Assembly: GCF_002078355.1 (NCBI RefSeq)
Contig: NZ_CP015363.1
Location: 434,001-498,000 of the forward strand
DNA length: 64,000 nucleotides
Direction: 5' to 3'
From: Ferroplasma acidiphilum
GTDB taxonomy: Archaea > Thermoplasmatota > Thermoplasmata > Thermoplasmatales > Thermoplasmataceae
Below, piece after piece: positions 1 through 64,000 of the stretch. How positions within the stretch are numbered: the first letter of the stretch is position 1; each line of letters opens with the position of its first letter. A model generated the notes under the pieces. It worked only from the letters and a program-made list of their open reading frames with translations. It was not told where the DNA came from and ran no database searches. Position numbers and translations under genes: made by a program.

Positions 1-26
1 CGGGTGTTCGAATCACCCCCGTGGCG
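1..26 (+). tRNA. 3' end of a tRNA (partial)
   Basis: The window opens in the T arm of a tRNA. A 5-bp stem (GGGTG at 2-6, CACCC at 14-18) closes a canonical TTCGAAT loop (7-13). The acceptor 3' strand CCGTGGC (19-25) and a G discriminator (26) follow. The anticodon lies outside the window, so the identity is unknown. A G discriminator with a 5' strand that would start GCC is common in archaeal tRNA-Ser, but that is only a guess. Confidence 0.75.
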
Positions 27-37
27 TTTCAACAATT

Positions 38-664
38 ATGCGCCAGCAAGGTGATATTGTGGACGAACTGGATGAATTAAGAAACAAAGCTATTGAACTG
101 TTATTAAACGTTGATATAATAAGGGATTGCACCTATGTAAACAGGGATGATTTTGAGCAGGGAACCCTGGAATATGAAGATCTGGATTACCAGGATAAAA
201 ATATGCTCTTTACCATTGACGATTTCACAGTGCTAAATTTAAAGGGTGATAAAAACCATGTGGATAAATTGATTATCAATTTTAACGGCATACATGGGGA
301 TGACCCGGAGAATTTTGATGATGTTGATTTTTACATGGAGAAATATTCGGATATCCTGGAGAAGAATAATAATGTCTCACTTATAAATATAATACCCCTG
401 AGGACAAATAGAAAGGAAACGTTTCTGGCTTTATTTGATAGAACGGAATTTAACGGGATAATTACATTTGATTATATCATAAATACACTTTTTAAAAGTT
501 ATATATTGCCTGTAATAAATATAATAAAACCCGGGGAAGTCCTCATACTTGACAGCAGGCTAAAAAACTCTATAAAAAATGTTCTTGAATCTGACACCAG
601 CATTGATGTGCCTCCAGTATCTATGTTCGACGATATTTCCAGTTACAGAGAAAATTATGATTAA
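38..664 (+). CDS. Hypothetical acidic protein
   Basis: A 208-residue acidic protein I do not recognise. It is soluble, with no signal peptide or membrane helix, and has an Asp/Glu-rich first half and a more hydrophobic segment at about residues 135-175. Two starts are possible: ATG at 38, only 11 bases after the tRNA end, or GTG at 59, which is preceded three bases upstream by the archaeal ribosome-binding core GGTGAT (50-55). The GTG start would give about 201 residues. It lies just upstream of a GNAT gene on the same strand and may share its transcript. No function is assigned. Confidence 0.6.
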   Translation: MRQQGDIVDELDELRNKAIELLLNVDIIRDCTYVNRDDFEQGTLEYEDLDYQDKNMLFTIDDFTVLNLKGDKNHVDKLIINFNGIHGDDPENFDDVDFYMEKYSDILEKNNNVSLINIIPLRTNRKETFLALFDRTEFNGIITFDYIINTLFKSYILPVINIIKPGEVLILDSRLKNSIKNVLESDTSIDVPPVSMFDDISSYRENYD

Positions 665-694
665 ACTATATATGAACGTTTGTTATTTCATTTC

Positions 695-1144
695 ATGCAG
701 GTAAGGCCATACAGGAAGTCTGATTTCCATGGTGTATCAATTATAGAGAAAATGGCATTTGGAGACGAGGCATATTCCAATTTTATGCTTAAAGGCATTT
801 TAAATAGCATTAATGGTTTTACATATGTCCTTGATGACGGTTCAAAACTCCATGGGTACGCAACAATGGGGCCCTTAAATGAACAGGCAATAGATATAGA
901 AAGTATAGGGGTTCTTCCGGAAGACCAGGATATGGGATACGGAAGTATGCTGATTACTGCAATAGAAGCAGAAGCCAGAGCGAGAGGATATTCTATTATT
1001 ATACTCGAAGTGAGGGAGAAAAACGATCATGCAATTAAATTCTATAAAGCCCACGGGTATGAAACATTTGAGTTAATTAATGGGTATTACAGTATGCCGT
1101 TCAATGGTTCAAGAAATGCTTACAGGATGAGAAAAAATATATAA
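695..1144 (+). CDS. GNAT-family N-acetyltransferase (RimI-like)
   Basis: A single-domain acetyltransferase of about 149 residues using acetyl-CoA. The acetyl-CoA loop is visible as DQDMGYGSML, matching the Q/R-x-x-G-x-G/A motif A, followed by an amphipathic helix. The C-terminal part (NDHAIKFYKAHGYE) is the usual motif B with the conserved FY-x-x-x-G-[FY]. It resembles RimI-type ribosomal-protein or N-terminal protein acetyltransferases, but the substrate cannot be read from sequence. ATG at 695 is chosen over TTG at 680 because the beta-1 strand (QVRPYRKSD) starts right after it. The gene follows the acidic hypothetical gene by 30 bases. Confidence 0.8.
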   Translation: MQVRPYRKSDFHGVSIIEKMAFGDEAYSNFMLKGILNSINGFTYVLDDGSKLHGYATMGPLNEQAIDIESIGVLPEDQDMGYGSMLITAIEAEARARGYSIIILEVREKNDHAIKFYKAHGYETFELINGYYSMPFNGSRNAYRMRKNI

Positions 1145-1328
1145 TTCAATGCTTTTTAATTCTATTCAGCATCATATTAAACTCAGACCTGTTCCGTTCC
1201 TGCCTGAATGCAGAAATATCAAAGAATAAATCATGTTTTTCATGTTTTTTTGATATCATGATAATGCAACTCTTCAGTATATTTTATTGCCCACAGACAT
1301 TTTCCTATTTAAAAATAATATATAGATA

Positions 1329-1940
1329 TTACTCGTGTTCTGCATTGCGTTTTTCAAGTTCGGCATCGATTTCATCATCTTTCTCTGCTGGCTTATTGCT
1401 TTTTGCTGATCTCTTTGTCAGGAAATTGGTCAGCAATTCATCCTCGGAGATTGGTGAATCTGAATTTTCACTGAAACCAAGGTTTTCATTTATGCGCTCC
1501 ACCTGATCGTTTATAGAGTTAAGGTTATTGTCAGCGATATCCTTGATGCTTGCAAGTGATCTGAGATAACTTGCCTGCTGGTCCGGTGTAATTTTAAGTG
1601 CCTGGAATACAACCTCACTTTTTCCAATAAGATCCATAGCTTTTCCAGCATCGTTATACATATCCAGCTGTGATGATATGGAATCTAAGAGTATGTTGGT
1701 ACGATCGAAATATGTAGTAAATGCCCTTACGTCTTCTATCTGCTTTTCAAGGCCACGTTCAATATCGTTATAATTCCTTTCCTGAGCAGCCTTTCTGCTC
1801 TCTTCCAGGGACTGCGCCCTTTTTAAAAGGGCCCTTATTGCCCTTTTTAAATTCATCTGTAAATCCTTAATTTTGACTTTAGTTTCTTCCAGCTCTTCGT
1901 CCTTTGAGAGCTTGGGTTTTTTCTTTGGCAAAATAGACAT
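1329..1940 (-). CDS. Snf7/ESCRT-III-like coiled-coil protein (CdvB-like candidate)
   Basis: A 203-residue, almost entirely helical, charged protein. A basic N-terminus (KKKPKLSKDEE) is followed by a long Arg/Lys-rich helix (about residues 18-60), further amphipathic helices (70-150) and an acidic C-terminal tail with many Glu/Asp. This basic-core, acidic-tail layout is that of ESCRT-III (Snf7/CdvB) subunits, which polymerise on membranes and are remodelled by Vps4. No clear proline-rich MIM2 motif is visible. An MIT-AAA ATPase is encoded 1.2 kb away on the same strand, which strengthens the idea. ATG 1940 is chosen over an upstream in-frame start because a TATA-like ATTTATTA lies about 30 bases upstream. 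A generic coiled-coil protein is the alternative. Confidence 0.55.
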   Translation of the reverse strand: MSILPKKKPKLSKDEELEETKVKIKDLQMNLKRAIRALLKRAQSLEESRKAAQERNYNDIERGLEKQIEDVRAFTTYFDRTNILLDSISSQLDMYNDAGKAMDLIGKSEVVFQALKITPDQQASYLRSLASIKDIADNNLNSINDQVERINENLGFSENSDSPISEDELLTNFLTKRSAKSNKPAEKDDEIDAELEKRNAEHE

Positions 1941-2175
1941 AATATTTATAGTATTTACGTGATAATAAATATTTCGGTTTAACCATACTGCCTCATATCT
2001 TCTGTTGCGTATAATTTTCATATGGATATTTTATCTATATATAATATAATATTCAGGAACCCAGCAGGAAGCTGCTACCATCTGTTTATAATAATATTAT
2101 TTTATTAATATATTAAATATGTAATTATTAATACAGGCAAATATTATATTCCGAATAAATATGTTGTAGTAAAAT

Positions 2176-2652
2176 ATGTCTGTTAAAAATAATAATTTTA
2201 AGATAATAATAATTATTGCAATATATGCCACGATATCTTCAATCATTGCCAGCTCAGTAATGATAGTCATTGAACTACTCGGGCTTAAAATTCTGCTACT
2301 CTATATAATTTCATATGCTATAATTATGGCAACAGATATCGCCATTCTTTATTATGCGATAGAGATCATAATGGAAAGATACACTAAAATGCTCAAAATT
2401 ATCAATGAACCGGTAGCAAATGCACCCAGACCCGGTGTTGAAAGAAAAGCTATAGAGTTAACAGATTCTGAAAGCGCAATTGTATCCATACTTGAGAAGA
2501 ATAATGGCAGAATAATGCAGAACTCATTAACAGGCAAAACAGGCTATTCAGCTCCAACAATATCGAGAATTTTAACCACTTTAGAAGAAAAGGGTGTAAT
2601 AGATCGTAGAAGGCATGGCATGACAAATGAAATATCTCTTAAAGAAAGGTGA
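2176..2652 (+). CDS. Membrane-anchored winged-helix DNA-binding protein
   Basis: A 158-residue protein with two predicted transmembrane helices (about residues 8-35 and 37-63) and a C-terminal winged helix-turn-helix (about 95-158). The recognition helix region reads SAPTISRILTTLEEKGVIDRR, typical of MarR/IclR-like wings, with basic residues right after it. The DNA-binding part would face the cytoplasm. Such membrane-tethered regulators are common in archaea. It is divergent from the Snf7-like gene and followed closely by a small membrane protein with a SHOCT tail. Target and signal are unknown. Confidence 0.65.
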   Translation: MSVKNNNFKIIIIIAIYATISSIIASSVMIVIELLGLKILLLYIISYAIIMATDIAILYYAIEIIMERYTKMLKIINEPVANAPRPGVERKAIELTDSESAIVSILEKNNGRIMQNSLTGKTGYSAPTISRILTTLEEKGVIDRRRHGMTNEISLKER

Positions 2653-2709
2653 AATATATTTCAGTGAAATGCATTTCAGATAACAGTTAAAAGCTTTTTC
2701 AGGATACAT

Positions 2710-3075
2710 ATGCATGGAAACAAAAAAATAATCTGGCTAATAATAGGGCTGGCAATATTTGTAGTGGCACTGAGTATGGTGTCTTTCTTCCTGTACGGGA
2801 GGCCGGACATAGCGACTCGTTATTCAGGAGTCTATCCATCAGCAACTGGATTTCCCGGCAGGTTCGCATTTATAATCATGCCCGTGATGGCAATTATATC
2901 TATATTAATCCTTATACTTTTTGTAAGGTTTATTATGAGAATGGCCGGTGGAAGCTCATGCCGCAGGGATATGATATATGACAACTCTGAAGCAATATTG
3001 AGAGAAAGATATGCAAAGGGCGAGATATCAGAGGAGGAATATAAAACAAGGCTGAACAATCTGAAAAACCATTGA
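2710..3075 (+). CDS. Small membrane protein with C-terminal SHOCT domain
   Basis: A 121-residue protein with two membrane helices (about 8-28 and 52-76) and a short C-terminal SHOCT module (about 90-119: ILRERYAKGEISEEEYKTRL), a motif found at the ends of many bacterial and archaeal proteins and thought to help oligomerisation. A short Ser-Ser-Cys-Arg-Arg linker precedes it. It starts 58 bases after the membrane-anchored winged-helix gene, so the two are probably co-transcribed. Its function is unknown; a membrane scaffold or stress protein is a guess. Confidence 0.65.
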   Translation: MHGNKKIIWLIIGLAIFVVALSMVSFFLYGRPDIATRYSGVYPSATGFPGRFAFIIMPVMAIISILILILFVRFIMRMAGGSSCRRDMIYDNSEAILRERYAKGEISEEEYKTRLNNLKNH

Positions 3076-3119
3076 ACTTTAAATTAATTTTTTTATAATT
3101 TTATAATTTTTTATGTACT

Positions 3120-4217
3120 TTACAGATTTAAGATATAATCCTGGTATTTTCTAAGAAGCCCTGCATCTATGGATGGCCGTATCTGTGAAATGACTTCCAG
3201 CAAATCATCTGTGGACACATCAATTTTATTGCCTGTTTTTATTACTTCCATAAATACATTCTGTACAGCTTTCTTGCATATAAATTCTATATCAGCTCCA
3301 GAATACCTCTCTGTTTTATTTGCAAGTTCATCATAATCAATATGGTCTATGTGCTTAACCTCTGAAAGCTTCAACTGGAAAATTTTCTTTCTTGATTCAT
3401 AGTCCGGTGGTGGAATATATATCTTTACATCAAATCTTCCTGGCCTCATAATTGCCTCATCGATTCCCCAGGGATTATTCGTTGCGGCTATGATAAATAC
3501 GTTTCTGTCTTTCTGGGATGTTAACCCGCCAACTTCGGTGAGAAGCTGTGAAACACCTCTCCTGGCAGCATCAGATTCTGAGCCTGACCTCTTTGGCACC
3601 AGCGTATCGATCTCATCAAAAAATAATATGGATGGTGATAATAGATAGGCAGCACGGAAAAGGAGGGAAATATTTTTCTCAAACTGGCCGAACCACTGGC
3701 TGTAAAGTGTTGATGGATTTACATTTATAAAATTGGCTTTTACTTCATTCGCAATAGCCTTAACGATGAAGGTTTTTCCGGTGCCTGGTGGGCCATAAAG
3801 AAGCATGCCGCCGCTGAATTCAATATTATATTCCTGTGATAGCTCTTTATACCGCATAGGGTATATTATCTTTGACATAATCTCTGTTTTTACATTTTCT
3901 AATCCAGCAACATCCTGAAATGTAACTTTTGGAATCTCAGGTGGCTCTATATTCAATGTCCCAAGTATCTTTTTCCCCTCAGAAATCCTGTCCTCCTCAA
4001 CAGCTTCTCCACCTATGGATTCATATATTTTTTTAAGGTTGGCTGCCTGCTCCAGCCTTTTCTGTTTTATTTTTCCCGTTGACCTGGAAGCTATTTCCAG
4101 AACCTCCTTATATGCTGCCTTATAAGTTTTGGCTGCTTCATTTTTATTCCCTGAGGATTCCTCCTCAATTGCTTTTCTAATCAGAAGGCTTACATGGTCA
4201 ATTTTTGTTTCAGTCAT
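3120..4217 (-). CDS. MIT-domain AAA ATPase, Vps4/CdvC-like
   Basis: A 365-residue ATPase. Residues 1-75 form a helical hairpin typical of an MIT domain. The AAA module follows with Walker A GPPGTGKT, pore-loop region (SQWFGQFEKN), Walker B ILFFDEID, sensor 1 (AATNNP) and arginine-finger region (RPGRFD). A C-terminal helix resembles the Vps4 C-terminal extension. One MIT plus one AAA domain is the Vps4/katanin (meiotic) clade layout and is shared with crenarchaeal CdvC, which disassembles ESCRT-III polymers. ATG 4217 has GGAG seven bases upstream and overlaps the preceding gene by 8 bases, so the two are translationally coupled. A Snf7-like gene lies nearby. Confidence 0.85.
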   Translation of the reverse strand: MTETKIDHVSLLIRKAIEEESSGNKNEAAKTYKAAYKEVLEIASRSTGKIKQKRLEQAANLKKIYESIGGEAVEEDRISEGKKILGTLNIEPPEIPKVTFQDVAGLENVKTEIMSKIIYPMRYKELSQEYNIEFSGGMLLYGPPGTGKTFIVKAIANEVKANFINVNPSTLYSQWFGQFEKNISLLFRAAYLLSPSILFFDEIDTLVPKRSGSESDAARRGVSQLLTEVGGLTSQKDRNVFIIAATNNPWGIDEAIMRPGRFDVKIYIPPPDYESRKKIFQLKLSEVKHIDHIDYDELANKTERYSGADIEFICKKAVQNVFMEVIKTGNKIDVSTDDLLEVISQIRPSIDAGLLRKYQDYILNL

Positions 4218-4662
4218 AGTACTGCTCCGTGTCATCAACATTTACCGATGTCTGGCTGTATAGTTTTGTATGTTTCCACCCGCATGAAATAAAATCAAGC
4301 TTTAACTTAACAATGTAATCATTGGGAAATATGGCATAAGAAGTCAACTTTATGGCTATCTGTTTTGGGAAAAAAAGGTAATCCTTGGCTTCTTCACCCT
4401 GTCCACTATAAAATATCATCTTTACCCGACTTCCAATAATCTGGGTGTAATCCTTTGGCCCTGTACGTATCTGGGGGTTCAGGCTCTCATTCTCATCAAT
4501 AAATTTCTTAATCTGTTCAATGGTTCCATTCAGTAAACAGCCCACCTTAATTGTATACATTTCAAGAACCTTTTTAGGGACATTAATGTAAACTTTCGAA
4601 GCAAGTTCATTTTCCATTTCATGATCCGATAACCGGATTAATGTCCGCACGATAAGGCTCAT
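4210..4662 (-). CDS. Unknown protein coupled to the Vps4-like ATPase
   Basis: A 150-residue protein of unknown family, with no membrane helix or signal peptide. The first half (VYINVPKKVLEMYTIKVGCLLNG) resembles a small beta-rich module and may bind protein or nucleic acid. The rest is mixed beta strand. The start ATG 4662 is supported by AAGGAGAATT directly before it. It overlaps the Vps4-like gene by 8 bases and so is made together with it. This coupling suggests a partner or adaptor of the ATPase, but nothing in the sequence proves it. Confidence 0.65.
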   Translation of the reverse strand: MSLIVRTLIRLSDHEMENELASKVYINVPKKVLEMYTIKVGCLLNGTIEQIKKFIDENESLNPQIRTGPKDYTQIIGSRVKMIFYSGQGEEAKDYLFFPKQIAIKLTSYAIFPNDYIVKLKLDFISCGWKHTKLYSQTSVNVDDTEQYYD

Positions 4663-4807
4663 AATTCTCCTTAAATATAATAATATCACATTATTTAACT
4701 TTATTTGTGTATTGTTTTATATTATCAGGTAGTTATCAATAGGTGAAGTACAATCTGAGTAATAACCGATAAGCTTTAATTCCCCAATCAATTACGTTAA
4801 ATATATC

Positions 4808-5701
4808 ATGGAATCATATGAAGTAAAGGAAATGCCAATCTCCTATAGCAGGGAAATAAAATTATCATTCTGTGCAGTAGCGGATGAAATTTCAGACCAG
4901 ATGAAAAAATCACTTGAAAGCATAATAAATGTGGCTGAGGAGATAGGATACCCTTATGAACTTGTGATAACTACCCACATTCCTGTAGATGTTAAATCAG
5001 ATAAAATTAAATTTATCAATGAAGCATTTACCACACCGGGTGCCGGGAAACAGCTGGCATATATTCATAGCAATGGAAACTACCTGATAATATTTAACCC
5101 ATATAATATATACAGCCCTGAAACATCGGACGTTGTTCACAGTTTTCTTGAAAAAAGGGAAAAAAGGGCGTTAATATATAATTTAATCGTAATTTCACGT
5201 GATCTACTGGATAAAACCGGGGGATGGAGAGATCTACGGGAGTATGAGGATATAGACCTTCTAGCCAGAATTGCAGCAGAAGGTGGTATTGTGGCATTCC
5301 CGGCAGAGCGGTATGATTCTTTATTGTACAGGGTTCCAGATAAAGAATCGTTTATAGATAGATTCTTAAATTTCCGCGACGCCATAATCTCATGCAATTT
5401 TGGTTTGAAAGATATAAAAATATTCCATATCGAGCCATTTTATGTATCGTTCATATCCTTGCTGTTGAGCAAATTATCAAGAACGAAACCTTACAAATTC
5501 AAGGAAAATAATCGTATAATAGTTATGGAAGGCATAATGGAATCGTTGATTTTGAAGGATTTTGAAAATTATTTCATTCCTGTAACTATTCCAAAACTAC
5601 ACATCAGCTCTACCGAGCTTAATTATATGGAAAAAAGGAGTTACCTGTGGAACAAAGTTAATAAAAGCATTATGGAAATAATACAGGTCAGTGATAATTA
5701 A
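4808..5701 (+). CDS. Glycosyltransferase family 2-like protein (GT-A fold)
   Basis: A 297-residue protein with features of GT-A glycosyltransferases. The N-terminal part (about 20-100) has the alternating strand/helix pattern of a nucleotide-sugar binding fold. The segment GGWRDLREYEDIDLLARIAAEGG (residues about 138-160 in outline) carries the Glu-Asp of the family 2 acceptor-side motif. A clear DxD metal motif is not obvious; the equivalent place reads FNPYN. The C-terminal 100 residues are unassigned. It stands alone, with its own upstream region. A role in glycolipid or S-layer-like glycoprotein synthesis is a guess from the family. Confidence 0.55.
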   Translation: MESYEVKEMPISYSREIKLSFCAVADEISDQMKKSLESIINVAEEIGYPYELVITTHIPVDVKSDKIKFINEAFTTPGAGKQLAYIHSNGNYLIIFNPYNIYSPETSDVVHSFLEKREKRALIYNLIVISRDLLDKTGGWRDLREYEDIDLLARIAAEGGIVAFPAERYDSLLYRVPDKESFIDRFLNFRDAIISCNFGLKDIKIFHIEPFYVSFISLLLSKLSRTKPYKFKENNRIIVMEGIMESLILKDFENYFIPVTIPKLHISSTELNYMEKRSYLWNKVNKSIMEIIQVSDN

Positions 5702-5828
5702 TTTTCCAGCTGCTAACTTAGCAGAGCTGTCTTTTATGCATTTTTAAATCAATAAATTTTATAAAACTTCTATCTGTTCGAACTAAACACTCCAGATAAG
5801 GATAAATATCAAATATAGTTACCTGGAC

Positions 5829-6326
5829 ATGGATACAGGCATCATTTATAGAAAAGCCAGTTTAGATGACGTACCTTATATAGCAGATATCTGGAATCAG
5901 GGAATAGATTCAGGGAATGCGACCTTTGAAATAAAGAAAAGAGACCCGGTGTGGACATCTGACTGGCTTGTCAAACGTGACCCGAGGTATGTGGTGCTGG
6001 TTGCCGGTAACAGGAATAACATTCTCGGCTGGCTTTCCCTGAACCCATTTTCCAGCAGGGAGGCATATAGATTTGTTGCCGATATTTCTATTTATGTAGA
6101 AAACAGCTATCATGGTAGGGGAATCGGTTCTGGCCTTCTTGACCACGGCATAATAGAAGCAAAAATAAACGGATTCCATAAACTGGTTTTAACCATGCTC
6201 CGTGACAATGAAATTGCCAGGAAACTTTATATTTCCAGAGGTTTCAGCACAGTTGGAATCATGCATGAACAGGGCATTTTAAATAATAAATGGATTGACA
6301 CCGAAATTATGGAAAAAATATTATAA
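5829..6326 (+). CDS. GNAT acyltransferase, phosphinothricin/amino-acid acetyltransferase type
   Basis: A 165-residue GNAT enzyme of the Pat/MnaT subfamily, whose known members N-acylate phosphinothricin, methionine derivatives or other amino acids. Typical traits are the opening RKASLDDVPYIADIWNQGI, the DISIYVENSYHGRGIGSGLL acyl-CoA loop (R/Q-x-x-G-x-G) and RKLYISRGFSTVGIMHEQG near the C-terminus. It faces, tail to tail and 12 bases apart, the M20 hydrolase and N-acylamino-acid racemase genes. That neighbourhood suggests it may N-acylate amino acids in a D- to L-amino-acid conversion route. Confidence 0.75.
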   Translation: MDTGIIYRKASLDDVPYIADIWNQGIDSGNATFEIKKRDPVWTSDWLVKRDPRYVVLVAGNRNNILGWLSLNPFSSREAYRFVADISIYVENSYHGRGIGSGLLDHGIIEAKINGFHKLVLTMLRDNEIARKLYISRGFSTVGIMHEQGILNNKWIDTEIMEKIL

Positions 6327-6338
6327 ATTATTATAGAG

Positions 6339-7469
6339 TTAAGGCCAATTAATATCTTTCAAAGCCAGATATAACAGGGCCGTCCTCTCTGGAATTTTAT
6401 CAACAACTATGTACTCATTTTCAGAGTGGGCTCCAGCACCTACAGCTCCAAGCCCATCTATAACCGGGCAGTAATATGAACAGAAATTTCCATCACTTCC
6501 TCCGGCAACAGAAGCTTCATCCAGATCTAGCCCGAGGTTTTCACCAATTTCCCTGACCTTCAGGAAAAGCTCTTTTGAATCTTCACTTTTTACAAGAGGA
6601 GGCCTCAATTTGTATTCCAGTTCCTTTCTGGAACCGTGGAATCTGAGAGGAGTATTTTCCAATGCTTCTATAATCCTTTCTGATTCTTCCGGCAGTTTGT
6701 ATCTTATATCCATTATCCCTTCACAGTAATCCGGTATCACATTGGATCTGGTACCTCCATTTATAACATCTAAATTTATGGAAGTGCCTTTCTGTTTATC
6801 GTTTAATTTCTCTATAACCGGTATCATATAAGCCATCTCATATATTGCATTTATGCCTTTTTCCGGTTCAAGGCCGGCATGTGATGCTTTTCCATAAATC
6901 TTTAGGGTTATTGTACCAACTCCACTTCTCTCTGTCTTCAGGGCTCCATCAAGGGATGGTTCCATTACAAAGGTGAAAATTGATTTTTTTGCCTCACTGA
7001 TAATAAGGTCCTTAGAGGAGCCTGATTCTATTTCTTCATCTGAGGTGATTAGAAGAACAATGCTGTATTTTAACTCCTTATTTTTCACAAGTGCTTTAAG
7101 GGCATACACCGTCTGTACCAGCCCTGTTTTCATATCAAATATCCCCGGCCCATAGCCCTTTCCATTCTCAACTTTAAATGGCCTTGATTTAATAGTACCT
7201 TCAGGAAAAACAGTGTCATAATGGCATAGTAGAAGTATCCGGTTATCTGATTTACCCTTTATGGCCAGGCGCAAATCATTTCCCGCACTCTCTGATTTAA
7301 TAATTTCCGGGGCAATTCCCAGATTCTCTTTCAGATAACCTGCCATATACCCTGCAAATTTATCCAGAAGCACTTTGTCTGTTGAAGGAGTTTCCATCTC
7401 TACTAATGATTTTAAATCTGATAGCATTGAATCCTGCTGGCTTTTGAAATACTGGAATACATTATTCAT
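6339..7469 (-). CDS. M20-family metallohydrolase (N-acyl-amino-acid hydrolase / carboxypeptidase)
   Basis: A 376-residue zinc hydrolase of the glutamate carboxypeptidase (CPG2)/ArgE family. Visible metal and catalytic residues are His-x-Asp in CHYDTVF, the bridging Asp in PGIFDMK, the Glu-Glu pair in TSDEEIES, Glu in VMEPS and the last His in GAHSENEY. The central dimerisation lid (about 180-290) is present. The start overlaps the stop of the upstream racemase gene by 4 bases (ATGA), a strong sign of a single operon and joint function: removal of an N-acyl group from an L-amino acid. A peptidase role is the alternative. Confidence 0.8.
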   Translation of the reverse strand: MNNVFQYFKSQQDSMLSDLKSLVEMETPSTDKVLLDKFAGYMAGYLKENLGIAPEIIKSESAGNDLRLAIKGKSDNRILLLCHYDTVFPEGTIKSRPFKVENGKGYGPGIFDMKTGLVQTVYALKALVKNKELKYSIVLLITSDEEIESGSSKDLIISEAKKSIFTFVMEPSLDGALKTERSGVGTITLKIYGKASHAGLEPEKGINAIYEMAYMIPVIEKLNDKQKGTSINLDVINGGTRSNVIPDYCEGIMDIRYKLPEESERIIEALENTPLRFHGSRKELEYKLRPPLVKSEDSKELFLKVREIGENLGLDLDEASVAGGSDGNFCSYYCPVIDGLGAVGAGAHSENEYIVVDKIPERTALLYLALKDINWP

Positions 7470-8551
7470 GCTATTATCCCCTCTTCAACGGTATATTTTT
7501 TTAGATACTCTTCACTGATTTCAACACCGATGCCTGTACCCTTATTAGGCTTAATTGTGCCATTTTCCATTGTGAATGGATTCTTAACTATGTCATTTTT
7601 AAAGTATTTGTCATTGGGCGATGTGTCTCCAGGATAATTAATATCAGAAAGAGATGCCATGGAAACATTAAAGGACCTTCCGATTCCAGTTTCTAACATT
7701 CCTCCAATCCATACATGGCCCTTGAATTCCTTCACTATTCCCATAACTTTTAAGGAATTTCCGATTCCGCCTAGCCTTCCCTCTTTTATGTTTATAACCT
7801 TACACGCACCCATTTCAAATGCTTTCTGTGCCTTCTCCGGTGAAGTAATAGATTCATCCAGGCATAATGGCGTGGATAATCCCTTTGCAAGCCTTGAATG
7901 GTATATTATATCATCATGGTACAGGGGCTGCTCCAGATATACAAGATTGTATCTGTCTATTTTTTTAATCAAATCAAAATCCTTCTCGGTATAATCGCTG
8001 TTGGCGTCTGCACTTAAAACTATATCCGGAAAATTGTCCCTTACAGCACTTAGTATACCTATTTCCTTTCCCTTCATTATTTTGACTTTAATTCTTTTAT
8101 ATCCACGGTCAAGGGCTTCCTGTATCTTCTTTAATGTAACGTTTATATCATCCATTCCAAGTGATATTCCAACGTTTGCATATCCCCTGCTGTGCCCTAT
8201 GTAATCTACCAGGGATTTTTTATTTGCTTTTGCATAATAATCATAGAGAAGCATTTCCATGGAAGCTTTTGCCATATTATTGCCTTTTATAAATTTTACC
8301 TGTTCATTGAATTCATCCGGCTCTGGAAGGCCTTTTACTACTGGTGCAAGATACTGTTTTACAATATGGAATACTGTATAATTATCTTCTGAGCCATAAA
8401 AAGGATTTTCGTCGGTAACACTTTCAGAATAAGCAGTTATTCCATTATGTTCAAGCTTGAAAACATAAACATCCTTGTTTACATCTGTTCCGAAGCTGGT
8501 TGTGAATGGGCTTATCAGTGGCATTTTTAGCTTGTGGTAAGTTATTTTCAT
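7466..8551 (-). CDS. Enolase-superfamily N-acylamino-acid racemase / o-succinylbenzoate synthase-like
   Basis: A 361-residue enolase-superfamily enzyme of the muconate-lactonising branch. The catalytic Lys-x-Lys is in RIKVKI. Metal ligands are Asp in SADANS, Glu in LEQPL and Asp in CLDES. The second catalytic lysine is in INIKEGRLGG. The signature GGMLETGIGR near residue 290 is typical of the OSBS/NSAR group, which makes o-succinylbenzoate, racemises N-succinyl or N-acetyl amino acids, or does both. The 4-base overlap with an M20 hydrolase favours N-acylamino-acid racemisation. It has a TATA-like GATTTATAACC about 30 bases upstream. Confidence 0.75.
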   Translation of the reverse strand: MKITYHKLKMPLISPFTTSFGTDVNKDVYVFKLEHNGITAYSESVTDENPFYGSEDNYTVFHIVKQYLAPVVKGLPEPDEFNEQVKFIKGNNMAKASMEMLLYDYYAKANKKSLVDYIGHSRGYANVGISLGMDDINVTLKKIQEALDRGYKRIKVKIMKGKEIGILSAVRDNFPDIVLSADANSDYTEKDFDLIKKIDRYNLVYLEQPLYHDDIIYHSRLAKGLSTPLCLDESITSPEKAQKAFEMGACKVINIKEGRLGGIGNSLKVMGIVKEFKGHVWIGGMLETGIGRSFNVSMASLSDINYPGDTSPNDKYFKNDIVKNPFTMENGTIKPNKGTGIGVEISEEYLKKYTVEEGIIA

Positions 8552-8662
8552 AAAAATATAATACGTCTGGTTATAAATCTATTCCTATTTTCCAGTTTTA
8601 CCATTTAGCATTATTTCTGGCTTCTGATAAACTCTTTATATATTATTATTATCAATTTTACC

Positions 8663-10486
8663 ATGGGTACATACAGAGGGCTTTACGATCTGCATGATGC
8701 ATACAGATCTGATTATTTAAAGATTGCAAATCACGGTTTTATTGCAAATAACCGCACTGCAGCACTTGTTGGTATAGATGGAACTATTGACTGGGCATGT
8801 TTGCCCAACTTTAATTCAAATCCTGTCTTTGATTCTATTCTTGATGCCAGAAATGGTGGTTATTTCAAGACCAGCCCTGTAATGGAAAGCAATGTCAACC
8901 AGTATTACGAAGAATCAACCAATATACTTATAACAGAGTTTGTAAATAACAATCAGGTAATTTTAAGGCTCACAGATTTTCTTCCAACATCATCATATAG
9001 CACAATAACGTTTCCGGAGATACACCGGCTAATTGAGGCCCCATATTCTGATGTTGAAGTATCAATAGATATAAAATCGCATTTTAACTTTGGCTCAGGG
9101 AAAACAAACATAACCAGGGATAGAAATGGTTATATTTTCTCATGTACAGATGACACACTTGGAATTTCCACAAATCTTAAATTGAAAAAGGGAAATGGAA
9201 ATGTATACAGCAGGATAAAAGTGGAAAAAGGTTCACATGAATGGATTGTTGTATTAAGCGGAGTAAGGCAAATTGGCAATGTAAGGCAATATGAATCATA
9301 TACACGGCTGGAAGAAACAAGAAATTACTGGAGTGCATGGGCAGGAAAAATAAACTATAGTGGATTATATTACGATCATGTAATACGATCTGCACTTACA
9401 TTGAGAGGGCTATTTTATGACCCTACAGGAATGATGGTTGCAGCACCAACAACAAGCCTCCCTGAAATTATTGGTGGAGAACGAAACTGGGACTACAGGT
9501 ATACCTGGATAAGGGATACTGCATATGTTGTAGAGGCACTTTCACTTATAGGGTTAAAGGACGTAGCTACAAAATTTCTCTATGATATCATGTCCATAGT
9601 TCAAAAGGATAAGAAGGTCAAAACTATATATCCGGTAAATGGGGATTCAAAACTGGAGGAGAAAAAGGTAAATTTATCCGGGTATATGGATTCAATTCCT
9701 GTAAGGATAGGAAACGAAGCATCGGAGCAGTTGCAGATAGACCAGTACGGCTCCATAGTGAATGCTGTATTCAGGTTCCATGAGGCAGGTGGGCTTGTTA
9801 CCACTTACCTGTGGGATTTTCTCATCGAAATACTGGATACACTGAAAGATATCTGGAAGCTGCCTGATTCCAGCATCTGGGAATTCAGGTCAGAACCAAA
9901 GCATTACCTGTATTCAAAATTAATATCATGGAGTGCATTTAACCGGGCAATAAAAATGGGCAGGGAACTGGGCTATAGTGCCCCATATAGAACATGGCAT
10001 AAAATAAGGGAAGAGATAAAGAATGAAATAATGGAAAAGGGGTATAACCCGGATGTAAAAGCATTTACCCAGTATTACGGGAGTGACCAGATGGATGCAT
10101 CGGTATTGAGAATGCCATTGACAGGCATTATTAGTGCCAAAGATCCGCGTTTTGTCTCCACTCTTGCCAGGGTTGAAGCGGAACTGAAAAATCCATGTGG
10201 AATGTTTATTAGATATCACAGCGATGATGGACTGAAAGGCCATGACAATGCATTTCTTTTACTGTCTTTCTGGTATGTTGAGGATTTGATATTATCAGGG
10301 CGTATTATGGAAGCAAAGGAAACATTTGAAAATATACTTGACCACTCTAACCACCTGATGCTTTTTTCTGAGGAAATTAATTTTAATGATTGCAGGGAGA
10401 TGCTTGGCAATTTCCCGCAGGCAATTACCCATCTTGGGGTTATAAGGGCAGCAATAAAACTTGATGAAGCATTAAGGGGCAAATAG
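8663..10486 (+). CDS. Glycoside hydrolase family 15 (glucoamylase or trehalase)
   Basis: A 607-residue cytoplasmic GH15 enzyme (no signal peptide). An N-terminal beta domain (about 1-230) precedes the (alpha/alpha)6 catalytic barrel. Conserved stretches include GERNWDYRYTWIRD, the probable general acid Glu in IWEFRSEP and the general base pair in FSEEINFND, followed by LGNFPQAITHLG. GH15 members hydrolyse starch ends, dextrins or, in Thermoplasma and Sulfolobus relatives, trehalose. Because otsA and otsB follow, a trehalase role is attractive but unproven. CTTTATATATT lies about 26 bases before ATG, suggesting a leaderless transcript. Confidence 0.88.
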   Translation: MGTYRGLYDLHDAYRSDYLKIANHGFIANNRTAALVGIDGTIDWACLPNFNSNPVFDSILDARNGGYFKTSPVMESNVNQYYEESTNILITEFVNNNQVILRLTDFLPTSSYSTITFPEIHRLIEAPYSDVEVSIDIKSHFNFGSGKTNITRDRNGYIFSCTDDTLGISTNLKLKKGNGNVYSRIKVEKGSHEWIVVLSGVRQIGNVRQYESYTRLEETRNYWSAWAGKINYSGLYYDHVIRSALTLRGLFYDPTGMMVAAPTTSLPEIIGGERNWDYRYTWIRDTAYVVEALSLIGLKDVATKFLYDIMSIVQKDKKVKTIYPVNGDSKLEEKKVNLSGYMDSIPVRIGNEASEQLQIDQYGSIVNAVFRFHEAGGLVTTYLWDFLIEILDTLKDIWKLPDSSIWEFRSEPKHYLYSKLISWSAFNRAIKMGRELGYSAPYRTWHKIREEIKNEIMEKGYNPDVKAFTQYYGSDQMDASVLRMPLTGIISAKDPRFVSTLARVEAELKNPCGMFIRYHSDDGLKGHDNAFLLLSFWYVEDLILSGRIMEAKETFENILDHSNHLMLFSEEINFNDCREMLGNFPQAITHLGVIRAAIKLDEALRGK

Positions 10487-10514
10487 ATATATTTAATAAT
10501 GTTTTAATCAGGTA

Positions 10515-11867
10515 ATGTATTATAAGAGTATGAAGAAGATACTTGTGGTTACCAGCCGTGCACCATTTTCATACCGGTATGCTCCGGGAGGTGATGTCAG
10601 GATATATAATGTAGGTGGAGTTGCCACAGCCCTCAGCACAATGCTTAAGGGAACCGGAGGCACTTGGGTATGCTGGGGCGATGGAAAGAATGACATGGCA
10701 CACCAGGAGGAAACTACAGATGGGTATAAGATAGCAAGGGTATTCCTAAACAAAACTGAAAAATTCGGGTTTTACAATAGCTATTCCAACAGGGTTTTAT
10801 GGCCATTATTCCACTATTTTAGAAACAATATACATTTTGACTCCACAGCTTTTAAGTATTATTATATTGCAAATGAAAAATTTGCAAAAAAAATAAAGGA
10901 AAATATAACGCCGGATACAATAATATGGGTGCATGACTACCAGCTTATGATGATCCCGTCAATATTGAGAACTATGGACATATCCAATTATATAATATTC
11001 TCATGGCACATCCCATGGATATCTCCTGAATTTTTCAGCATACTCCCCGAAGCAAAATTTCTCGCACAGAGCATTTCAAAATCTAATCTGGTAACATTTC
11101 ATACCAGGCTGTATGAGAAGAATTTTTTCAATACTCTGGAGTACCATGAAATAAAAGTTAAAAATAGATTAAAAACTCTTGCAATTCCCCTGGGGATCGA
11201 TAAAAATTTTTTTCACCTGTCTAAAACCATGGCAATTAAACCAAAAAAAGAAAAAGCATCAATTATATTTTCAATAGACCGCCTTGATTATACAAAAGGG
11301 CTTCTACAGAGGGTAAAGGCTATTGAGAAGATTCTCAGTTACAGAAAGGACCTTATAGGGAAATTAGTATATTTAATGAACGTTACACCAAGCCGTACAG
11401 GCATTCCAGAATATGATGAAATTAAAGAGCAACTGGAGATGGAAGTGGGAAGGGTAAACGGTCTTTACAGTACAACTTCATGGGTGCCTATAATTTACAT
11501 ATACAGGAAAATATCACAGAAATATCTGGTTTCATTATATGCACGAAGTGACATAGCATTGATTACCCCATTAATGGATGGTTTAAACCTTGTTTCCAAA
11601 GAGTTTGTAGCAACTACGGATAAGGGTGTGCTTATACTATCAAAATTCGCCGGGGCTGCGGAATATATGGACGGAGCGTTGATAGTAAACCCTAATAATA
11701 TAAATGAACTGGCAAGTGCCATAGTAAGGGCAATGGAAATGGATGGAGAGGAAAAAATGTCACGGCTCAAAAGGATGAAAAAGGATGTATATGTAAAGAA
11801 CAGTAACTGGTGGTATAAGAGGATATTAACAACAGCAGAAAGGCAATGGCATGTATCAGGAGAATAA
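10515..11867 (+). CDS. otsA: Trehalose-6-phosphate synthase (GT20)
   Basis: A 450-residue GT20 enzyme that joins glucose from a nucleotide sugar to glucose-6-phosphate. Seen are the N-terminal GGVATAL loop, WVHDYQLMMIPSILR and HIPW for the acceptor side, the DRLDYTKGL motif that binds phosphate and nucleotide, and DGLNLVSKEFVA that holds the donor. ATG 10515 and ATG 10530 are both possible starts; the second is right before KKILVVTSR, the first strand. It sits 28 bases after the GH15 gene and overlaps otsB by 17 bases, giving a synthesis operon. Confidence 0.9.
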   Translation: MYYKSMKKILVVTSRAPFSYRYAPGGDVRIYNVGGVATALSTMLKGTGGTWVCWGDGKNDMAHQEETTDGYKIARVFLNKTEKFGFYNSYSNRVLWPLFHYFRNNIHFDSTAFKYYYIANEKFAKKIKENITPDTIIWVHDYQLMMIPSILRTMDISNYIIFSWHIPWISPEFFSILPEAKFLAQSISKSNLVTFHTRLYEKNFFNTLEYHEIKVKNRLKTLAIPLGIDKNFFHLSKTMAIKPKKEKASIIFSIDRLDYTKGLLQRVKAIEKILSYRKDLIGKLVYLMNVTPSRTGIPEYDEIKEQLEMEVGRVNGLYSTTSWVPIIYIYRKISQKYLVSLYARSDIALITPLMDGLNLVSKEFVATTDKGVLILSKFAGAAEYMDGALIVNPNNINELASAIVRAMEMDGEEKMSRLKRMKKDVYVKNSNWWYKRILTTAERQWHVSGE

Positions 11868-12582
11868 AATTATACATAGAATAGAAAAAATAATTTCCAT
11901 GGAACCACAGTTATTTCTTGATTATGACGGAACACTGGTCCCGATTATCAAGAATCCAGAAATTAACCAGGCAGATTATGACCTGCTTAAACTAATCTCG
12001 CATTTAGATTCCCGTTTTGAAATGTATATAGTTACAGGAAGGGAGGTTAGTGACATAATCCGTTTTCTCGGGGAATATAATATTATAGGCCTTCATGGTT
12101 CAGTATTTCATATAGATGGCCAGACGATAAATATTCCAGAATTCCATAAATACGTCGAACTATTCAATCAAATATATCAGAATACGGTATATATTCAGGA
12201 AAAGTTTCATGGATTGAGGATATACAATAAAACAGGTAGCATCCTTTTTCATATGGGCAATATTAAAAATCAGCGTTCCCGTGAAACTGTACATAAAATT
12301 ATTAATTTCCTTGCATTCCGTTACAATATTGAATTATACACAGGAATAGACATAATAGAATTGAGAATTCCACACATTAATAAGGGTACCGCAATTAAGC
12401 AGATAAGGAACCTTAACCGGCCTGCAATAATAATAGGTGATGACAGGACAGATGAAGATTCTTTTATTGCCAATCAGGATGCAATAACCATAAAGATTGG
12501 AGATGGAGATACACATGCCAGATTTGCTATTCCCTATGAACGCGTTAGGCCATTATTATGGGAGTTGTTAAAAATTTTATAG
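11851..12582 (+). CDS. otsB: Trehalose-6-phosphate phosphatase (HAD family)
   Basis: A 243-residue HAD phosphatase that dephosphorylates trehalose-6-phosphate. Motif I is DYDGTL (nucleophile and acid/base aspartates). Motif II lies near IVTGRE. Motif IV is GDDRTDEDSF. The cap between about residues 90 and 180 is of the OtsB type. It starts inside otsA (17-base overlap), so the two are coupled. Trehalose probably serves as a compatible solute or carbon reserve. Confidence 0.87.
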   Translation: MYQENKIIHRIEKIISMEPQLFLDYDGTLVPIIKNPEINQADYDLLKLISHLDSRFEMYIVTGREVSDIIRFLGEYNIIGLHGSVFHIDGQTINIPEFHKYVELFNQIYQNTVYIQEKFHGLRIYNKTGSILFHMGNIKNQRSRETVHKIINFLAFRYNIELYTGIDIIELRIPHINKGTAIKQIRNLNRPAIIIGDDRTDEDSFIANQDAITIKIGDGDTHARFAIPYERVRPLLWELLKIL

Positions 12583-12611
12583 TTGTGATATGCATATAAA
12601 AATAAACAGTT

Positions 12612-13412
12612 TCAGTTGCCCTTATATGTCTGAAAATCCATGAAGTCTACCACTTCCAACCCTGTAAAATTGAGCCCATACAGTTTTTCAGCCCTGGACG
12701 AGTCAATACTGTAATCAAGGTTTTGCCCCAGGTAAGATTTTATGAATGGGCAAGGTTCGTCGCGTATTGAATAGTATAATTTCCTCCCAAATTCATAAAG
12801 TGTCATTGTTTCTTCTCCTGCTATATTAATAATACCCCTGTCCATATCTCTCATGGCTTTATAAACGCCAATAGAAAGATCAGAATTGAGCACAGGATTT
12901 ATAATTATGTCATTATTAAGTTTTATGGGCATTTTACTCCTTATTGCAGCCAGTATATCGGTATAAATGTTGTAGGTACATTTTCCATATGTCATGCCTC
13001 TCCTTATTATAAGATAATGTTCGTTGCCCTTTGCCAATTCTTCCGCCTTCAATTTTGCCTTGCCATATTCTGTTTCTGGAATGGTTGCACTCTCTTCATT
13101 TTTTATGGCACTTGATGAGGAATACACAAGCTGATTTGACAGGAGTATTTTCTTGCCATTTTGAAATTTTTCATTTATGAGCCCCTGGATCCCGTAGTTC
13201 ATTTCAATATAATTTTTATTTTTTGAATAAAATGGTATATCAAAATTATTGATAATAAAATCATAATCATCATGCAGTTCCATTAAGGATTCAGCAAATT
13301 TTTCAATGCCTTTCAATGGGAATAATGACTGAATTTTGTTGGCGTCTCCGTAGTCTTTGGCAAATCTAAAGCCAAAACTTTCGTCCCCATCCAGAATAAG
13401 AATTTTTGACAT
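12612..13412 (-). CDS. Extended SDR / NAD-dependent epimerase-reductase (RmlD-like)
   Basis: A 266-residue Rossmann protein of the extended short-chain dehydrogenase type, closest in outline to dTDP-4-dehydrorhamnose reductase. The active Tyr-x-x-x-Lys is YGKAK with a preceding serine in VYSSSSA. The nucleotide loop near the N-terminus (ILDGDESFGFRFA) is degenerate, lacking the usual G-x-x-G-x-x-G, so cofactor binding may be altered. The gene is convergent with otsB, 30 bases apart, and divergent from an MFS gene. Substrate unknown. Confidence 0.65.
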   Translation of the reverse strand: MSKILILDGDESFGFRFAKDYGDANKIQSLFPLKGIEKFAESLMELHDDYDFIINNFDIPFYSKNKNYIEMNYGIQGLINEKFQNGKKILLSNQLVYSSSSAIKNEESATIPETEYGKAKLKAEELAKGNEHYLIIRRGMTYGKCTYNIYTDILAAIRSKMPIKLNNDIIINPVLNSDLSIGVYKAMRDMDRGIINIAGEETMTLYEFGRKLYYSIRDEPCPFIKSYLGQNLDYSIDSSRAEKLYGLNFTGLEVVDFMDFQTYKGN

Positions 13413-13531
13413 ATTACTATAAATGTCATCAAAGCATATAAGTGTGAATATACTTTATAAATAAATATTTTTGTAATATATAATTATCAGGTAAATATTT
13501 ATATATTATTCTGTAATATCTTGAAACTAAT

Positions 13532-14740
13532 ATGGAAAAAAAGAACGTTAGTTTTATTTATCTGGCTATTACGCTTATAATCATGACCTTCTCCATGAGG
13601 GCAACAAATAATATGATCATTACAACAGTGCCATTACTTGCGAAGATTGATCTTGGATTCTCCAGCTTCTTTGTTGGTATAATATCAGCAGTTATCTACC
13701 TGTTTACATTTACAGTGACATTTTACGTTAACCCGCGTATCAACGCTAGACTCAGAAGGCAGTTGTTCATAGGGGCAAACTTTGCAATACTGTTTTCGCT
13801 CATAGCATATTATTTCACAAATGGAATAGCTATATGGGGAATATCAGCACTTGCCGGGCTCGCGTACGGAATTATGATGCCGAATCTCATTACCTCCTCA
13901 ACCCTGTTAAAGGATCAGAAAGAGCGCGAGAGGCTTATCTCCTTATATTCAGTGGGATTGAGCCTTAGCCTTATACTCGGGCCGACTATAGAAGATTACA
14001 TATTGACATTTGTGAGCTACAGGGATGTATTTCTTTTATTCATACCAATAGTTATTGCAGGAGTTATAGTCTCAACCATGATAAAATTCCCGCACACAAA
14101 AAATGAAACCAGGGCAAATGTGATGAAAAATGATGGTTTGAGGGCCAGCTTACTAACTATAACGACCTATAACATACCATTTGCAGCCCTTAGCATTTTC
14201 CTTACACTGTACGCTATAGCACGCTTTCACGTTTCAGGTGCAGTTGCTTATTCCCCCTATATATATTTCTTCTCCATTTCATTCCTGACAAGGATACTGC
14301 TAACAATACACCCGTTAAAACACATAAAACTTCCACTTTTATTCTCTATAATGATTACGGGTTTTGCACTGATAATGTTTCCATTCCTTACTACATTTAC
14401 ATCGTTCCTGCTGTTGATGATGTTGCTGGGCATACCACATGGCTCAATATTTCCCATGTCGACTATTATGATTGCAAGAGGAACCAGTGTAGAACAGAGA
14501 AGTGCTGCAAACTCCTATTTCATGGCGTATAATAATATCCTGTTCATGGTCATCCCGCTGGCATTCGGTTATATTGTTAAGTTCATAGGATACGAATATT
14601 CGTTCCTTATACTTATAGCACCTGTAATATTGTCTGCCGTTGCCCTCTTCAAGATATATGGTTCTAATACCACCATATTTATTTCAAATCTTAAGAAGGT
14701 GCCGCCCAATGCAATTTCCGGGAAGAAAAATGACCTGTGA
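13532..14740 (+). CDS. MFS transporter
   Basis: A 402-residue integral membrane protein with about 12 hydrophobic helices in two halves, as in the major facilitator superfamily. Between helices 2 and 3 the loop NPRINARLRRQ is a weak form of motif A. A basic loop (KFPHTKNETRANVMKNDG, about 190-205) divides the halves. The substrate cannot be inferred; drug or sugar efflux-type carriers look similar. It starts 119 bases from the divergent SDR gene, with TATA-like AAATATTTATATATT about 30 bases before the ATG. Confidence 0.8.
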   Translation: MEKKNVSFIYLAITLIIMTFSMRATNNMIITTVPLLAKIDLGFSSFFVGIISAVIYLFTFTVTFYVNPRINARLRRQLFIGANFAILFSLIAYYFTNGIAIWGISALAGLAYGIMMPNLITSSTLLKDQKERERLISLYSVGLSLSLILGPTIEDYILTFVSYRDVFLLFIPIVIAGVIVSTMIKFPHTKNETRANVMKNDGLRASLLTITTYNIPFAALSIFLTLYAIARFHVSGAVAYSPYIYFFSISFLTRILLTIHPLKHIKLPLLFSIMITGFALIMFPFLTTFTSFLLLMMLLGIPHGSIFPMSTIMIARGTSVEQRSAANSYFMAYNNILFMVIPLAFGYIVKFIGYEYSFLILIAPVILSAVALFKIYGSNTTIFISNLKKVPPNAISGKKNDL

Positions 14741-14813
14741 ATTAAATTATTTTGAACATTTTTATATTTTTCAATACAGTTAAATCTATTAACAATATTA
14801 TTACTGGATTTTA

Positions 14814-17165
14814 ATGATAAAATCCAGCGACTCACTCGAAGATTTATTTAAGAAACTAAATACTTCAAAAGCAGGGCTTTCAGGCAACGAAGCAAGTTCA
14901 AGACTTCACACCTATGGTTATAATGAGGTTTCGGAGAAGAAAGAGAGTTCTATACTAAAGTTTTTAAAAAAATTCTGGACACCAATTTCCTGGATGCTGG
15001 AGCTTACAATAATCATAACATTTATACTTGGAAAATATGACGATTCTCTGATAATACTTTTCCTGCTAATATTTAATGGCGTAATATCCTTTACCCAGGA
15101 ATCAAAGGCTGATAATGCAGTAGAACTATTAAAGAAAAAACTTTCAGCCCAGGCCAGAGTCCTGAGAGATGGTAAGTGGAATGTTATAGAAACAAAGTTT
15201 CTCGTGCCCGGGGATATTGTCCATCTAAGATTGGGCGATGTGGTTCCTGCAGATATTAAAATAATAGACGATGAGCTGGAAATCGACCAGTCCGCCCTTA
15301 CTGGAGAATCACTGTCAGTAACAAGAAAAAAGGGAGATACAATATATTCCAGCTCTGTGGTAAAAAGAGGTGAATGCAATGGTCTGGTAACAGAAACAGG
15401 CAGCAAGACCTATTTCGGAAAAACAACAGAACTGGTTGAAATAGCAAAGACAAAGTCACACATAGAAGAACTTATTATGAAAATAATAAAGGACCTGATA
15501 GCCATAGATACTATTCTTGTTATAGCACTTATATTATTTTCTATCTACCGTGGCGTGGACATTACCGAAGTTATCCCCTTTGCACTGGTAATATTAATTG
15601 CATCAATACCCGTAGCTCTCCCGGCAACATTCACAATTGCAATGTCCCTTGGCGCCCTTCATATGTCAAAACGTGGTGAAATAGTCACGAGGCTATCCGC
15701 TATAGAGGATGCGGCTTCCATGGACACATTATGCATGGATAAAACAGGTACTATTACAGAAAATAAATTGACTATAAAAACTCCAAAGGTCTATACAGGA
15801 GATGAATTGTCCCTGATTAAATATGCATCATATGCATCGCAGAGAAAAAGTGAGGACCCAATAGATGATGCCATACTGGACTATGCCGATTTAAAATCTG
15901 TAAAAATTGACTATGCAAATAGAAGCAAGTTTACGCCATTCGACCCTTCAATTAAGCGTACGGAAGCAATAATAAACGAAGCGGGGAAATCTGTTAAAAT
16001 AGTCAAGGGTGCACCACAGGTTATATCAGAGCTTACAGGCAATGTACCGGAAACATATGAAAATGATATAAAATACTTCTCATCCCAGGGATTCAGAATT
16101 ATTTCAGTGGCTGCAGGAACAGATAAACTCGAAATTCTGGGGGTTATACCCCTATACGATCCGCCAAGGAAGGATTCAAGGGATTTAATTACTGAATTGA
16201 AGCAGCTCAGTGTATCCCCTGTCATGATTACAGGCGACAACAGCCTCATCGCAGAAGAAGTTGCAGGCGAGATAGGGCTGGACAAGAAATTATGCAATGC
16301 AGAAAATATAAAGGGTAACTATGCTGGTGCATCAGATTGTTCAGTTTTTGCCGAGGTTTTTCCTGAAGATAAATATTATATCGTGAAGGCTTTACAGAAA
16401 TCCGGGCATATTGTTGGCATGACCGGTGATGGTGTAAATGATTCCCCTGCATTGAAACAGGCAGAATTCGGTGTGGCTGTCGCATCAGCTACAGATGTGG
16501 CAAAGGCATCTGCCAGTGTTGTTCTTACCCATTCCGGACTTACAGATATAGTGGACGGGATAAAATCCGGCAGGAGAATTTACCAGAGAATGCTTACCTA
16601 CACATTAAACAAAATAATAAAGGTAATCCAGATTGTTTTCTTCCTTACACTTTCATTTTTTGTGGTAGGGTTTTTTGTTACAACAGCATTTGATGTAATT
16701 CTCCTTATTTTTGCCAATGATTTTGTAACAATGGCAATTGCAACAGATAATGTTGGATACTCTATAAAACCTGAAAGGTGGAACGTGAATTCATTAATCT
16801 CATCATCAGTTATCCTTTCGGCATTCCTTGTTGTTGAAAGCTTTATATTCCTCTATATCGGGCTCTATGCAGGGTTAAGAATCAGCCAGATTCATACTTT
16901 TATATTTGATATGCTGGTATTCTCCGGCCAGTTCACAGTTTACATGGTACGGGAAAGGAAAAGATTTTTCAATTCTATGCCTTCTAAAATTCTGTTGCTT
17001 TCCAGCATTGTCGATATAATAATTATATCTTTCATATCATATTATGGCATCCTGGTAACTGCAATTCCATTAAAATTTATCCTGATCAGCATAGGATTAA
17101 CGTTCATATGGATGGTGTTTATGGATACAATAAAAAATGTAGTATTCAGGCATTATAAATTATAA
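14814..17165 (+). CDS. Plasma-membrane-type H+-transporting P-type ATPase
   Basis: A 783-residue type IIIA P-type ATPase. The short N-domain ends in YGYNEV. TGES (actuator domain), [16 protein letters not shown] in helix M4, the phosphorylation motif DKTGT (Asp about 309) and the hinge [13 protein letters not shown] are all intact. No metal-binding N-terminal domain is present. The family includes fungal and plant PMA proton pumps and archaeal homologues. In an acidophile, ATP-driven proton export would help keep the cytoplasm near neutral. The gene is a single unit 73 bases after the MFS gene. Confidence 0.87.
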
Positions 17166-17205
17166 AAATTATTTTTATGATAACTCTGATGTTGCTTTCC
17201 AGAGT

Positions 17206-17787
17206 TTACAGCGATTCCACAATTTCTGAAGTTTTCCTTACGCGCCCCATCTTTTTAAACACATTATTTATGGTAGATTCATGCATCTCCTTTGTCATTG
17301 CTGTCATTGCATCTTCTGCGAATATCTGCTGAAATCCCATCTCATATGCAAAACGGGCAGTGCTCTCAACTCCATGCGTGGTGGAAATTCCGCAAAGGAC
17401 AATTGTTTTTATTCCGCCTCTCCTTAATCTCAACTCAAGGTCAGTGCCATAAAAAGCACCCCACTGTTTCTTGGATATTACAACATCATTATCCCTGGGC
17501 CCTAATTCTGGAACTATATCAGAAAAATCAGGTGGCATTTCGGCTGACCCGGACCACGCTGAATCATCTGCCAGAACGTTTAGCATAGCTCTCTTATCAG
17601 GAACCACATGTACAAGGAATACCGGCATGTCATTCTTTCTAAATGATTCTGCAAGTTCCGATGCATTTTTAATTACCGTGTTTGCATCGTATGGAACTAA
17701 ATTTCTCCCCATGGATGCTATTCCCTTTTGCAGGTCAATTACTACAAGCGCTGTGCTTTTCTTATCTATTTCTAATCCCATAGGCAT
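17206..17787 (-). CDS. Isochorismatase-like hydrolase with glycine at the usual cysteine position
   Basis: A 193-residue protein of the isochorismatase/nicotinamidase fold. The Asp of the triad is in VVIDLQKG and the Lys in ISKKQWGAF. In cysteine hydrolases of this fold the nucleophile lies in G-x-x-T-D-x-C-V; here the place reads GISTTHGVESTA, so the cysteine is glycine. Isochorismatases proper (EntB, PhzD) also have glycine there, so a non-cysteine mechanism or a non-hydrolytic role is likely. It is convergent with the P-type ATPase gene. Substrate unknown. Confidence 0.7.
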   Translation of the reverse strand: MPMGLEIDKKSTALVVIDLQKGIASMGRNLVPYDANTVIKNASELAESFRKNDMPVFLVHVVPDKRAMLNVLADDSAWSGSAEMPPDFSDIVPELGPRDNDVVISKKQWGAFYGTDLELRLRRGGIKTIVLCGISTTHGVESTARFAYEMGFQQIFAEDAMTAMTKEMHESTINNVFKKMGRVRKTSEIVESL

Positions 17788-17961
17788 AAATTTTTACTTT
17801 ATATTTTAATTTTTAGAACATTCCAGTTACCGGAGAATAATTTTTAAAGGGTGAAACAGGCTGGATTACAAAATTTTTTGTAATCTGGCATTAGCATAAA
17901 CCATATGCCGCTTCAATCCTCTTCTAAAATTAGCCGGGGATAATTAAGCTCCCGGGGGTAC

Positions 17962-18324
17962 TCATTCTTTTTCTGGCATAGATCTGCTGAAAGAATCACC
18001 TTTATGATACCTGTCATTCACCCGTTTAATTATAAATTTTATTAAATCACTTCTGGTTGTTAATTTAGAAGTGGAAGAATCCTTGCCCAGCTTATTTTCC
18101 TTTATTATTGATTTTAACTCTTTAATATTCTTCTTTTTAAGAGCGTTATAGAGTTTCTCTTCTGTATCATAACCGGAAAGGTCTATTTTCATTGCCACTG
18201 GTTTGTCCTGCTTTAACTTAACATCTATTTTCAGGTTTTCAGCAATGTCAGGGGTTTCCTCGATTTTATCTGCCATATACCTTAATATATCGGACAAAGC
18301 AACAGCCTTAGATTTATTCGACAT
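17962..18324 (-). CDS. Small basic partner protein of ParA
   Basis: A 120-residue charged protein (many Lys, Asp and Glu) that I do not recognise. It has predicted helices at about 8-30 and 52-75 and a basic C-terminal helix (about 90-110, FIIKRVNDRYHK). The start lies inside the end of the ParA-like gene (11-base overlap) and is preceded by the strong ribosome-binding site GGAGGTAAT. ParA ATPases normally work with a small DNA-binding partner encoded just downstream, so a ParB-like or adaptor role is plausible from position and size only. Confidence 0.65.
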   Translation of the reverse strand: MSNKSKAVALSDILRYMADKIEETPDIAENLKIDVKLKQDKPVAMKIDLSGYDTEEKLYNALKKKNIKELKSIIKENKLGKDSSTSKLTTRSDLIKFIIKRVNDRYHKGDSFSRSMPEKE

Positions 18325-19171
18325 ATTTTATTACCTCCTCAACAAGCCTGTTATAACTGTTATACAGGTCATATCCATACTTTTGCCCCAGTGTTTTAAC
18401 AGAGGACTGGAACTCAGCAGCCTCGGAAATTTTTATGCTTAGAGGTATATACGTGTCAAAAATTCTCGGGTAATCTCCTCTCCGTTCCCTGTATTTTAAA
18501 GAATCTATTATAGACTTATGGAGGCGGTTATTGGCTCTGAACATTGAGATCAAAATACCGAGAGGCTTTATATTTATGCCAGCATCCTCCTTAAAGGCAT
18601 TAATTCTTGTAAGTATCTGTGGTATCCCATATGTGGATAAAATATCTGGAATTGTAGGTATCAGGTAGTAATCAGATATAAAAATGCCTGATAGTGTAAT
18701 TAACCCGAGATTTGGAGGGCAATCAATAATTACATAGTCATAGTTTTTGATGATGCTTGATACAGCTTCTTTCAGGATAGTTATTGGCGTCCTAACAAAA
18801 TATCCTGAATTCGAGACAAGGGGCAATTTATCCTGAATATCTATCAATCTCAGGCTCGAAGGCAGGAGATCAAGGTTTTTTATGCCAGAACCTATGTTAG
18901 AGACGTTTTTAACTATGGAACTCTCAACGTTAAATAATTCTGTATTGTATACTTTATCGCTGAAAAGCTGGAATATGGTATTTCCCTTTTTATCATGTTC
19001 AAGCCATAGGTTTTCATCCATTAATGAAACTGTTGCATTTGTCTGCGGGTCAAGATCAATAATTAATACCTTTTTAGCATAATTGGTGGCCAGAAACTCA
19101 GACACAGCAATGGATGTTTGGGTTTTTCCAACTCCCCCTTTCAAATTGATAATGCTGATTATATGGGTCAT
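18314..19171 (-). CDS. ParA/Soj-family partitioning ATPase
   Basis: A 285-residue deviant Walker ATPase of the ParA/MinD superfamily. The deviant Walker A is KGGVGKTQTS, with the signature lysine before Gly-Gly. Walker A' is in LIIDLDPQTNAT and Walker B in VIIDCPPNLG. It lacks an N-terminal HTH, like chromosomal Soj or type Ib plasmid ParA. It is followed by an overlapping small gene, as in par operons. It may segregate the chromosome, a plasmid-derived segment or another cellular cargo. The region upstream (19172-19403) shows no obvious iterated parS-like repeats. Confidence 0.85.
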   Translation of the reverse strand: MTHIISIINLKGGVGKTQTSIAVSEFLATNYAKKVLIIDLDPQTNATVSLMDENLWLEHDKKGNTIFQLFSDKVYNTELFNVESSIVKNVSNIGSGIKNLDLLPSSLRLIDIQDKLPLVSNSGYFVRTPITILKEAVSSIIKNYDYVIIDCPPNLGLITLSGIFISDYYLIPTIPDILSTYGIPQILTRINAFKEDAGINIKPLGILISMFRANNRLHKSIIDSLKYRERRGDYPRIFDTYIPLSIKISEAAEFQSSVKTLGQKYGYDLYNSYNRLVEEVIKYVE

Positions 19172-19403
19172 TACATAGCAAATATCCCTTTATATTTTAA
19201 ATTACCGGAAAATTATTCAGTACATACTATGGGGCAATACGCTAGCAGGCAGGTATGAGACTATTTTGCCTATTAAACAGGACACACTGGATCAGAATTT
19301 CCATTCCACAATATTTGGAATAGATATACTTACCATCACGCAAAAAGCATGCAAACAGGTTATGTATGGTTAAATTTATAAGCATAAAACTATTTTATTC
19401 TCT

Positions 19404-20189
19404 ATGCATGACCTTAAAAACAAAAATGCAATAGTTTGTGCCGGCAGTACCGGGATAGGAAAAGGAGTTATTTCCGTGCTGGCAAAATACGGTGCCAATA
19501 TAACCACATTTTCGCGAACAAAAGAAAACGTAGAAAGCCTTAAAGAGGAAATCAGGAAGGAAACAGGTGTCACAGTAAATGCAATGTGTGCAGACCTTTC
19601 CAAAAAAGACGATCTAATGCGGGTTGTGGATTCCGCACATGAGCAGTACGGTAAAATTGATTTCCTTGTCATGAACTATGGAGACCCACGGGTTGACCCA
19701 TTCATGCAGCTTAATGAATCTGATTGGGATTATAACATTGATATGATCTTTAAATCTACAATAAGGATGGTTGATATGTGTGCAACTGATATGATAAAAT
19801 CGAATTCCGGGCGTATAATATTTATTACATCCATGACCACGAAAAACCCCCTTGAAAATTTTGCAATTTCAAATTCCCTGAGGTCTGGTGTAGTAGCTCT
19901 TGGAAAAACACTCTCTATAGAACTGGGAAAATACAACATAAATGTAAATTCAATCTCACAGGGGTATTTCTACACACGGAGGCTGGAAAACATAATAAAA
20001 AAGAATTCTGTTTCCAGTGGAAAGCCAGTTGAAGAAGTTGAATCCCAGCTGATGAAAGAAATACCGCTTGGAAGGTTTGGCAAACCGGAAGAAGTTGGGA
20101 ATCTTGTCGCATTTTTATGTTCTGGCATGTCTTCCTATATTACCGGTATAAACATACCCATTGACGGTGGAGTAATAAAATCAATTTAG
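19404..20189 (+). CDS. Divergent short-chain dehydrogenase with altered active site
   Basis: A 261-residue classical-length SDR. The cofactor loop reads AGSTGIGKGV in place of TGxxxGIG. The Tyr-x-x-x-Lys catalytic pair is replaced: the aligned place reads SNSLR, i.e. Ser and Arg, before the helix GVVALGKTLSIELG. The rest (NVNSISQGYF, PIDGG at the C-terminus) is standard. A beta-ketoacyl-reductase-like SDR subgroup with an imperfect tetrad is known. Enzyme activity is therefore uncertain. It is followed by a cupin gene 42 bases downstream. Confidence 0.78.
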   Translation: MHDLKNKNAIVCAGSTGIGKGVISVLAKYGANITTFSRTKENVESLKEEIRKETGVTVNAMCADLSKKDDLMRVVDSAHEQYGKIDFLVMNYGDPRVDPFMQLNESDWDYNIDMIFKSTIRMVDMCATDMIKSNSGRIIFITSMTTKNPLENFAISNSLRSGVVALGKTLSIELGKYNINVNSISQGYFYTRRLENIIKKNSVSSGKPVEEVESQLMKEIPLGRFGKPEEVGNLVAFLCSGMSSYITGINIPIDGGVIKSI

Positions 20190-20231
20190 GCAATCTCATA
20201 ATATTTATATCTGACCATGTTTTATCATATC

Positions 20232-20588
20232 ATGGCAGAAATTGTTAAATACAGATGGGATAATGTAAAAAAGGAAAAATTGTCAGAAACCTTCTACCGG
20301 CAAATGGTATACGGCGATAAAGTAATGGTTGCACAGCTTGATATAAGGAAAGGAAGCATAGTGCCGGAGCATAGCCATGAAAATGAGCAGATTACCTGGA
20401 TAATGAAAGGAAAATTACATTTTAAAATAGGTGGAAAAGAAATGGATGTTGGGGCAGGTGAAGTGCTGATTATACCATCGAATACAAAACACGAGGCAAT
20501 TGCACTTGAGGATACCCTGGATATTGATATATTCAGTCCCAGAAGGGAAGACTGGATAAGTGGAACAGATTCCTACCTGAGAAAATGA
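20232..20588 (+). CDS. Cupin-domain protein
   Basis: A 118-residue single cupin barrel. Metal-binding residues of cupin motif 1 are seen in VPEHSHENEQITWIMKG (His, His, Glu) and of motif 2 in IPSNTKHEA (His). Such small cupins bind a divalent metal and act as isomerases, dioxygenases or sensors; no substrate can be inferred. ATG 20232 is preferred over 20217 because ATATTTATAT (20201-20210) lies about 26 bases upstream, the spacing of a leaderless archaeal promoter. Confidence 0.8.
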   Translation: MAEIVKYRWDNVKKEKLSETFYRQMVYGDKVMVAQLDIRKGSIVPEHSHENEQITWIMKGKLHFKIGGKEMDVGAGEVLIIPSNTKHEAIALEDTLDIDIFSPRREDWISGTDSYLRK

Positions 20589-21004
20589 ATCTGTTAATCA
20601 CTGATATCCTAAAATTAGTACCTCTATAACCCTATTTATTAATTCATTTAAACTATTTTTAACATCCTAATATATTTGGAGCTGTCAGATTAGTTTTTTT
20701 CATTATTATTAATTGCACAGTTATACTGTCCAGGTTTTGGGAAGTGCGTCATTAAAAATTAACGTTTCCAGGTTGCAGAATAGTAAAAAGGAGGCTAAAG
20801 AATCAAAAGGTATCAAGACTGTTTTGCTTTCATATCAATTACATCGTGCCAGTAATATAGTTATAAATTACACGTCCAGAATTATATAACCGATATTTGA
20901 CAAAATAACCTTTTCATCTCGCGTGTAAAATATTATTACGAATTTCATACTAAAAATACAGTATTCGTATATTTTAAATAGGATGATATAATTATGTTAT
21001 AAGG

Positions 21005-21035
21005 ACATTTAAGTTTAGAAATGAACTTTAAATGT
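21005..21035. promoter_or_regulatory. Inverted repeat, candidate operator of the lysW operon
   Basis: ACATTTAAGTT (21005-21015) and AACTTTAAATGT (21024-21035) form an inverted repeat with one missing base in the left arm and an 8-base spacer. It ends about 24 bases upstream of the TATA-like box, the usual place for an archaeal activator. In Sulfolobus, LysM (an Lrp-type regulator) controls lysW-type genes from such a site; whether the same holds here is inference. Confidence 0.45.
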
Positions 21036-21058
21036 TAAAAATAGTAATATCATATACA

Positions 21059-21070
21059 AATATTTATTAA
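21059..21070 (+). promoter_or_regulatory. TATA box of the lysW operon
   Basis: AATATTTATTAA matches an archaeal TATA box. The expected start about 25 bases downstream leaves a leader of roughly 30 bases, and AGGTG (21109-21113) just before the ATG of lysW can serve as the ribosome-binding site. Confidence 0.5.
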
Positions 21071-21118
21071 TAATTGTTTATTGATATTTACTAGTAAAAC
21101 ATTAAAAAGGTGTAAAAA

Positions 21119-21292
21119 ATGGAAACAAAGTGTAAAATATGCGGAGAGAAAATTAACGTACCGGACGACTCAATGGCAGGAGAACTTATAGAGTGTGGTT
21201 CATGTGGCATGAGTTACGAAATAGCCTCTATCAAAGCAGATGGAGTGGAAATAAAACCCGCTGAAAATGTAGGTGAAGACTGGGGAGAATAA
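21119..21292 (+). CDS. lysW: LysW amino-group carrier protein
   Basis: A 57-residue carrier protein. It has a zinc ribbon with two Cys pairs (CKIC at 5-8 and CGSC at 26-29) and ends in EDWGE, the hallmark C-terminus whose final glutamate gamma-carboxyl is joined to the amino group of alpha-aminoadipate (lysine route) or glutamate (arginine route). The acidic surface is recognised by all later enzymes. It is first in a six-gene operon (lysW-Y-Z-J-X-K), with AGGTG as ribosome-binding site and only 4 bases before lysY. Confidence 0.93.
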   Translation: METKCKICGEKINVPDDSMAGELIECGSCGMSYEIASIKADGVEIKPAENVGEDWGE

Positions 21293-21296
21293 AGTG

Positions 21297-22340
21297 ATGA
21301 AAGTAGGCATTGTCGGGGCCTCAGGATATGTGGGTGGTGAACTCATGCGCCTGCTTGTCAGGCATCCTGAAATCGAGATTACATCGGTATCATCCACCAG
21401 GCATAGTGGAGAAAAAGTTTCGAGAATACATCCGGACCTTTACGGACTTACGGATTTAAAATTTGAAGATATCACACCGCTGGATATGGCAGGGAAAGTT
21501 GATTTAATATTCCTAGCACTCCCACACGGGACTTCAATTAAATATGTGCCTGGCCTGGTTGAAACCGGTGTGAAAATTATAGACATGAGTGCAGATTTCA
21601 GGCTTAAAAATCCTGAACTGTACAAGCCATGGTATGGGTACGAACACGGATATCCTGACCTCATAAAGAAATTTGTATATGGCATGCCTGAACTTCACAG
21701 GGAACAGATAAAAAATGCTACTTATATAGCAACGCCAGGATGCATAGCTTCCTCATCAATATACAGCATAGCCCCATTTCTTTCCCTGGAGCTTTCCAGT
21801 GATATAATAAATGTGGATGCAAAGGTTGGTTCCTCCGGATCAGGATCCGGGCTGGACGAATCAAAGGTATTCTCAGAGAGGTTTGATTCCATCAGGGCAT
21901 ATAAACCGGTTAATCACAGGCATACACCTGAGATTGAGCAGGAGCTGGAATACGCTTCCGGGAAAAAGGTAAAAATAGCACTTTCCGCACACTCTGTAAA
22001 TATGGTGAGGGGCATACTTACCACATCCAGCATCTACAGTGAAGGCGATGAAATAACTTTGTGGTCACTGCTCAGGAAGTTCTATGGCAATGAGAAATTT
22101 ATAAGGCTAATAATGGACAGGAAAAGCAATTACAAGTACCCGGACCCGAAAACCGTTATAGGCTCAAATTTCGCGGATATTGGATTTGCCATTGATAAAT
22201 ATGTGAAGAGGGTAGTATCATTTGGTGCTATTGACAACCTGATTAAAGGAGCTGCAGGCAATGCAGTCCAGTCTATGAATATAATGAATGGATTTAATGA
22301 GTATGAGGGCCTTATGATGCCATCCCTTTTTCCGGTGTAA
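21297..22340 (+). CDS. lysY: LysW-aminoadipyl/glutamyl-phosphate reductase
   Basis: A 347-residue ArgC-family NADPH-dependent reductase. The nucleotide loop is GASGYVGGEL. The active cysteine is in TPGCIASS and the catalytic histidine in VNHRHTPEIEQ. It reduces the phosphate-activated side chain on LysW to the semialdehyde. ATG 21297 is chosen because the first strand (MKVGIVGAS) begins there; an in-frame start at 21273 would lie inside lysW. Whether the operon serves lysine, arginine or both is not decided by this gene. Confidence 0.9.
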   Translation: MKVGIVGASGYVGGELMRLLVRHPEIEITSVSSTRHSGEKVSRIHPDLYGLTDLKFEDITPLDMAGKVDLIFLALPHGTSIKYVPGLVETGVKIIDMSADFRLKNPELYKPWYGYEHGYPDLIKKFVYGMPELHREQIKNATYIATPGCIASSSIYSIAPFLSLELSSDIINVDAKVGSSGSGSGLDESKVFSERFDSIRAYKPVNHRHTPEIEQELEYASGKKVKIALSAHSVNMVRGILTTSSIYSEGDEITLWSLLRKFYGNEKFIRLIMDRKSNYKYPDPKTVIGSNFADIGFAIDKYVKRVVSFGAIDNLIKGAAGNAVQSMNIMNGFNEYEGLMMPSLFPV

Positions 22341-22343
22341 AAT

Positions 22344-23108
22344 ATGAAAGTTTTGAAAATAGGTGGAAGCGTACTGGATAATTTTCTGGAAAATGACAAT
22401 CTGTACTCCATAATACAGCAGTTTGATTGCCCCCTTGCAATAGTTCATGGCGGTGGCAATTATCTGGATACCCATGCTGATAGCTTTAACTACACTAAAA
22501 AATTTGTTACATCCCCGGAGGGAATAAGAAGCAGGTATACTGATAAAAACACACTGGAAATTTTCACAATGGTGATGAATCTAATTAACCAGAAACTGGT
22601 ATTGAATTTAAAGGAACACGGGATAAAAGCTGTAACGCTAAATGGAATAATAAACGCAAGGAGAAAGGAAAAACTGATAATAATGAATGAAAAGAACAGA
22701 AAAATGATAATCGATGGCGGTTATACAGGCAGGGTAGAAAGTGCCGACTCTATTCCCATACGGGCTGTAATAGATGAAGGGTATATCCCTGTAATTTCTC
22801 CTGTGGCATACGGGAATGGAAACTATTTGAATGTTGATGCTGATAGGGCCGCAGCATATGTTGCAGGATCCATGGGATCAGATTCCCTGGTGTTTCTTAC
22901 AAATGTTAGCGGGCTTTACTATAAGGACCGTGTTATAGAAAAAGCAGACGTTGCATATATTAAAAGTATTTTGAATGAGATTGGAACAGGCATGGATAAA
23001 AAGCTAATGGCTTCAATTGAAGCCCTTGAAATGGGGGTTAAACAGGTCACTATTTCAAACCCCTTCAATGGAATATCGACCGGAACGGTGATTTATAATG
23101 AATTATGA
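22344..23108 (+). CDS. lysZ: LysW-aminoadipate/glutamate kinase
   Basis: A 254-residue amino-acid kinase of the ArgB fold. The phosphate-binding N-terminus KIGGSVLDN and VHGGGNYLD, the central KVT/LTNVSGLY segment and NVDADRAAAYVAG are as in acetylglutamate kinases. It phosphorylates the side-chain carboxylate of the LysW-bound amino acid. It follows lysY by 3 bases and overlaps lysJ by 11 bases. Confidence 0.9.
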   Translation: MKVLKIGGSVLDNFLENDNLYSIIQQFDCPLAIVHGGGNYLDTHADSFNYTKKFVTSPEGIRSRYTDKNTLEIFTMVMNLINQKLVLNLKEHGIKAVTLNGIINARRKEKLIIMNEKNRKMIIDGGYTGRVESADSIPIRAVIDEGYIPVISPVAYGNGNYLNVDADRAAAYVAGSMGSDSLVFLTNVSGLYYKDRVIEKADVAYIKSILNEIGTGMDKKLMASIEALEMGVKQVTISNPFNGISTGTVIYNEL

Positions 23109-24279
23109 GAACGAACACATAGCAAATACGTATCAGAGGCTCCCGGTAAACGTCCTTAATGGAAACGGGGCTATACTGCATGACATAAATGGAAAAAGAT
23201 ATATTGACATGATGGGAGGATACGGAGTAGCCATACTCGGATACGGAAATAAAAAAATAAAGGAAGCGGTATGCAGGCAATTCGATACAATACCCATTGC
23301 ACATGCATCTGAATACACTGCAGCAAGGGAGGAATTTATCAAAAATCTTACAGGCATAGTTCCTGCCGGGCTGGATAAATTTTATCTTGGAAACACAGGT
23401 GCGGAGGCTATAGAAGCTGCAATAAAAGTGGTAATTAAATCTTCTAAAAATCATAAAATTATAGCCATGACAAATTCTTACCACGGAAAAACTGCCGGCG
23501 CATTGTCGATCACCTATTCTGAAAAATACAGGCAATCCTTCGGAGATTTACTGATAAAAAATGTTGAGTTTATAAGGTACAACAATATGGAAGACCTGGA
23601 TAAAATCAGAAAAGATAATGATATATCTGCAGTATTTTTTGAACCTGTCCAGGGCGAAGGTGGAATAAATATACCTGACAGGGAGTATGTAAGGGAATTG
23701 AGGCAGATTACAGAGGATAAGGGCATAATACTTGTTGCAGATGAAATACAGTCCGGGCTGGGCAGGACCGGGAAAATGTGGGCACATGAACATTTTGGCA
23801 TTAAACCGGACATTATAACAATAGGCAAGGGCATCGGAGGTGGAATTCCCTTATCTGTTACAGCAGGCAAACCGGAATTTATGGATAACCTTGCAAAGGG
23901 AGAACAGTCTTCAACAACAGGAGGAAATCCCATAGCCATGGCTTCCGGAAGTGCAGTCATAGAACAGCTTACAGATGATTTAATAAATGAAGTTGCAGTG
24001 AAAGGAGAACTATTCAGGAATACACTGAAAGAATACCTGGCAGACTCGAGGATTGTAAAAGAAATAAGGGGTTTAGGGCTCATGGATGCTATAGAGTTAA
24101 GGGTAAAATTTTTGCCAGTGTTTATGGATATCATAAACAGGGGAGTTCTTCCACTATATTCAGGAATCAATATATTGAGAATGTTGCCGCCTTATGTGAT
24201 ATCTAATGCGGAGATAACCGAAGCTGCAAAAATCATGTCTGAAGGGATAAAATCCTATAATAAAGAGGTAGCGCCATGA
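23098..24279 (+). CDS. lysJ: LysW-aminoadipate semialdehyde / glutamate semialdehyde aminotransferase
   Basis: A 393-residue class III aminotransferase (ArgD family) that uses PLP. The PLP-binding lysine is in ITIGKGIGGGIP, with the Asp in LVADEIQSGLGRTGK. GNTGAEAIEAAIK binds the phosphate. It aminates the LysW-bound semialdehyde. It overlaps lysZ by 11 bases and lysX by 4 bases (ATGA). Confidence 0.9.
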   Translation: MNYENEHIANTYQRLPVNVLNGNGAILHDINGKRYIDMMGGYGVAILGYGNKKIKEAVCRQFDTIPIAHASEYTAAREEFIKNLTGIVPAGLDKFYLGNTGAEAIEAAIKVVIKSSKNHKIIAMTNSYHGKTAGALSITYSEKYRQSFGDLLIKNVEFIRYNNMEDLDKIRKDNDISAVFFEPVQGEGGINIPDREYVRELRQITEDKGIILVADEIQSGLGRTGKMWAHEHFGIKPDIITIGKGIGGGIPLSVTAGKPEFMDNLAKGEQSSTTGGNPIAMASGSAVIEQLTDDLINEVAVKGELFRNTLKEYLADSRIVKEIRGLGLMDAIELRVKFLPVFMDIINRGVLPLYSGINILRMLPPYVISNAEITEAAKIMSEGIKSYNKEVAP

Positions 24280-25124
24280 AAATTTCTATGCTATTCGATA
24301 TAATGCGCTGGGAGGAAAGGGCAATATTGAAAGCTCTCCAGGATAAAAATGTGGAAGTACAGCTGTATAACGTAAAAGAAATGAACCTTGACCTACAGGA
24401 TCCAAACTACGACTTCGGCGATATTTCACTGCAGAGAAGCACTGGATATTACAGAAACCTCCATTCAACAGCATATGTTGAATTTACCGGGAACCGTATT
24501 ATCAACGATTTCAATTCAACGATTGTCACAGGAAATAAGATGTTTACCTCACTTCTGCTTTCACAGAAGCGCATCAGGATTCCAAAAACATTTGTATCCT
24601 TTTCAAATGAAAGATTTCTGAAATCGTTTAAAGAAGATTTTAATGGCAGAGCTGTAACCAAGCCGGTTACCGGAAGCTGGGGCAGGATGATTTCACTGCT
24701 TAATGATTATTACGCAGCGATGGATGTATCGGAATATAAGGATTACATGTATCCCTTATACCAGATAAACTACACACAGGAATATGTAAATGATTTCGGG
24801 CGTGATCTCAGGGTATTCATTGTAAATGACCAGGTAATTGCAGGCATATACAGGTATAAATCCGGAGAAGACTGGAGAACCAATACTGCACTTGGGGGCC
24901 GTGCTGAACCACTTAAAATTACCGGGGAAGTAGAAGAAATAGCACAGAAAGTTTCAGCTGCACTTGGCCCTGGAATCTATGGAATGGATATACTGGAATC
25001 AAAGGATGGCTATTTCGTGAATGAGGTAAATGGAAATACTGAATTTAAAAATACTGTACCGGTTACCGGCATCAATATACCGGATTACATCGCTGATTAC
25101 CTGATTTCAGAGGCAAGGAAATGA
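24276..25124 (+). CDS. lysX: LysW ligase (LysX/ArgX-type ATP-grasp)
   Basis: A 282-residue ATP-grasp ligase of the RimK-like group. It joins the amino group of alpha-aminoadipate or glutamate to the C-terminal glutamate of LysW. Seen are the ATP-lysine region (AVTKPVTGSWG), the metal-binding Asp (YGMDILESKDGYF) and NEVNGNTEFKN. The last segment is the part that helps distinguish LysX from ArgX, but I cannot settle the specificity by eye. It has ATGA overlaps with both lysJ and lysK. Confidence 0.87.
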   Translation: MKISMLFDIMRWEERAILKALQDKNVEVQLYNVKEMNLDLQDPNYDFGDISLQRSTGYYRNLHSTAYVEFTGNRIINDFNSTIVTGNKMFTSLLLSQKRIRIPKTFVSFSNERFLKSFKEDFNGRAVTKPVTGSWGRMISLLNDYYAAMDVSEYKDYMYPLYQINYTQEYVNDFGRDLRVFIVNDQVIAGIYRYKSGEDWRTNTALGGRAEPLKITGEVEEIAQKVSAALGPGIYGMDILESKDGYFVNEVNGNTEFKNTVPVTGINIPDYIADYLISEARK

Positions 25125-26188
25125 ACCCAAAGGATATGCTCATAGAAATGCTCAATATATATTCCCCCAGTGGAAAGGAAGGGGAGATAGCAAAGCTTCT
25201 TAAGGAATACATGGTAGATCTGGATTTTGAGGAGCCGGTAATAGACGACCAGCTAAATGTCATATCGGTGAACGGGAAAGGCAGCCCTGCAGTATTCCTC
25301 TGTGGCCATGAAGATACTGTGCCGGGAATTCTTGAAGTAAAATCAGATGGAAACATGGTGTATGGCAGGGGCGCAGTGGATGCAAAATCATCCCTGCTGG
25401 CATTAATCCTTGGGGCCAGAAAAGCCATGGACAATGGCTTTAAAGGCAAACTGCTCGTATCAGCTGCTTCAGGCGAGGAAAGTGACAGCAAGGGAATAAA
25501 TAATATTATGGAAAACTACCACGGGTACGATTATGCAATTTTCGGTGAGCCCGGTGGATCAATGAATATCACTGCGGGTTACAAGGGAAGATTATTAATG
25601 AAGGTAGACGTAAAAACTGCAACCCACCATGCCAGTTCATCCTGGATGGAGTCAAATGCAATAGACCTGTTAATGGGATTGTGGGTAAAAATCAGGGAAC
25701 AGTATGGCAACAATAAAGATTTTAACTCTGTTAGTGCAGGCATAACCAGATTCAACGGCGGTGAATATGATAATATGACACCTGAACATGCATCCATGTA
25801 TATAGACATAAGATATCCCAAATCAGTTTCAGAAGATGAGCTTACAGGTGAACTGAAGTCCTATATGGAAGAGTTGCTAGTTAAAAATTATTCATATACT
25901 ATAGAGAGCAGGACGTATCCCTATATATCTGACATGAAAAGCTCCCTCGTAAAGTCATTTAAATCAGGAATATCCAGGAATGGAATGGCCCCCCGCCTCA
26001 TTTTTAAAAGTGGTTCAGGTGATATGAATAATCTGGGGCATGTGTGGAAAATCCCCGCAATTACCTATGGCCCTGGAGATACACAGCTATCACATACACA
26101 GAATGAAGTAATAGATATCAGGGATCTGTACAAATCCATAGATGTTATATCAGATTCACTGGTCTCCATGCAGCTGGATCAGGCTTAG
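25121..26188 (+). CDS. lysK: LysW-lysine/ornithine hydrolase
   Basis: A 355-residue M20-family zinc carboxypeptidase that frees lysine or ornithine from LysW. Metal ligands are seen as His in LCGHEDTVPG, Asp in GRGAVDAKSS, the Glu pair in GEESDS and Glu in FGEPGG, with the late His in QLSHTQNEVID. It ends the operon. Its 3' end overlaps by 33 bases the end of an unknown gene on the other strand. Confidence 0.88.
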   Translation: MNPKDMLIEMLNIYSPSGKEGEIAKLLKEYMVDLDFEEPVIDDQLNVISVNGKGSPAVFLCGHEDTVPGILEVKSDGNMVYGRGAVDAKSSLLALILGARKAMDNGFKGKLLVSAASGEESDSKGINNIMENYHGYDYAIFGEPGGSMNITAGYKGRLLMKVDVKTATHHASSSWMESNAIDLLMGLWVKIREQYGNNKDFNSVSAGITRFNGGEYDNMTPEHASMYIDIRYPKSVSEDELTGELKSYMEELLVKNYSYTIESRTYPYISDMKSSLVKSFKSGISRNGMAPRLIFKSGSGDMNNLGHVWKIPAITYGPGDTQLSHTQNEVIDIRDLYKSIDVISDSLVSMQLDQA

Positions 26189-26932
26189 ATAACTATCTAT
26201 TGCTTCCCTGTTTTTATATAATTCCATTGCCACTTCCACCGGAGATTTTTTATATGTGCATTTTAATGTGCTGGATATATTGAAGTTATTTAATTTATAC
26301 AGGATATAAACAATATAAGCAGTGAATACATCCTTATAGGCATTGTTTTCACCATATAACTCTGAAGATAGTGAAAGCACATGGCGATGCCACTTCGATG
26401 AAGGTTCTGCAGAATTAATAATTTCCAGGAAAAACCGTTTGCATGAATCATTATCAATTCCAGATTTTCCTATATACTGTTGTATTTCAATTTCGAATTT
26501 TTTATCCGGCGAGAATTCATTGTAATATTCAAAAGCCAAACTTGCAGCCAGTGGAAATGCGTTTACAATGGAAATAAATAAAAAATCAGAAAGAATCCTG
26601 TACCTCTTCCTCTCCTTCGAGAATATGCCTGTGAAAATTCTAGCTTCCCTGGCATTTTTATGTTTTTTCCAGTAAATTAATGAAGAATATTTATATACCG
26701 CAAGGGCTTGAAGCCAGTTAATGCATGAATCCGTATAGGATATTGGGCTATCTCCAGAAATATTTTTAATTGACCTTGCCATGCCCCTGTAGAAATGTAA
26801 AGGCATTATATGGCCTCTGATGCCCGCAATAAAAACAAGAAAATTTGATGAATTATGTTTCATTGTTCCTATAATAGATTTTTTGAAAATCGGTGAATTT
26901 TTACTGTTGTTTTTATCTGGAGCAAAAAGCAT
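26156..26932 (-). CDS. Unknown helical protein
   Basis: A 258-residue, mostly helical and basic protein I do not recognise. Clusters of Tyr, Lys and Asn are seen, with no signal peptide and no strong membrane helix. The ATG at 26932 has AAATATTTATT about 26 bases upstream, so it probably has its own leaderless promoter. It lies 40 bases after the end of the fused hydroxyacyl-CoA dehydrogenase gene on the same strand, and its tail overlaps lysK by 33 bases. No function is assigned. Confidence 0.6.
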   Translation of the reverse strand: MLFAPDKNNSKNSPIFKKSIIGTMKHNSSNFLVFIAGIRGHIMPLHFYRGMARSIKNISGDSPISYTDSCINWLQALAVYKYSSLIYWKKHKNAREARIFTGIFSKERKRYRILSDFLFISIVNAFPLAASLAFEYYNEFSPDKKFEIEIQQYIGKSGIDNDSCKRFFLEIINSAEPSSKWHRHVLSLSSELYGENNAYKDVFTAYIVYILYKLNNFNISSTLKCTYKKSPVEVAMELYKNREAIDSYLSLIQLHGDQ

Positions 26933-26971
26933 CAATCTATATCAAAAAATAAATATTTATTATTATGGTTA

Positions 26972-28900
26972 TTAATTCCCTTTGTAATCCGGTTTTCTTT
27001 TCTCAAGGAATGCCTTAACGCCCTCTTTCATGTCGTTTCCTGCATATAGCATGCCCATTGAAAGTGCTTCTTCATCAAGATTAATTGTTGCTGTATTATA
27101 TATAAGGCGCTTGGCTACATAAACGGATGCAGGCGATATCTTCTCTGAAAGGTCTTTAGCAAGTTTCATTGTATTTTCTTCCAGCTCTTCTTTAAATAGT
27201 CTTGTAATTATTCCGTATTCATATGCCTTTTCACCGCTAATCCTCTCGCAGGTCAATATCATGTCCATTGCCCTGGAAATTCCTATAAGGTTTGGCAGCC
27301 TCTGGCTTCCTCCGTATCCAGGTATAAGTCCAAGGGATGTCTCGGGGAATCCTATTACCGAATCCGGCAAAGACGTTCTTATGTCGCATGCAAGTGACAG
27401 TTCAAAGCCACCTCCAAGGACATATCCACGCAGCTGTGCAATGAAAATCTTATTCATCCTGGTAATTCTGTCGAATATGCTTTCCCCTGTATTTGATATT
27501 TTCATAAACATATATGGATTGCTTATAAACTGTGACAGGTCTGCTCCTGCAGAGAACGCCCTTTCATTTCCTTTTATTACTACCACATTTACATCATTGG
27601 CTTCTTCTATGGCATCAAGTTGTTTGTCCAGTGCCTTCAGGAGCTCAAAGCTCATTAAATTATTTTTCCCATTTTTAATTGTGATCACACCAACCTTGCC
27701 ATCTTTGCTATAATCAAGAATCCCTGATTTTTCTTCCTTTTTCACTTCAACAGGTTTTTTATTGAAAGACTCCTTCATTTTATGGGACTCTATAGTTTTT
27801 GATGGCTTAAAAACCTCTATTTTATACTGTTTGTAAAGGTTATTAAGTGTCTCAAGCACCTCATCGTTGCTCAATCCATTTGCCACGGTGATTGGCCCGA
27901 ATGGCCTGTTTAGCCCGTATTTTACTCCAATTTCTATATCGTCAGGTACTGCAACCCCGTCTTCTATAAGCTTTGTAGCTTCGTTGATTTCCAGGGCAAA
28001 CATATCCATAAGGCTAATTTTTTCGCTTTCGTTGGCATCCGGGATAATAGCTTTTCCATTTTCCCATTTGTATATGCCACTGCCTGTTTTAAGCCCGAGA
28101 TGCTTTGCCTCTATGAAACTATCAAAGGCATGGCATTTTCCATAATCCGGAGACAGCTCTTTTCCATAATACTGGAGAGAATCAACAACTGTATCCAGGC
28201 CTACATAGTCGAACAGCTGGTAGGGACCCATGGGCAGCCCCTGGGATTTAAAGTATTTGTCAATTGCCTCAGGGCGGTCTATTTTATTGCCATATGCATT
28301 GCAGAGTAATAGCATCTCGGGGGCAGATATTCTGTTGACAACAAATCCTGCTTCATCCTTAAGGACTTTTATGGGCTTTTTCCCTATTTTTCCAGCCAGT
28401 TCATATATCTCTTCAACGTATTCCATGGAAGTTTTATCTCCCTTTATTACCTCAACAAGCTTCATGAGTATCGGCGGATTAAAGAAATGCATTCCAACAA
28501 GCCTTTCAGGATTTTTTATTTCTTCTCCCATTTCAGTAATTCTAATATTTGATGTGTTGGAGGCAATTATTTTATCCGTATTCTCTGCTATCTCCTTCAG
28601 CACCTTGACTTTAATATTATAAATTTCAGGTACAACTTCTATTGACAGATCTACATTTTTTACTGCTTCTCCAATATTATTAAAAAATTTGATATTGTCC
28701 AGAGCTGCTTTTTTAGCTGCATCATTAATCTTCCCCGATGCAATGAGTTTGTCCAGGCTGCCATTAATGCCCACTTTTGCCTTCTCTATAACTTCCGGAT
28801 AAAAATCTTCCAGATTCACCTTATATCCATTTAATGCAAAGACTTCAGCTATGCTATGACCCATTACACCTGCGCCGATTACCGCTACCTGTTTAATCAT
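26972..28900 (-). CDS. Fused 3-hydroxyacyl-CoA dehydrogenase / enoyl-CoA hydratase
   Basis: A 642-residue bifunctional enzyme. The N-terminal half has the NAD fold (GAGVMGHSIAEVFALNG), ASNTSNI, the catalytic His in GMHFFNPP and two C-terminal dimerisation helices (to about 375). A Lys/Glu-rich linker (about 375-395) leads to a crotonase domain (about 400-642) with oxyanion-hole segment AFSAGADLSQF and GFPETSLGLIPGYGGSQRL. The order dehydrogenase-then-hydratase is typical of archaea and is the reverse of FadB. It does two successive beta-oxidation steps and is divergent from the acyl-CoA ligase operon. Confidence 0.9.
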   Translation of the reverse strand: MIKQVAVIGAGVMGHSIAEVFALNGYKVNLEDFYPEVIEKAKVGINGSLDKLIASGKINDAAKKAALDNIKFFNNIGEAVKNVDLSIEVVPEIYNIKVKVLKEIAENTDKIIASNTSNIRITEMGEEIKNPERLVGMHFFNPPILMKLVEVIKGDKTSMEYVEEIYELAGKIGKKPIKVLKDEAGFVVNRISAPEMLLLCNAYGNKIDRPEAIDKYFKSQGLPMGPYQLFDYVGLDTVVDSLQYYGKELSPDYGKCHAFDSFIEAKHLGLKTGSGIYKWENGKAIIPDANESEKISLMDMFALEINEATKLIEDGVAVPDDIEIGVKYGLNRPFGPITVANGLSNDEVLETLNNLYKQYKIEVFKPSKTIESHKMKESFNKKPVEVKKEEKSGILDYSKDGKVGVITIKNGKNNLMSFELLKALDKQLDAIEEANDVNVVVIKGNERAFSAGADLSQFISNPYMFMKISNTGESIFDRITRMNKIFIAQLRGYVLGGGFELSLACDIRTSLPDSVIGFPETSLGLIPGYGGSQRLPNLIGISRAMDMILTCERISGEKAYEYGIITRLFKEELEENTMKLAKDLSEKISPASVYVAKRLIYNTATINLDEEALSMGMLYAGNDMKEGVKAFLEKRKPDYKGN

Positions 28901-28985
28901 GCTGATATATATTTTTTAACTTTAAATCCTTTTTCATTCAGAAATTATGTTTTGTAAAACACCATGTATAAACTTAAAAAAATAC

Positions 28986-29014
28986 TTAATAACATAGCGG
29001 GAACAGGTTATTAA
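28986..29014. promoter_or_regulatory. Inverted repeat in the fatty-acid divergent promoter region
   Basis: TTAATAAC (28986-28993) and GTTATTAA (29007-29014) are a perfect 8-base inverted repeat with 13 bases between. It lies between the two divergent beta-oxidation promoters, so it could be bound by a shared regulator. Random occurrence in AT-rich DNA cannot be excluded. Confidence 0.35.
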
Positions 29015-29056
29015 ATAAAATTCAATATTTATAAATATCCGGTTTTTCTACGCAGG

Positions 29057-29072
29057 ACAATGTTAACGTTGT
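29057..29072. promoter_or_regulatory. Palindrome upstream of the acyl-CoA ligase promoter
   Basis: ACAATGTTAACGTTGT is a 16-base palindrome around GTTAAC, broken only by one wobble position in each half. It ends about 10 bases before the TATA-like CTTATAAAAC (29082-29092), which is itself about 25 bases before the ATG at 29111. A dimeric regulator, for example of the TetR/FadR kind, could bind here. This is inference from shape and position. Confidence 0.5.
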
Positions 29073-29110
29073 AATGATAAAGCTTATAAAACAATAAATT
29101 ATCATAACCT

Positions 29111-30688
29111 ATGGCTGATTTTAAGTTAACGATAAATAATCTTCTTGATAGTGCAGTTCGGGCAAATGGAGACCAGAAAATTATCTATAAGGATTTGCAG
29201 TTAACATATAATTCATTTTACAAAAACGTCAAAAATTTTGCAGCCAATCTTGTAAAGATAGGCGTTAAACCCGGTGATAGGATAGCAGTAATTGATTACG
29301 ACACTATAAATTACATGTATTGCTATTACTCTATTCCAATGATTGGCGCAGTGATACATATGGTAAACATCAGATATCCTCCAGAAATACTGTATTATAC
29401 CATAAAAAATTCAGAGGATACCTATATTGTAGTTAATTCAGATTTTATGCCACTGTTAATGCAATTTAAAAATATGTTTGAATTCATAAAGGGTTTTATT
29501 GTTTACTCCGAGCACGGGCATGAAAATTATCAGCTCGACAATGTATATTATGCCGATGACCTTTTAAAAGACACAGATTATAATATCACACCTCCGGATG
29601 AGAATGACATGGCTACACTATTTTATACATCAGGAACCACCGGGCTGCCGAAGGGAGTGTATTACAACCACAGGCAGCTTGTGCTTCACAGCATGGCTAC
29701 TGCAGAAGGCCTATCAGATGATCCAATATTGCTTAATAAAACATCTATTCTTCTTCCCCTTGTTCCAATGTTCCATGTACATGCATGGGGCATGCCATAC
29801 TTCGCCATAATGAAAGGATTGAAATATGTGCTTCCCGGAAAATACGAATGGGACAGGATAGTGGAAACAATGGAAAAGGAGCATGTTACCAATTCCGCAA
29901 TGGTTCCATCGATACTGTATCTGCTCCTGCAGGCAAAGAGGGGGCCGGAAGTGCTCGGCAAACTAAAGCTAAAATCAGTTATCGGTGGCGCAGCACTGAA
30001 TGAAGGCTTAGCCAGATCTGCCGAGTCTATAGGCATGTCCCTTGTAACAGGATATGGGATGTCTGAAACCTGCCCTATCCTCACACTGGCCAGTTATACC
30101 AATGATATACTGCCCTTAAGCGAGGAAATAAAGGAAAAATACCGCAGAAAAACCGGTGTACCTGTTCCTATGGTCAACCTGCGTGTTGTTTACCAGGGAA
30201 AAGATGTAGCAAAAGACGATACGGAAATAGGAGAAATAATAGTACAGGCACCATGGTTGACAGCAGGTTACCTGAAAGACCCGGAGAAAACTGCAAAGCT
30301 ATGGATCGACGGATGGCTGCATACAGGCGACCTGGCAACAATGGATAAATACGGATATATAAAAATTGTTGATAGGGAAAGCGATGCTGTAAAATCCGGT
30401 GGTGAATTTATCCCGTCAATGGTTCTTGAGGACCTCATAAGCACCGTTCCCGGAGTAGGAGAGGTTGCCGTAACCAAAAAATCCGATGAAAAGTGGGGTG
30501 AGAGGCCAGTAGCTTTTATAAAAGGAACAGCAACCGTAGAAGCCATAAAAGAACACATGCAGCAATTTGTGGACACAGGGAGAATAGCCAAGTTCTGGCT
30601 TCCGGATGACTATATATTTGTGGATGACTTTGAAAAGACAGGAACAGGAAAAATAAATAAGGTTGTACTTAGAAAAAAATTGGAGTGA
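29111..30688 (+). CDS. Acyl-CoA synthetase (fatty acid-CoA ligase)
   Basis: A 525-residue ANL-superfamily adenylate-forming enzyme. Core motifs are YTSGTTGLPKG, GYGMSETCP, the hinge GDLATMDKYGYIKIVDRESD and the catalytic lysine in GTGKINKVVLRK. Its length and motifs fit medium- or long-chain acyl-CoA ligases that start beta-oxidation. It begins the operon of ligase, thiolase and two acyl-CoA dehydrogenases, with short gaps of 6, 0 and 2 bases. Confidence 0.87.
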   Translation: MADFKLTINNLLDSAVRANGDQKIIYKDLQLTYNSFYKNVKNFAANLVKIGVKPGDRIAVIDYDTINYMYCYYSIPMIGAVIHMVNIRYPPEILYYTIKNSEDTYIVVNSDFMPLLMQFKNMFEFIKGFIVYSEHGHENYQLDNVYYADDLLKDTDYNITPPDENDMATLFYTSGTTGLPKGVYYNHRQLVLHSMATAEGLSDDPILLNKTSILLPLVPMFHVHAWGMPYFAIMKGLKYVLPGKYEWDRIVETMEKEHVTNSAMVPSILYLLLQAKRGPEVLGKLKLKSVIGGAALNEGLARSAESIGMSLVTGYGMSETCPILTLASYTNDILPLSEEIKEKYRRKTGVPVPMVNLRVVYQGKDVAKDDTEIGEIIVQAPWLTAGYLKDPEKTAKLWIDGWLHTGDLATMDKYGYIKIVDRESDAVKSGGEFIPSMVLEDLISTVPGVGEVAVTKKSDEKWGERPVAFIKGTATVEAIKEHMQQFVDTGRIAKFWLPDDYIFVDDFEKTGTGKINKVVLRKKLE

Positions 30689-30694
30689 GAGATA

Positions 30695-31870
30695 ATGGAA
30701 GATGTATACATAGTTGATTATAGAAGAATACCCTTTTCCAGGGCACGTCCCAGGGACCCTGAAAAAGATGTTTATAATGATTTGAGAATGGATAAGATGC
30801 TGTCTGAATTGATCAGGCATTCTGTCAGTGAAACTAAGATAAACCCGGCTGAGATCGAGGATGTTATTACCGGATGTGCTTTCCAGGCAGGAGAAAACTG
30901 GACATATGGTGGCAGGCACCCTGTACTTCTTGCAGATCTGCCGGTCTCAGTTCCTGCAATGTCCCTTGACAGGGCATGCTCATCCTCATTGAACGCCACG
31001 GGCATAGGGGCTCTGGAAATTATGGCAGGCAAAGCAGGCATAATAATTTCGGGCGGAATGGAGCATATGACACATGTGCCACTGGGTGTAGATAACCAGT
31101 TTATAAAACCAAATATGGAATTGATGGCCAACCCGAAGTATTCAAAATTTAATATGAATGTATCATACAATATGGGATTGACCGCAGAAAAACTTGCCAA
31201 GCTAAGGAATATTTCCAGGGATGAAATGGATGAATACTCATACAATTCACACAAAAGGGCAGCAAAGGCTTATGAAGATGGTTTCATGAAAGGCGAAATA
31301 ATGCCCGTTACCGTAAATGGAAATACAATAACCTCAGATCTGGGAATTAGAAAGGATACTACACTGGAGCAGATTAAATCACTGAAGCCAGCATATTCCG
31401 AAGATGGAATAATAACTGCAGCGAATTCTTCTTCCCTGAACGACGGCGCATCCATGGTTATGTTAATGTCAGGGAAAAAATTAAAGGAATACGGGCTAAA
31501 ACCCATGGCTAAGATAGTGGACTTTGCAGCAGCTGGTGTTGATCCTACAATAATGGGCGAAGGGCCTGTTCCTGCTACAAAGAAGGTACTGGAAAGAAAT
31601 AACCTGAAACCGGAAGATATAGATTACTGGGAAATAAATGAGGCATTTGCTGTTGTTGTTTTAAACGCAGTACATGCATTTAACCTGGACCTTAACCGTG
31701 TGAATATTCATGGAGGGGGCATATCTATAGGCCATCCATTGGGAGCAACAGGTGCCAGGATAGCCGGTACACTGGCGAGGACACTTGAGGACAAAAAAGG
31801 AGACCTCGGAATCGCTACATTATGTGTTGGCGGTGGGCAGGGCTATTCAATGCTATTGGAGCGTGTTTAA
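30695..31870 (+). CDS. Thiolase (3-ketoacyl-CoA / acetyl-CoA acyltransferase)
   Basis: A 391-residue thiolase that splits 3-ketoacyl-CoA with CoA. The acyl-accepting cysteine is in DRACSSSLNATG. The other active residues lie in NEAFAVV (His-like helix), GHPLGATGAR and CVGGGQG, all intact. The organisation matches a degradative thiolase in its operon context, but the reverse, biosynthetic reaction is chemically the same. Confidence 0.9.
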   Translation: MEDVYIVDYRRIPFSRARPRDPEKDVYNDLRMDKMLSELIRHSVSETKINPAEIEDVITGCAFQAGENWTYGGRHPVLLADLPVSVPAMSLDRACSSSLNATGIGALEIMAGKAGIIISGGMEHMTHVPLGVDNQFIKPNMELMANPKYSKFNMNVSYNMGLTAEKLAKLRNISRDEMDEYSYNSHKRAAKAYEDGFMKGEIMPVTVNGNTITSDLGIRKDTTLEQIKSLKPAYSEDGIITAANSSSLNDGASMVMLMSGKKLKEYGLKPMAKIVDFAAAGVDPTIMGEGPVPATKKVLERNNLKPEDIDYWEINEAFAVVVLNAVHAFNLDLNRVNIHGGGISIGHPLGATGARIAGTLARTLEDKKGDLGIATLCVGGGQGYSMLLERV

Positions 31871-32950
31871 ATGTTTGAAGAATATGATGAATACAGAAAT
31901 AAAATCAGGGAATTCGCCCTGAAAGAATTTACAGAGGACGTGGCAGCAGATTATGATAGAAAGGAAGCATATCCTGATGAACTGAGAAAGAAATCACTTT
32001 CACTTGGAATAGTTGATATGCAGAACCCGGCAAAGGTAATGATCGGAATTGAGGAGCTCTGCAGGGTTGATGCCGGGCTTGGGATAGCTCTTACTACACC
32101 ATATTTCGGCAGTGAAGTTATAATGCTATTCGGGAGCGATGCGCAGAAAGCCATACTTGAAGATGTTTACAAAGGAAAGTATATACTTGGTCTTGGTGTC
32201 ACAGAACCATCGGGCGGAAGTGATGTGGCTGGATTGAAAACCACAGCAAAGAAACAGGGCAATAAGTATATATTGAATGGTTCAAAGATGTTCATTACAA
32301 ATGGTTCAATAGCTGATTACCTGGTAGTATTGGCAAGAACTTCTGAAGATTCAAACCCCCACCATGGTTTGAGTACATTTCTTGTGAATACAAAATTGAA
32401 AGGTTTCAAGGCAAACAAACTTGTTGACAAACTGGGAGTCAGGGCTACAAATACAGCTGAGTTGCAATTTAACAATATTGAACTGAGTGAGGACGACCTT
32501 ATAGGCGAGGAAGGAAAGGGTTTCTATTATATTATGATGTTTTTCAATATAAGCAGAATTTACGTGGCAGCACAGTCACTGGGAATAGCAAGAGGTGCAT
32601 TTGATAAAATTAAGTCTTACATAAAGGAGAATAACATAAAGGACGAGGAATCAATGTTCAGGCTTTCCGATGTGGGCACAAGGATAGAAGCCACAAGGCA
32701 AATGACATACAATGCCGCTACATACCTGTTTGAATTCAAGCCAAAACCGGAATTGACCAGCATGGCAAAGGCTTATGGAAGTGAAACGGCAGTATATGCT
32801 GCAGAATCTGCCATGGAAATACTTGGCGACCACTCTGCATATGAAGATGTCCAGAGAATATTCAGAAATGCCAAAATAATGGAGATCTGGGAAGGGACAA
32901 GCGAAATAGAAAAGCTGGTAATTGCAAGGTATATATTAAAAGGTGAATAA
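31871..32950 (+). CDS. Acyl-CoA dehydrogenase
   Basis: A 359-residue FAD-dependent acyl-CoA dehydrogenase. FAD-binding segments GVTEPSGGSDVAG and FITNGSIADYLVV are clear. The catalytic base is the Glu of IWEGTSEIEK near the C-terminus. It starts at the base after the thiolase stop. It is followed 2 bases downstream by a second, divergent family member, suggesting a two-subunit enzyme. No electron-transfer flavoprotein gene is in the window. Confidence 0.9.
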   Translation: MFEEYDEYRNKIREFALKEFTEDVAADYDRKEAYPDELRKKSLSLGIVDMQNPAKVMIGIEELCRVDAGLGIALTTPYFGSEVIMLFGSDAQKAILEDVYKGKYILGLGVTEPSGGSDVAGLKTTAKKQGNKYILNGSKMFITNGSIADYLVVLARTSEDSNPHHGLSTFLVNTKLKGFKANKLVDKLGVRATNTAELQFNNIELSEDDLIGEEGKGFYYIMMFFNISRIYVAAQSLGIARGAFDKIKSYIKENNIKDEESMFRLSDVGTRIEATRQMTYNAATYLFEFKPKPELTSMAKAYGSETAVYAAESAMEILGDHSAYEDVQRIFRNAKIMEIWEGTSEIEKLVIARYILKGE

Positions 32951-32952
32951 AG

Positions 32953-33939
32953 ATGAAAGAGGAAAATAATATTCTAAAGGAAACCGTAGCAGAATTCTGT
33001 GAAAAAAATCTCGATGAAAAGAAGATCGAAAACGAAGGAATTAGCAAAGCAACAACAGAACTTCTGGCTTCCCAGGGTTTTCTTGGAGCTACAATTCCAG
33101 CAAAGTATTCCGGTTCTGAACTGGATAATACGTCATATGAAATTATACTTGAAGAAATATCTAAATATTCACCTTCAGTAGCAATGAAAATTTTCATTTT
33201 AAATTCACTGTATTATCCCTCTGTAAAAGGTACATCTGCTGAATCCACACTAACAGATGCAGCATCCGGAAAGCTGGATGTTGCTGTTGATGTTATAGGT
33301 AATGGAAGTGATCTGAAGGAAAATTCAGGGAAACTTTCTGGAACATTAAAAAGTATTCTCGGTACAGATGCTGAGAATATTATATTATTCAATGGAAAAA
33401 CATCAATGGTTTCAGGCAAGTTTAAATCAGCCGCTCGGGATTTCATGGGATTCCGAGGAATGAAATTCGGGGATGTAACACTGGATAATAGCATAACCAT
33501 TCTTGATCAGAAAAGCAGGAAGGATAAAATTATAGAGGAATCATATGGCCCATTGTCTGCAATTGCACTTGGAATGATATCCGGGGCACTTCAAAAAGCC
33601 ATTGATTACACATCTGTGAGAAAAGCCTTCGGCAACTATCTTAAGGATTTTGAACCTATTTCATTCAGGCTGTCGAGATTCAGATCCATAGAATCTGTTT
33701 TAAGAAGTGCCCTTTATGGTGGTGTAGACCCATATTATGCATTTAATCTGGCCATGGAATCCATGGTTGAAATTGCAAGATATTCTGTCAACACACATGG
33801 TGGGTATGGATATTTCCAGGATTTTGGCGTTGAGAAGTTTTACAGGGATTCAATAGTAATGAAATCTATATTTTATGGAAATCAGGAATTGAAAAAACTT
33901 GCCGAACACGTGTATTCTGAAAAAATAAATTTTGTTTAA
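32953..33939 (+). CDS. Acyl-CoA dehydrogenase homologue lacking the catalytic glutamate
   Basis: A 328-residue acyl-CoA dehydrogenase-like protein, shorter than its neighbour. The N-terminal helices and central beta domain are eroded (no clear SGGSD-like FAD stretch), and the C-terminal helices (RKAFGNYLKDFEPISFRLSRFR; NTHGGYGYFQDFGVEKFYRD) are kept. The place of the catalytic Glu (W-E-G-T in its partner) reads FYGNQE, so the base is Tyr. It is probably a structural or cofactor-sharing subunit of a heteromeric dehydrogenase, as in mycobacterial paired FadE proteins. It ends the operon. Confidence 0.82.
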   Translation: MKEENNILKETVAEFCEKNLDEKKIENEGISKATTELLASQGFLGATIPAKYSGSELDNTSYEIILEEISKYSPSVAMKIFILNSLYYPSVKGTSAESTLTDAASGKLDVAVDVIGNGSDLKENSGKLSGTLKSILGTDAENIILFNGKTSMVSGKFKSAARDFMGFRGMKFGDVTLDNSITILDQKSRKDKIIEESYGPLSAIALGMISGALQKAIDYTSVRKAFGNYLKDFEPISFRLSRFRSIESVLRSALYGGVDPYYAFNLAMESMVEIARYSVNTHGGYGYFQDFGVEKFYRDSIVMKSIFYGNQELKKLAEHVYSEKINFV

Positions 33940-34417
33940 ATATATTATATTTTTTCATACAAGTTATTATTTTTATAGCGAATAATAAGCAATTGCCTGA
34001 AATTAAGTTCCTGATCTATTATTGAAATAATTTTTCTTTATTGCCTGCATTGTATTTAAATTAATCAGAAAATTATATGCCTGTAGGAGCAGGGGTAAAA
34101 TAATCATGCCACTTTTAAAGGTTTCCCCGGGGTCCCCGGTATAAAAAGTCTATAGTATGATAGGAGCGATTGCTGATAATCACATAAGGAAGTTTTGAAC
34201 TGTCCATTCCGTTTATTCCTGCTGAGATGAATTCCATCTATATGATAATTTCCATAAATCATTATGGGAATAATTATTAGAATAACAACCTTTGGTAGAT
34301 AATTAAATTAAAAAGTGTTTAAAATTATTGGAACACATTAGAAGCTAAAATTAGAGTATGTTTGTACAGTTCGACTATGAATACTCTATTCAACGAAGCT
34401 TCCAATGTTATATTTAC
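33940..34417. other. Intergenic region between the beta-oxidation and kdp operons
   Basis: The two operons converge here. I see no gene. It holds a GC-rich palindromic patch around CCCCGGGG (34125-34132), flanked by ACTTTT (34111-34116) and AAAAGT (34144-34149), a small inverted repeat CCATAA/TTATGG near 34251-34266, and a long imperfect hairpin at 34332-34409 next to the kdpC end. Confidence 0.5.
34332..34409. repeat. Long imperfect inverted repeat downstream of kdpC
   Basis: The left arm (34332-34359) and right arm (34381-34409) pair over about 28 bases with a few mismatches: the inner part is AGAGTAT/ATACTCT and the outer part AGAAGCT/AGCTTC with AACACATT/AATGTT. The loop is about 21 bases. 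It starts 8 bases after the stop of kdpC and could be a 3'-end RNA structure, a terminator-like element or the relic of a small inverted-repeat transposon. Confidence 0.55.
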
Positions 34418-34894
34418 TTAACCTGTTGTTTTACAAACATTATTATAGATTTTATTGTATACGGCTATTTTGCTGTGGAACTCATCTATTATCTGGATAT
34501 CCAGCTTCAATGCATTTACATAGGCTGTCCCGAAGAAGAATAGCGTGTGCCTTGTATTGTTGTGGATTAATCCATCCAGATAGGACAGAGATATATTTGT
34601 TGCATTGTGGATTACCTGTGCCTGGATAAGTGCGCTTGCCACAGTAATATCAGGGTCAACTCCAGAGGCTGAATTATTCCTCACATTGAACAGGTACTGT
34701 GAGTTATTAGTGGATTGCCCTATTAGATATGAGCCCACAGTTGTATTGTCTAATTTAGCTAATTCACCGTTTGCCTGGTATGGGAAAACACCCTGACCTA
34801 TCCCGGTGACAACAGCGGGATATAGTAAACCGCAAATCAGGACAAGGATAACTGCCATGCGCAGGCTGCTTGAAATCATTTTTTTTGTTTTCAT
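34418..34894 (-). CDS. kdpC: KdpC subunit of potassium-transporting ATPase
   Basis: A 158-residue subunit with one N-terminal membrane helix (about 12-32) and an extracellular domain. The KdpC hallmark is seen as SASGVDPDITVASALIQAQ. The order fits a Kdp operon. KdpC is needed for complex assembly and ATP affinity. Its ATG overlaps the kdpB stop by 4 bases. Several Asn-x-Thr/Ser sites lie in the outer domain. Confidence 0.88.
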   Translation of the reverse strand: MKTKKMISSSLRMAVILVLICGLLYPAVVTGIGQGVFPYQANGELAKLDNTTVGSYLIGQSTNNSQYLFNVRNNSASGVDPDITVASALIQAQVIHNATNISLSYLDGLIHNNTRHTLFFFGTAYVNALKLDIQIIDEFHSKIAVYNKIYNNVCKTTG

Positions 34895-37053
34895 ATTACA
34901 CCTCCTAGAAATACCAGAACTATCGCAATAAGTTTTATACCTGCAAAGGGCAACAAAACTCCTCCCCCACCATATATGACCAGATTTTTAAGGAATAGCT
35001 TCAGTGTACTCTGTGGTTTGAATGTGGTTCCCCTGAGTGCCAGTGGTATCAGTGCCGGGATAACTGCAGCATTGAAAATCAAAGCAGAAAGCACTGCAAT
35101 ATGTGGTGAAAGGCCAAGGATATTCAAAGCTCCAAGAGCCGGGATGCTGGCAAACATTATAGGCACTATTGCGAAGTATTTGGCCACATCATTTGTTATG
35201 CTGAATGTTGTAATGGTACCCCTAGTCATCAGGAGCTGTTTTCCAAGCATCACCACATCGATTATCTTCGAAGGGTTTGATTCAAGGTCAACCATATTTG
35301 CAGCATCCTTTGCAGCAAGCGTACCTGATGCCATTGCAAGGCCCACATCCGCAGCTGCAAGGGCAGGAGCATCATTTGTACCATCTCCTATCATTGCCAC
35401 AATCCTGTTCTCAGCCTGTTCATCCTTTACTTTCTGATACTTTGTCTCGGGCTTTGCCTGGGCAACATAATCCTCAATTCCCACCTCGCCGGCAATATTT
35501 TTTGCGGTAAGTGGATGGTCTCCAGTGATCATTACCGGCCTGATGCCCATAGTTTTGAGCCCTAGTATTTTTTCTTTGATTCCCCGTTTAATCACATCCT
35601 TGAAATATATAATCCCTAGGATATCTCCATCCATTGATACTGAAATGGGGGTACCTCCTTCTGATGTTATCCTGGTTACCACATCATCATATCCATCAGG
35701 GCATATTTTTGCGGATTCCTTGATCGATTCTGGAGCACCTTTCTGTATTGTTGTTTCCTGTGTCATGGGTGTCTGTAGCTCGAATTTTCTCCGGAATCTG
35801 TGCCTTTGCAGTATATCCCTCCCTCCTTTAAGCAGGGTAAAATCATCCGCATCGGTAAGTGTTATCCCGCTCTTTCTTGTAACTGCGCTGAATTCTTCCT
35901 GTACTCCTTCTCTCAGGGCATCATATTCCCTCGGAACGAATTTCTTCTTATATGCGAGTTCCAGGATGCTCTTTCCTTCCGGGGTATCATCGTTCCAGGA
36001 CGATAGGAATGCGGCTTCAGCTAATTCCCTTTCTGTGTGGGTGCCTAGTGGAATAAATTCATAGGCTAGCCTGTTTCCAACAGTTATGGTACCCGTTTTA
36101 TCAAGAAGTATCGTGTCTGTGTCTCCTGCAGTTTCTATAGCTTTGCCTGATTTTGCTATAATATTGTTCTTTGACATCCGGGTTATTCCTGAAATTCCTA
36201 TTGCAGGAAGCAGTGCCCCTATGGTTGTAGGCAGAAGGCAAACATACAGGGCGATAAGCACAGAAAGATCGGCTCCAAGGTTAAGCAAAAGGGAGAATGC
36301 AATTAGAGATATAAGAATGATAGTAAATACGCCGGTTAACCCGATAAGCAATATGGAAAGCGCAAGTTCGTTGGGTGTTTTAGGCCTTTCTGAAGATTCC
36401 ACCATCTTCACAAGCTTGCTGATATATGTTTCATCCGGGTTAACGTTAACAATGGCAACAATGGAATCACTTATTACCGTAGAGCCGCCTATAACTGTAT
36501 CGCCCTTAGATTTTTTCACTCCAGCAGATTCCCCTGTGAGGAGTGATTCATCAACCATAGCGATCCCCTCTGTAACTTCAGCATCTATCGGAACCTGGTC
36601 CCCCTTTTCAATGAGTATTACATCTCCTTTCCTGAGTTCTGATGATTTTACAGATTCAATAGTTCTTCCACTGCCTTCATCTTCCTTTATTCTCTTTGCT
36701 ATTCCTTCCTTCTCGAGCTTTTTCAGGCTGGCAGTAGTTACCCTGGATCTGGCTTCGGCAAAGGAATCAGATACTGTACTGAACCATACTGTAATAAGAA
36801 GAATCGCCGCAACATCTGCATAGAACATTCTGCTGCTCTGATGTGCCAGATGGGGAAATGCCCCGGGAACTATTGCCATAAGGAGAACGACAAAGAATGA
36901 CAATTCAACCACGAACATAACAGGATTTCCTATAAGCCGGGCAGGGTTCATCCTCAGGATCGAATCCTTTATAATAAATGCCCAGCTGATATGTCCTTCA
37001 GGGTTTCCTGATTCCTTTTTACCTTCAAAGTTTTTATTTTTATTAAAGAGCAT
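34891..37053 (-). CDS. kdpB: KdpB, P-type ATPase subunit of the potassium pump
   Basis: A 720-residue type IA P-type ATPase. It has TGES in the actuator domain, the phosphorylated aspartate in LLDKTGTITVGN (about residue 315), and MIGDGTNDAPALA at the hinge. It powers high-affinity K+ uptake through KdpA. The start overlaps the end of kdpA by 11 bases and its stop overlaps kdpC by 4 bases. In Thermoplasmatales, K+ uptake supports a reversed, inside-positive membrane potential; that role is from general knowledge. Confidence 0.93.
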   Translation of the reverse strand: MLFNKNKNFEGKKESGNPEGHISWAFIIKDSILRMNPARLIGNPVMFVVELSFFVVLLMAIVPGAFPHLAHQSSRMFYADVAAILLITVWFSTVSDSFAEARSRVTTASLKKLEKEGIAKRIKEDEGSGRTIESVKSSELRKGDVILIEKGDQVPIDAEVTEGIAMVDESLLTGESAGVKKSKGDTVIGGSTVISDSIVAIVNVNPDETYISKLVKMVESSERPKTPNELALSILLIGLTGVFTIILISLIAFSLLLNLGADLSVLIALYVCLLPTTIGALLPAIGISGITRMSKNNIIAKSGKAIETAGDTDTILLDKTGTITVGNRLAYEFIPLGTHTERELAEAAFLSSWNDDTPEGKSILELAYKKKFVPREYDALREGVQEEFSAVTRKSGITLTDADDFTLLKGGRDILQRHRFRRKFELQTPMTQETTIQKGAPESIKESAKICPDGYDDVVTRITSEGGTPISVSMDGDILGIIYFKDVIKRGIKEKILGLKTMGIRPVMITGDHPLTAKNIAGEVGIEDYVAQAKPETKYQKVKDEQAENRIVAMIGDGTNDAPALAAADVGLAMASGTLAAKDAANMVDLESNPSKIIDVVMLGKQLLMTRGTITTFSITNDVAKYFAIVPIMFASIPALGALNILGLSPHIAVLSALIFNAAVIPALIPLALRGTTFKPQSTLKLFLKNLVIYGGGGVLLPFAGIKLIAIVLVFLGGVI

Positions 37054-38704
37054 TTCCTATCCCCTCCAGATGCATAAGAATTGGGCCAATGGCAAGAAAT
37101 GGAAAGAACGTAAGCACTGCCAGTATAAAAATGCTTACGATCAGTATCGCAGGGAAAACCAGGCCATCGGTTCTAAGCGCAGCCTCAGAGCTTCTCTTTT
37201 TTTCATGCATTCTACCGGCAATGGCAAGCATTATAAGTATAGGAATAAATCTTCCAGCCCACATCACTATTCCTGTGGAAACGTTGAAAAATGTTGTGTT
37301 CGCCTGTGTACCCAGATAATCTGATCCATTGTTGGCTGCAGATGAAGTAAACTCATAGAGGATCTGTGTGAAACCCACAGGTCCACTTCCCAACCCAATT
37401 CCATGTACCGCTCCTGTAGCATATGCCAGGGCAGTTGGAACGAGTATTATTATAGGGTGGGCCAGGAAAGCTATGACGGCAAGTTTAACATCGCCAGCAG
37501 TTATCTTGCCACCCAGATACTCTGGGGTTCTGCCTGCCATTAATCCTACAATGAACACAGTTATGATAATATACATAAGCATGTACATAGCTCCGACCCC
37601 AATTCCACCTGGCGTTGCCTGAATAATCATTCCCATGAATGCTGCAAGAATTACAAGAGGATGCATTGCAGCCAGTGAAGTGTTTACGGAGCCCGTGGTG
37701 AATGCCGTTGTTGTTACTGTCCATAGAACTGGAGAAAATCCGCCAAATCTGGTTTCCATACCTGCTCCCAGCGTTGTAACAGGTATCAGGGCTATTGCCA
37801 AATCAATAGCATAAAGTGTGTATGATGCCAGGAGAATGGTTCTCCCCTCATTTCTATTCCGCAACATCCCTCCAAAAAGGAAAGGCATTGAAGTCGGAAT
37901 TAACATCATCATTCCCAATTCCACATAATTGGAAAGCGGGCCTGGATTCTGCAAAGGATATGCAGAATTGGCACCGAAATATCCACCACCATTGGTACCC
38001 AACTGCATGATGGAAACCAGAGAACCAACAGGCCCTACCTTAATTATCTGTGAAATTCCTGAAAGACTTGTTGTCAGATCGTATCCGGATAGAGATTGCG
38101 GAACTCCCAGGGCTATAACTATAATTGCTCCTATTATCGATAGTGGAAGGAGAACGCGAGTTATACTTCTTATAAGGTCGACATAAAAGTTTCCGAGCTT
38201 TGACTTTTCATCTTTCTTACCTACAAATCCCCTGAAAATCGCAACAGCCACAGCGAGTCCAGTTGCTGCTGAAGTAAATTGGAGGGACTGGATTCCTGCC
38301 ATCTGCCCGAGATATGAAAGTGATGATCCCCCGGCATAATGTTGAAGGTTAGTATTGGAAGAAATAGAAAGGGCAGTATTTAATGCCAGTGGCCATTTCA
38401 ATCCAGCAAATTTCATGGGATTCAATGGCAGTACTCCCTGGAATGATAGCACAAGAAATGAAATAATCGCTGTGAATATGCTGAATATAAACAGGGAGAG
38501 AAAATATTCCTTCCATCCCATTTCCTGATTTTTGTCTATGCCTAGAATTTTGTAAATAACATTGTCAACTGGATCCATTATTTTATCAAAAATTGTTTTG
38601 CCGCTGTCATACACACCCTGCAGGTATTTAGCAAGAATCCATGCAAGAAGGACAACTATTGCCCAGACAAGTGCAATAATAAGAAAATAGTAAGGTCCAA
38701 TCAT
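37043..38704 (-). CDS. kdpA: KdpA, potassium-channel subunit
   Basis: A 553-residue membrane protein with about 10 hydrophobic helices and four filter-like loops, for instance SSNTNLQHYAG, GTNGGGYFGANSA, TTTAFTTGSVN and SSAANNGSDYLG. These match the superfamily-of-K-transporters fold of KdpA. It lies between the small protein upstream (4-base overlap) and kdpB. Confidence 0.92.
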   Translation of the reverse strand: MIGPYYFLIIALVWAIVVLLAWILAKYLQGVYDSGKTIFDKIMDPVDNVIYKILGIDKNQEMGWKEYFLSLFIFSIFTAIISFLVLSFQGVLPLNPMKFAGLKWPLALNTALSISSNTNLQHYAGGSSLSYLGQMAGIQSLQFTSAATGLAVAVAIFRGFVGKKDEKSKLGNFYVDLIRSITRVLLPLSIIGAIIVIALGVPQSLSGYDLTTSLSGISQIIKVGPVGSLVSIMQLGTNGGGYFGANSAYPLQNPGPLSNYVELGMMMLIPTSMPFLFGGMLRNRNEGRTILLASYTLYAIDLAIALIPVTTLGAGMETRFGGFSPVLWTVTTTAFTTGSVNTSLAAMHPLVILAAFMGMIIQATPGGIGVGAMYMLMYIIITVFIVGLMAGRTPEYLGGKITAGDVKLAVIAFLAHPIIILVPTALAYATGAVHGIGLGSGPVGFTQILYEFTSSAANNGSDYLGTQANTTFFNVSTGIVMWAGRFIPILIMLAIAGRMHEKKRSSEAALRTDGLVFPAILIVSIFILAVLTFFPFLAIGPILMHLEGIGNAL

Positions 38705-38862
38705 GATGGTTTCCCCTCCAGCCTTTCAAAGTACACTAATGCAGTATCTTTACAATATCGATCCTCTGTCAAAGCCTTCTCAATTTCACGGTTAAATGAA
38801 ATTTTCCTCAATATGCCTTTTAAATTATATCCAGTTTTTGTTTTACTATCTTTGTTATACAT
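38701..38862 (-). CDS. Small soluble protein at the head of kdpA
   Basis: A 53-residue, basic and soluble protein with no membrane helix, unlike KdpF. The sequence runs from YNKDSKTKTGYNLKGI to ALVYFERLEGKPS and matches no domain that I know. ATG 38862 has GAGG nine bases upstream; a GTG at 38901 would add 13 residues including two cysteines (KCKC). Its stop overlaps the kdpA start (ATGA), so translation is probably coupled. It could be a regulatory peptide of the pump; this is position-based inference only. Confidence 0.6.
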   Translation of the reverse strand: MYNKDSKTKTGYNLKGILRKISFNREIEKALTEDRYCKDTALVYFERLEGKPS

Positions 38863-38916
38863 AATATCCTCACATTTACATTTTCCTGAAAAAAAACTCA
38901 CTTCAGGGTGGGTTAA

Positions 38917-39213
38917 TTACTGTTTCCTATCTGACCTAGGTCCTTTATCTGAGGTCAGCACTATAGAACTAACTACGCTCTTGATTCCAGGTATCTTCAT
39001 AATTTTATTTTTCAGAAAATCCCTGAAGTCTTCTATATTTCTAGAACTAATAACTGTTGCTATATCGAATTCGCCTGTAACTTCGTAGACTTCCTCTACC
39101 CGATCAAGTCGGCAGAGTTCATTAACAACGTCTTCTATTTTTGTAGTATCTACAAAAACATCGACTATAGCCGTAACAGGTTTTTCACTCGGTGGCTCGC
39201 TTTCTGTACTCAT
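38917..39213 (-). CDS. Stand-alone RAM (Lrp/AsnC effector-binding) domain protein
   Basis: A 98-residue protein that is only an AsnC-type ligand-binding domain (ferredoxin-like fold): strand VTAIVDVFVD, helix, VEEVYEVTGEFDIATVISS, helix DFRDFLKNKIMKIPGIKSV, strand SIVLTSD. There is no DNA-binding helix-turn-helix. Such single RAM domains bind amino acids or modulate full Lrp proteins. It ends 54 bases before the small kdp-leading gene on the same strand, so it may be the first gene of the kdp operon. TATA-like AAATATTTCATATAT lies upstream. Confidence 0.78.
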   Translation of the reverse strand: MSTESEPPSEKPVTAIVDVFVDTTKIEDVVNELCRLDRVEEVYEVTGEFDIATVISSRNIEDFRDFLKNKIMKIPGIKSVVSSIVLTSDKGPRSDRKQ

Positions 39214-39532
39214 ATTTCTCTGCTGATAATATATATGAAATATTTAAATGTTTGGACATATGCTGGAATATCCCAGAATAACCCTAGGGAACACGAGATT
39301 TCTACGAAATAGTATAATAACACCTATCGTCGATATTACAATTTTCATTTTATCACAATATGATTTTAAAAGAGGGGCGTGAAGTAGCTAACTTCATCTT
39401 TATACTAGAACTTGTAAAAATATTAACTTTTAAATGATCATTAAATAAGATTAAAATCATGAATTGCCGATATATGAAATATCTATCAATTGGTTCATGA
39501 TAAAGAATTGAATAATAAATATTATTAAAATA
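39214..39532. other. Intergenic region upstream of the RAM-domain gene
   Basis: No gene seen. It holds the promoter of the RAM-domain gene at its left side and a near-palindrome GAAGTAGCTAACTTC (about 39380-39394) after a G-rich GAGGGGCG. The latter looks faintly like an insertion-sequence end, but no partner end was found. Confidence 0.4.
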
Positions 39533-39727
39533 TTAAGAATAAAATATATCTGTTCCCGGCCTATGGCCCCAGTATAATGCATAAATGAACCTGTCTTTAG
39601 CATAAATTATTTTTATGCGCAACCGTGGGTAGAATGGATCTGGGCTATCCTTCCTTTCTATATACACATTGAATTTTTCCAAAGACTCTCTGTCAATTTT
39701 TAAGTGAATTGCCAGAGTGCTCCACAT
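39533..39727 (-). CDS. Small hypothetical protein
   Basis: A 64-residue protein, basic and aromatic-rich, with alternating strand-like patterns (LAIHLKI, FNVYIERK, LRIKIIYAKDRFIYALYW). No known domain is recognised. It is divergent from the MEMO-family gene across a 69-base region that contains two tandem TATA-like boxes. The coding pattern is plausible but the short length leaves doubt. Confidence 0.5.
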   Translation of the reverse strand: MWSTLAIHLKIDRESLEKFNVYIERKDSPDPFYPRLRIKIIYAKDRFIYALYWGHRPGTDIFYS

Positions 39728-39756
39728 TTATATATAATCATAATTGGAGTTTAAAC

Positions 39757-39778
39757 CTTTATATAAACTTTATATAAA
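39757..39778. promoter_or_regulatory. Tandem 11-base repeat forming two TATA boxes
   Basis: CTTTATATAAA occurs twice head to tail (39757-39767 and 39768-39778). The second copy is about 25 bases before the ATG at 39797 and fits a leaderless promoter for the MEMO gene. TTTATATAAAG reads on the other strand as well, so the first copy may serve the divergent small gene. Confidence 0.55.
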
Positions 39779-39796
39779 TAATAGTAATTCTTATAT

Positions 39797-40612
39797 ATGG
39801 ATAACACCAGAGAACCACACGTATCGGGGGGATTCTATCCGGATGACTATGAAGCACTTATGGATAGTATTAAGGGTTCCATGGATATAACAATGCCTGA
39901 TATTCGGTATAAAAAACTCATAGGGGCCATAGTTCCACATGGCCAGTATATGTATTCCAGCCATACAGCTGCATATGCATACAAAATAATACAGGAGAGC
40001 AAAAAAAGGACATTCCTTATAATCGGGCCTAACCATTCAAAATTTCCTGCATATCCTGCCATATATCTGGATGGTTACTGGAGTACTCCTCTAGGCTATG
40101 CAAAGGTTAATTCCGAATTATCTGAGAGGCTGCTTTTGAAATCTGATATTATCCATGACGATAAGGAAGCACACATAACAGAGCATTCAATAGAAGTCCA
40201 GCTTCCATTTTTACAATACCTTTTTAAAAGTAATTTTACCTTTACACCATTAATACTTGGGAATCAGGGAGCAGCTATTGCCAGAAACATAGCAGAGACC
40301 ATTGAAAGCCTGGAGGAAAAACCGTTTGTGCTTATAAGCTCAAATTTTAACCATTACCTCCCATATGATAAAAACAATGAGCTGGATCAGATTTTAATAA
40401 ATGACATACAGGAAATGCGTACACTAAAATTTTACCAGGATATTGAAAAATATGGCATTACTGCATGTGGTTATGGGGCTATTGCCATACTTATGTTAAT
40501 TACCAAAAATATGAAAGGGAAAATAGCCCTATTAAACCATAGCAATTCCGGCGATTACAGCAAGGATAGAAAAAGGGTAGTTGGTTATTCTGCCATGATA
40601 GCATATAAATGA
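39797..40612 (+). CDS. MEMO1 / AmmeMemoRadiSam system protein B family protein
   Basis: A 271-residue protein of the MEMO family, related in fold to extradiol dioxygenases. Typical stretches are AIVPHGQYMYSSHTAAYAY, IGPNHS, TEHSIEVQLPFLQYL, SSNFNHYLPY and the C-terminal CGYGAIAILM. The conserved histidines for metal are present. Its usual partners, an AMMECR1 protein and a radical SAM enzyme, are not in the window. The biochemical role in archaea is not settled. Confidence 0.87.
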   Translation: MDNTREPHVSGGFYPDDYEALMDSIKGSMDITMPDIRYKKLIGAIVPHGQYMYSSHTAAYAYKIIQESKKRTFLIIGPNHSKFPAYPAIYLDGYWSTPLGYAKVNSELSERLLLKSDIIHDDKEAHITEHSIEVQLPFLQYLFKSNFTFTPLILGNQGAAIARNIAETIESLEEKPFVLISSNFNHYLPYDKNNELDQILINDIQEMRTLKFYQDIEKYGITACGYGAIAILMLITKNMKGKIALLNHSNSGDYSKDRKRVVGYSAMIAYK

Positions 40613-40667
40613 CAGGGATAATATTTGCGATAAATAATAGTTCGTTAATTTTAAATATATGATAAGA

Positions 40668-40919
40668 TTAAAGTTCCGATTGCTGGCTTAATAATTTTTT
40701 CATTGACAGTGGTATATTTTTCTCAACTATGTGTTTCATGCTCATGTGCCTGTTAGCAATGTATGCATCAATGAATTCATTGCTAATATAATACACAAGA
40801 AGAAAATCTATTATAACTTCATTATCATCAAGCCGCTCTATTTTATCAAACATATGATCACATGAAATTTTAGTAACAAGATACTTAGAAATCTCCCGCC
40901 TTATTATAATATATATCAT
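40668..40919 (-). CDS. Small protein, possibly STAS-like
   Basis: An 83-residue protein. The central part (VIIDFLLVYYISNEFIDAYI) follows the beta-strand plus small-residue and Phe-hydrophobic pattern of STAS-like regulators, but the match is weak. It starts 7 bases after the stop of the nitrilase-type gene, so both are probably one transcript. No function is assigned. Confidence 0.5.
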   Translation of the reverse strand: MIYIIIRREISKYLVTKISCDHMFDKIERLDDNEVIIDFLLVYYISNEFIDAYIANRHMSMKHIVEKNIPLSMKKLLSQQSEL

Positions 40920-40926
40920 AGAGCAC

Positions 40927-41709
40927 TCACAGTTTATATAATTCCGGCCTCCTCTGTTTTAAAACCGGCATTTTTTTCCTTACAGTTGATATCCTGTTTG
41001 TATCAATGATCGAATAAATAATATCTTCATCTTCTGCTGCCCTATTTATTATAGCTCCTATGGGGTCGGTAAATGTAGTTATGCCAGTAAAGCCACCGCC
41101 AATCATGTTAGAAGTAGCCAGGTATGTTGTATTCTCTAGTGCCCTTGTGGATACAAGTGATAACCATTGCTCCTCTTTTATAGGGCCGGCAAACCATGCT
41201 GAAATCAGTATAACCATATCCGCATCATTAAGTGAGTAATTCCTGAAAACCTCAGGAAATCTTATATCATAACATATTAACATCCCAAAATTTATATTTC
41301 CTATTTTCGAAATTTTAAATGGTCCATTTCCATATGTATAAATATCGGATTCCCGGTATCCAAAAGCATCGTACAGATGCGATTTTCTGTAATAATTTAA
41401 TAATTCACCATCGTTTACATATACGGCAGTATCGTAATAATTATGGTCGTAGACCTCATTGATGCCAGTTATTATGCCGATTTTATTGGTTCTGGATATC
41501 TCTTTTATCCTTTTTATATAATTGCCATTAAGCACCTCCGCATTTCTTATTATAGCATCCTTATACTGTGAATAAAACATATAATATTCTGGAAATACTA
41601 TTAAATCAGCGGAATTTGCAGCCGCAGTGCCAGCATAATATTCAATATTTCTTAAGCTTACATCCTTGTCTGCTACAGGCTTTAATTGTGTGAGTGCTAT
41701 TTTTACCAT
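40927..41709 (-). CDS. Carbon-nitrogen hydrolase (nitrilase superfamily)
   Basis: A 260-residue nitrilase-fold amidase. The Glu-Lys-Cys triad is seen in FPEYYM (Glu), YRKSHLYD (Lys) and LICYDIRFPE (Cys). This kind includes omega-amidase, beta-ureidopropionase and similar enzymes; which one is open. ATG 41709 is chosen over the earlier in-frame start because MVKIALTQLKP is the normal first strand and TATA-like ATTTTTATATTAATAC lies upstream. It is followed by a small STAS-like gene. Confidence 0.85.
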   Translation of the reverse strand: MVKIALTQLKPVADKDVSLRNIEYYAGTAAANSADLIVFPEYYMFYSQYKDAIIRNAEVLNGNYIKRIKEISRTNKIGIITGINEVYDHNYYDTAVYVNDGELLNYYRKSHLYDAFGYRESDIYTYGNGPFKISKIGNINFGMLICYDIRFPEVFRNYSLNDADMVILISAWFAGPIKEEQWLSLVSTRALENTTYLATSNMIGGGFTGITTFTDPIGAIINRAAEDEDIIYSIIDTNRISTVRKKMPVLKQRRPELYKL

Positions 41710-41872
41710 AGCATATATAACCTGTATTAATATAAAAATCATACGCATATTCCACTTCTATGCAGTTACCTTCTGGAAATTTCTATATCGAGAGTTTAAT
41801 TATAATCATGTTGAAACAAAGGAAAAATTGAATTTGCTGAAACGTTTTAATATTATCTGCATATAACCAGAT

Positions 41873-42739
41873 ATGAAAACCTTAAAAATTGGTGCTTTAG
41901 CAGATTCCGGAGATCTATACCCATTTATTCCATTACTGGAAAAGAAGGTAAAAAGCGACGATTTTAACCTGGAGTTTGAGTTCATTCCAACTGTGCAGGA
42001 GGTTAATGATAAAATAGTGAAAAAAGATGTTGATATATCAGTTCCATCGGCTGCACTTTACCCTTATATCCAGAATGATTACTTTATCCTTTCAAGTGCT
42101 GTTGCTTCGGCTGTTGACGGAATCACAGGAATGCCCATTCTGGCAATGAAAAAAATGGATATTGATGAAATAAAGAATTCTAAAATAATTGTCCACGGAT
42201 TGAACACCACTGCCTTTAACCTGTATAAGTTGCTAATCGGGAAGTATAAGAAACTTATAGTGGTACACAGGGTCCTCGATGAGGTAAATTCCATGGTGAA
42301 CGAAGACGGTGTTATGGTTGCAGTCCATGAACTTAAGGCAATGTATGACCTGAGAAAGATGGGAGTTGAACCTGTAAGGCTTGCAAGCATGTGGGAAATG
42401 TGGAAACAATTATCGGGCAACAGGCCGATGCCCATGGGAACAGTTGTCATCAACTCTGAAATTGGAGAGGAGTATGCTTTAAAATTCAAGGAATTGTACA
42501 ATAAAAGCAAAAAATATGCCGAATCACATATGGAGGAAATACTGCCTGTAGATGTAAAAATTATGAGAGAGGTGCAGAATTCAGATATCAGCCTTGAAGT
42601 TATAAAGGGTACTATAGGTGCGGATGTAAAGGAATACAATGTTTCCATAGATGATGTAAAATCAGGACTGGAATTCTTCTATGAAATAATGCATAAAAAA
42701 AATCTCCTGCCCGGAGTTAAAGAATTGAGATTGATATGA
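41873..42739 (+). CDS. MqnA/MqnD-like protein (periplasmic-binding fold, futalosine pathway type)
   Basis: A 288-residue protein with the two-lobe fold of MqnA/MqnD. Motifs resemble the family: IGALADSGDLYPFIPLL at the start, KKDVDISVPSAALYPYI for the first hinge and NRPMPMGTVVINSEIG later. MqnA and MqnD act in the futalosine route to menaquinone, and this is closer to the MqnD type by eye. Other Mqn genes are not in the window. A substrate-binding protein of other function is the alternative. Confidence 0.55.
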   Translation: MKTLKIGALADSGDLYPFIPLLEKKVKSDDFNLEFEFIPTVQEVNDKIVKKDVDISVPSAALYPYIQNDYFILSSAVASAVDGITGMPILAMKKMDIDEIKNSKIIVHGLNTTAFNLYKLLIGKYKKLIVVHRVLDEVNSMVNEDGVMVAVHELKAMYDLRKMGVEPVRLASMWEMWKQLSGNRPMPMGTVVINSEIGEEYALKFKELYNKSKKYAESHMEEILPVDVKIMREVQNSDISLEVIKGTIGADVKEYNVSIDDVKSGLEFFYEIMHKKNLLPGVKELRLI

Positions 42740-42812
42740 AAACTACTGGAAATAACTGCATATAGAATCTATAAATAATAAGTGTACTTTCAAATTTTAA
42801 TATTTTAAATAA

Positions 42813-42826
42813 GTGAAGGTTGTGTA
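42813..42826 (+). repeat. Left copy of a 14-base inverted repeat
   Basis: GTGAAGGTTGTGTA at 42813-42826 has a perfect inverted copy, TACACAACCTTCAC, at 43891-43904. The two bracket 1,092 bases that hold the OB-fold membrane gene, a hairpin and decayed reading frames. This is the arrangement of terminal inverted repeats of a small mobile element, but chance is possible. Confidence 0.4.
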
Positions 42827-42859
42827 GATGTATTTAAATAGATAATTATAGATAGGTAT

Positions 42860-43207
42860 ATGAGTAAAATGGCAAGAAATAAACATAAAGGAATAATAGT
42901 CCTTGTAATAATAATTGTACTGGCATTATTAATATACGGCCTTATACCAACTATTCTAAACACCAGCCCTTCTGCAATGAAAGACAATAATTCATATTAT
43001 TTAGCCGGCAAGATAACGCAAGATGTAACAGTAAACGGGCAATCTGCATTCACACTGAATGACAATGGTAAATCAATTACTGTCTTGTATAACGGAACAG
43101 CATCAGTTAATTCCTTTGTACTGGTACACGGAACCTATCAGAATAGTTTGCTAGGGAGCTATATAAACAGCAGTTCAGTAACGCCCTGGCTTTACTCCAT
43201 AAGTTAA
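42860..43207 (+). CDS. Membrane-anchored OB-fold protein (CcmE-like)
   Basis: A 115-residue protein with one N-terminal membrane helix (about 12-32) and a beta-rich outer domain: YYLAGKITQDVTVNGQSAFTLND, SITVLYNGT and SFVLVHGTYQNS. The pattern is that of the OB-fold of CcmE/NirD-like proteins (strands with a central V-x-Y-x-G). The heme-binding His-x-x-x-Tyr of CcmE is absent, so heme delivery is unlikely. It may bind another ligand at the cell surface. It lies inside the 1.1-kb inverted-repeat bracket. Confidence 0.6.
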   Translation: MSKMARNKHKGIIVLVIIIVLALLIYGLIPTILNTSPSAMKDNNSYYLAGKITQDVTVNGQSAFTLNDNGKSITVLYNGTASVNSFVLVHGTYQNSLLGSYINSSSVTPWLYSIS

Positions 43208-43472
43208 TTGATACCAAAATAATACATTTATGCTAATATTTGTGTTAAAGCAAAGGAATTTTTTTCTTATTTGGGCGTTGTAAAATTCTGCGATAGTTTT
43301 GAATCTGCTACATCTTCTTTTATCAGGAATTTATATTCCCAAATTGCAGAAATAAAGATGACCTGAGTTATATTACCAATTCAGATATCTCCATTATTGC
43401 TTTAATTCTATGTTGCCCTTCATATCAATTTCATAAATTCGATAGTGTAAGTAATTGTCTGTAAATTATAAA

Positions 43473-43518
43473 TGGTCTTGCATAATTTAAATTAGGAGAT
43501 GAAAAAAATGCAAGACCA
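43473..43518. promoter_or_regulatory. Hairpin enclosing the start codon of a small open frame
   Basis: TGGTCTTGCAT (43473-43483) and ATGCAAGACCA (43508-43518) are a perfect 11-base inverted repeat. The right arm contains the ATG of the 35-codon open frame, and the loop contains AGGAG (43494-43498), so pairing would hide the start. It might equally be one end of an old insertion sequence. Confidence 0.5.
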
Positions 43519-43615
43519 ATTAGAAGTAATAAAAGAAAAGATAAAAAGTTATGGATTGAACAGAGAGAATATGAGGGATTTAAAGAAGTGGAACCTTAAT
43601 GATAGATATAAATGA
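43508..43615 (+). pseudogene. Short open frame, possible gene remnant
   Basis: A 35-codon frame (MQDQLEVIKEKIKSYGLNRE...) with AGGAG 10 bases upstream. The composition looks protein-like: charged, helical. In the +1 frame a further open run (IDINEGYVTGRKYINMEEINRE) continues to about 43669, as if a frameshift had cut a longer gene. The N-terminal part of an IS-type transposase is one idea. A true small peptide is another. Confidence 0.35.
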
Positions 43616-43763
43616 GGGGTATGTAACAGGAAGAAAATATATTAATATGGAGGAAATCAACAGAGAGTAAGGCTATTTACAATTTACAGAAAATAATGTA
43701 CATTATCTGATTGCACAGTGTTATTCTTATTTCAAAAATTCATTCTCTCTTTTATTGTTTCCT

Positions 43764-43883
43764 TCAATATTCTATCCATATCTGTATTTTCAATATTTTG
43801 TTACCCCCTTGCTCAAAAGGTGTATCATTCCATGTTATTTGATGATTAAATTTGCTAGTAACAGGGGATTTATATTTACACAT
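43764..43883 (-). pseudogene. Short minus-strand frame, possible gene remnant
   Basis: A 39-codon frame (MCKYKSPVTSKFNHQITWND...) with a protein-like make-up. In a neighbouring frame the run NTDMDRILKETIKERMNF goes on to 43732, again as if one base had been lost or gained. No family is recognised. It lies within the 14-base inverted-repeat bracket. Confidence 0.3.
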
Positions 43884-43890
43884 AATTATG

Positions 43891-43904
43891 TACACAACCT
43901 TCAC
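43891..43904 (-). repeat. Right copy of the 14-base inverted repeat
   Basis: TACACAACCTTCAC, the exact reverse complement of the copy at 42813-42826. It closes the 1.1-kb bracket described there. Confidence 0.4.
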
Positions 43905-44062
43905 AGATTTTATTATTTATCCTCAGGCACTTAATATCCATATATGCAATAATAGGTATCGTCGAACCGAGAATTAATGACTATATAGTTGTTTTAAAGT
44001 ATAACGACTATGGCTTTAGATATTAATCAAAAACTCTGTATTGTATATGAGAACAGATTAAA

Positions 44063-44266
44063 ATGAATAATTATTTTTATATCACCTTACTCTTTGCTTA
44101 TTACAATACTACGCTTTCGAACTCAGAGCTATTAGCCAAACTACCTAATCTAAAAGTGTCCGGATTAGAGGCAAGTCTAAAGAGAGAACAAAATCATTTT
44201 TGAAGGCCACGGAGGTATGAAGTTATTTATAAGGATAACAGAGAAGGCATAATAACATGGATGTGA
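44063..44266 (+). pseudogene. Stop-interrupted reading frame
   Basis: A frame starting at ATG 44063 runs 46 codons (middle part: NSELLAKLPNLKVSGLEASL) to a TGA at 44201, then stays open in the same frame for 20 more codons (RPRRYEVIYKDNREGIITWM). The first part is like a helical, winged-helix-type segment. It looks like an old gene broken by a stop codon. Function unknown. Confidence 0.35.
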
Positions 44267-44379
44267 AAATTGGATTGACTTTTATTTTCAAATATTCAAT
44301 AATTTCTATATATCTAAAACATTTTAAAGGCATCTATAAAAGGTGTTATATGAGTTCATTTTACTTACAATTAATGGAA

Positions 44380-44451
44380 TGGGCCCGACCGGATTCGGAC
44401 CGGTGACCTTCTCCGTGTCAGGGAGACATCATACCACTAGACTACGAGCCC
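44380..44451 (-). tRNA. tRNA-Val (GAC anticodon)
   Basis: On the minus strand a 72-base cloverleaf is seen. The acceptor stem GGGCTCG/CGGGCCC closes with one G-T pair. The anticodon arm TCTCC-CTGACAC-GGAGA carries anticodon GAC (Val). The T arm is ACCGG-TCCGAAT-CCGGT and the discriminator is A (44380). No intron and no encoded CCA are seen. Confidence 0.93.
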
Positions 44452-44646
44452 TCTAAGGTTGATTTGAAGATAATATATAATTTTTACCTAATAGAGATTT
44501 ACTATTATATCCTGAATTGCGTTTCTATATAAACACTACCATAGAAAAAAAGAATTAAAGAAAAAAGCTCACAGAAATTAAAAATATTACATATTTTCAA
44601 ATAAATAGACAACAATACTCATATAGATAGGATTAATACTAAATAA

Positions 44647-45702
44647 ATGGTAGTTAGAGATTATTCGCTTTACATTAAAAGCCTCATGCATGAAAATAAC
44701 AGAAAAAATGATGTTGATAAACCAGTTTCCATCTGGAAAGAACTGGATCGCCTGAGAGGTAGCCCGGAGAAAACAATGGTATGTATTTTCAGGACAACAG
44801 GATGTGCGTGGTATAAATTTACGGCATGTTCCATGTGTGGCTATTTTAATGACACCTCCCCTGAAATAGTGGATGAAAATCTTATGAGGCAGGTAGATAC
44901 ATTATATGATTCGCTTAACGATACAAAAGTATTGAAAATATTTACTTCCGGAAGTTTTCTCGATCCCAACGAAGTACACCCTGCCGTGAGGGATTACTTT
45001 ATCGATAGGATGAAAGATAAGGTTGATAAATTGCTTGTAGAGTCAAGAACAGAATATATAAAACCTGAAACATTGCAACCATTTAAAAAGGCAAAGATTG
45101 ACCTGAGAATAGCCATAGGGCTAGAAAGTGCAGATGACTATATTATGAAATATTCAGTTAATAAGGGAAGTACATTGAAAAAATTTATTGATGCTGCAAA
45201 AATTCTGCAACAGGAAAAAATAGAATTACGTACGTATTTATTGTTTAAACCTCCATTCATATCAGAAAAAATGGCTATTGCTGATATAGAAAAATCAGTT
45301 TCTATTGTAGCCCCATACTCGGCAGATATATCAATAAATCCAATGAATATCCAGAAGAATACACTGGTAGAGAAACTATGGAAAAAGGGACTGTACCGCC
45401 CACCCAGGCTATACTCCCTGGCAAAGATTTTGATAGACCTCGGAAGCCAGTACCCTGTCCTGTCATACCCTACAGGCGGGAATAAGGAGAGAGGAGTGCA
45501 TAACGATAAATACGACGGCAAATTGCTTGACCTTATAATGCAATCTTCCCTTGACCATGATTTTGGTGAATTAAGTGATTATTATAATTCACTGGATCTG
45601 GAAGACTATAGATATGATCTGGATCTGGAAGATAAAATGTTCTTCCAGGGTGATTATATGACGCTTCTAAAACGCTTATCAGGTTCATCTATTACCTATT
45701 AA
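44647..45702 (+). CDS. Archaeosine-synthesis radical SAM protein (RaSEA)
   Basis: A 351-residue radical SAM enzyme. The cluster cysteines are in the wide motif CAWYKFTACSMCGY (C-x7-C-x2-C), the hallmark of the RaSEA/TIGR01210 family. With ArcS it turns the preQ0-lysine base at position 15 of tRNA into archaeosine. GSFLDPNE, ESRTEYI and LESADD are typical for the barrel. ArcS is not in the window. The gene's end overlaps the end of tyrA by 18 bases. Confidence 0.87.
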   Translation: MVVRDYSLYIKSLMHENNRKNDVDKPVSIWKELDRLRGSPEKTMVCIFRTTGCAWYKFTACSMCGYFNDTSPEIVDENLMRQVDTLYDSLNDTKVLKIFTSGSFLDPNEVHPAVRDYFIDRMKDKVDKLLVESRTEYIKPETLQPFKKAKIDLRIAIGLESADDYIMKYSVNKGSTLKKFIDAAKILQQEKIELRTYLLFKPPFISEKMAIADIEKSVSIVAPYSADISINPMNIQKNTLVEKLWKKGLYRPPRLYSLAKILIDLGSQYPVLSYPTGGNKERGVHNDKYDGKLLDLIMQSSLDHDFGELSDYYNSLDLEDYRYDLDLEDKMFFQGDYMTLLKRLSGSSITY

Positions 45703-46323
45703 TTTTTTAAGCTCATCCAGTTTTTTTTCTATATTTATTATTATTTCCATGGCCCTTTCATTGTATTTTATTGTGTCAAGAAAAATTTCGGTATTTTCAT
45801 TATGTTTTATTTTTTCAATCTCGAGAAATTTGATATAGGAACCTGTTACTATATCTGTATTGCTAGCTTCAGATATGTATGAAAGTATATATGGTTTCAC
45901 AAGTAGTTCGCTCATAAGATAATCATGCTCTCGGGCATTCATAGATATTATTCTGTATCCATTGAATAGTTCTTTTACCTTATCCAGTGAATCAGGAGTT
46001 GAAATATCATTAATGAAGATAATTGTCTTATTAGTTTTATAGGATTCTGGCCCGAATAATGGGTGAATACTTATTATATGCCCGGAAAATTCCTCCATGT
46101 TATACTTCATGGATGTTAAATCAACAAACCCTCTATATTCAGGAAAACTGCGGATAATATTCACTGTTTCCTCCAATGGAACTGCTAGAAGTGCAAAATC
46201 AGCTTTTGTAAGTTCAGATTGAAGTTGATCTTCATTTTCAAGGTCTATGGATGATGACCCGGGAAAAATTTTCATCAATGTTCTTCCTAAACGCCCCTCT
46301 GATCCTACTATTAATAAATGCAT
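45685..46323 (-). CDS. tyrA: Prephenate dehydrogenase
   Basis: A 212-residue TyrA-type enzyme, shorter than usual (about 280). The NAD loop is VGSEGRLGRTL and the signature IHPLFGPES is present. The C-terminal dimerisation helices (about 150-212) are reduced. It converts prephenate to 4-hydroxyphenylpyruvate on the way to tyrosine. ATG 46323 is right at the first strand (MHLLIVGSEG), 1 base after the stop of the chorismate-mutase gene, so the two are one operon. Confidence 0.83.
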   Translation of the reverse strand: MHLLIVGSEGRLGRTLMKIFPGSSSIDLENEDQLQSELTKADFALLAVPLEETVNIIRSFPEYRGFVDLTSMKYNMEEFSGHIISIHPLFGPESYKTNKTIIFINDISTPDSLDKVKELFNGYRIISMNAREHDYLMSELLVKPYILSYISEASNTDIVTGSYIKFLEIEKIKHNENTEIFLDTIKYNERAMEIIINIEKKLDELKKLIGNR

Positions 46324-46324
46324 A

Positions 46325-46879
46325 TTACTGTATTTCCACGGTATATATATTTGCTTTACTGGCAAGGAAATTTTCAGATATAAGCATGGAACCATCTTTT
46401 ATTATTATCTCCTGATTTTCTCTTCCATCCATATATATAACAAGATCAGGCTTTTCAATAGCATTTGCTATATGGTGCCCGGCACTGATAAGAATTTTGC
46501 TAATTTCATGGTAATCGCATAGCACCACAGTGCCCGGATTAAGGATTCTGGAAAGGAGAAATATGAGATTATCCCTCTCACTTCTGTATTCTATATATTT
46601 TACTCCATTAAGAATTCTGGAATACTTTACACTATCAGCAGAGTTTCTATTTAAAACTTCATAATTTATTGAAAACTCGAAAAGCAAATTCAACACAAAT
46701 TCAGTGAAATGATCGTATGAAAGGGATTTTAATATCTCTATTTCCCTCTCCCGATTTCTTATTTTCAGACCTCCGGCAACCTTACATTCCCCAATTTTAC
46801 CAGCTATTTCCCTCCTTTCTTCAAGTAGTTTGATAATATCTCTGGAATTATTGTAAAGTTCATTTCTCAGGGTATCCAT
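46325..46879 (-). CDS. aroQ: Chorismate mutase with C-terminal extension
   Basis: A 184-residue protein. Residues 1-80 are an AroQ-type helical chorismate mutase (LRNELYNNSRDIIKLLEERREIAGKIGECK, with the catalytic Arg and Lys in place). About 100 further residues, with a Rossmann-like pattern (VLCDYHEISKILISAG; PDLVIYMDG), are unassigned. It makes prephenate for TyrA, which follows directly. ATG 46879 is preferred over GTG 46900. A GGTGAT core lies about 15 bases upstream, rather far, so the message may be leaderless. Confidence 0.75.
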   Translation of the reverse strand: MDTLRNELYNNSRDIIKLLEERREIAGKIGECKVAGGLKIRNREREIEILKSLSYDHFTEFVLNLLFEFSINYEVLNRNSADSVKYSRILNGVKYIEYRSERDNLIFLLSRILNPGTVVLCDYHEISKILISAGHHIANAIEKPDLVIYMDGRENQEIIIKDGSMLISENFLASKANIYTVEIQ

Positions 46880-46892
46880 ATTATTAATAAAT

Positions 46893-46922
46893 TCTATCAC
46901 CTATGATAGAGTATATCTATCA
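46893..46922. promoter_or_regulatory. Three TCTATCA half-sites, candidate operator of aroQ-tyrA
   Basis: TGATAGA (46904-46910) and TCTATCA (46916-46922) form a perfect inverted repeat with a 5-base spacer. A third half-site TCTATCA is at 46893-46899. They lie 14 to 43 bases upstream of the aroQ ATG, over the place where the TATA box and transcription start would be, so a bound protein would probably repress. Confidence 0.5.
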
Positions 46923-47032
46923 CATATAAAAATTTTCCAATTTTAACAACAATGCATTACCATTAAACTGCTAATTCCACACAGAAAATTTAGAGGGCAA
47001 ACTTTAAATTAAACAAATTTATAAGAGAAATA

Positions 47033-48001
47033 TTGAAATTAAAAGATTTAGGGGAGAGAAAAATAATACAAACCCTTGAAGATGGCTCTAAAAATCTTGA
47101 CAACAGGGACGATTGTGCAATTATAGGCTTTGGCAATTATTATGCTTTGTTATCAACGGATCTTATAACAAGGGAAACCCATTTGCCAGAAGGCGCAGAA
47201 CCTTTTCTCGCCGGAAAATTTTTTGCGGCAATTAACCTGAGCGACATTGCAGCTATGGCCGGAATACCATCAGGTTTCCTTATCTCTTTATCTGTATCTC
47301 CTGAATATGATATTTCCTATCTGGAGGAATTTTACAGGGGAGTGAGGCACGAGCTGGACAAGTTTAATGTGTCTATCATTGGTGGCGATACAAAAGAAGG
47401 TTCTGATTTTACAGCAGCCGGTACTATAATAGGGAAACAGGTGCCGGAACTTATAAGAAGGCGATCAGAAATTAAACCCGGGCAATTTCTGATGGTAACA
47501 AATTCTTTAGGGTCATCGGCCGCCGGATATATTTATTACATGTATGGAATAAACCGTGAACTGGGAATCAGAAAGATGCTTGATGTTGAGCCAAGGATTA
47601 ATGAAGCAATAAAAATTAGTGCCTCCGGGGCAAAATTTATGATGGACTTATCAGACGGGGTTTACGCTTCTATACATCAAATTTCAACTGACTTTGGCGT
47701 TGGCTTTAAACTATACGGTGATAAAATACCATTTGACAGGGATGTTGAAAAGGCTGCATCCATCTCCAATTTTTCAGTCAGCGACATAGCATTGTCATTT
47801 GGCGGAGATTATGAACTGATGTTTACAGTTGAAAAAAATTCCCTTGAAGAATTTATGGCAGCCATGTCACATGAAAATATAGAAGTCCATTGCATAGGCG
47901 AAACATATAACGGCGATAATGTAATCTATGATGGCAGGGCATGGGTTCCAGTAATAAATAAGGGATACGAACATTTCAACAGTATGCCACTTAATAAATA
48001 A
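47033..48001 (+). CDS. thiL: Thiamine-monophosphate kinase
   Basis: A 322-residue ThiL that phosphorylates thiamine monophosphate to the diphosphate coenzyme. Motifs are DDCAIIGFG at the start, STDLITRETHL, AINLSDIAAMAG, GGDTKEG and DLSDGVYASI. Start codon is TTG at 47033 (LKDLGERKII follows, the normal N-terminus); no ATG is in place. TATA-like TTTATAAG is about 15-20 bases upstream. It lies between aroQ-tyrA (divergent) and grpE. Confidence 0.88.
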   Translation: MKLKDLGERKIIQTLEDGSKNLDNRDDCAIIGFGNYYALLSTDLITRETHLPEGAEPFLAGKFFAAINLSDIAAMAGIPSGFLISLSVSPEYDISYLEEFYRGVRHELDKFNVSIIGGDTKEGSDFTAAGTIIGKQVPELIRRRSEIKPGQFLMVTNSLGSSAAGYIYYMYGINRELGIRKMLDVEPRINEAIKISASGAKFMMDLSDGVYASIHQISTDFGVGFKLYGDKIPFDRDVEKAASISNFSVSDIALSFGGDYELMFTVEKNSLEEFMAAMSHENIEVHCIGETYNGDNVIYDGRAWVPVINKGYEHFNSMPLNK

Positions 48002-48029
48002 TGCCAAAAGGGTAAAACTTATATAGAAA

Positions 48030-48040
48030 ATATTTATATA
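48030..48040 (+). promoter_or_regulatory. TATA box of the grpE-dnaK-dnaJ operon
   Basis: ATATTTATATA is about 23 bases before the grpE ATG, so the message probably starts at or near the start codon. A second TATA-like ACTTATATAG (48017-48026) lies a little upstream. Confidence 0.5.
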
Positions 48041-48057
48041 GAAGAACAAATATACTT

Positions 48058-48573
48058 ATGATGAACCATAAAGAATATAATAGGCCCCTTGAATTCGATA
48101 TAGAGCAGGTAAGGAAGAGAAATAAAATGAAAGACAGGGAAGAGATGAAGAAATATAAACAGTTATACACAGATACGATGTCTGATCTCAATGACTACAA
48201 GAGCCTCTATGTGCGCCAGCGTTCAGAGATGGAAAACTATTCAAAATACAAAGAAAGGGAAATAGAAAACATCAGAAAAAATGCTAGCAGTGATCTCATT
48301 AAGGAACTCCTGCCTGTTCTTGATACACTCGATGCCGGTATAGCCCACGACCCAAAACTGGAGCCGGTAAGGTCCCAGCTGTTAAAAGTACTTCAATCAC
48401 ATGGATTGCAGGTACTTGAGGTTAAAGGGACAAAATACGATCCGAATCTGGAAGAGGCTGTGGGTGTCCTGGACCAGGGGGAGGATGGAACCGTTCTTGA
48501 AGAGGTTCAGAAAGGTTATACACTTAATGGCGATGTTCTAAGAACATCAAAAGTAATAGTTTCAAAAAGGTGA
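48058..48573 (+). CDS. grpE: GrpE nucleotide-exchange factor
   Basis: A 171-residue GrpE. A long N-terminal coiled coil (about 10-85, Glu/Lys-rich) leads to the beta-domain with LLPVLDTLDAGI, GLQVLEVKGTKYDPNLEEAVG and VLRTSKVIVSK. It releases ADP from DnaK. Two adjacent ATG codons open it (48058, 48061). The dnaK start is 7 bases downstream. Confidence 0.92.
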   Translation: MMNHKEYNRPLEFDIEQVRKRNKMKDREEMKKYKQLYTDTMSDLNDYKSLYVRQRSEMENYSKYKEREIENIRKNASSDLIKELLPVLDTLDAGIAHDPKLEPVRSQLLKVLQSHGLQVLEVKGTKYDPNLEEAVGVLDQGEDGTVLEEVQKGYTLNGDVLRTSKVIVSKR

Positions 48574-48579
48574 AATAAA

Positions 48580-50466
48580 ATGAGTAAAATAATAGGTATA
48601 GATCTAGGTACAAGCAATTCGGCAGCGGCTGTTGTTATTTCTGGAAAGCCAGAAACCATTCCAGCAGCAGAGGGCGTATCACTGGGCGGAAAATCTTTTC
48701 CAAGCTATGTGGCGTTCACAAAAGACGGACAACTACTGGTAGGCGAGCCTGCAAGGAGACAGGCTCTCCTTAACCCCGAGGGAACAATATACGGTGCCAA
48801 AAGGAAAATGGGAACAGATTTCAAATATAAAATATTCGGAAAAGAATATACGCCGCAGCAGATTTCAGCATTTATATTGCAGAAGATAAAAAAAGATGCA
48901 GAGGCATTTCTCGGTGAACCGGTAAACGATGCTGTTATCACTGTACCGGCATATTTCAACGATAACCAGAGACAGGCAACAAAGGATGCCGGGGCTATAG
49001 CCGGGCTTAATGTAAAAAGGATTATAAATGAGCCTACCGCTGCGTGCATGGCTTATGGAATTGATAAGCTCAACGAAACTTTAAAAATACTTATTTACGA
49101 TTTTGGCGGAGGCACACTTGATGTTACAGTGATGGATTTCGGCCAGGGAGTTTTTGAAGTTATGTCAACATCCGGTGATACAAAACTGGGTGGCAGTGAT
49201 ATGGATGAAGCTATAGTTAACTTCCTTGCTGATGATTTCAAATCCAAGGAAGGAATAGATCTCAGGAAAGACAAATCTGCATATATCAGGTTAAGGGATG
49301 CAGCCGAGAAAGCAAAAATAGAGCTGTCTACAGTTCTGGAATCAGATATAAACCTTCCATATATAACAGCCACTCAGGACGGCCCGAAGCACCTGGAATT
49401 TAAACTTACCAGGGCAAAGCTGGAGGAACTTATTGCGCCAATAGTCGGAAAGTCTGCAGCATCTCTGGACAAAGCACTTGAAGGAGCCAAGCTTTCAAAG
49501 GGTGATATAAACAAGATTATACTCATTGGCGGACCTACAAGGATGCCATATGTCAAAAAATATGTTGAAGATTACTTTGGCAAAAAATCCGAAGGCGGTG
49601 TTGACCCGATGCAGGCAGTTGCAACAGGTGCTGCAATTCAGGGAGGAGTGCTGATGGGAGATATAAAAGATATTGTACTTCTGGATGTAACTCCTTTGAC
49701 ACTTGGCATAGAAACTGTTGGTGGAGTTATGACTCCGTTGATAAATGCCAATGCTACAATACCAACAAAGAAAACCCAGGTCTTCTCTACTGCAGCTGAT
49801 ATGCAAACATCTGTCGAGATTCATATAGTCCAGGGTGAAAGGCCACTTGTTAAAGATGATGTTTCTCTAGGAAATTTCGTACTCACAGGAATAGCACCTG
49901 CGCCAAGGGGAGTCCCACAGATTGAAGTTACATTTGATATCGATGCAAATGGCATACTGAACGTTTCCGCAAAAGACAAGGGTACCGGCAAATCCCAGAG
50001 TATTTCTATCAGTGCCTCAAACAAGCTTTCCAAGGATGAAATAGAAAAAATGAAAAAGGAAGCTGAGCAATATGCAGAAGAGGACAAGAAAGAAAAGGAG
50101 ACAATAGAAACACTGAATAACGGTGAATCTCTGGCATATACTGTAGAAAAAACAATAAACGAAGCAGGGGACAAACTTGACAACGAAACAAAGGATAAAA
50201 TAAAGGGCATTATAAAAGACCTGAAGGATGCTGTTGAGAAGAAAGATGTAGATAAAGTAAAGGAGATTACAGAAAACTTAACAAAGGAAATGACTGAAGT
50301 CTACACTAAAATGGCTCAGGCGCAGCAGCCAGATCAGGGCGCCGGGCAACAATCTGAACAACAGTCTGAACAGCAGGGAGAAGAGGGATCCTCGCAGGAA
50401 CAGAATAATAACGAACAGCAATCAGATGACAGTACTGTTAATACCGACTATAAAGAAAACCAATGA
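48580..50466 (+). CDS. dnaK: DnaK (Hsp70) chaperone
   Basis: A 628-residue Hsp70. ATPase motifs include [47 protein letters not shown] and GGPTRMP. The peptide-binding domain starts near [10 protein letters not shown]. The C-terminal tail is rich in Gln, Glu and Asn. The gap in front of GTSNS and the sequence as a whole are bacterial in style; archaeal dnaK genes are thought to come from bacteria by transfer. AGGTGA is placed before the start. Confidence 0.96.
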
Positions 50467-50472
50467 GTTAAA

Positions 50473-51576
50473 ATGTCAGGAGATTATTATCAGATACTGG
50501 GAGTAGATAAAACCGCTTCTCAGGAAGAGATACGTTCAAAGTTCAGAGAACTTGCTAAGAAATACCACCCCGATGTAAATTCAGGCAGTAAGGAGGCTGA
50601 ACAGAAATTCAAGGAAATCGCAGAAGCGTATGAAGTGCTTTCAGATCCCCAGAAAAGGCAACAATATGATGCTACCGGCTCTACAACATTTGGAGATGCA
50701 GGAGCTGGCGGTGGCGCAGGCTTTAACTGGGATAATTTCTCACATTTTGACGATATTAATGATATATTTAATACCATATTCGGCGGCGGATTTGGAAGAG
50801 GAAATTTCAATGGTTCCTATGGCAGTAGTAGCCCCCAGCCGGACCTCGATATTTATGTAAAACTTAACGTCACTATGGAGGATGCATATTACGGTGCATC
50901 AAAACCTATTAAGTTCAAAAGAAATGCCATGTGTGAAGTATGCAATGGTACAGGAGCGGAAGGTGGAGTACTGGTTACATGCCCCACCTGCCATGGTACC
51001 GGCCAGGAAAGAATAAGCAGGGGGCAGGGTTTCTTTAACTTTGTCCAGGTAATAGTATGCCGTACCTGTATGGGAAAAGGAAAAATACCGAAAACCCCCT
51101 GCAAAGCATGTGCTGGAAAAGGATACATACCAAAAATGGAGAACATTTCTATAACAATACCAAAGGGCGTTGATACCAACACAAGGCTCAGGACACAGAA
51201 ACTGGGCAACTCTTTTGGTGGTGTGACCGGTGACCTATACGCTGTCGTTTATGTCCAGCCGAACCCGAATATAAAACGTACCGGCGATAATCTCTACGTT
51301 AAAGAAGCCATAGATTTCCCTACAGCTGCTCTGGGCGGGTCTGTTGAAATTCCCCTTTTCAAAGAGAAATTTACTTTAAATATTCCTGCTGGAAGCCAGC
51401 CAGAGGATGTATTGAGGATTAAAGGTGCTGGAATGCCTAAATTAACCTCACGTGGGAGTGGAGACCTCCTTGTTGTGCTAAAACTTCAGGTTCCGAAGCA
51501 CCTTACATCCAGGGAAAAGGAACTAATAGAGGAGCTCAAGGGCGAACCTGTTAAGAAATCCTGGTTCCACATATGA
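50473..51576 (+). CDS. dnaJ: DnaJ (Hsp40) co-chaperone
   Basis: A 367-residue type I Hsp40. The J domain (residues 1-70) has the HPD motif in YHPDVNSG. A Gly/Phe-rich segment (about 75-115) is followed by the zinc domain with four CxxCxGxG repeats ([32 protein letters not shown]). The C-terminal substrate domains end at WFHI. It follows dnaK by 6 bases and completes the operon. Confidence 0.96.
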
Positions 51577-51803
51577 TATTATTATAAATTACAACAGAAA
51601 ATTGTTATCTTTTCATTTTTATATTGAATAGCGAATTAACGTTCTTTATTTTTATATAATATAATTCCGGCTTATCCTAAATGCGGGAAAATAGAAAAGA
51701 TGATCCATAACATAAAAAAACTAAAAGTTTCAGACTAAAAATGAAGTTAAGCAAATGAGAAAGTTTAATTTAAATTCCAGTAAAATATATTTTATAAAAA
51801 AAT

Positions 51804-52727
51804 TTATGGAGAGTTAAGGTACTCTCTCCATGTTGTTCCTTCCATCATCGGGTTTAAAAGCCTTATATAGGGCCCTCTTATCAATGTGTCAAGAACCTTG
51901 TCGTGGATCTCTCTTGCTGGATGTGCAAACAGAACCCTTCCAATTCCAAACATTGCGTCGTTCGGGGAGGCCCATTCCATATGAACTTTGTACTCAGGTG
52001 GTGTAGGCCTTGCCTCTTCTGGTTTGAATGAACCCTCCTGCTGTGTTGGTACTTCACCACCGGATTCCAGTGTTTCATGAATTCCCTTTGACTTCAGCTG
52101 GAATGACCCTACTGCTGAGACACCAACTTCTTTTAAAATCATGTATCCCAGAAATCCCGGCGCCTTTTCAAAGTCTTTCATTACTTCAACTATTGTTGAT
52201 TCGAATTCCTTTTCCTTATCCTTCTTTACAGTGTGCTCGGACAGTGCTATTGTTCTCTGGCCGTATGGCATGGATATAGGCGGAACTCCTGCTGGGTCTC
52301 CCGCAGCGAATTTTTTCCCGAACATGGTTGTGAAATCAGCCATTTCCGTGTTTAATGGCATGCTGGCATCTACAATTTCATATAATGGTTCCCATGGTCC
52401 ATAAACTACCTGTGAAAGGCAGGATGAGCATAATCTGAATATTGAAGAGAAGTTTTCCCTGTGCATATCTTCGTGGTCTTTAATGCTTTTCCACATTGTA
52501 TACTGATATACATTCATGGTATCCATTTTTGTCATATCCATGGAGCCACCTCCCCATCTTGTCCCCATCGGTATTATCCCGAATTGCACATGATTCTGGA
52601 ATCCAACAAATCCCGGGTGCCTGGCTGTTACCTGGCATACTTTCGGGCCAACTTGCTGGAACATCTGCATGGTCGTGTCGTTATTCAACATCTCCACTTC
52701 GTTTATTGCTACGTAAGGTTTAGGCAT
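51804..52727 (-). CDS. sor: Sulfur oxygenase/reductase
   Basis: A 307-residue SOR, the cytoplasmic iron enzyme that disproportionates elemental sulfur with O2 to sulfite, thiosulfate and sulfide. The N-terminus [10 protein letters not shown] and [17 protein letters not shown] match the family. Iron ligands are visible as His85 and His89 (DHEDMHRE) and Glu113 (GPWEPLYE). The three conserved cysteines are Cys31, Cys100 and Cys103 (LCSSC). All lie at the family positions shifted by at most one residue. No other sulfur gene is adjacent; a single-gene unit. Confidence 0.95.
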
Positions 52728-52732
52728 TTTTT

Positions 52733-52766
52733 ATCACCATATTATAGATGAATAAGTCATATATAA
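52733..52766 (-). promoter_or_regulatory. Promoter and ribosome-binding site of sor
   Basis: On the minus strand TTATATAT (52759-52766) is TATA-like, and GGTGAT (52733-52738) is a good archaeal ribosome-binding core 5 bases before the ATG at 52727. The gene thus appears to use a short leader rather than a leaderless message. Confidence 0.5.
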
Positions 52767-53192
52767 GGTTTATTAATCATAAATGTGAATTTCATGAAAT
52801 ATTTATGGTATTTATTGATATATATTTGTTTTGTACCTATATTCGTAATAATATGACTTAAAACAGCTTAATCTGTCAAAATAAATTCATAAATTTTATT
52901 TTCTTTCAAAAATAATTTTTAAAGAATTTGTTTGTAAGAGTTCAGTAGGCAGGTATCTTTATGCAGCAATAATATCAATGGAAAAAGGGTTGTATAATGA
53001 TCATATTATAATTATGCCACAATCTGGCACCTGAAAAAGATTCTGATGAGGATGGTAAAGAACTTATCCTGTATAATAAAAATGAAGGTAAATATCGCTA
53101 TAGAATAGGGCAAGTGAGATGCTTAACAGGACATCGCAAATTTTAATCAGTCGGCTGTACCTGGAGAACATCATAGTTAGAAACAATTTATA
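52767..53192. other. Intergenic region between sor and the Lrp gene
   Basis: No intact gene. A frame open from 53012 to 53146 (+ strand; part: DSDEDGKELILYNKNEGKYR) has a protein-like make-up but no start codon at its beginning and no recognised domain; it could be a gene fragment. Confidence 0.4.
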
Positions 53193-53645
53193 TTAAAAAA
53201 TGTTGGCGATATCATGATATTTATATATATTTAAAACCGTATGTGTGTCCGACCTTTCTATTTCTGTAATTTTTTCCAGTTCATTTAATATAATTACGTA
53301 ATCATCTTTTGTTTTAGTAGCACATAGAATGTAAAAATCAATGTCTCCGAGCAGGAACAGAACATCAATTACCCCTTTGATCTTCATTATCTTTTCAGCA
53401 ACTATATCATGGTATTCTATTCCATATTTGGCCCTCACAAAGGTAGCGGTTACGAAGTTATACCCTAATTTACCGAAGTCTATTTCTGCTTTGAATCCCT
53501 TTATTACATTATTTTCCTGCATTTCTTTTATTCTCCTGCTGATCGCCGATGCAGAGTATATTCCTATAGCCTTCCCTATCTCTTTTAATGGCTTTCTAGA
53601 ATCTCTGGAAATCTCTTTTAAAATTCTTAAGTCAAAACTATCCAT
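53193..53645 (-). CDS. Lrp/AsnC-family transcriptional regulator
   Basis: A 150-residue regulator. The N-terminal helix-turn-helix (about 1-50) has DLRILKEISRDSRKPLKEIG and SASAISRRIKEMQ. The C-terminal AsnC ligand domain (about 60-145) has the usual GVIDVLFLLGDIDFYIL. ATG 53645 is chosen because MDSFDLRIL is the family start. It is divergent from the aminotransferase-permease genes and probably controls them; a palindrome lies between. Confidence 0.9.
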   Translation of the reverse strand: MDSFDLRILKEISRDSRKPLKEIGKAIGIYSASAISRRIKEMQENNVIKGFKAEIDFGKLGYNFVTATFVRAKYGIEYHDIVAEKIMKIKGVIDVLFLLGDIDFYILCATKTKDDYVIILNELEKITEIERSDTHTVLNIYKYHDIANIF

Positions 53646-53728
53646 ATATAAATATATAATAACTGTATTAATAAAGATTTTCACTAAATTGCCTATTATA
53701 CACATCTTAATACTATTATATAGATTAA

Positions 53729-53749
53729 TTAAAGAAAAATATTCTTTAA
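53729..53749. promoter_or_regulatory. Palindrome between Lrp and aminotransferase genes
   Basis: TTAAAGAA (53729-53736) and TTCTTTAA (53742-53749) are a perfect 8-base inverted repeat with a 5-base spacer, of the size and AT-richness of Lrp sites. It lies about 30 bases upstream of the likely TATA box (AATTATATTATT) of the aminotransferase gene. Binding by the divergent Lrp protein is inference. Confidence 0.5.
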
Positions 53750-53806
53750 AATCCCTGTATAAAGGCATCATAGAAATAATTATATTATTCGACAAATTGT
53801 CTTTTT

Positions 53807-55120
53807 ATGGCATTAAATGACTATAAAAACCTACCAAAAATTATTACAGATGTACCGGGACCGGAGAGCAAATTATTACTACAGAGGCAAAGGGAAATGG
53901 AGTCCAGTACAGTAATCTACCCGGATAGTTTCCCCATTGCAATTAAGAGGGCTGAAAACTCATTAATAGAAGACCTGGATGGAAATATTTTCATTGACTG
54001 GGTATCTGGAATCAGTGTTCTTAATTTAGGATTTAATGATAAAATACGAGATGCCGTGAAAGCACAGCTCGATGACATATGGCATGCCCTGGAAATACCT
54101 ACAGAAGTGAGAATAAATTTTCTTGAAGCATTGAGAAACAGCTTCCCCCCGGAGATGAGGAATTATAAAACAATATTTGGAATCAGCGGAGCCGATGCAT
54201 GTGAAACTGCAATCAATATTGCACATGCAATAAGGAAAAAGAATGCCCCAACAATTGCATTTGAGGGTGCATACCATGGAGTATCCGGTGGAATTATTGC
54301 TGCTACTGCCGGGAGAAAATACCGGGAAGCAGTATACAGTGATGGGTTTAAGATAATACGGGTGCCATACCCATATAAATTATGGTATGACTATGATGTT
54401 TCTGATATAATTTCCATAATGAAAAAGATAATGGATGATGGAGAAGCAGGATATGATAGGCCTGATTCTGTTATAGTTGAACCTGTACAGGGAGAAGGCG
54501 GTTATATTGTGCCTCCCGATGGATTTTTAAAGGCCATAAGGGAATTCTGTACTGAATACGACCTTACAATGATTGTTGATGAGGTTCAGAGTGGGGTAGG
54601 CAGGACAGGCAAGATGTGGGCATTTGAATATGAAAATATTACTCCCGATATAGTATGTGTCAGCAAGAGCATAGGCGGGGGGTTGCCAGTATCATTAGTT
54701 TATTACAGGGATGACTATGACAAAAAATTGCCGAAGCCATTCCATCTTGGAACATACAGGGCTAATCCCCTTGCAATGGCAGCTGGAATAACTGTTATCA
54801 ACGAAGTGCCAAAGTATTTTGATAAGGTAAAATCCAGCGGAAAGGAAATGTTAAACAAATTCAACAAGATAGATTCTAACCTTATAGGAGAAGTGCGCGG
54901 AAAGGGTTATATGATCGGCATAGAACTGGTAGACAATGGAAAACCAATGAATTCAAAGCACATGATGGAATTAAAGCACGAGCTCCTCCAGAATGGACTG
55001 TTAATGCATACATGCGGGCACTATGGCAATGTATTCAGATTCATGGGCGCGCTAAATATGCCTGATGAATTGATAAATACAGGAATTAACATTTTTGGCA
55101 AGGTTTTACGGGGTAAGTAA
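53807..55120 (+). CDS. Class III aminotransferase (GABA/ornithine type, or amino-acid racemase)
   Basis: A 437-residue PLP enzyme of the 4-aminobutyrate aminotransferase family. The PLP lysine is in VSKSIGGGLPVS. IFGISGADACETAIN binds the phosphate, and VDEVQSGVGRTGKMW holds the Asp. Members use GABA, beta-alanine, ornithine or lysine. In Pyrococcus, close relatives are broad-range amino-acid racemases, so this is a real alternative. It is followed by an APC permease gene 1 base after its stop. Confidence 0.85.
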   Translation: MALNDYKNLPKIITDVPGPESKLLLQRQREMESSTVIYPDSFPIAIKRAENSLIEDLDGNIFIDWVSGISVLNLGFNDKIRDAVKAQLDDIWHALEIPTEVRINFLEALRNSFPPEMRNYKTIFGISGADACETAINIAHAIRKKNAPTIAFEGAYHGVSGGIIAATAGRKYREAVYSDGFKIIRVPYPYKLWYDYDVSDIISIMKKIMDDGEAGYDRPDSVIVEPVQGEGGYIVPPDGFLKAIREFCTEYDLTMIVDEVQSGVGRTGKMWAFEYENITPDIVCVSKSIGGGLPVSLVYYRDDYDKKLPKPFHLGTYRANPLAMAAGITVINEVPKYFDKVKSSGKEMLNKFNKIDSNLIGEVRGKGYMIGIELVDNGKPMNSKHMMELKHELLQNGLLMHTCGHYGNVFRFMGALNMPDELINTGINIFGKVLRGK

Positions 55121-55121
55121 A

Positions 55122-56519
55122 ATGGATCAACTGAAAAAAAATAATGGCGGGTTCTGGCTGGCTCTGTTTCAATCCATGGCATTCGTGGCTCCTGCCGCAT
55201 CCGTTGCAAGCTTTTTTACAACTGGTGTGGCTGCAATAGGCGGGTCTTTGCCCCTGACGTACATTATTGCAACCTTTGGTGTTCTGTCTGCAATGTATAT
55301 GGATTATTCTTTTGCAAAGAGAATATCGCATGCTGGCGGATATTACGCATTTGTGCGTTCAGGGCTTGGCAATAAACTTGGTACGTTGAGTGCATGGTTC
55401 TACCTTTACGATATGATAGCGGCAATAGCAGGTTTTTCCACCCTTTACTTTGGTGCTATCGTAGCCCCATACATACCCTTTCTGAATACAAGCCCCTACG
55501 GATGGCTGCCTTTATCACTCATTCCATTTGCAATAATATTCTTCTTCCTCTGGAATGGGCTAAGGCCATCATTATGGTATACCCTAATAAGTTCTGTTGC
55601 TGAGATCTCTTTCCTTGTAATAGGCGCCATAATAATCATTATACTCCTCGGGTCCAAGAATACACTGGCACCATTCACCCTTACCGGACATCCCATAAGT
55701 GCTCTCGGGCTAGCAACTGTTTATTCAGTTTTAAGCTTCGTGGGAGCCGGTTCAGTTATAGCCTTATCAGAGGAAATTAAAAATCCAAGGAAAAATATTC
55801 CAAAGGCCCTGGTTATAGTCGCATTGCTGGCTGCAGCAGTTTATATACTAGCATCATACGCAGTAGTTGTTGGATGGGGATTATCAAACATATCAAGTTT
55901 TGCCACATCTACAAATCCCGGGATAACTGTTTATGCCAGATACCTTGGTCCGGTTGGACTGGTTATTTTCGTAGTACTAGTAGCAAATAGCTTCATTTCA
56001 AATGGAATTGCACAAGGTAATGCGGGGAGTAGAACAGCATATTCTATGGCTCGGGACAATATTCTATTTTCTTCAAGGTGGGCAAAGGTAAACGAAAGGA
56101 CGGGCGCGCCACGGATGGTTATAGGTATAATGATAATAGTAACTTTCATCCTTATGATCGTTTTCGGGTTAATTTTCGGGCCCTTTGAAGGTGGCACTAT
56201 CCTTATCACCGCCGAGGCAGCTCTCCTTTATATTATACACATACTGGGTGATATATCACTACCCATATACGCAAAGAGAAAACTCAAATACAGGCTGAAA
56301 GCCTATCTGCCATTGCTTTTAGGGCCATTGCCAGCAACTATTGTATATGCGGTAGCGGAATATGGTGTTTTCATTCCTATCCCGGCATACCCTAACAGCA
56401 TCTATGTCTACGGCACTCTTGCACTGATAGGGGTAGGTATAGTACTGGCAATAACAATACGCCACAAGCCTGTACACGTTGATCAGTCAGTATTTGAGCA
56501 GGAGGCCGAAACCAAATGA
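55122..56519 (+). CDS. APC-family amino-acid permease
   Basis: A 465-residue membrane protein of the amino acid-polyamine-organocation family, with about 12 helices. The first helix region (FVAPAASVASFFTTGVAAIGGS) carries the unwound small-residue segment; FVGAGSVIALSEEIKNPRKNIPKA is the typical helix 6 and following loop. ATG 55122 is next to the aminotransferase stop and before the first helix. The neighbours suggest uptake of an amino acid or amine used by the aminotransferase. Confidence 0.87.
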   Translation: MDQLKKNNGGFWLALFQSMAFVAPAASVASFFTTGVAAIGGSLPLTYIIATFGVLSAMYMDYSFAKRISHAGGYYAFVRSGLGNKLGTLSAWFYLYDMIAAIAGFSTLYFGAIVAPYIPFLNTSPYGWLPLSLIPFAIIFFFLWNGLRPSLWYTLISSVAEISFLVIGAIIIIILLGSKNTLAPFTLTGHPISALGLATVYSVLSFVGAGSVIALSEEIKNPRKNIPKALVIVALLAAAVYILASYAVVVGWGLSNISSFATSTNPGITVYARYLGPVGLVIFVVLVANSFISNGIAQGNAGSRTAYSMARDNILFSSRWAKVNERTGAPRMVIGIMIIVTFILMIVFGLIFGPFEGGTILITAEAALLYIIHILGDISLPIYAKRKLKYRLKAYLPLLLGPLPATIVYAVAEYGVFIPIPAYPNSIYVYGTLALIGVGIVLAITIRHKPVHVDQSVFEQEAETK

Positions 56520-56670
56520 GCCGGTTAAAACGGAGACTTTCTTCAACAGTAGTGGTGATGGATATGTATATTACCATCTGCCACTCAGTTATTAATTGAG
56601 TCTGGTGGGAAATAGAGATGAATGAAACGTGTAAAATCAATGATCAATGTCGGTCGGAGAATACAGTTAA

Positions 56671-57990
56671 ATGATACCACCGATACACACATTGCATGAT
56701 TTAATTATTTCTGGAGAGATATCTCCATATCATTTGTTTAAAAAATCAGCTGAGAACATAAGCCACTTAAACCCGGACATAAATTCTTTTGCGACGTTAA
56801 GGCCATTTAATGAACCTACCATACATAAACATTCTAGTAGCCCATTGTATGGAATCCCATATTCTGTGAAGGACATAATAGACACTAAAAATCTCCGGAC
56901 TGAGTACGGGTCTGAATTCTTCAAAGGCCATGTTCCACAGGAGGACGCAGATGTTATCAGGGCATTGGATGAATACGGGCCTGTATTGCAGGGCAAAACA
57001 AATACACACGAGTTTGCCATGGGCATAGTTACTCCCGTGTGCAACAATCCCTGGAACGTATCAAAAATAACCGGGGGTTCAAGTGGTGGGTCAGCGGCTG
57101 CAGTATCATCAGGGCTTTCCCTTTTCTCATTGGGAACAGATACCGCCGGTTCTATACGCATTCCATCAAGCATGTGCGGGGTGAGTGGATTAAAACCAAC
57201 AACCGGTAGCCTTTCAGTAAAGGGGATATTCCCTGAAGCCTGGTCACTGGACACTGTTGGCCCGATAACAAGATATGCCTCTGATATACCTGCCATAGTA
57301 ACCGCTATGGGCTTTAAATCACCTAGAGCAAAAAGTCAGAGAAGGAAACCTTTGCTGGGGATAATAGGAAATTTAACTGAAAGTTCCGATACTAATGTAA
57401 AGTTTGCATTTTACTCATTCATGGATCATATGGTTTCTGAAGATCTTGTAGATATAAAAGAGATACATATAGACAACATGGAGAGCATGGCATCAGCTGC
57501 CGATATGATTGATGGTTGTGAGAATGCAACCATACACCGCTCCAGATATGAAAATAACCCCGAGTTATTTTCTGTGGAATCCAGAAATCAAATTAAATAT
57601 TATTCGTCACTTAAACCAATGGATTATATTGAGGCAAAGAGATTAAGAATGAGACAAGGCATGGAATTCAACAGCCTATTCAACCAGTATGATTTCCTGG
57701 TTTCCCCTACATTGCCAACCATAGCGCCGGATAAAAAGGAAATTGAGAATGTGCCATTTGATTACTTTATGAAATATATAAAATTTACAAATCCGTTTAA
57801 TTTGTTTGGAGTGCCTGCGCTTTCAATTCCCTGTGGCTTTAGCAGAGATATGCCTGTGGGACTTCAGATCGTGGGTGGCAAACTAAGGGATATAGAGGTA
57901 TGCAACCTTGCTTCCAGATTCCAGGAAATAACTGATTTCCATACACGAATACCCCCTATCGCAAAAAATATAAATTATTTTGATATATAA
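56671..57990 (+). CDS. Amidase-signature family hydrolase
   Basis: A 439-residue amidase with the Ser-cisSer-Lys triad. Lys is in YSVKDIID, the cis-Ser in GGSSGGSAAAV and the nucleophile Ser in TDTAGSIRIP. Similar to GatA, but the SIRIPSSMCGVSGLKPTTG part and the lack of gatB/gatC nearby favour a metabolic amidase. It lies 151 bases after the permease gene and is probably part of the same catabolic set. Confidence 0.83.
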   Translation: MIPPIHTLHDLIISGEISPYHLFKKSAENISHLNPDINSFATLRPFNEPTIHKHSSSPLYGIPYSVKDIIDTKNLRTEYGSEFFKGHVPQEDADVIRALDEYGPVLQGKTNTHEFAMGIVTPVCNNPWNVSKITGGSSGGSAAAVSSGLSLFSLGTDTAGSIRIPSSMCGVSGLKPTTGSLSVKGIFPEAWSLDTVGPITRYASDIPAIVTAMGFKSPRAKSQRRKPLLGIIGNLTESSDTNVKFAFYSFMDHMVSEDLVDIKEIHIDNMESMASAADMIDGCENATIHRSRYENNPELFSVESRNQIKYYSSLKPMDYIEAKRLRMRQGMEFNSLFNQYDFLVSPTLPTIAPDKKEIENVPFDYFMKYIKFTNPFNLFGVPALSIPCGFSRDMPVGLQIVGGKLRDIEVCNLASRFQEITDFHTRIPPIAKNINYFDI

Positions 57991-58010
57991 ATAATATTCT
58001 GGTGTAAAAT

Positions 58011-59510
58011 TCATTCAGTTTTGATCAATATACCATATGCCACATCGCTCATTCCAGATTCATTATTTCCATAGAATATGTGCCTTGTCTGTGTATATTC
58101 CAGAATACCTTCAAGCCCCAGCTCCCTGCCAATGCCGCCTTTCTTAAATCCTCCTCTCGGTGCAGCAGCTGACAATAGATGGTATTCGTTTACCCATACA
58201 GTTCCTGCCTCTATCATTGATGCTACCCTCCCGGCTTTCTCAATATCCTTTGTCCATATTCCGGCAGCAAGGCCATATTTTGTGCTATTTGCCAGATCTA
58301 TGGCTTCTTTTTCAGATTTAAATGGATATACTGTCAATACAGGGCCAAATATTTCTTCATCAGAAATTTGTTGTCCTGGAGTTAATCCGGTTAGAAGTGT
58401 TGGAGGAAAATATGTACCATTATCAGGTGTGCCCTGCATATTCTTTGAATAAAATATATTTCCGCCCGATTTGACAGTCTGGCTAATTAATGACTCTATT
58501 TTTTCCTTTTGCTCCTTAGTTGTTATGGCGCTGATATCGGTCTCGAAGTCCATTGGATTTCCTGATTTCATGGAATCCAGATATATTTTCACTTTCTGTA
58601 GGAATTTGTCCATAATTGATTCTTCAATGATTAACCTGCTTGCAGATTCACACAGTTGCCCTGCGTTAAGGAATATTCCAAATATTACGCCTTTTACAGC
58701 GTGGTCCAGATCAGCATCTGCAAAGACTATATTCGGTGATTTGCCACCGAGTTCAAGGGATACTTTCGTTATGTTTTTAGCTGCCTGTTCCATGATTCTG
58801 GATCCTGTAGGGGTGGAACCTGTGAAACTTACCATATCAACATGGTCACTGTTCACCAGGAAGTTCCCGGTTGTCCTGCCTGTGCCGTTTACAAGATTCA
58901 CAAGCCCATCTGGAAAGCCCGCCGCCTTCATATCTTTTACAAGTTCAATAGCAGTCAATGGTGTATAATGTGATGGCTTAATGACAACAGCGTTTCCAGC
59001 CAGTACCGGTGGGATTATTTTCCATACAGCCATTAAAAAGGGAACATTCCATGGTGCTATGGAAGCTACAACGCCCATAGGTGCGTTCTGGACTATGCCC
59101 TCTGTGCCTGGGTATTCCGGATGCGTAATCTTCCTCTGAAATTTGAATTCATCTGTTTCAGCAAAGTACCTGATATGGGATATTGCTAGAGGTATATCCA
59201 TAAAAGTACTCTGGCGGATAGTTTTCCCGGTATTTTTTGATTCCAGGTCTGCATATATTGTGGCCTTTTCCTGGACAATATCAGCAAGTTTCCCGATCAA
59301 TTCCTGCCTGGATTTTATTGTGGACTCAGGGTAAAATTTATTGAAAGCCGCCCTGGATGATTGTATAGCCCGTTCAACTGTATCCTTATCAGTATCTATT
59401 ATATATCCCATCAATGACCCGTCTACCGGGCTCTTTAGCTCTATCTTCGCCCCACCGGTTTCCTCAATTCCATCAATTATATTGCCAAATATCTTCTCCA
59501 TTTTTTCCAC
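58011..59510 (-). CDS. NAD(P)-dependent aldehyde dehydrogenase
   Basis: A 499-residue aldehyde dehydrogenase. The catalytic cysteine is in NAGQLCESASRL and the general base Glu in SLELGGKSPN. GSTPTGS is the cofactor loop; PWNVPFLMAVWK is family-typical. It could oxidise the aldehyde released by the downstream-encoded decarboxylase, or 4-aminobutyraldehyde or succinic semialdehyde. It converges with the amidase gene, 20 bases apart. Confidence 0.88.
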   Translation of the reverse strand: MEKMEKIFGNIIDGIEETGGAKIELKSPVDGSLMGYIIDTDKDTVERAIQSSRAAFNKFYPESTIKSRQELIGKLADIVQEKATIYADLESKNTGKTIRQSTFMDIPLAISHIRYFAETDEFKFQRKITHPEYPGTEGIVQNAPMGVVASIAPWNVPFLMAVWKIIPPVLAGNAVVIKPSHYTPLTAIELVKDMKAAGFPDGLVNLVNGTGRTTGNFLVNSDHVDMVSFTGSTPTGSRIMEQAAKNITKVSLELGGKSPNIVFADADLDHAVKGVIFGIFLNAGQLCESASRLIIEESIMDKFLQKVKIYLDSMKSGNPMDFETDISAITTKEQKEKIESLISQTVKSGGNIFYSKNMQGTPDNGTYFPPTLLTGLTPGQQISDEEIFGPVLTVYPFKSEKEAIDLANSTKYGLAAGIWTKDIEKAGRVASMIEAGTVWVNEYHLLSAAAPRGGFKKGGIGRELGLEGILEYTQTRHIFYGNNESGMSDVAYGILIKTE

Positions 59511-59611
59511 CTATTATCAAATAATTTGCATGCACTTTTTATAGTCAGATTATAATTTAAATGTATATTATTATAAAAATTATGATTCAGGTTGAATTCC
59601 AACTATCCAGA

Positions 59612-60016
59612 TTAAAATTGTGAATCAACCATTTTTGCAGTGTTTACCATTTCCTTGGCTGCGTTGGTATACCTCATAATTTTCATCATGGATCCGTCGA
59701 GCTTGAATTTTCCAGTCATAAGCCCCTGTATAGGGTCTATTTCACCTTTTATGAGTTTTACCCAGTTTGAGTACTTTCCCATGTACTTGAAAGTTGCTTT
59801 TGGAACATCGCTTTCAGCCTTGCCCACCTTCGAATCTATGCACTTGCCAGCCTTCAGGTTCAAATAAAGGTACCATGAGTCATTATAAGTTTCATCGGGC
59901 TGAACAACAAATGTTAGAGAATCATCCCATGTTTTTCCTGCCTCAGCATAAGCTGGATTAGAATTTAGCTTTTCTGTATACTCTTTTGCCCATTCATCAC
60001 TTGGAAATTTTGCCAT
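59612..60016 (-). CDS. SCP2-like sterol/lipid-binding domain protein
   Basis: A 134-residue single-domain protein. The C-terminal two thirds (KATFKYMGKYSNWVKLIKGEIDPIQGLMTGKFKLDGSMMKIMR outline) is the SCP2 fold, which binds lipids or acyl-CoA in a hydrophobic tunnel. Such small SCP2 proteins sit near fatty-acid or aromatic catabolic genes in archaea. It lies between the aldehyde dehydrogenase and the ThDP enzyme, on the same strand, with about 100-140 bases on each side. Confidence 0.75.
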   Translation of the reverse strand: MAKFPSDEWAKEYTEKLNSNPAYAEAGKTWDDSLTFVVQPDETYNDSWYLYLNLKAGKCIDSKVGKAESDVPKATFKYMGKYSNWVKLIKGEIDPIQGLMTGKFKLDGSMMKIMRYTNAAKEMVNTAKMVDSQF

Positions 60017-60157
60017 ATTAAATATAAATGATATTATTATATTAATTTTCTTACCTGGAAATTAACCATTGCGGCATATCCATACATATTTAGCAGTTTC
60101 ACAGGCTATCAATACTTTAAAATGGATATAAAAAATTGATATAATGTATGAACAGTA

Positions 60158-61699
60158 TCAAAGAAACAGTTTTTCAACTGTTTTTTCTGTATTTACAACA
60201 AGCACTTTTGGCACATCTCCATCCCGTAGCCACTCAAGGTCTGAAAGGTTTTCATCGGCCGTACGTGTCTCTACTCCAAAGCCCTTTGCAACAGATTCTA
60301 TGTCAAGGTTCAGCTGGAAATAATCTTTTTTCTCCATATCCGGATAATAACTTTTTGAAAAGCTTTTGAGTATATTGTATCCACTGTTGTTGAGAACCAG
60401 GAATTTAACAGGTATATTATAATGCTTTGCAGTCCACAACCCCTGCACAGTGTACATGAATGCGCCATCACCAATAATTACCAGAGTTTTTTTGTTATTC
60501 ATCCCTATTCCGAGGGCCGCTGCTGTAGCCCATCCAAGCTGGCCTGATTTTGCCGTATAGTATTTCCTGTATCCGTAGCCAAATGTGGAACGTACGTTCT
60601 CTGAAGCCGATATAGCTTCATCAACTATGGTGTAATCGGAAAATAATTTTTTAGCTTTAAACAGTACATAGTCCACGCCCATACTTAGCCTCTGGCGGGC
60701 CACTCTATTTGCATACAGATAGTCAGTACTCCTCTTATAGTCGCCTTTCTTCTTAATTAATTTTACAGCTTCACTGAGGAATAGTTTTGGATTCATTGTA
60801 TATCCATCGCCTGTTTTGTGTGATATGTCTGTACCTATAAATATTACATCTTTTCCAGGGAATGGCAATGATGGCAGATAGGGATAAAATGTTATATCTC
60901 CACCGATGAAGACTATCAGGTCGTTATTCACAAATTTCAGGTTCATCAGTGTCGAGGCGGGCAATAGGTCCCCTGCATAGTGTTCGCTGGCTGTGTTGAA
61001 TGTGCCTCTGGATGCCAGCGGTTCACTGTACACCTCTACCCCGAGTCTGTCAGCAAACGCTTCCGCTTCTGCGTAAGCGTTGTAAACATCTATTTCATAT
61101 CCAAACACCAATGCAGGATGTTTTGCTTTGTTTATCCTTTCAGCAATCTCCAATACAGCCTCAGGGTCATAGGAAGAAACGTTTGTTCTAACATCATTGA
61201 AATATAAATTTTCAGCAGTATAATCCATCATATCCATTGGCACAGATATGAATACAGGGCCCATTGGCGGTGTCATAGCTATGGCTTTAGCTCTCCTGAA
61301 GGCTGTTGGAATATCAGATGGATTTTTTATTTCATAGGAATATTTTACCAGGCCCGACACAGTATTTAAGAGGTCTCCTGATAACAGCGGGTCAAAGACA
61401 ATATGCCTCGTATCCTGCTGCCCTGCGGTTATCACCACCGGGGAACGGTTCCATTTCGCAGTGTTCAGAAAGGACATTGCATTGCCCAGCCCTGGAAGTG
61501 TATGGAGATTTACAATGGAAGCGGTATTATTATACTGTGCATATCCATCAGCCATTCCCAGAGCAATGGAATCATGAAGTGTCAGGTAATAGTTTCTGAT
61601 GCCACGTAACATCGGTATTTCGGTAGTGCCTGGATTTCCAAAAACGGGGTCAAGCTTCAGGGCATCAAGGGTTTTTTCCAGTATTTCATATCCTTTCAT
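60158..61699 (-). CDS. Benzoylformate decarboxylase-like ThDP enzyme
   Basis: A 513-residue thiamine-diphosphate enzyme. The ThDP motif is GDGAFMYTVQGLW...LNNSGYN. GNPGTTEIPML and NLHTLPGLGNAMS are close to Pseudomonas benzoylformate decarboxylase, keeping the histidine (His66) that matches its active His70. The conserved glutamate that activates the cofactor (Glu47 there) is Asp43 here (LTLHDSIALG). It probably decarboxylates a 2-oxo acid to an aldehyde. It overlaps the 2-hydroxyacid dehydrogenase gene by 4 bases (ATGA), so one operon. Confidence 0.83.
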   Translation of the reverse strand: MKGYEILEKTLDALKLDPVFGNPGTTEIPMLRGIRNYYLTLHDSIALGMADGYAQYNNTASIVNLHTLPGLGNAMSFLNTAKWNRSPVVITAGQQDTRHIVFDPLLSGDLLNTVSGLVKYSYEIKNPSDIPTAFRRAKAIAMTPPMGPVFISVPMDMMDYTAENLYFNDVRTNVSSYDPEAVLEIAERINKAKHPALVFGYEIDVYNAYAEAEAFADRLGVEVYSEPLASRGTFNTASEHYAGDLLPASTLMNLKFVNNDLIVFIGGDITFYPYLPSLPFPGKDVIFIGTDISHKTGDGYTMNPKLFLSEAVKLIKKKGDYKRSTDYLYANRVARQRLSMGVDYVLFKAKKLFSDYTIVDEAISASENVRSTFGYGYRKYYTAKSGQLGWATAAALGIGMNNKKTLVIIGDGAFMYTVQGLWTAKHYNIPVKFLVLNNSGYNILKSFSKSYYPDMEKKDYFQLNLDIESVAKGFGVETRTADENLSDLEWLRDGDVPKVLVVNTEKTVEKLFL

Positions 61700-62634
61700 A
61701 GTTCATCCTCTACCTTATACAGAGGGTCAATGCCCTGTGAATACCTTATGACATTTCCAATTGTTTCTGTGATAAACCTTTCCTGGCTTTCCATAGTTAC
61801 GCCGGCAATATGTGGTGAAAAAATAACATTGTCAACATGGAATAGTTCAGAGGAAAAATCCGGAGGCTCAACACCGAACACATCTATTGCAGCGTAAATA
61901 TTCTTTTCCTTTATAGCCTTTACAAGGGCTTTCTCATCAACTATTTCGCCCCTTGAAGAGTTAATAAAAATGGAATTTTCTTTCATCAGGTTAAACCTGC
62001 TTTCATTGAACATAGATCTGGTTTCCTTAGAAAGGGGAGTGTGGATAGATATAATATCAGAAGCTTTGACCAGTTCGTCCAGTGGAAGGTACGTCAACCC
62101 GTAAAGTTCCTCATCCTCCGGCTTTAACCTTCTTGGGTCGTAATAAACTATTCCCACATTGAATGGTATTAATTTCTGTACCAGTTTTATGCCTATAGCA
62201 CCCATTCCAATGATTCCAAATGTTTTGCCCTGCAATTCCCTGGAGTTTGTTAATAATGGCCAGTTTCCGGACTTAATTTGCTGGTCGAATGGTATAAAAT
62301 TCTTCAACAGGGCAAGCGACATGCCTATTACATGTTCTGCAACAGCATCCTTATTGGCTACTGGAACGTTGCACAGAAGTATTTTTCTCCTTCTTACTTC
62401 CTTCAGGTCAACGTTGTTATACCCAGTACTTGCAACCTGTATATATTTCAACTCAGGGAATTTATCCATCTCCTTTTTTCCGAATGGGGTAAATGTTGTA
62501 ATCACCACAACATCCGCATCATTTTTCTCAAATTCTGTATTTGTTGCGATCTCAAGGCCGGGCATTATCTGGTCTATAGATTTTTTAATATTTTCAATAT
62601 CCAGAAATGCTGGAAGGATAGCTAAAACTTTCAT
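61696..62634 (-). CDS. D-isomer-specific 2-hydroxyacid dehydrogenase
   Basis: A 312-residue NAD-dependent dehydrogenase. The NAD loop is GIIGMGAIGIKL. The catalytic Arg is in INSSRGEIVDE, the Glu in VFGVEPPD and the His in FSPHIAG. It interconverts a 2-hydroxy acid and a 2-oxo acid. The coupling to the decarboxylase gene suggests the route 2-hydroxy acid to 2-oxo acid to aldehyde, then to acid by the aldehyde dehydrogenase. The substrate is open. Confidence 0.88.
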   Translation of the reverse strand: MKVLAILPAFLDIENIKKSIDQIMPGLEIATNTEFEKNDADVVVITTFTPFGKKEMDKFPELKYIQVASTGYNNVDLKEVRRRKILLCNVPVANKDAVAEHVIGMSLALLKNFIPFDQQIKSGNWPLLTNSRELQGKTFGIIGMGAIGIKLVQKLIPFNVGIVYYDPRRLKPEDEELYGLTYLPLDELVKASDIISIHTPLSKETRSMFNESRFNLMKENSIFINSSRGEIVDEKALVKAIKEKNIYAAIDVFGVEPPDFSSELFHVDNVIFSPHIAGVTMESQERFITETIGNVIRYSQGIDPLYKVEDEL

Positions 62635-62825
62635 GAAATACCAGCATTTATAAGTATAAAAGCATTATTAATAGTAAATTAGGTAATGGTTTGTAATTAA
62701 TTATTATCAATCTAAATTTTACGATCCATTAGCAGAAATCCTACTGGCTTTATAGTAGATCGAAATTATATAAGGAAAACTTAATGTATGGCTATTCTCT
62801 ATTTCTATTCTGGAATACCATTAGC

Positions 62826-62855
62826 TGACATACTCCCACAGCTAAAGCATGTGGG
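62826..62855 (-). ncRNA. Right-end hairpin, likely part of the omega RNA
   Basis: On the minus strand CCCACA and TGTGGG (62850-62855 and 62835-62840) pair around GCTTTAGC, followed by GAGTATGTCA, as in the right end of many IS605-type elements. The last TnpB codons lie in the hairpin. TnpB guide RNAs in known elements cover this 3' region, with the guide taken from the flanking DNA beyond it. Confidence 0.6.
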
Positions 62856-63891
62856 GTTCTAAGGTCGCCATCGTTCCTAACGTTGCCTCTTCAGGGATAC
62901 CAGTGTTCCCTTTGTACGCATCTCTGTCTACGTACAATTGATCTATGCCTTCCTCAAATACTGGACGCAATGCTATGTTGAACGAAGCATTGGCATCAGC
63001 ATGATCAACGTGCCCGCAATTGTTGCACTTAAATGATTTTCCTGAACGGTTGCCTATCTGTCCACATCTGCTATACTCTTTAGATGTATTATATGGATCG
63101 ACATAGGCAACAGGTATTCCAAGTAGTCTGGCCTTATATTCTATCATATTTTTAAGCTCATAGAATGACCAGCTATTCAGGGAATACCTGAAACTCCTGC
63201 CCGATTTTGCATTTCTTATTCCATTTAGATATTCGAGCTTTATTCCCATTCCATTATCCTTAGCTTCCTGCACTATCTTTCTTGCTACCTTATGGTTAAT
63301 ATCTTTGACTATTCTGCTTTCCCTGTTCTTTATTCTCTTAGCTTTCCTGTATTTCCCTTTCTTCTGCAGATTCTTCCTCATATTCTTATATTTCTTATGC
63401 ACATGCCCTGCTTCCTTTCCAAGCTTTATTATTTTCCCGGTTTCAGGATTGCCAGCAACAGCAATATGCCCTGTTGTATTCCTGTCCACACCTAAGTATC
63501 CATTGGGTTCAATTAAATCATTATCAGGGATATTTATAGATACATATGCAAATTTATTGTCAAGTTCAATCTGGCTTATTTTATCAAAATCATTCCTGAA
63601 ATAATAGTTTAAAGTTAGCTTCAAAGGAGTTATGTTTATTGTTCTATCTATCTGGTTACATTTTATTCCCTGATGTGGCACTGTTAATTTTATTTTATGT
63701 ACATCCTTTGCTTTTGAATTCCTGGAGTATTTCCTTAATATCTGGTTTGAAATGGCTGATTTTAACCCGAACTGTTTTACATCCCTGGATATAATGGATT
63801 TTGTTTTAATGGCAAACTCTGCTATTAGCCTGGCTTTGTTTAATTCTTCAGAAAAATCTTTGCCATGTTTAATTTTATATGTTAATATCAT
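62842..63891 (-). CDS. tnpB: TnpB RNA-guided nuclease of an IS605-type element
   Basis: A 349-residue TnpB. RuvC motifs are intact: GVDRNTTGHIAV (Asp), KLEYLNGIR (Glu) and DHADANASFNI (Asp). A zinc finger is formed by CGQIG...KCNNCGHVDHAD (Cys4 type). ATG 63891 is chosen because it makes an ATGA overlap with the tnpA stop and MILTYKIKHG is a normal TnpB start. TnpB proteins cut DNA guided by an RNA from the element's end. The protein looks functional. Confidence 0.9.
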   Translation of the reverse strand: MILTYKIKHGKDFSEELNKARLIAEFAIKTKSIISRDVKQFGLKSAISNQILRKYSRNSKAKDVHKIKLTVPHQGIKCNQIDRTINITPLKLTLNYYFRNDFDKISQIELDNKFAYVSINIPDNDLIEPNGYLGVDRNTTGHIAVAGNPETGKIIKLGKEAGHVHKKYKNMRKNLQKKGKYRKAKRIKNRESRIVKDINHKVARKIVQEAKDNGMGIKLEYLNGIRNAKSGRSFRYSLNSWSFYELKNMIEYKARLLGIPVAYVDPYNTSKEYSRCGQIGNRSGKSFKCNNCGHVDHADANASFNIALRPVFEEGIDQLYVDRDAYKGNTGIPEEATLGTMATLEPHML

Positions 63892-64000
63892 ACTTTCTTC
63901 TGATCCTCTATATATTTCCTGACTACTGACTCGGATATATGCCCTACAGATTCTATATAATAGCTTCTTGTCCATAGTGTTGGCAGCTTGCGTTTCAATA
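63888..64000 (-). CDS. tnpA: TnpA transposase, C-terminal end (partial)
   Basis: The last 36 or so codons of a Y1-type IS200 transposase run off the window. LPTLWTRSYYIESVGHI and RKYIEDQKKV are the typical C-terminus. The stop TGA (63888-63890) overlaps the tnpB start. The HuH and Tyr motifs lie outside the window. Confidence 0.8.
   Translation of the reverse strand, partial: LKRKLPTLWTRSYYIESVGHISESVVRKYIEDQKKV

Follow-up and report, generated by a model that had tools for sequence, protein, structure and literature searches.

Three neighbouring genes in the analysed DNA of Ferroplasma acidiphilum, encoding an ESCRT-III protein, a Vps4-type ATPase and a small beta-barrel protein, probably represent the Thermoplasmata minimal ESCRT system, and the most likely role of this triad is that of a division machine in a genus that has neither detectable FtsZ nor a cell wall. 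ESCRT is a membrane-cutting machinery that is in use in human cells too, FtsZ is the usual division protein, and Ferroplasma is a wall-less archaeon. The triad bears on how wall-less archaea without FtsZ divide. If it divides cells, ESCRT-based division would have arisen outside the Cdv lineage with just three genes, which would be a very small set for reconstitution in vitro.

A conserved three-gene core

The window, which is the whole 64,000-nucleotide stretch that was analysed, carries the following features.

1329..1940, minus strand: ESCRT-III (Snf7/CdvB-like), 203 aa; a strongly diverged version found only in the F. acidiphilum lineage
3120..4217, minus strand: Vps4-type ATPase, 365 aa; one AAA module (138-269) with lid, preceded by a predicted MIT domain at roughly residues 12-54
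4210..4662, minus strand: small beta-barrel protein, 150 aa; taken as arCOG07400, the barrel component of the Thermoplasmata minimal ESCRT system
4210..4217, minus strand: barrel stop and Vps4 start overlapping by 8 nt (ATGACTGA), read from the sequence
1963..1977, minus strand: BRE/TATA-like element (ccgaaatatttatta), kept in five lineage loci; putative promoter
4676..4708, minus strand: AT-rich block upstream of the barrel gene, kept in five lineage loci; putative promoter
2176..3075, plus strand: inserted pair (winged-helix 2176-2652, SHOCT 2710-3075), outside the module by gene order

The initial annotation had placed the three core reading frames correctly, and all of them lie on the minus strand. 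Conservation of this core goes far beyond chance, because at all inspected loci the barrel gene immediately precedes the Vps4 gene and an ESCRT-III is encoded close to both in every one of the barrel-positive genomes (24/24, from 117 genomes of the order). The plasmid collection was also searched and gave no match.

The ATPase has the Vps4/CdvC layout first assigned to it, with a predicted N-terminal MIT domain and a single AAA module. Pfam matches were obtained to PF00004 (1.5e-40), AAA_lid_3 (3.2e-9) and MIT; the last is below the Pfam cut-off in the window protein (E 0.0033) and reaches 1.2e-6 in the Acidiplasma-type orthologue. At E 0.01 the Vps4_C helix was not listed in the window protein, and it scored 0.0075 in one homologue (L053). 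Aligned to the CdvC model (NCBIfam NF041006), the ATPase spans 14-361 of 370 positions at 217.8 bits. Because this score is far under the curated equivalog cut-off of 650, the protein is classed from its sequence as a relative and not as a Sulfolobus-type CdvC. The barrel and Vps4 genes share 8 nt, as they also do in genomes G061 and G066, which makes the translational coupling that had been proposed for this pair plausible. The AT-rich block is probably the promoter of the barrel-Vps4 unit. The ccgaaatatttatta element precedes the ESCRT-III start codon by 23-37 nt, the sequence further upstream differs among the five loci, and the element would serve as the ESCRT-III gene's own promoter.

The barrel protein had no match in Pfam or NCBIfam, and its profile had none among PDB sequences. 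The AF2 model (pLDDT 82.4, pTM 0.79) is mostly beta with two short helices. Foldseek returned nothing for it at E <= 0.001; the weak leaders were barrels of Sen1-type helicases and of FAD-synthetase/siderophore-reductase proteins, and the best 50 matches listed included no PRC-barrel (CdvA-type) structure. From the description, genus and gene position given in PMC10936438, we infer that it is arCOG07400. A paralogue of the barrel protein adjoins an XPD-like helicase, which is a new detail. Another is that the ESCRT locus of uncultured relatives is larger and also encodes a membrane double-GTPase and a GAP1-like protein; no earlier mention linking these to an ESCRT locus was found in the literature search. 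The uncultured genera also have a second type of Vps4.

Cell division and other possible roles

FtsZ/tubulin (PF00091) is present in 101 of the 117 genomes of the order, and none was found in 10 genomes of the genus itself or in 3 of the sister genus (Acidiplasma-like). The triad is present in all 13 of these FtsZ-less Ferroplasma-/Acidiplasma-type genomes. The lack of detected FtsZ in the genus makes cell division our leading hypothesis. CdvA (PF18822) was absent from 10/10 genomes of the genus in a search with Sulfolobus acidocaldarius as the positive control, and a CdvA-like role is proposed for the barrel protein on account of this absence.

It is hypothesized that ESCRT-III would form a ring- or spiral-shaped polymer on the inner membrane, and that the barrel protein, a constant companion of ESCRT-III and Vps4, would recruit or regulate them. 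The MIT domain of Vps4 would bind the C-terminal helix of ESCRT-III and Vps4 would remove subunits, upon which the ring would constrict and sever the neck between the daughter cells. We offer only tentatively the fuller proposal that the Ferroplasma triad is the core of a division machine without FtsZ or CdvA, in which the barrel protein might be the site and membrane adaptor replacing CdvA, and a single, rapidly remodelled ESCRT-III might replace the guiding and constricting filaments of Sulfolobus.

The sub-threshold MIT match of the window protein counts against the main explanation as a whole, and a 2022 survey (PMC8970359) argued that the Cdv-like proteins of euryarchaea do not make up a division system of the Cdv type. 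The module may instead remodel membranes with vesicle release, membrane repair or protein turnover as its main job, an alternative that we consider rather unlikely. The triad and FtsZ occur together in 11 genomes, among them all five that are Thermoplasma-like. The module is therefore not specific to division in every genome, and in the Thermoplasma-like relatives with FtsZ it may serve scission or vesicle release. Neither triad nor FtsZ was detected in Picrophilus-type genomes, which means that division without either must be possible. Against a main job other than division stand the retention of the module in 13/13 FtsZ-less genomes of two genera and the lack of cargo-sorting components adjoining it, and Makarova et al. 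2024 (PMC10936438) argue likewise.

The diverged ESCRT-III and the inserted genes

A further new detail is how extremely ESCRT-III has diverged in the F. acidiphilum lineage. The stem branch of the lineage measures 2.68 in the ESCRT-III tree, against 0.85 in the barrel tree and 0.25 in the Vps4 tree, and ESCRT-III identity inside the lineage is normal (79-86%). These values could point to replacement by a foreign ESCRT-III rather than to a diverged orthologue. We think this improbable, since the gene keeps the position and strand that it has in the sister species, the lineage-only profile found no donor among 293 genomes of the phylum or among viral contigs, and the alignment is co-linear with R33/R36 in common. 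Co-evolution of barrel and ESCRT-III rates was also considered; the barrel stem is long as well, but the G064 and G050/G083 branches deviate, and it is not claimed.

The 203-aa protein is an ESCRT-III by ancestry, as judged from its family profile, synteny and modelled fold. Its annotation as a Snf7-like helical protein was not borne out by Pfam Snf7 with the window protein alone, which is a matter of threshold and not of structural definition, and became evident at the family level. A family profile was needed because Pfam Snf7 gave nothing in the protein's own genome. Built from 16 syntenic proteins, this profile matched CHMP3 (E 1.9e-6) and CdvB (5.5e-5) in the PDB, and 11 of the 16 members matched Pfam Snf7 (PF03357) themselves (best 5.9e-11). 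The AF2 model of moderate confidence (pLDDT 74) has predicted helices at 13-54, 58-107, 109-114, 119-154, 166-180 and 188-202, which would correspond to the long alpha1-alpha2 hairpin, alpha3-alpha4 and C-terminal helices of ESCRT-III. The structural comparison with CdvB that had been suggested for this protein agreed with the assignment. The top nine Foldseek matches in the PDB were all CdvB/CdvB2, with low TM-scores (0.37-0.45) and CdvB as the best (E 0.011, probability 1.00), for a model built from an alignment that also contained the orthologues. When the window genome was searched throughout with the profile, one ESCRT-III came up.

It is very unlikely that an unrelated coiled-coil merely occupies the place of ESCRT-III, even with the missing Pfam match and an identity of just 14-19% to the sister-lineage syntenic proteins (for Vps4, the identity to the nearest genera is 65-74%). 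By hhalign, the lineage matched the syntenic orthologues at E 2.7e-5 and a second, independent ESCRT-III family at 4.3e-6 over the N-terminal 88 residues, with shuffled and helical controls at P 0.018 or worse, and the Foldseek ranking points the same way, although the orthologues contributed to the model.

Two genes do lie between the core genes, as the initial annotation reported, and they encode a MarR/DUF7343-type winged-helix membrane protein and a SHOCT membrane protein (PF09851, 31.3 bits). They had been described as new accessory genes, but both are on the plus strand. The core part of the five-gene order that was proposed is conserved; the full order is not, since this pair separates Vps4 from ESCRT-III only in two same-species genomes. 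Gene order and the winged-helix homologues elsewhere (59/117 genomes, at sites away from ESCRT loci) rule out the pair as accessory parts; it lies outside the module, as an opposite-strand insertion at the species level. A five-gene module with both membrane proteins as working parts, for which their place between core genes in this species speaks, is extremely improbable given the opposite strand, the absence of the pair here in the sister species (G061) and every other genome examined, and the wide occurrence of the winged-helix family at non-ESCRT loci.

Relation to known ESCRT systems

The 'Main' euryarchaeal ESCRT clade (Vps4, ESCRT-III, arCOG09748 winged-helix and kinases; PMC10936438) differs from the window module, which has no conserved adjoining winged-helix ESCRT-II-like protein, kinase or phosphatase; Vps4 and ESCRT-III are common to both. 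Sulfolobus CdvABC (CdvA, CdvB/B1/B2, CdvC) resembles the module in its ESCRT-III and MIT-AAA ATPase, and the predicted ESCRT-III fold is nearest to CdvB and CdvB2. Unlike CdvABC, the module belongs to a genus without detected CdvA, its genome has one ESCRT-III found, and its ATPase is far below the CdvC cut-off.

Makarova et al. 2024 (PMC10936438) described the Thermoplasmata minimal ESCRT system, made up of Vps4, ESCRT-III and the beta-barrel arCOG07400; they named Ferroplasma and proposed division for FtsZ-less species, so the module is already known. The initial reading of an ESCRT-III/Vps4 module with a third, coupled protein was correct, with division as the leading hypothesis, but it was not new. 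The window module has the same three components and no difference in kind. To that description, we add the distribution over 117 genomes, the divergence of ESCRT-III, the finding that the two inserted genes stand outside the module, and the barrel paralogue beside the XPD-like helicase.

The ESCRT locus and its conservation

The window (bases 434001-498000) comes from a genome of 1.83 Mb in a single contig. Its barrel, Vps4 and ESCRT-III genes (the triad) follow one another in that order on the minus strand. The initial annotation had tentatively combined five genes within 3.4 kb into one module. Its coordinates agree with the ORF table and all five genes are present, although the winged-helix and SHOCT genes are on the opposite strand to the core three.

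Genes of the locus (window positions; minus-strand genes from the ORF table)
4210-4662, minus, barrel protein gene
3120-4217, minus, Vps4 ATPase gene
between Vps4 and ESCRT-III, plus, MarR/DUF7343-type winged-helix membrane protein gene
between Vps4 and ESCRT-III, plus, SHOCT membrane protein gene
1329-1940, minus, ESCRT-III gene

The barrel and Vps4 genes overlap by 8 nt (ATGACTGA) at the stop of the former and the start of the latter, an arrangement also found in two related genomes. The barrel protein of a second genome of the species (G060) is identical to that of the window. Across 117 genomes of the order, 24 matched the barrel profile and 39 the ESCRT-III profile; all of the 24 have ESCRT-III. 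In every locus inspected, Vps4 is immediately preceded by the barrel gene, which has the same orientation. A stop codon breaks the Vps4 frame in one draft genome (G096:C10:75493-76362, locus L046), where the assembly may be at fault or the module may have decayed. ESCRT-III mostly follows Vps4; it precedes the barrel gene in two genomes (G050 and G083) and is ~5 kb off on the other strand in four Thermoplasma-like genomes.

A conserved five-gene order was not recovered: outside the two genomes of the window's species, no genome examined has the winged-helix/SHOCT pair (2176-3075) between Vps4 and ESCRT-III, and the corresponding gap in the sister species (G061) is 284 bp. The winged-helix protein has many relatives elsewhere in the order. 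All five loci of the F. acidiphilum lineage keep a BRE/TATA-like element 23-37 nt before the ESCRT-III start codon (in the window, ccgaaatatttatta), which suggests that the insertion has probably not severed ESCRT-III from its putative promoter. The gene at 4808-5701 encodes a protein of 297 aa that weakly resembles glycosyltransferases (E 0.05). It adjoins the barrel gene in almost every genome of the genus and in a single sister-genus genome, possibly as a neighbor by inheritance only.

Identity of the three proteins

The Snf7-like protein proposed initially gained its support from the family rather than from the single sequence. Searched alone, the 203-aa protein had no Snf7 match in Pfam and only a weak match in PDB (CdvB, E 0.047), whereas a profile of 16 members, comprising this protein and those in the equivalent position in 15 further genomes, matched CHMP3 (1.9e-6) and CdvB (5.5e-5). 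Of these members, the five from the F. acidiphilum lineage had no match to Pfam Snf7, whereas the other 11 all matched it (best 5.9e-11). Profile-profile comparison of the lineage with the other syntenic ESCRT-III proteins gave E 2.7e-5 over 163 columns, and with an independent ESCRT-III family 4.3e-6 over the N-terminal 88 columns; controls (two coiled-coil families, a third helical family and 120 column-shuffled profiles) gave P 0.018 or worse. Comparison with a third, more distant ESCRT-III-like family was within the control range (P 0.019). Structure prediction agreed with the annotation: the AlphaFold model (pLDDT 74), whose underlying alignment included the orthologues, has helices in ESCRT-III order, and the nine top hits in its Foldseek search are all CdvB or CdvB2 from Sulfolobus. 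Since these hits have E-values of only ~0.01-0.07 and TM-scores of 0.37-0.45, they are support, not proof. The identity of ESCRT-III is well supported.

So is that of Vps4 (365 aa), for which the suggested MIT-AAA layout was supported by a single AAA module (1.5e-40) with its lid and, at the N-terminus, by an MIT match that is weak in the window protein (0.0033) and clearer in a sister-genus orthologue (1.2e-6). Its placing as Vps4 versus Cdc48 was taken from Makarova et al. 2024 (PMC10936438).

No sequence relatives of the barrel protein were found in Pfam, NCBIfam or PDB. AlphaFold modelled it confidently as a mostly beta structure (pLDDT 82, pTM 0.79), for which Foldseek returned no significant relative. 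The third protein of the Thermoplasmata minimal ESCRT system is a beta-barrel, arCOG07400 (PMC10936438), and the window protein is taken to belong to this family because description, genus and position agree. The genome encodes a second barrel protein (G000:C1:1489267-1489656; locus L150:5265-5657) directly downstream of an XPD-like (DEAD_2) helicase, a pairing shared by five genomes of the genus. In a third genus, judged Picrophilus-like by the pattern in Makarova et al. (PMC10936438), both genomes have a barrel of the second type only, away from the XPD-like helicase. The Picrophilus arCOG07400 protein, its only division candidate according to those authors, is thereby weakened as a candidate.

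Divergence of ESCRT-III and larger loci in relatives

The three proteins evolve at comparable rates inside the F. acidiphilum lineage (identity of 79-86% for ESCRT-III, 79-87% for barrel and 84-92% for Vps4). In comparisons with the sister genus and the remaining half of the genus, identity is 65-74% for Vps4, 33-42% for barrel and 15-19% for ESCRT-III, and the stem branch of the lineage measures 2.68 in the ESCRT-III tree versus 0.25 in the Vps4 tree. We favor a burst of change in the orthologue as the probable origin of the diverged ESCRT-III; its replacement is rather unlikely, as a search of 293 genomes of the phylum and of viral contigs found no foreign donor.

A larger ESCRT locus occurs in uncultured Thermoplasmatales of the same family (genera g3, g4, g5, g8 and g9).

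Larger ESCRT locus
L085-L103, e.g. L090:1025-7371 and L097:4815-14046

It contains a second-type Vps4, ESCRT-III, a membrane-anchored double-GTPase (PF19993/PF19975), a GAP1-type protein and a protein of ~620 aa; roughly half of the loci add another of ~490 aa. PF19975 was matched by 12 of 12 double-GTPases scanned and PF20013 by 5 of 10 GAP1-type proteins. The double-GTPase is found in 18 of the 117 genomes, and in 17 of these only a few kb separate it from Vps4 or ESCRT-III. The ESCRT-III profile was matched in 16 of the 18; of the remaining pair, G082 shows a weaker ESCRT-III match beside its double-GTPase. DO-GTPase/GAP1 systems were defined as bacterial conflict systems (PMC7159879). Their link to ESCRT is unmentioned in the main text of that paper or of PMC10936438, and no report of it was found in the literature searched. 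A further locus in these genera (L100:4710-9291, L104:2678-7352) encodes a tandem pair of distinct MIT/AAA-type ATPases; its other products are a short coiled-coil protein, a helical protein and an ESCRT-III-like protein that is highly diverged.

Proposed role and relation to known systems

The tubulin/FtsZ family is present in 101 of the 117 genomes. FtsZ was not found in the 10 genomes of the genus, the three of the sister genus (Acidiplasma-like), both Picrophilus-like genomes or one half-complete genome, and CdvA was not found in the genus. The triad occurs in all 13 genomes of the genus and its sister, and also in 11 FtsZ-positive genomes; its association with FtsZ absence (Fisher P 1.7e-8) represents about one evolutionary event because the genomes are related. 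The triad would act in cell division, with ESCRT-III most likely as the constricting filament, Vps4 most likely disassembling it through a putative MIT contact, and the barrel protein most likely as an adaptor. The C-terminal helix of ESCRT-III (188-202; DDEIDAELEKRNAE) lies where an MIT-interacting motif is expected and is a candidate lead; by reading, it is only loosely like the classical motif, with closer versions in sister genera (e.g. KLNQLLKDI).

No experimental study of the triad was found in the literature searched. A 2022 study (PMC8970359) mentioned Thermoplasma CdvB and CdvC homologues and doubted a division role in euryarchaea. The triad, its occurrence in Ferroplasma, the absent FtsZ and the division hypothesis are already known from PMC10936438. 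Compared with Sulfolobus, the window ATPase aligns over nearly the full length of the CdvC model with a score far below the equivalog cut-off, and is a Vps4-type protein rather than Sulfolobus CdvC.

Follow-up and report, generated by a model that had tools for sequence, protein, structure and literature searches.

Many archaea of the class Thermoplasmata appear, from their sequences, to make an acyl-CoA dehydrogenase (ACAD) from two proteins, each of which carries one half of the grip on the FAD cofactor. In ordinary homotetrameric ACADs, two subunits share each FAD, the one binding the isoalloxazine and the substrate and the other the ADP end; a homotetrameric ACAD of the SCAD type is made of a single protein with both FAD half-sites and has four active sites per tetramer. 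The two proteins described here are encoded by adjacent genes, A and B, of Ferroplasma acidiphilum, in the 64,000-nucleotide stretch of DNA that we analysed (hereafter, the window), which represents positions 434001-498000 in a genome that consists of a single contig of 1.83 Mb. We consider it probable, at roughly 87%, that A (as alpha subunit) and B (as beta subunit) make up a single, obligately heteromeric ACAD, likely an alpha2beta2 complex with two FADs; this is the best reading of the pair because neither an A-A nor a B-B association would complete a canonical FAD site, whereas an A-B association would. While heteromeric ACADs of this kind are already known from steroid-degrading bacteria, the archaeal version has probably arisen separately.

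According to PMC11153573, the alpha subunit of bacterial alpha2beta2 ACADs holds the isoalloxazine, the catalytic Glu, and the substrate, and the beta subunit holds the ADP-ribose; the substrates of the Mtb alpha2beta2 ACADs are given as steroid side chains (PMC6678751). With regard to archaea, a comparative study of Thermoplasmatales noted that the roles of individual ACAD genes were hard to discern (PMC3750248). An archaeal heteromeric ACAD was not the subject of any title or abstract opening among the literature matches listed, in a search with subscription papers mostly outside its coverage.

Genomic organization of the locus

Both reading frames lie where an earlier note on this DNA, made from the sequence alone, had placed them (Table 1), with B two bases downstream of A; the TAA stop codon of A (32948-32950) is followed by the bases ag and then by the ATG of B at 32953. 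Spacing between the acyl-CoA synthetase, thiolase, A, and B genes is 6, 0, and 2 bases, respectively, and the operon is of a generic beta-oxidation type. Translational coupling of A and B is likely, given the GGTGA inside the end of A.

Table 1. Features of the A-B locus (window positions).
Feature	Positions	Strand	Remarks
3-hydroxyacyl-CoA dehydrogenase / enoyl-CoA hydratase fusion	26972..28900	-	divergent from operon
Acyl-CoA synthetase (AMP-binding)	29111..30688	+
Thiolase	30695..31870	+	directly upstream of A, conserved neighbour; stop codon abuts A start
Gene A, putative catalytic (alpha) subunit, ACAD	31871..32950	+	359 aa
A: TEPSGGSD	32201..32224	+	residues 111-118, flavin-side half-site
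A: GSKMFITNG	32279..32305	+	residues 137-145, flavin-side half-site
A: Glu341	32891..32893	+	catalytic base at MCAD/SCAD position (WEGT)
GGTGA, Shine-Dalgarno-like	32942..32946	+	within last codons of A, ahead of B start
Gene B, putative non-catalytic (beta) subunit, ACAD-fold protein	32953..33939	+	328 aa
B: RKAFG	33619..33633	+	residues 223-227, ADP-side half-site missing from A
B: NTHGGYGY	33790..33813	+	residues 280-287, ADP-side half-site missing from A
B: Phe307-Tyr308	33871..33876	+	one or other at catalytic Glu place, by alignment

A 259-aa ORF (26156-26935, minus strand) between another ORF (25121-26188) and the hydratase/dehydrogenase fusion had no Pfam match at E 0.001. Elsewhere, the same genome carries four other ACAD frames as well as ETF genes, with ETF frames at G000:C1:1176829-1178130 (L058/L059), 9829-11013 (L060/L062), and 1521949-1523042 (L061/L063). 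Two long ETF frames (614 and 576 aa) have two ETF domain matches each, which suggests that they encode fused ETF proteins; a separate two-frame ETF (280 and 299 aa) is also present.

Complementary FAD half-sites in A and B

A lacks both RxxFG, where the loop is shortened in many A proteins, and QxxGGxGY; RxxFG and QxxGGxG are motifs that we take, from MCAD and SCAD structures, to be the sites that grip the ADP end of FAD from the neighbouring subunit. In B, by contrast, RKAFG and HGGYG are retained, TEPxxGSD is deleted, KxFITNG is altered, and the catalytic Glu is absent. This complementary split was first noticed in 47 A and 48 B sequences and was then counted with 57 A, 58 B, and 122 ordinary ACADs aligned together, the proteins having been assigned to these classes by profile score rather than by motif; 14 frames were excluded from the motif count, as were repeat loci (L003, L006, L007, L064, L067, L068, and L166-L171). 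On the flavin side, TExxxGSD was present in 57/57 A, 0/58 B, and 122/122 ordinary ACADs, and G.K at the position of KxFITNG in 57/57, 13/58, and 122/122, respectively. On the ADP side, GGxG was found in none of the 57 A proteins, in 58/58 B, and in 122/122 ordinary ACADs, and RxxF in 1/57 A (a chance match, L050), 58/58 B, and 120/122 ordinary ACADs. Thus, at least 120 of the 122 ordinary ACADs retain both half-sites, in a set that is biased in that 85 members came from a pattern search that included HGGYGY and 20 were picked through a match to B; the 17 ordinary ACADs from other sources include three own and six Rhodopseudomonas palustris frames, and those frames keep both halves. Among 20 aligned B proteins, 23 residues are invariant, 13 of which comprise R223, F226, HGGYG (282-286), and six residues within 290-299.

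A Glu at the MCAD position was found by pattern in 57/57 A, 0/58 B, and 87/122 ordinary ACADs (88/122 if E in the alignment column is counted, with A and B unchanged); a Glu in helix G was found in 0/57, 1/58, and 35/122, respectively. Two ordinary ACADs match both Glu patterns and two match neither. The earlier note had described B as carrying Tyr in place of the catalytic Glu and as having no clear FAD segment, and both descriptions stand in part. Absence of the Glu holds throughout the 58 B proteins, as opposed to the 57 A proteins, all of which have it, but the Tyr is alignment-dependent, as the residue that faces the Glu in the window's B is Tyr308, beside a one-residue insertion, in some alignments and Phe307 in others; nor is Tyr conserved, because the Glu column across the 58 B proteins holds F, L, S, G, T, I, M, or V, and never E. 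Similarly, of the flavin-ring segments, B indeed lacks TEPxxGSD and has an altered KxFITNG, in which 13 of 58 B proteins still have G.K, but the ADP-side segments are present in every B protein.

In its N-terminal domain, A is also shorter by about 10 residues at the YGGxG loop (A residues about 45-55); this loop, measured by residue count since a pattern count is unsound for A owing to chance matches to short stretches, has 18-19 residues in 57/57 A, 29-30 in 122/122 ordinary ACADs, and 27-29 in 58/58 B.

Domain content and predicted folds

A matches the N, M, and C domains of the Pfam ACAD families, all over cut-off, and B matches the N and C domains over cut-off, with no match to the M domain at E 0.001. 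AlphaFold2 models (pLDDT 91.2 for A and 87.9 for B) predict confident ACAD folds for both proteins, for B despite the missing M domain match, although the models lean towards this fold because ordinary ACADs sat in both input alignments. Compared with ACAD structures, the A model gave a top-listed match with Z 48.5 and rmsd 1.6 over 356 residues; for the B model the top-listed match had Z 34.4 and rmsd 2.4 over 308 residues, with human SCAD (2vig; Z 33.8, rmsd 2.7 over 312) tied. Across the ACAD structures among the 50 matches listed, the B model aligns over 303-313 of its 328 residues; a bacterial beta chain does not occur among these 50 matches, which is uninformative either way. SCAD/butyryl-CoA dehydrogenases and their relatives (5lnx, 2vig, and 6fah_C) share the fold and are among the closest solved sequence relatives of both A and B.

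Distribution and linkage of A and B

The earlier note had proposed looking for both genes together in other archaea, and this is how they occur. In a sample of 61 genomes (i.e., the window's own and 60 relatives), B was found in 48 (E < 1e-20), and A was present as well in 46 of these 48, with an E value of 1e-85 or better; in the other two, A is either broken (G015, L055) or cut at a contig end (G056, L048). Neither gene was found at those limits in 13 of the 61 genomes, three of which are merely 63-76% complete. A lies immediately upstream of B at 50/50 loci, including the cut locus L048 and three loci with broken frames (L055-L057), and A directly follows a thiolase gene in 37 of 39 longer stretches, among which some places occur twice; the exceptions are L048 (contig end) and L057.

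A scan of the class found matches to the window's B at 1e-20 in 61 of 300 genomes, with a second match in one genome (G039:C6) that is an ordinary ACAD (L183), and A-B pairs were confirmed in two more families of the class, f14 and f31 (L158-L162). In two further genomes, a Thaumarchaeota MAG (L065) and that of a "Euryarchaeota archaeon" (L066), the genes for the synthetase, the hydratase/dehydrogenase, the thiolase, A, and B all share one strand. When the B of L066 was used as query at 1e-25, 29 of 292 genomes in a phylum sample matched, of which 27 belong to the window's family and two to family f4; among 300 genomes from the phylum of L065, the matches were the L065 genome itself and one weaker match of 382 aa (G530).

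In other genera, the best matches to the window's B have 29-54% identity, B evolves faster than A, and B frames are full-length in most genomes. In the window versus L009, the single measurable pair and one with dS near saturation, A had a dN/dS of 0.026 and B one of 0.058; three other pairs showed saturated dS. The pairing goes beyond chance, because B has diverged to this extent and yet is always found beside A, and dN/dS is low for both genes in the one measurable pair.

A number of loci depart from the single intact pair. Genome G013 carries two A-B pairs (G013:C3 and G013:C42; L025 and L038), and L057 represents a second, more divergent pair in G015, in which A is broken. The A, B, and thiolase frames are all broken in the Thermogymnomonas acidicola draft (L055/L068), which may reflect an assembly error, and at L056 two overlapping frames together cover B; either sequencing error or decay could lie behind such frames.

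Relationship to bacterial heteromeric ACADs

As yardsticks we used five bacterial pairs, namely the PimD locus and three more pairs from one R. palustris MAG, and a Rhodococcus plasmid pair, for which the best solved relatives are 4x28_A and the Tcur3483 chains (one partner) and Tcur3481 (the other); we take PDB 4x28 to be ChsE4-ChsE5. All five pairs have the same half-site split as A and B. In the R. palustris locus, PimD (TIGR03203, over cut-off) and its upstream neighbour, a putative PimC (L144), are adjacent and divide the motifs in the same way as A and B, but this pair, unlike A-B in the best trees, falls within the bacterial alpha and beta clades. The alpha gene comes first in three of the five bacterial pairs, as it does in archaeal A-B. 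By contrast, the catalytic Glu is in helix G, the IVD/LCAD position, in 5/5 bacterial alpha subunits and, by the printed alignment, in 4x28_A, whereas it is at the MCAD/SCAD position in 57/57 archaeal A.

Trees of 65, 62, and 61 rows each contained 9 of the 57 A, 9 of the 58 B, and 10 bacterial pair members, together with 37, 34, and 33 ordinary ACADs, respectively. In the 65-row tree the bacterial pairs grouped together; after removal of L043_9056, L004_798, and L117_4708 (long branches or damage), A, B, bacterial alpha, and bacterial beta each formed one clade in the 62-row tree. First AU tests rejected none of three constraints, with p 0.083 when A was joined to bacterial alpha, p 0.47 when B was joined to bacterial beta, and p 0.30 when A was joined to B. 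For the 61-row tree, the bacterial ACADs with the top A-profile scores (L087, L142, and two sequences of L103) were added, L004 was restored, and six redundant rows were taken out. In this tree, for which the sampling was chosen after the first AU result was known, four intact bacterial ACADs form the sister group of A (100/96), B clusters with five intact ACADs from archaea (99/98), and the deepest branches are weak; joining A to bacterial alpha was rejected (p 0.00027), as was joining A to B (p 0.005). B and bacterial beta are apart in the best trees, although joining them was again not rejected (p 0.24). Because of these trees and AU tests, descent of the archaeal alpha subunit independent of bacterial alpha is fairly well supported, and independent descent of the beta subunit is likely.

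One locus from the clade next to archaeal A, in a proteobacterial MAG (L103:5154-7569), holds tandem ACADs, each with both half-sites, which is perhaps what a tandem looks like before such a split.

Discussion

If A and B act as one enzyme, A would supply the flavin ring site, the substrate pocket, and the catalytic Glu, and B would supply the ADP grip only. One FAD and one active site, rather than two, would be expected per A-B dimer because only A-B has both sides, and the whole would likely be an alpha2beta2 complex with two FADs. Such an enzyme would perform the first beta-oxidation step (alpha,beta-desaturation) of its operon and presumably have an ETF as its electron acceptor. The motif split, the predicted folds, the constant pairing, the shared presence or absence, and the operon are what we observed; from these we infer that A and B form a complex, and likewise its stoichiometry, activity, substrate, and electron acceptor.

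Two other readings would deny B a share in the FAD site. Regulatory pseudoenzyme partners occur in other enzyme families, and by analogy A could be a homomer on its own, with FAD held in a non-standard manner, while B acts apart from it as a regulator, a scaffold, or a pseudoenzyme for ETF docking. We regard this reading as quite improbable, as GGxG is lost from all A and kept in all B proteins, and a free regulator has no evident reason to conserve a half-site. That B is a decaying, functionless duplicate of A would fit its lost catalytic residue, the loss of part of its middle domain, its faster evolution, and the broken frames at L055 and L056, yet this seems extremely unlikely: B frames are full-length in most genomes, dN/dS in the one measurable pair is low, the ADP-side motifs are invariant, and sisterhood of A and B was rejected in the 61-row tree, if not in the first tests; moreover, at L055 the thiolase and A are broken together with B, which may be an assembly error.

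With regard to origin, the earlier note had suggested an archaeal counterpart of the mycobacterial FadE pairs. This is apt for how the pair would work, since the mycobacterial ChsE4-ChsE5 and ChsE1-ChsE2 (FadE26-27, FadE28-29) and Tcur3483/Tcur3481 (6wy8/6wy9) are, according to PMC11153573, likewise encoded by two genes with the half-site split of A-B, but it seems not to hold for descent of the alpha subunit, as archaeal A falls outside the bacterial alpha clade. The Mtb enzymes further act on steroid side chains (PMC6678751), whereas A-B belongs to an ordinary beta-oxidation operon. Direct descent of A-B from the bacterial FadE/PimCD alpha2beta2 family, through gene transfer to archaea, would account for the adjacent genes, the shared split, and the gene order common to three of five bacterial pairs, and the first AU tests did not reject it, nor, for the beta subunit, did that on the 61-row tree; nevertheless, we consider it unlikely in light of the different position of the catalytic Glu, the grouping of A and B with separate sets of intact ACADs, and the rejected joining of the alpha subunits. 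We favour, with moderate confidence, a second, independent invention of the split FAD site in archaea from two homotetrameric lineages, one (A) whose intact relatives are bacterial and one (B) from an intact archaeal line, each of which would have lost the half-site that the other supplies.

If true, two inventions would mean that the halving of ACAD active sites is a repeated evolutionary outcome that is not tied to steroids, and the archaeal pairs would give an independent replicate for the question of why heteromeric ACADs evolve. A heteromeric enzyme would also account for two separate ACAD annotations where one enzyme exists, and its simple operon would be a setting in which heteromeric ACADs of archaea could be tested.
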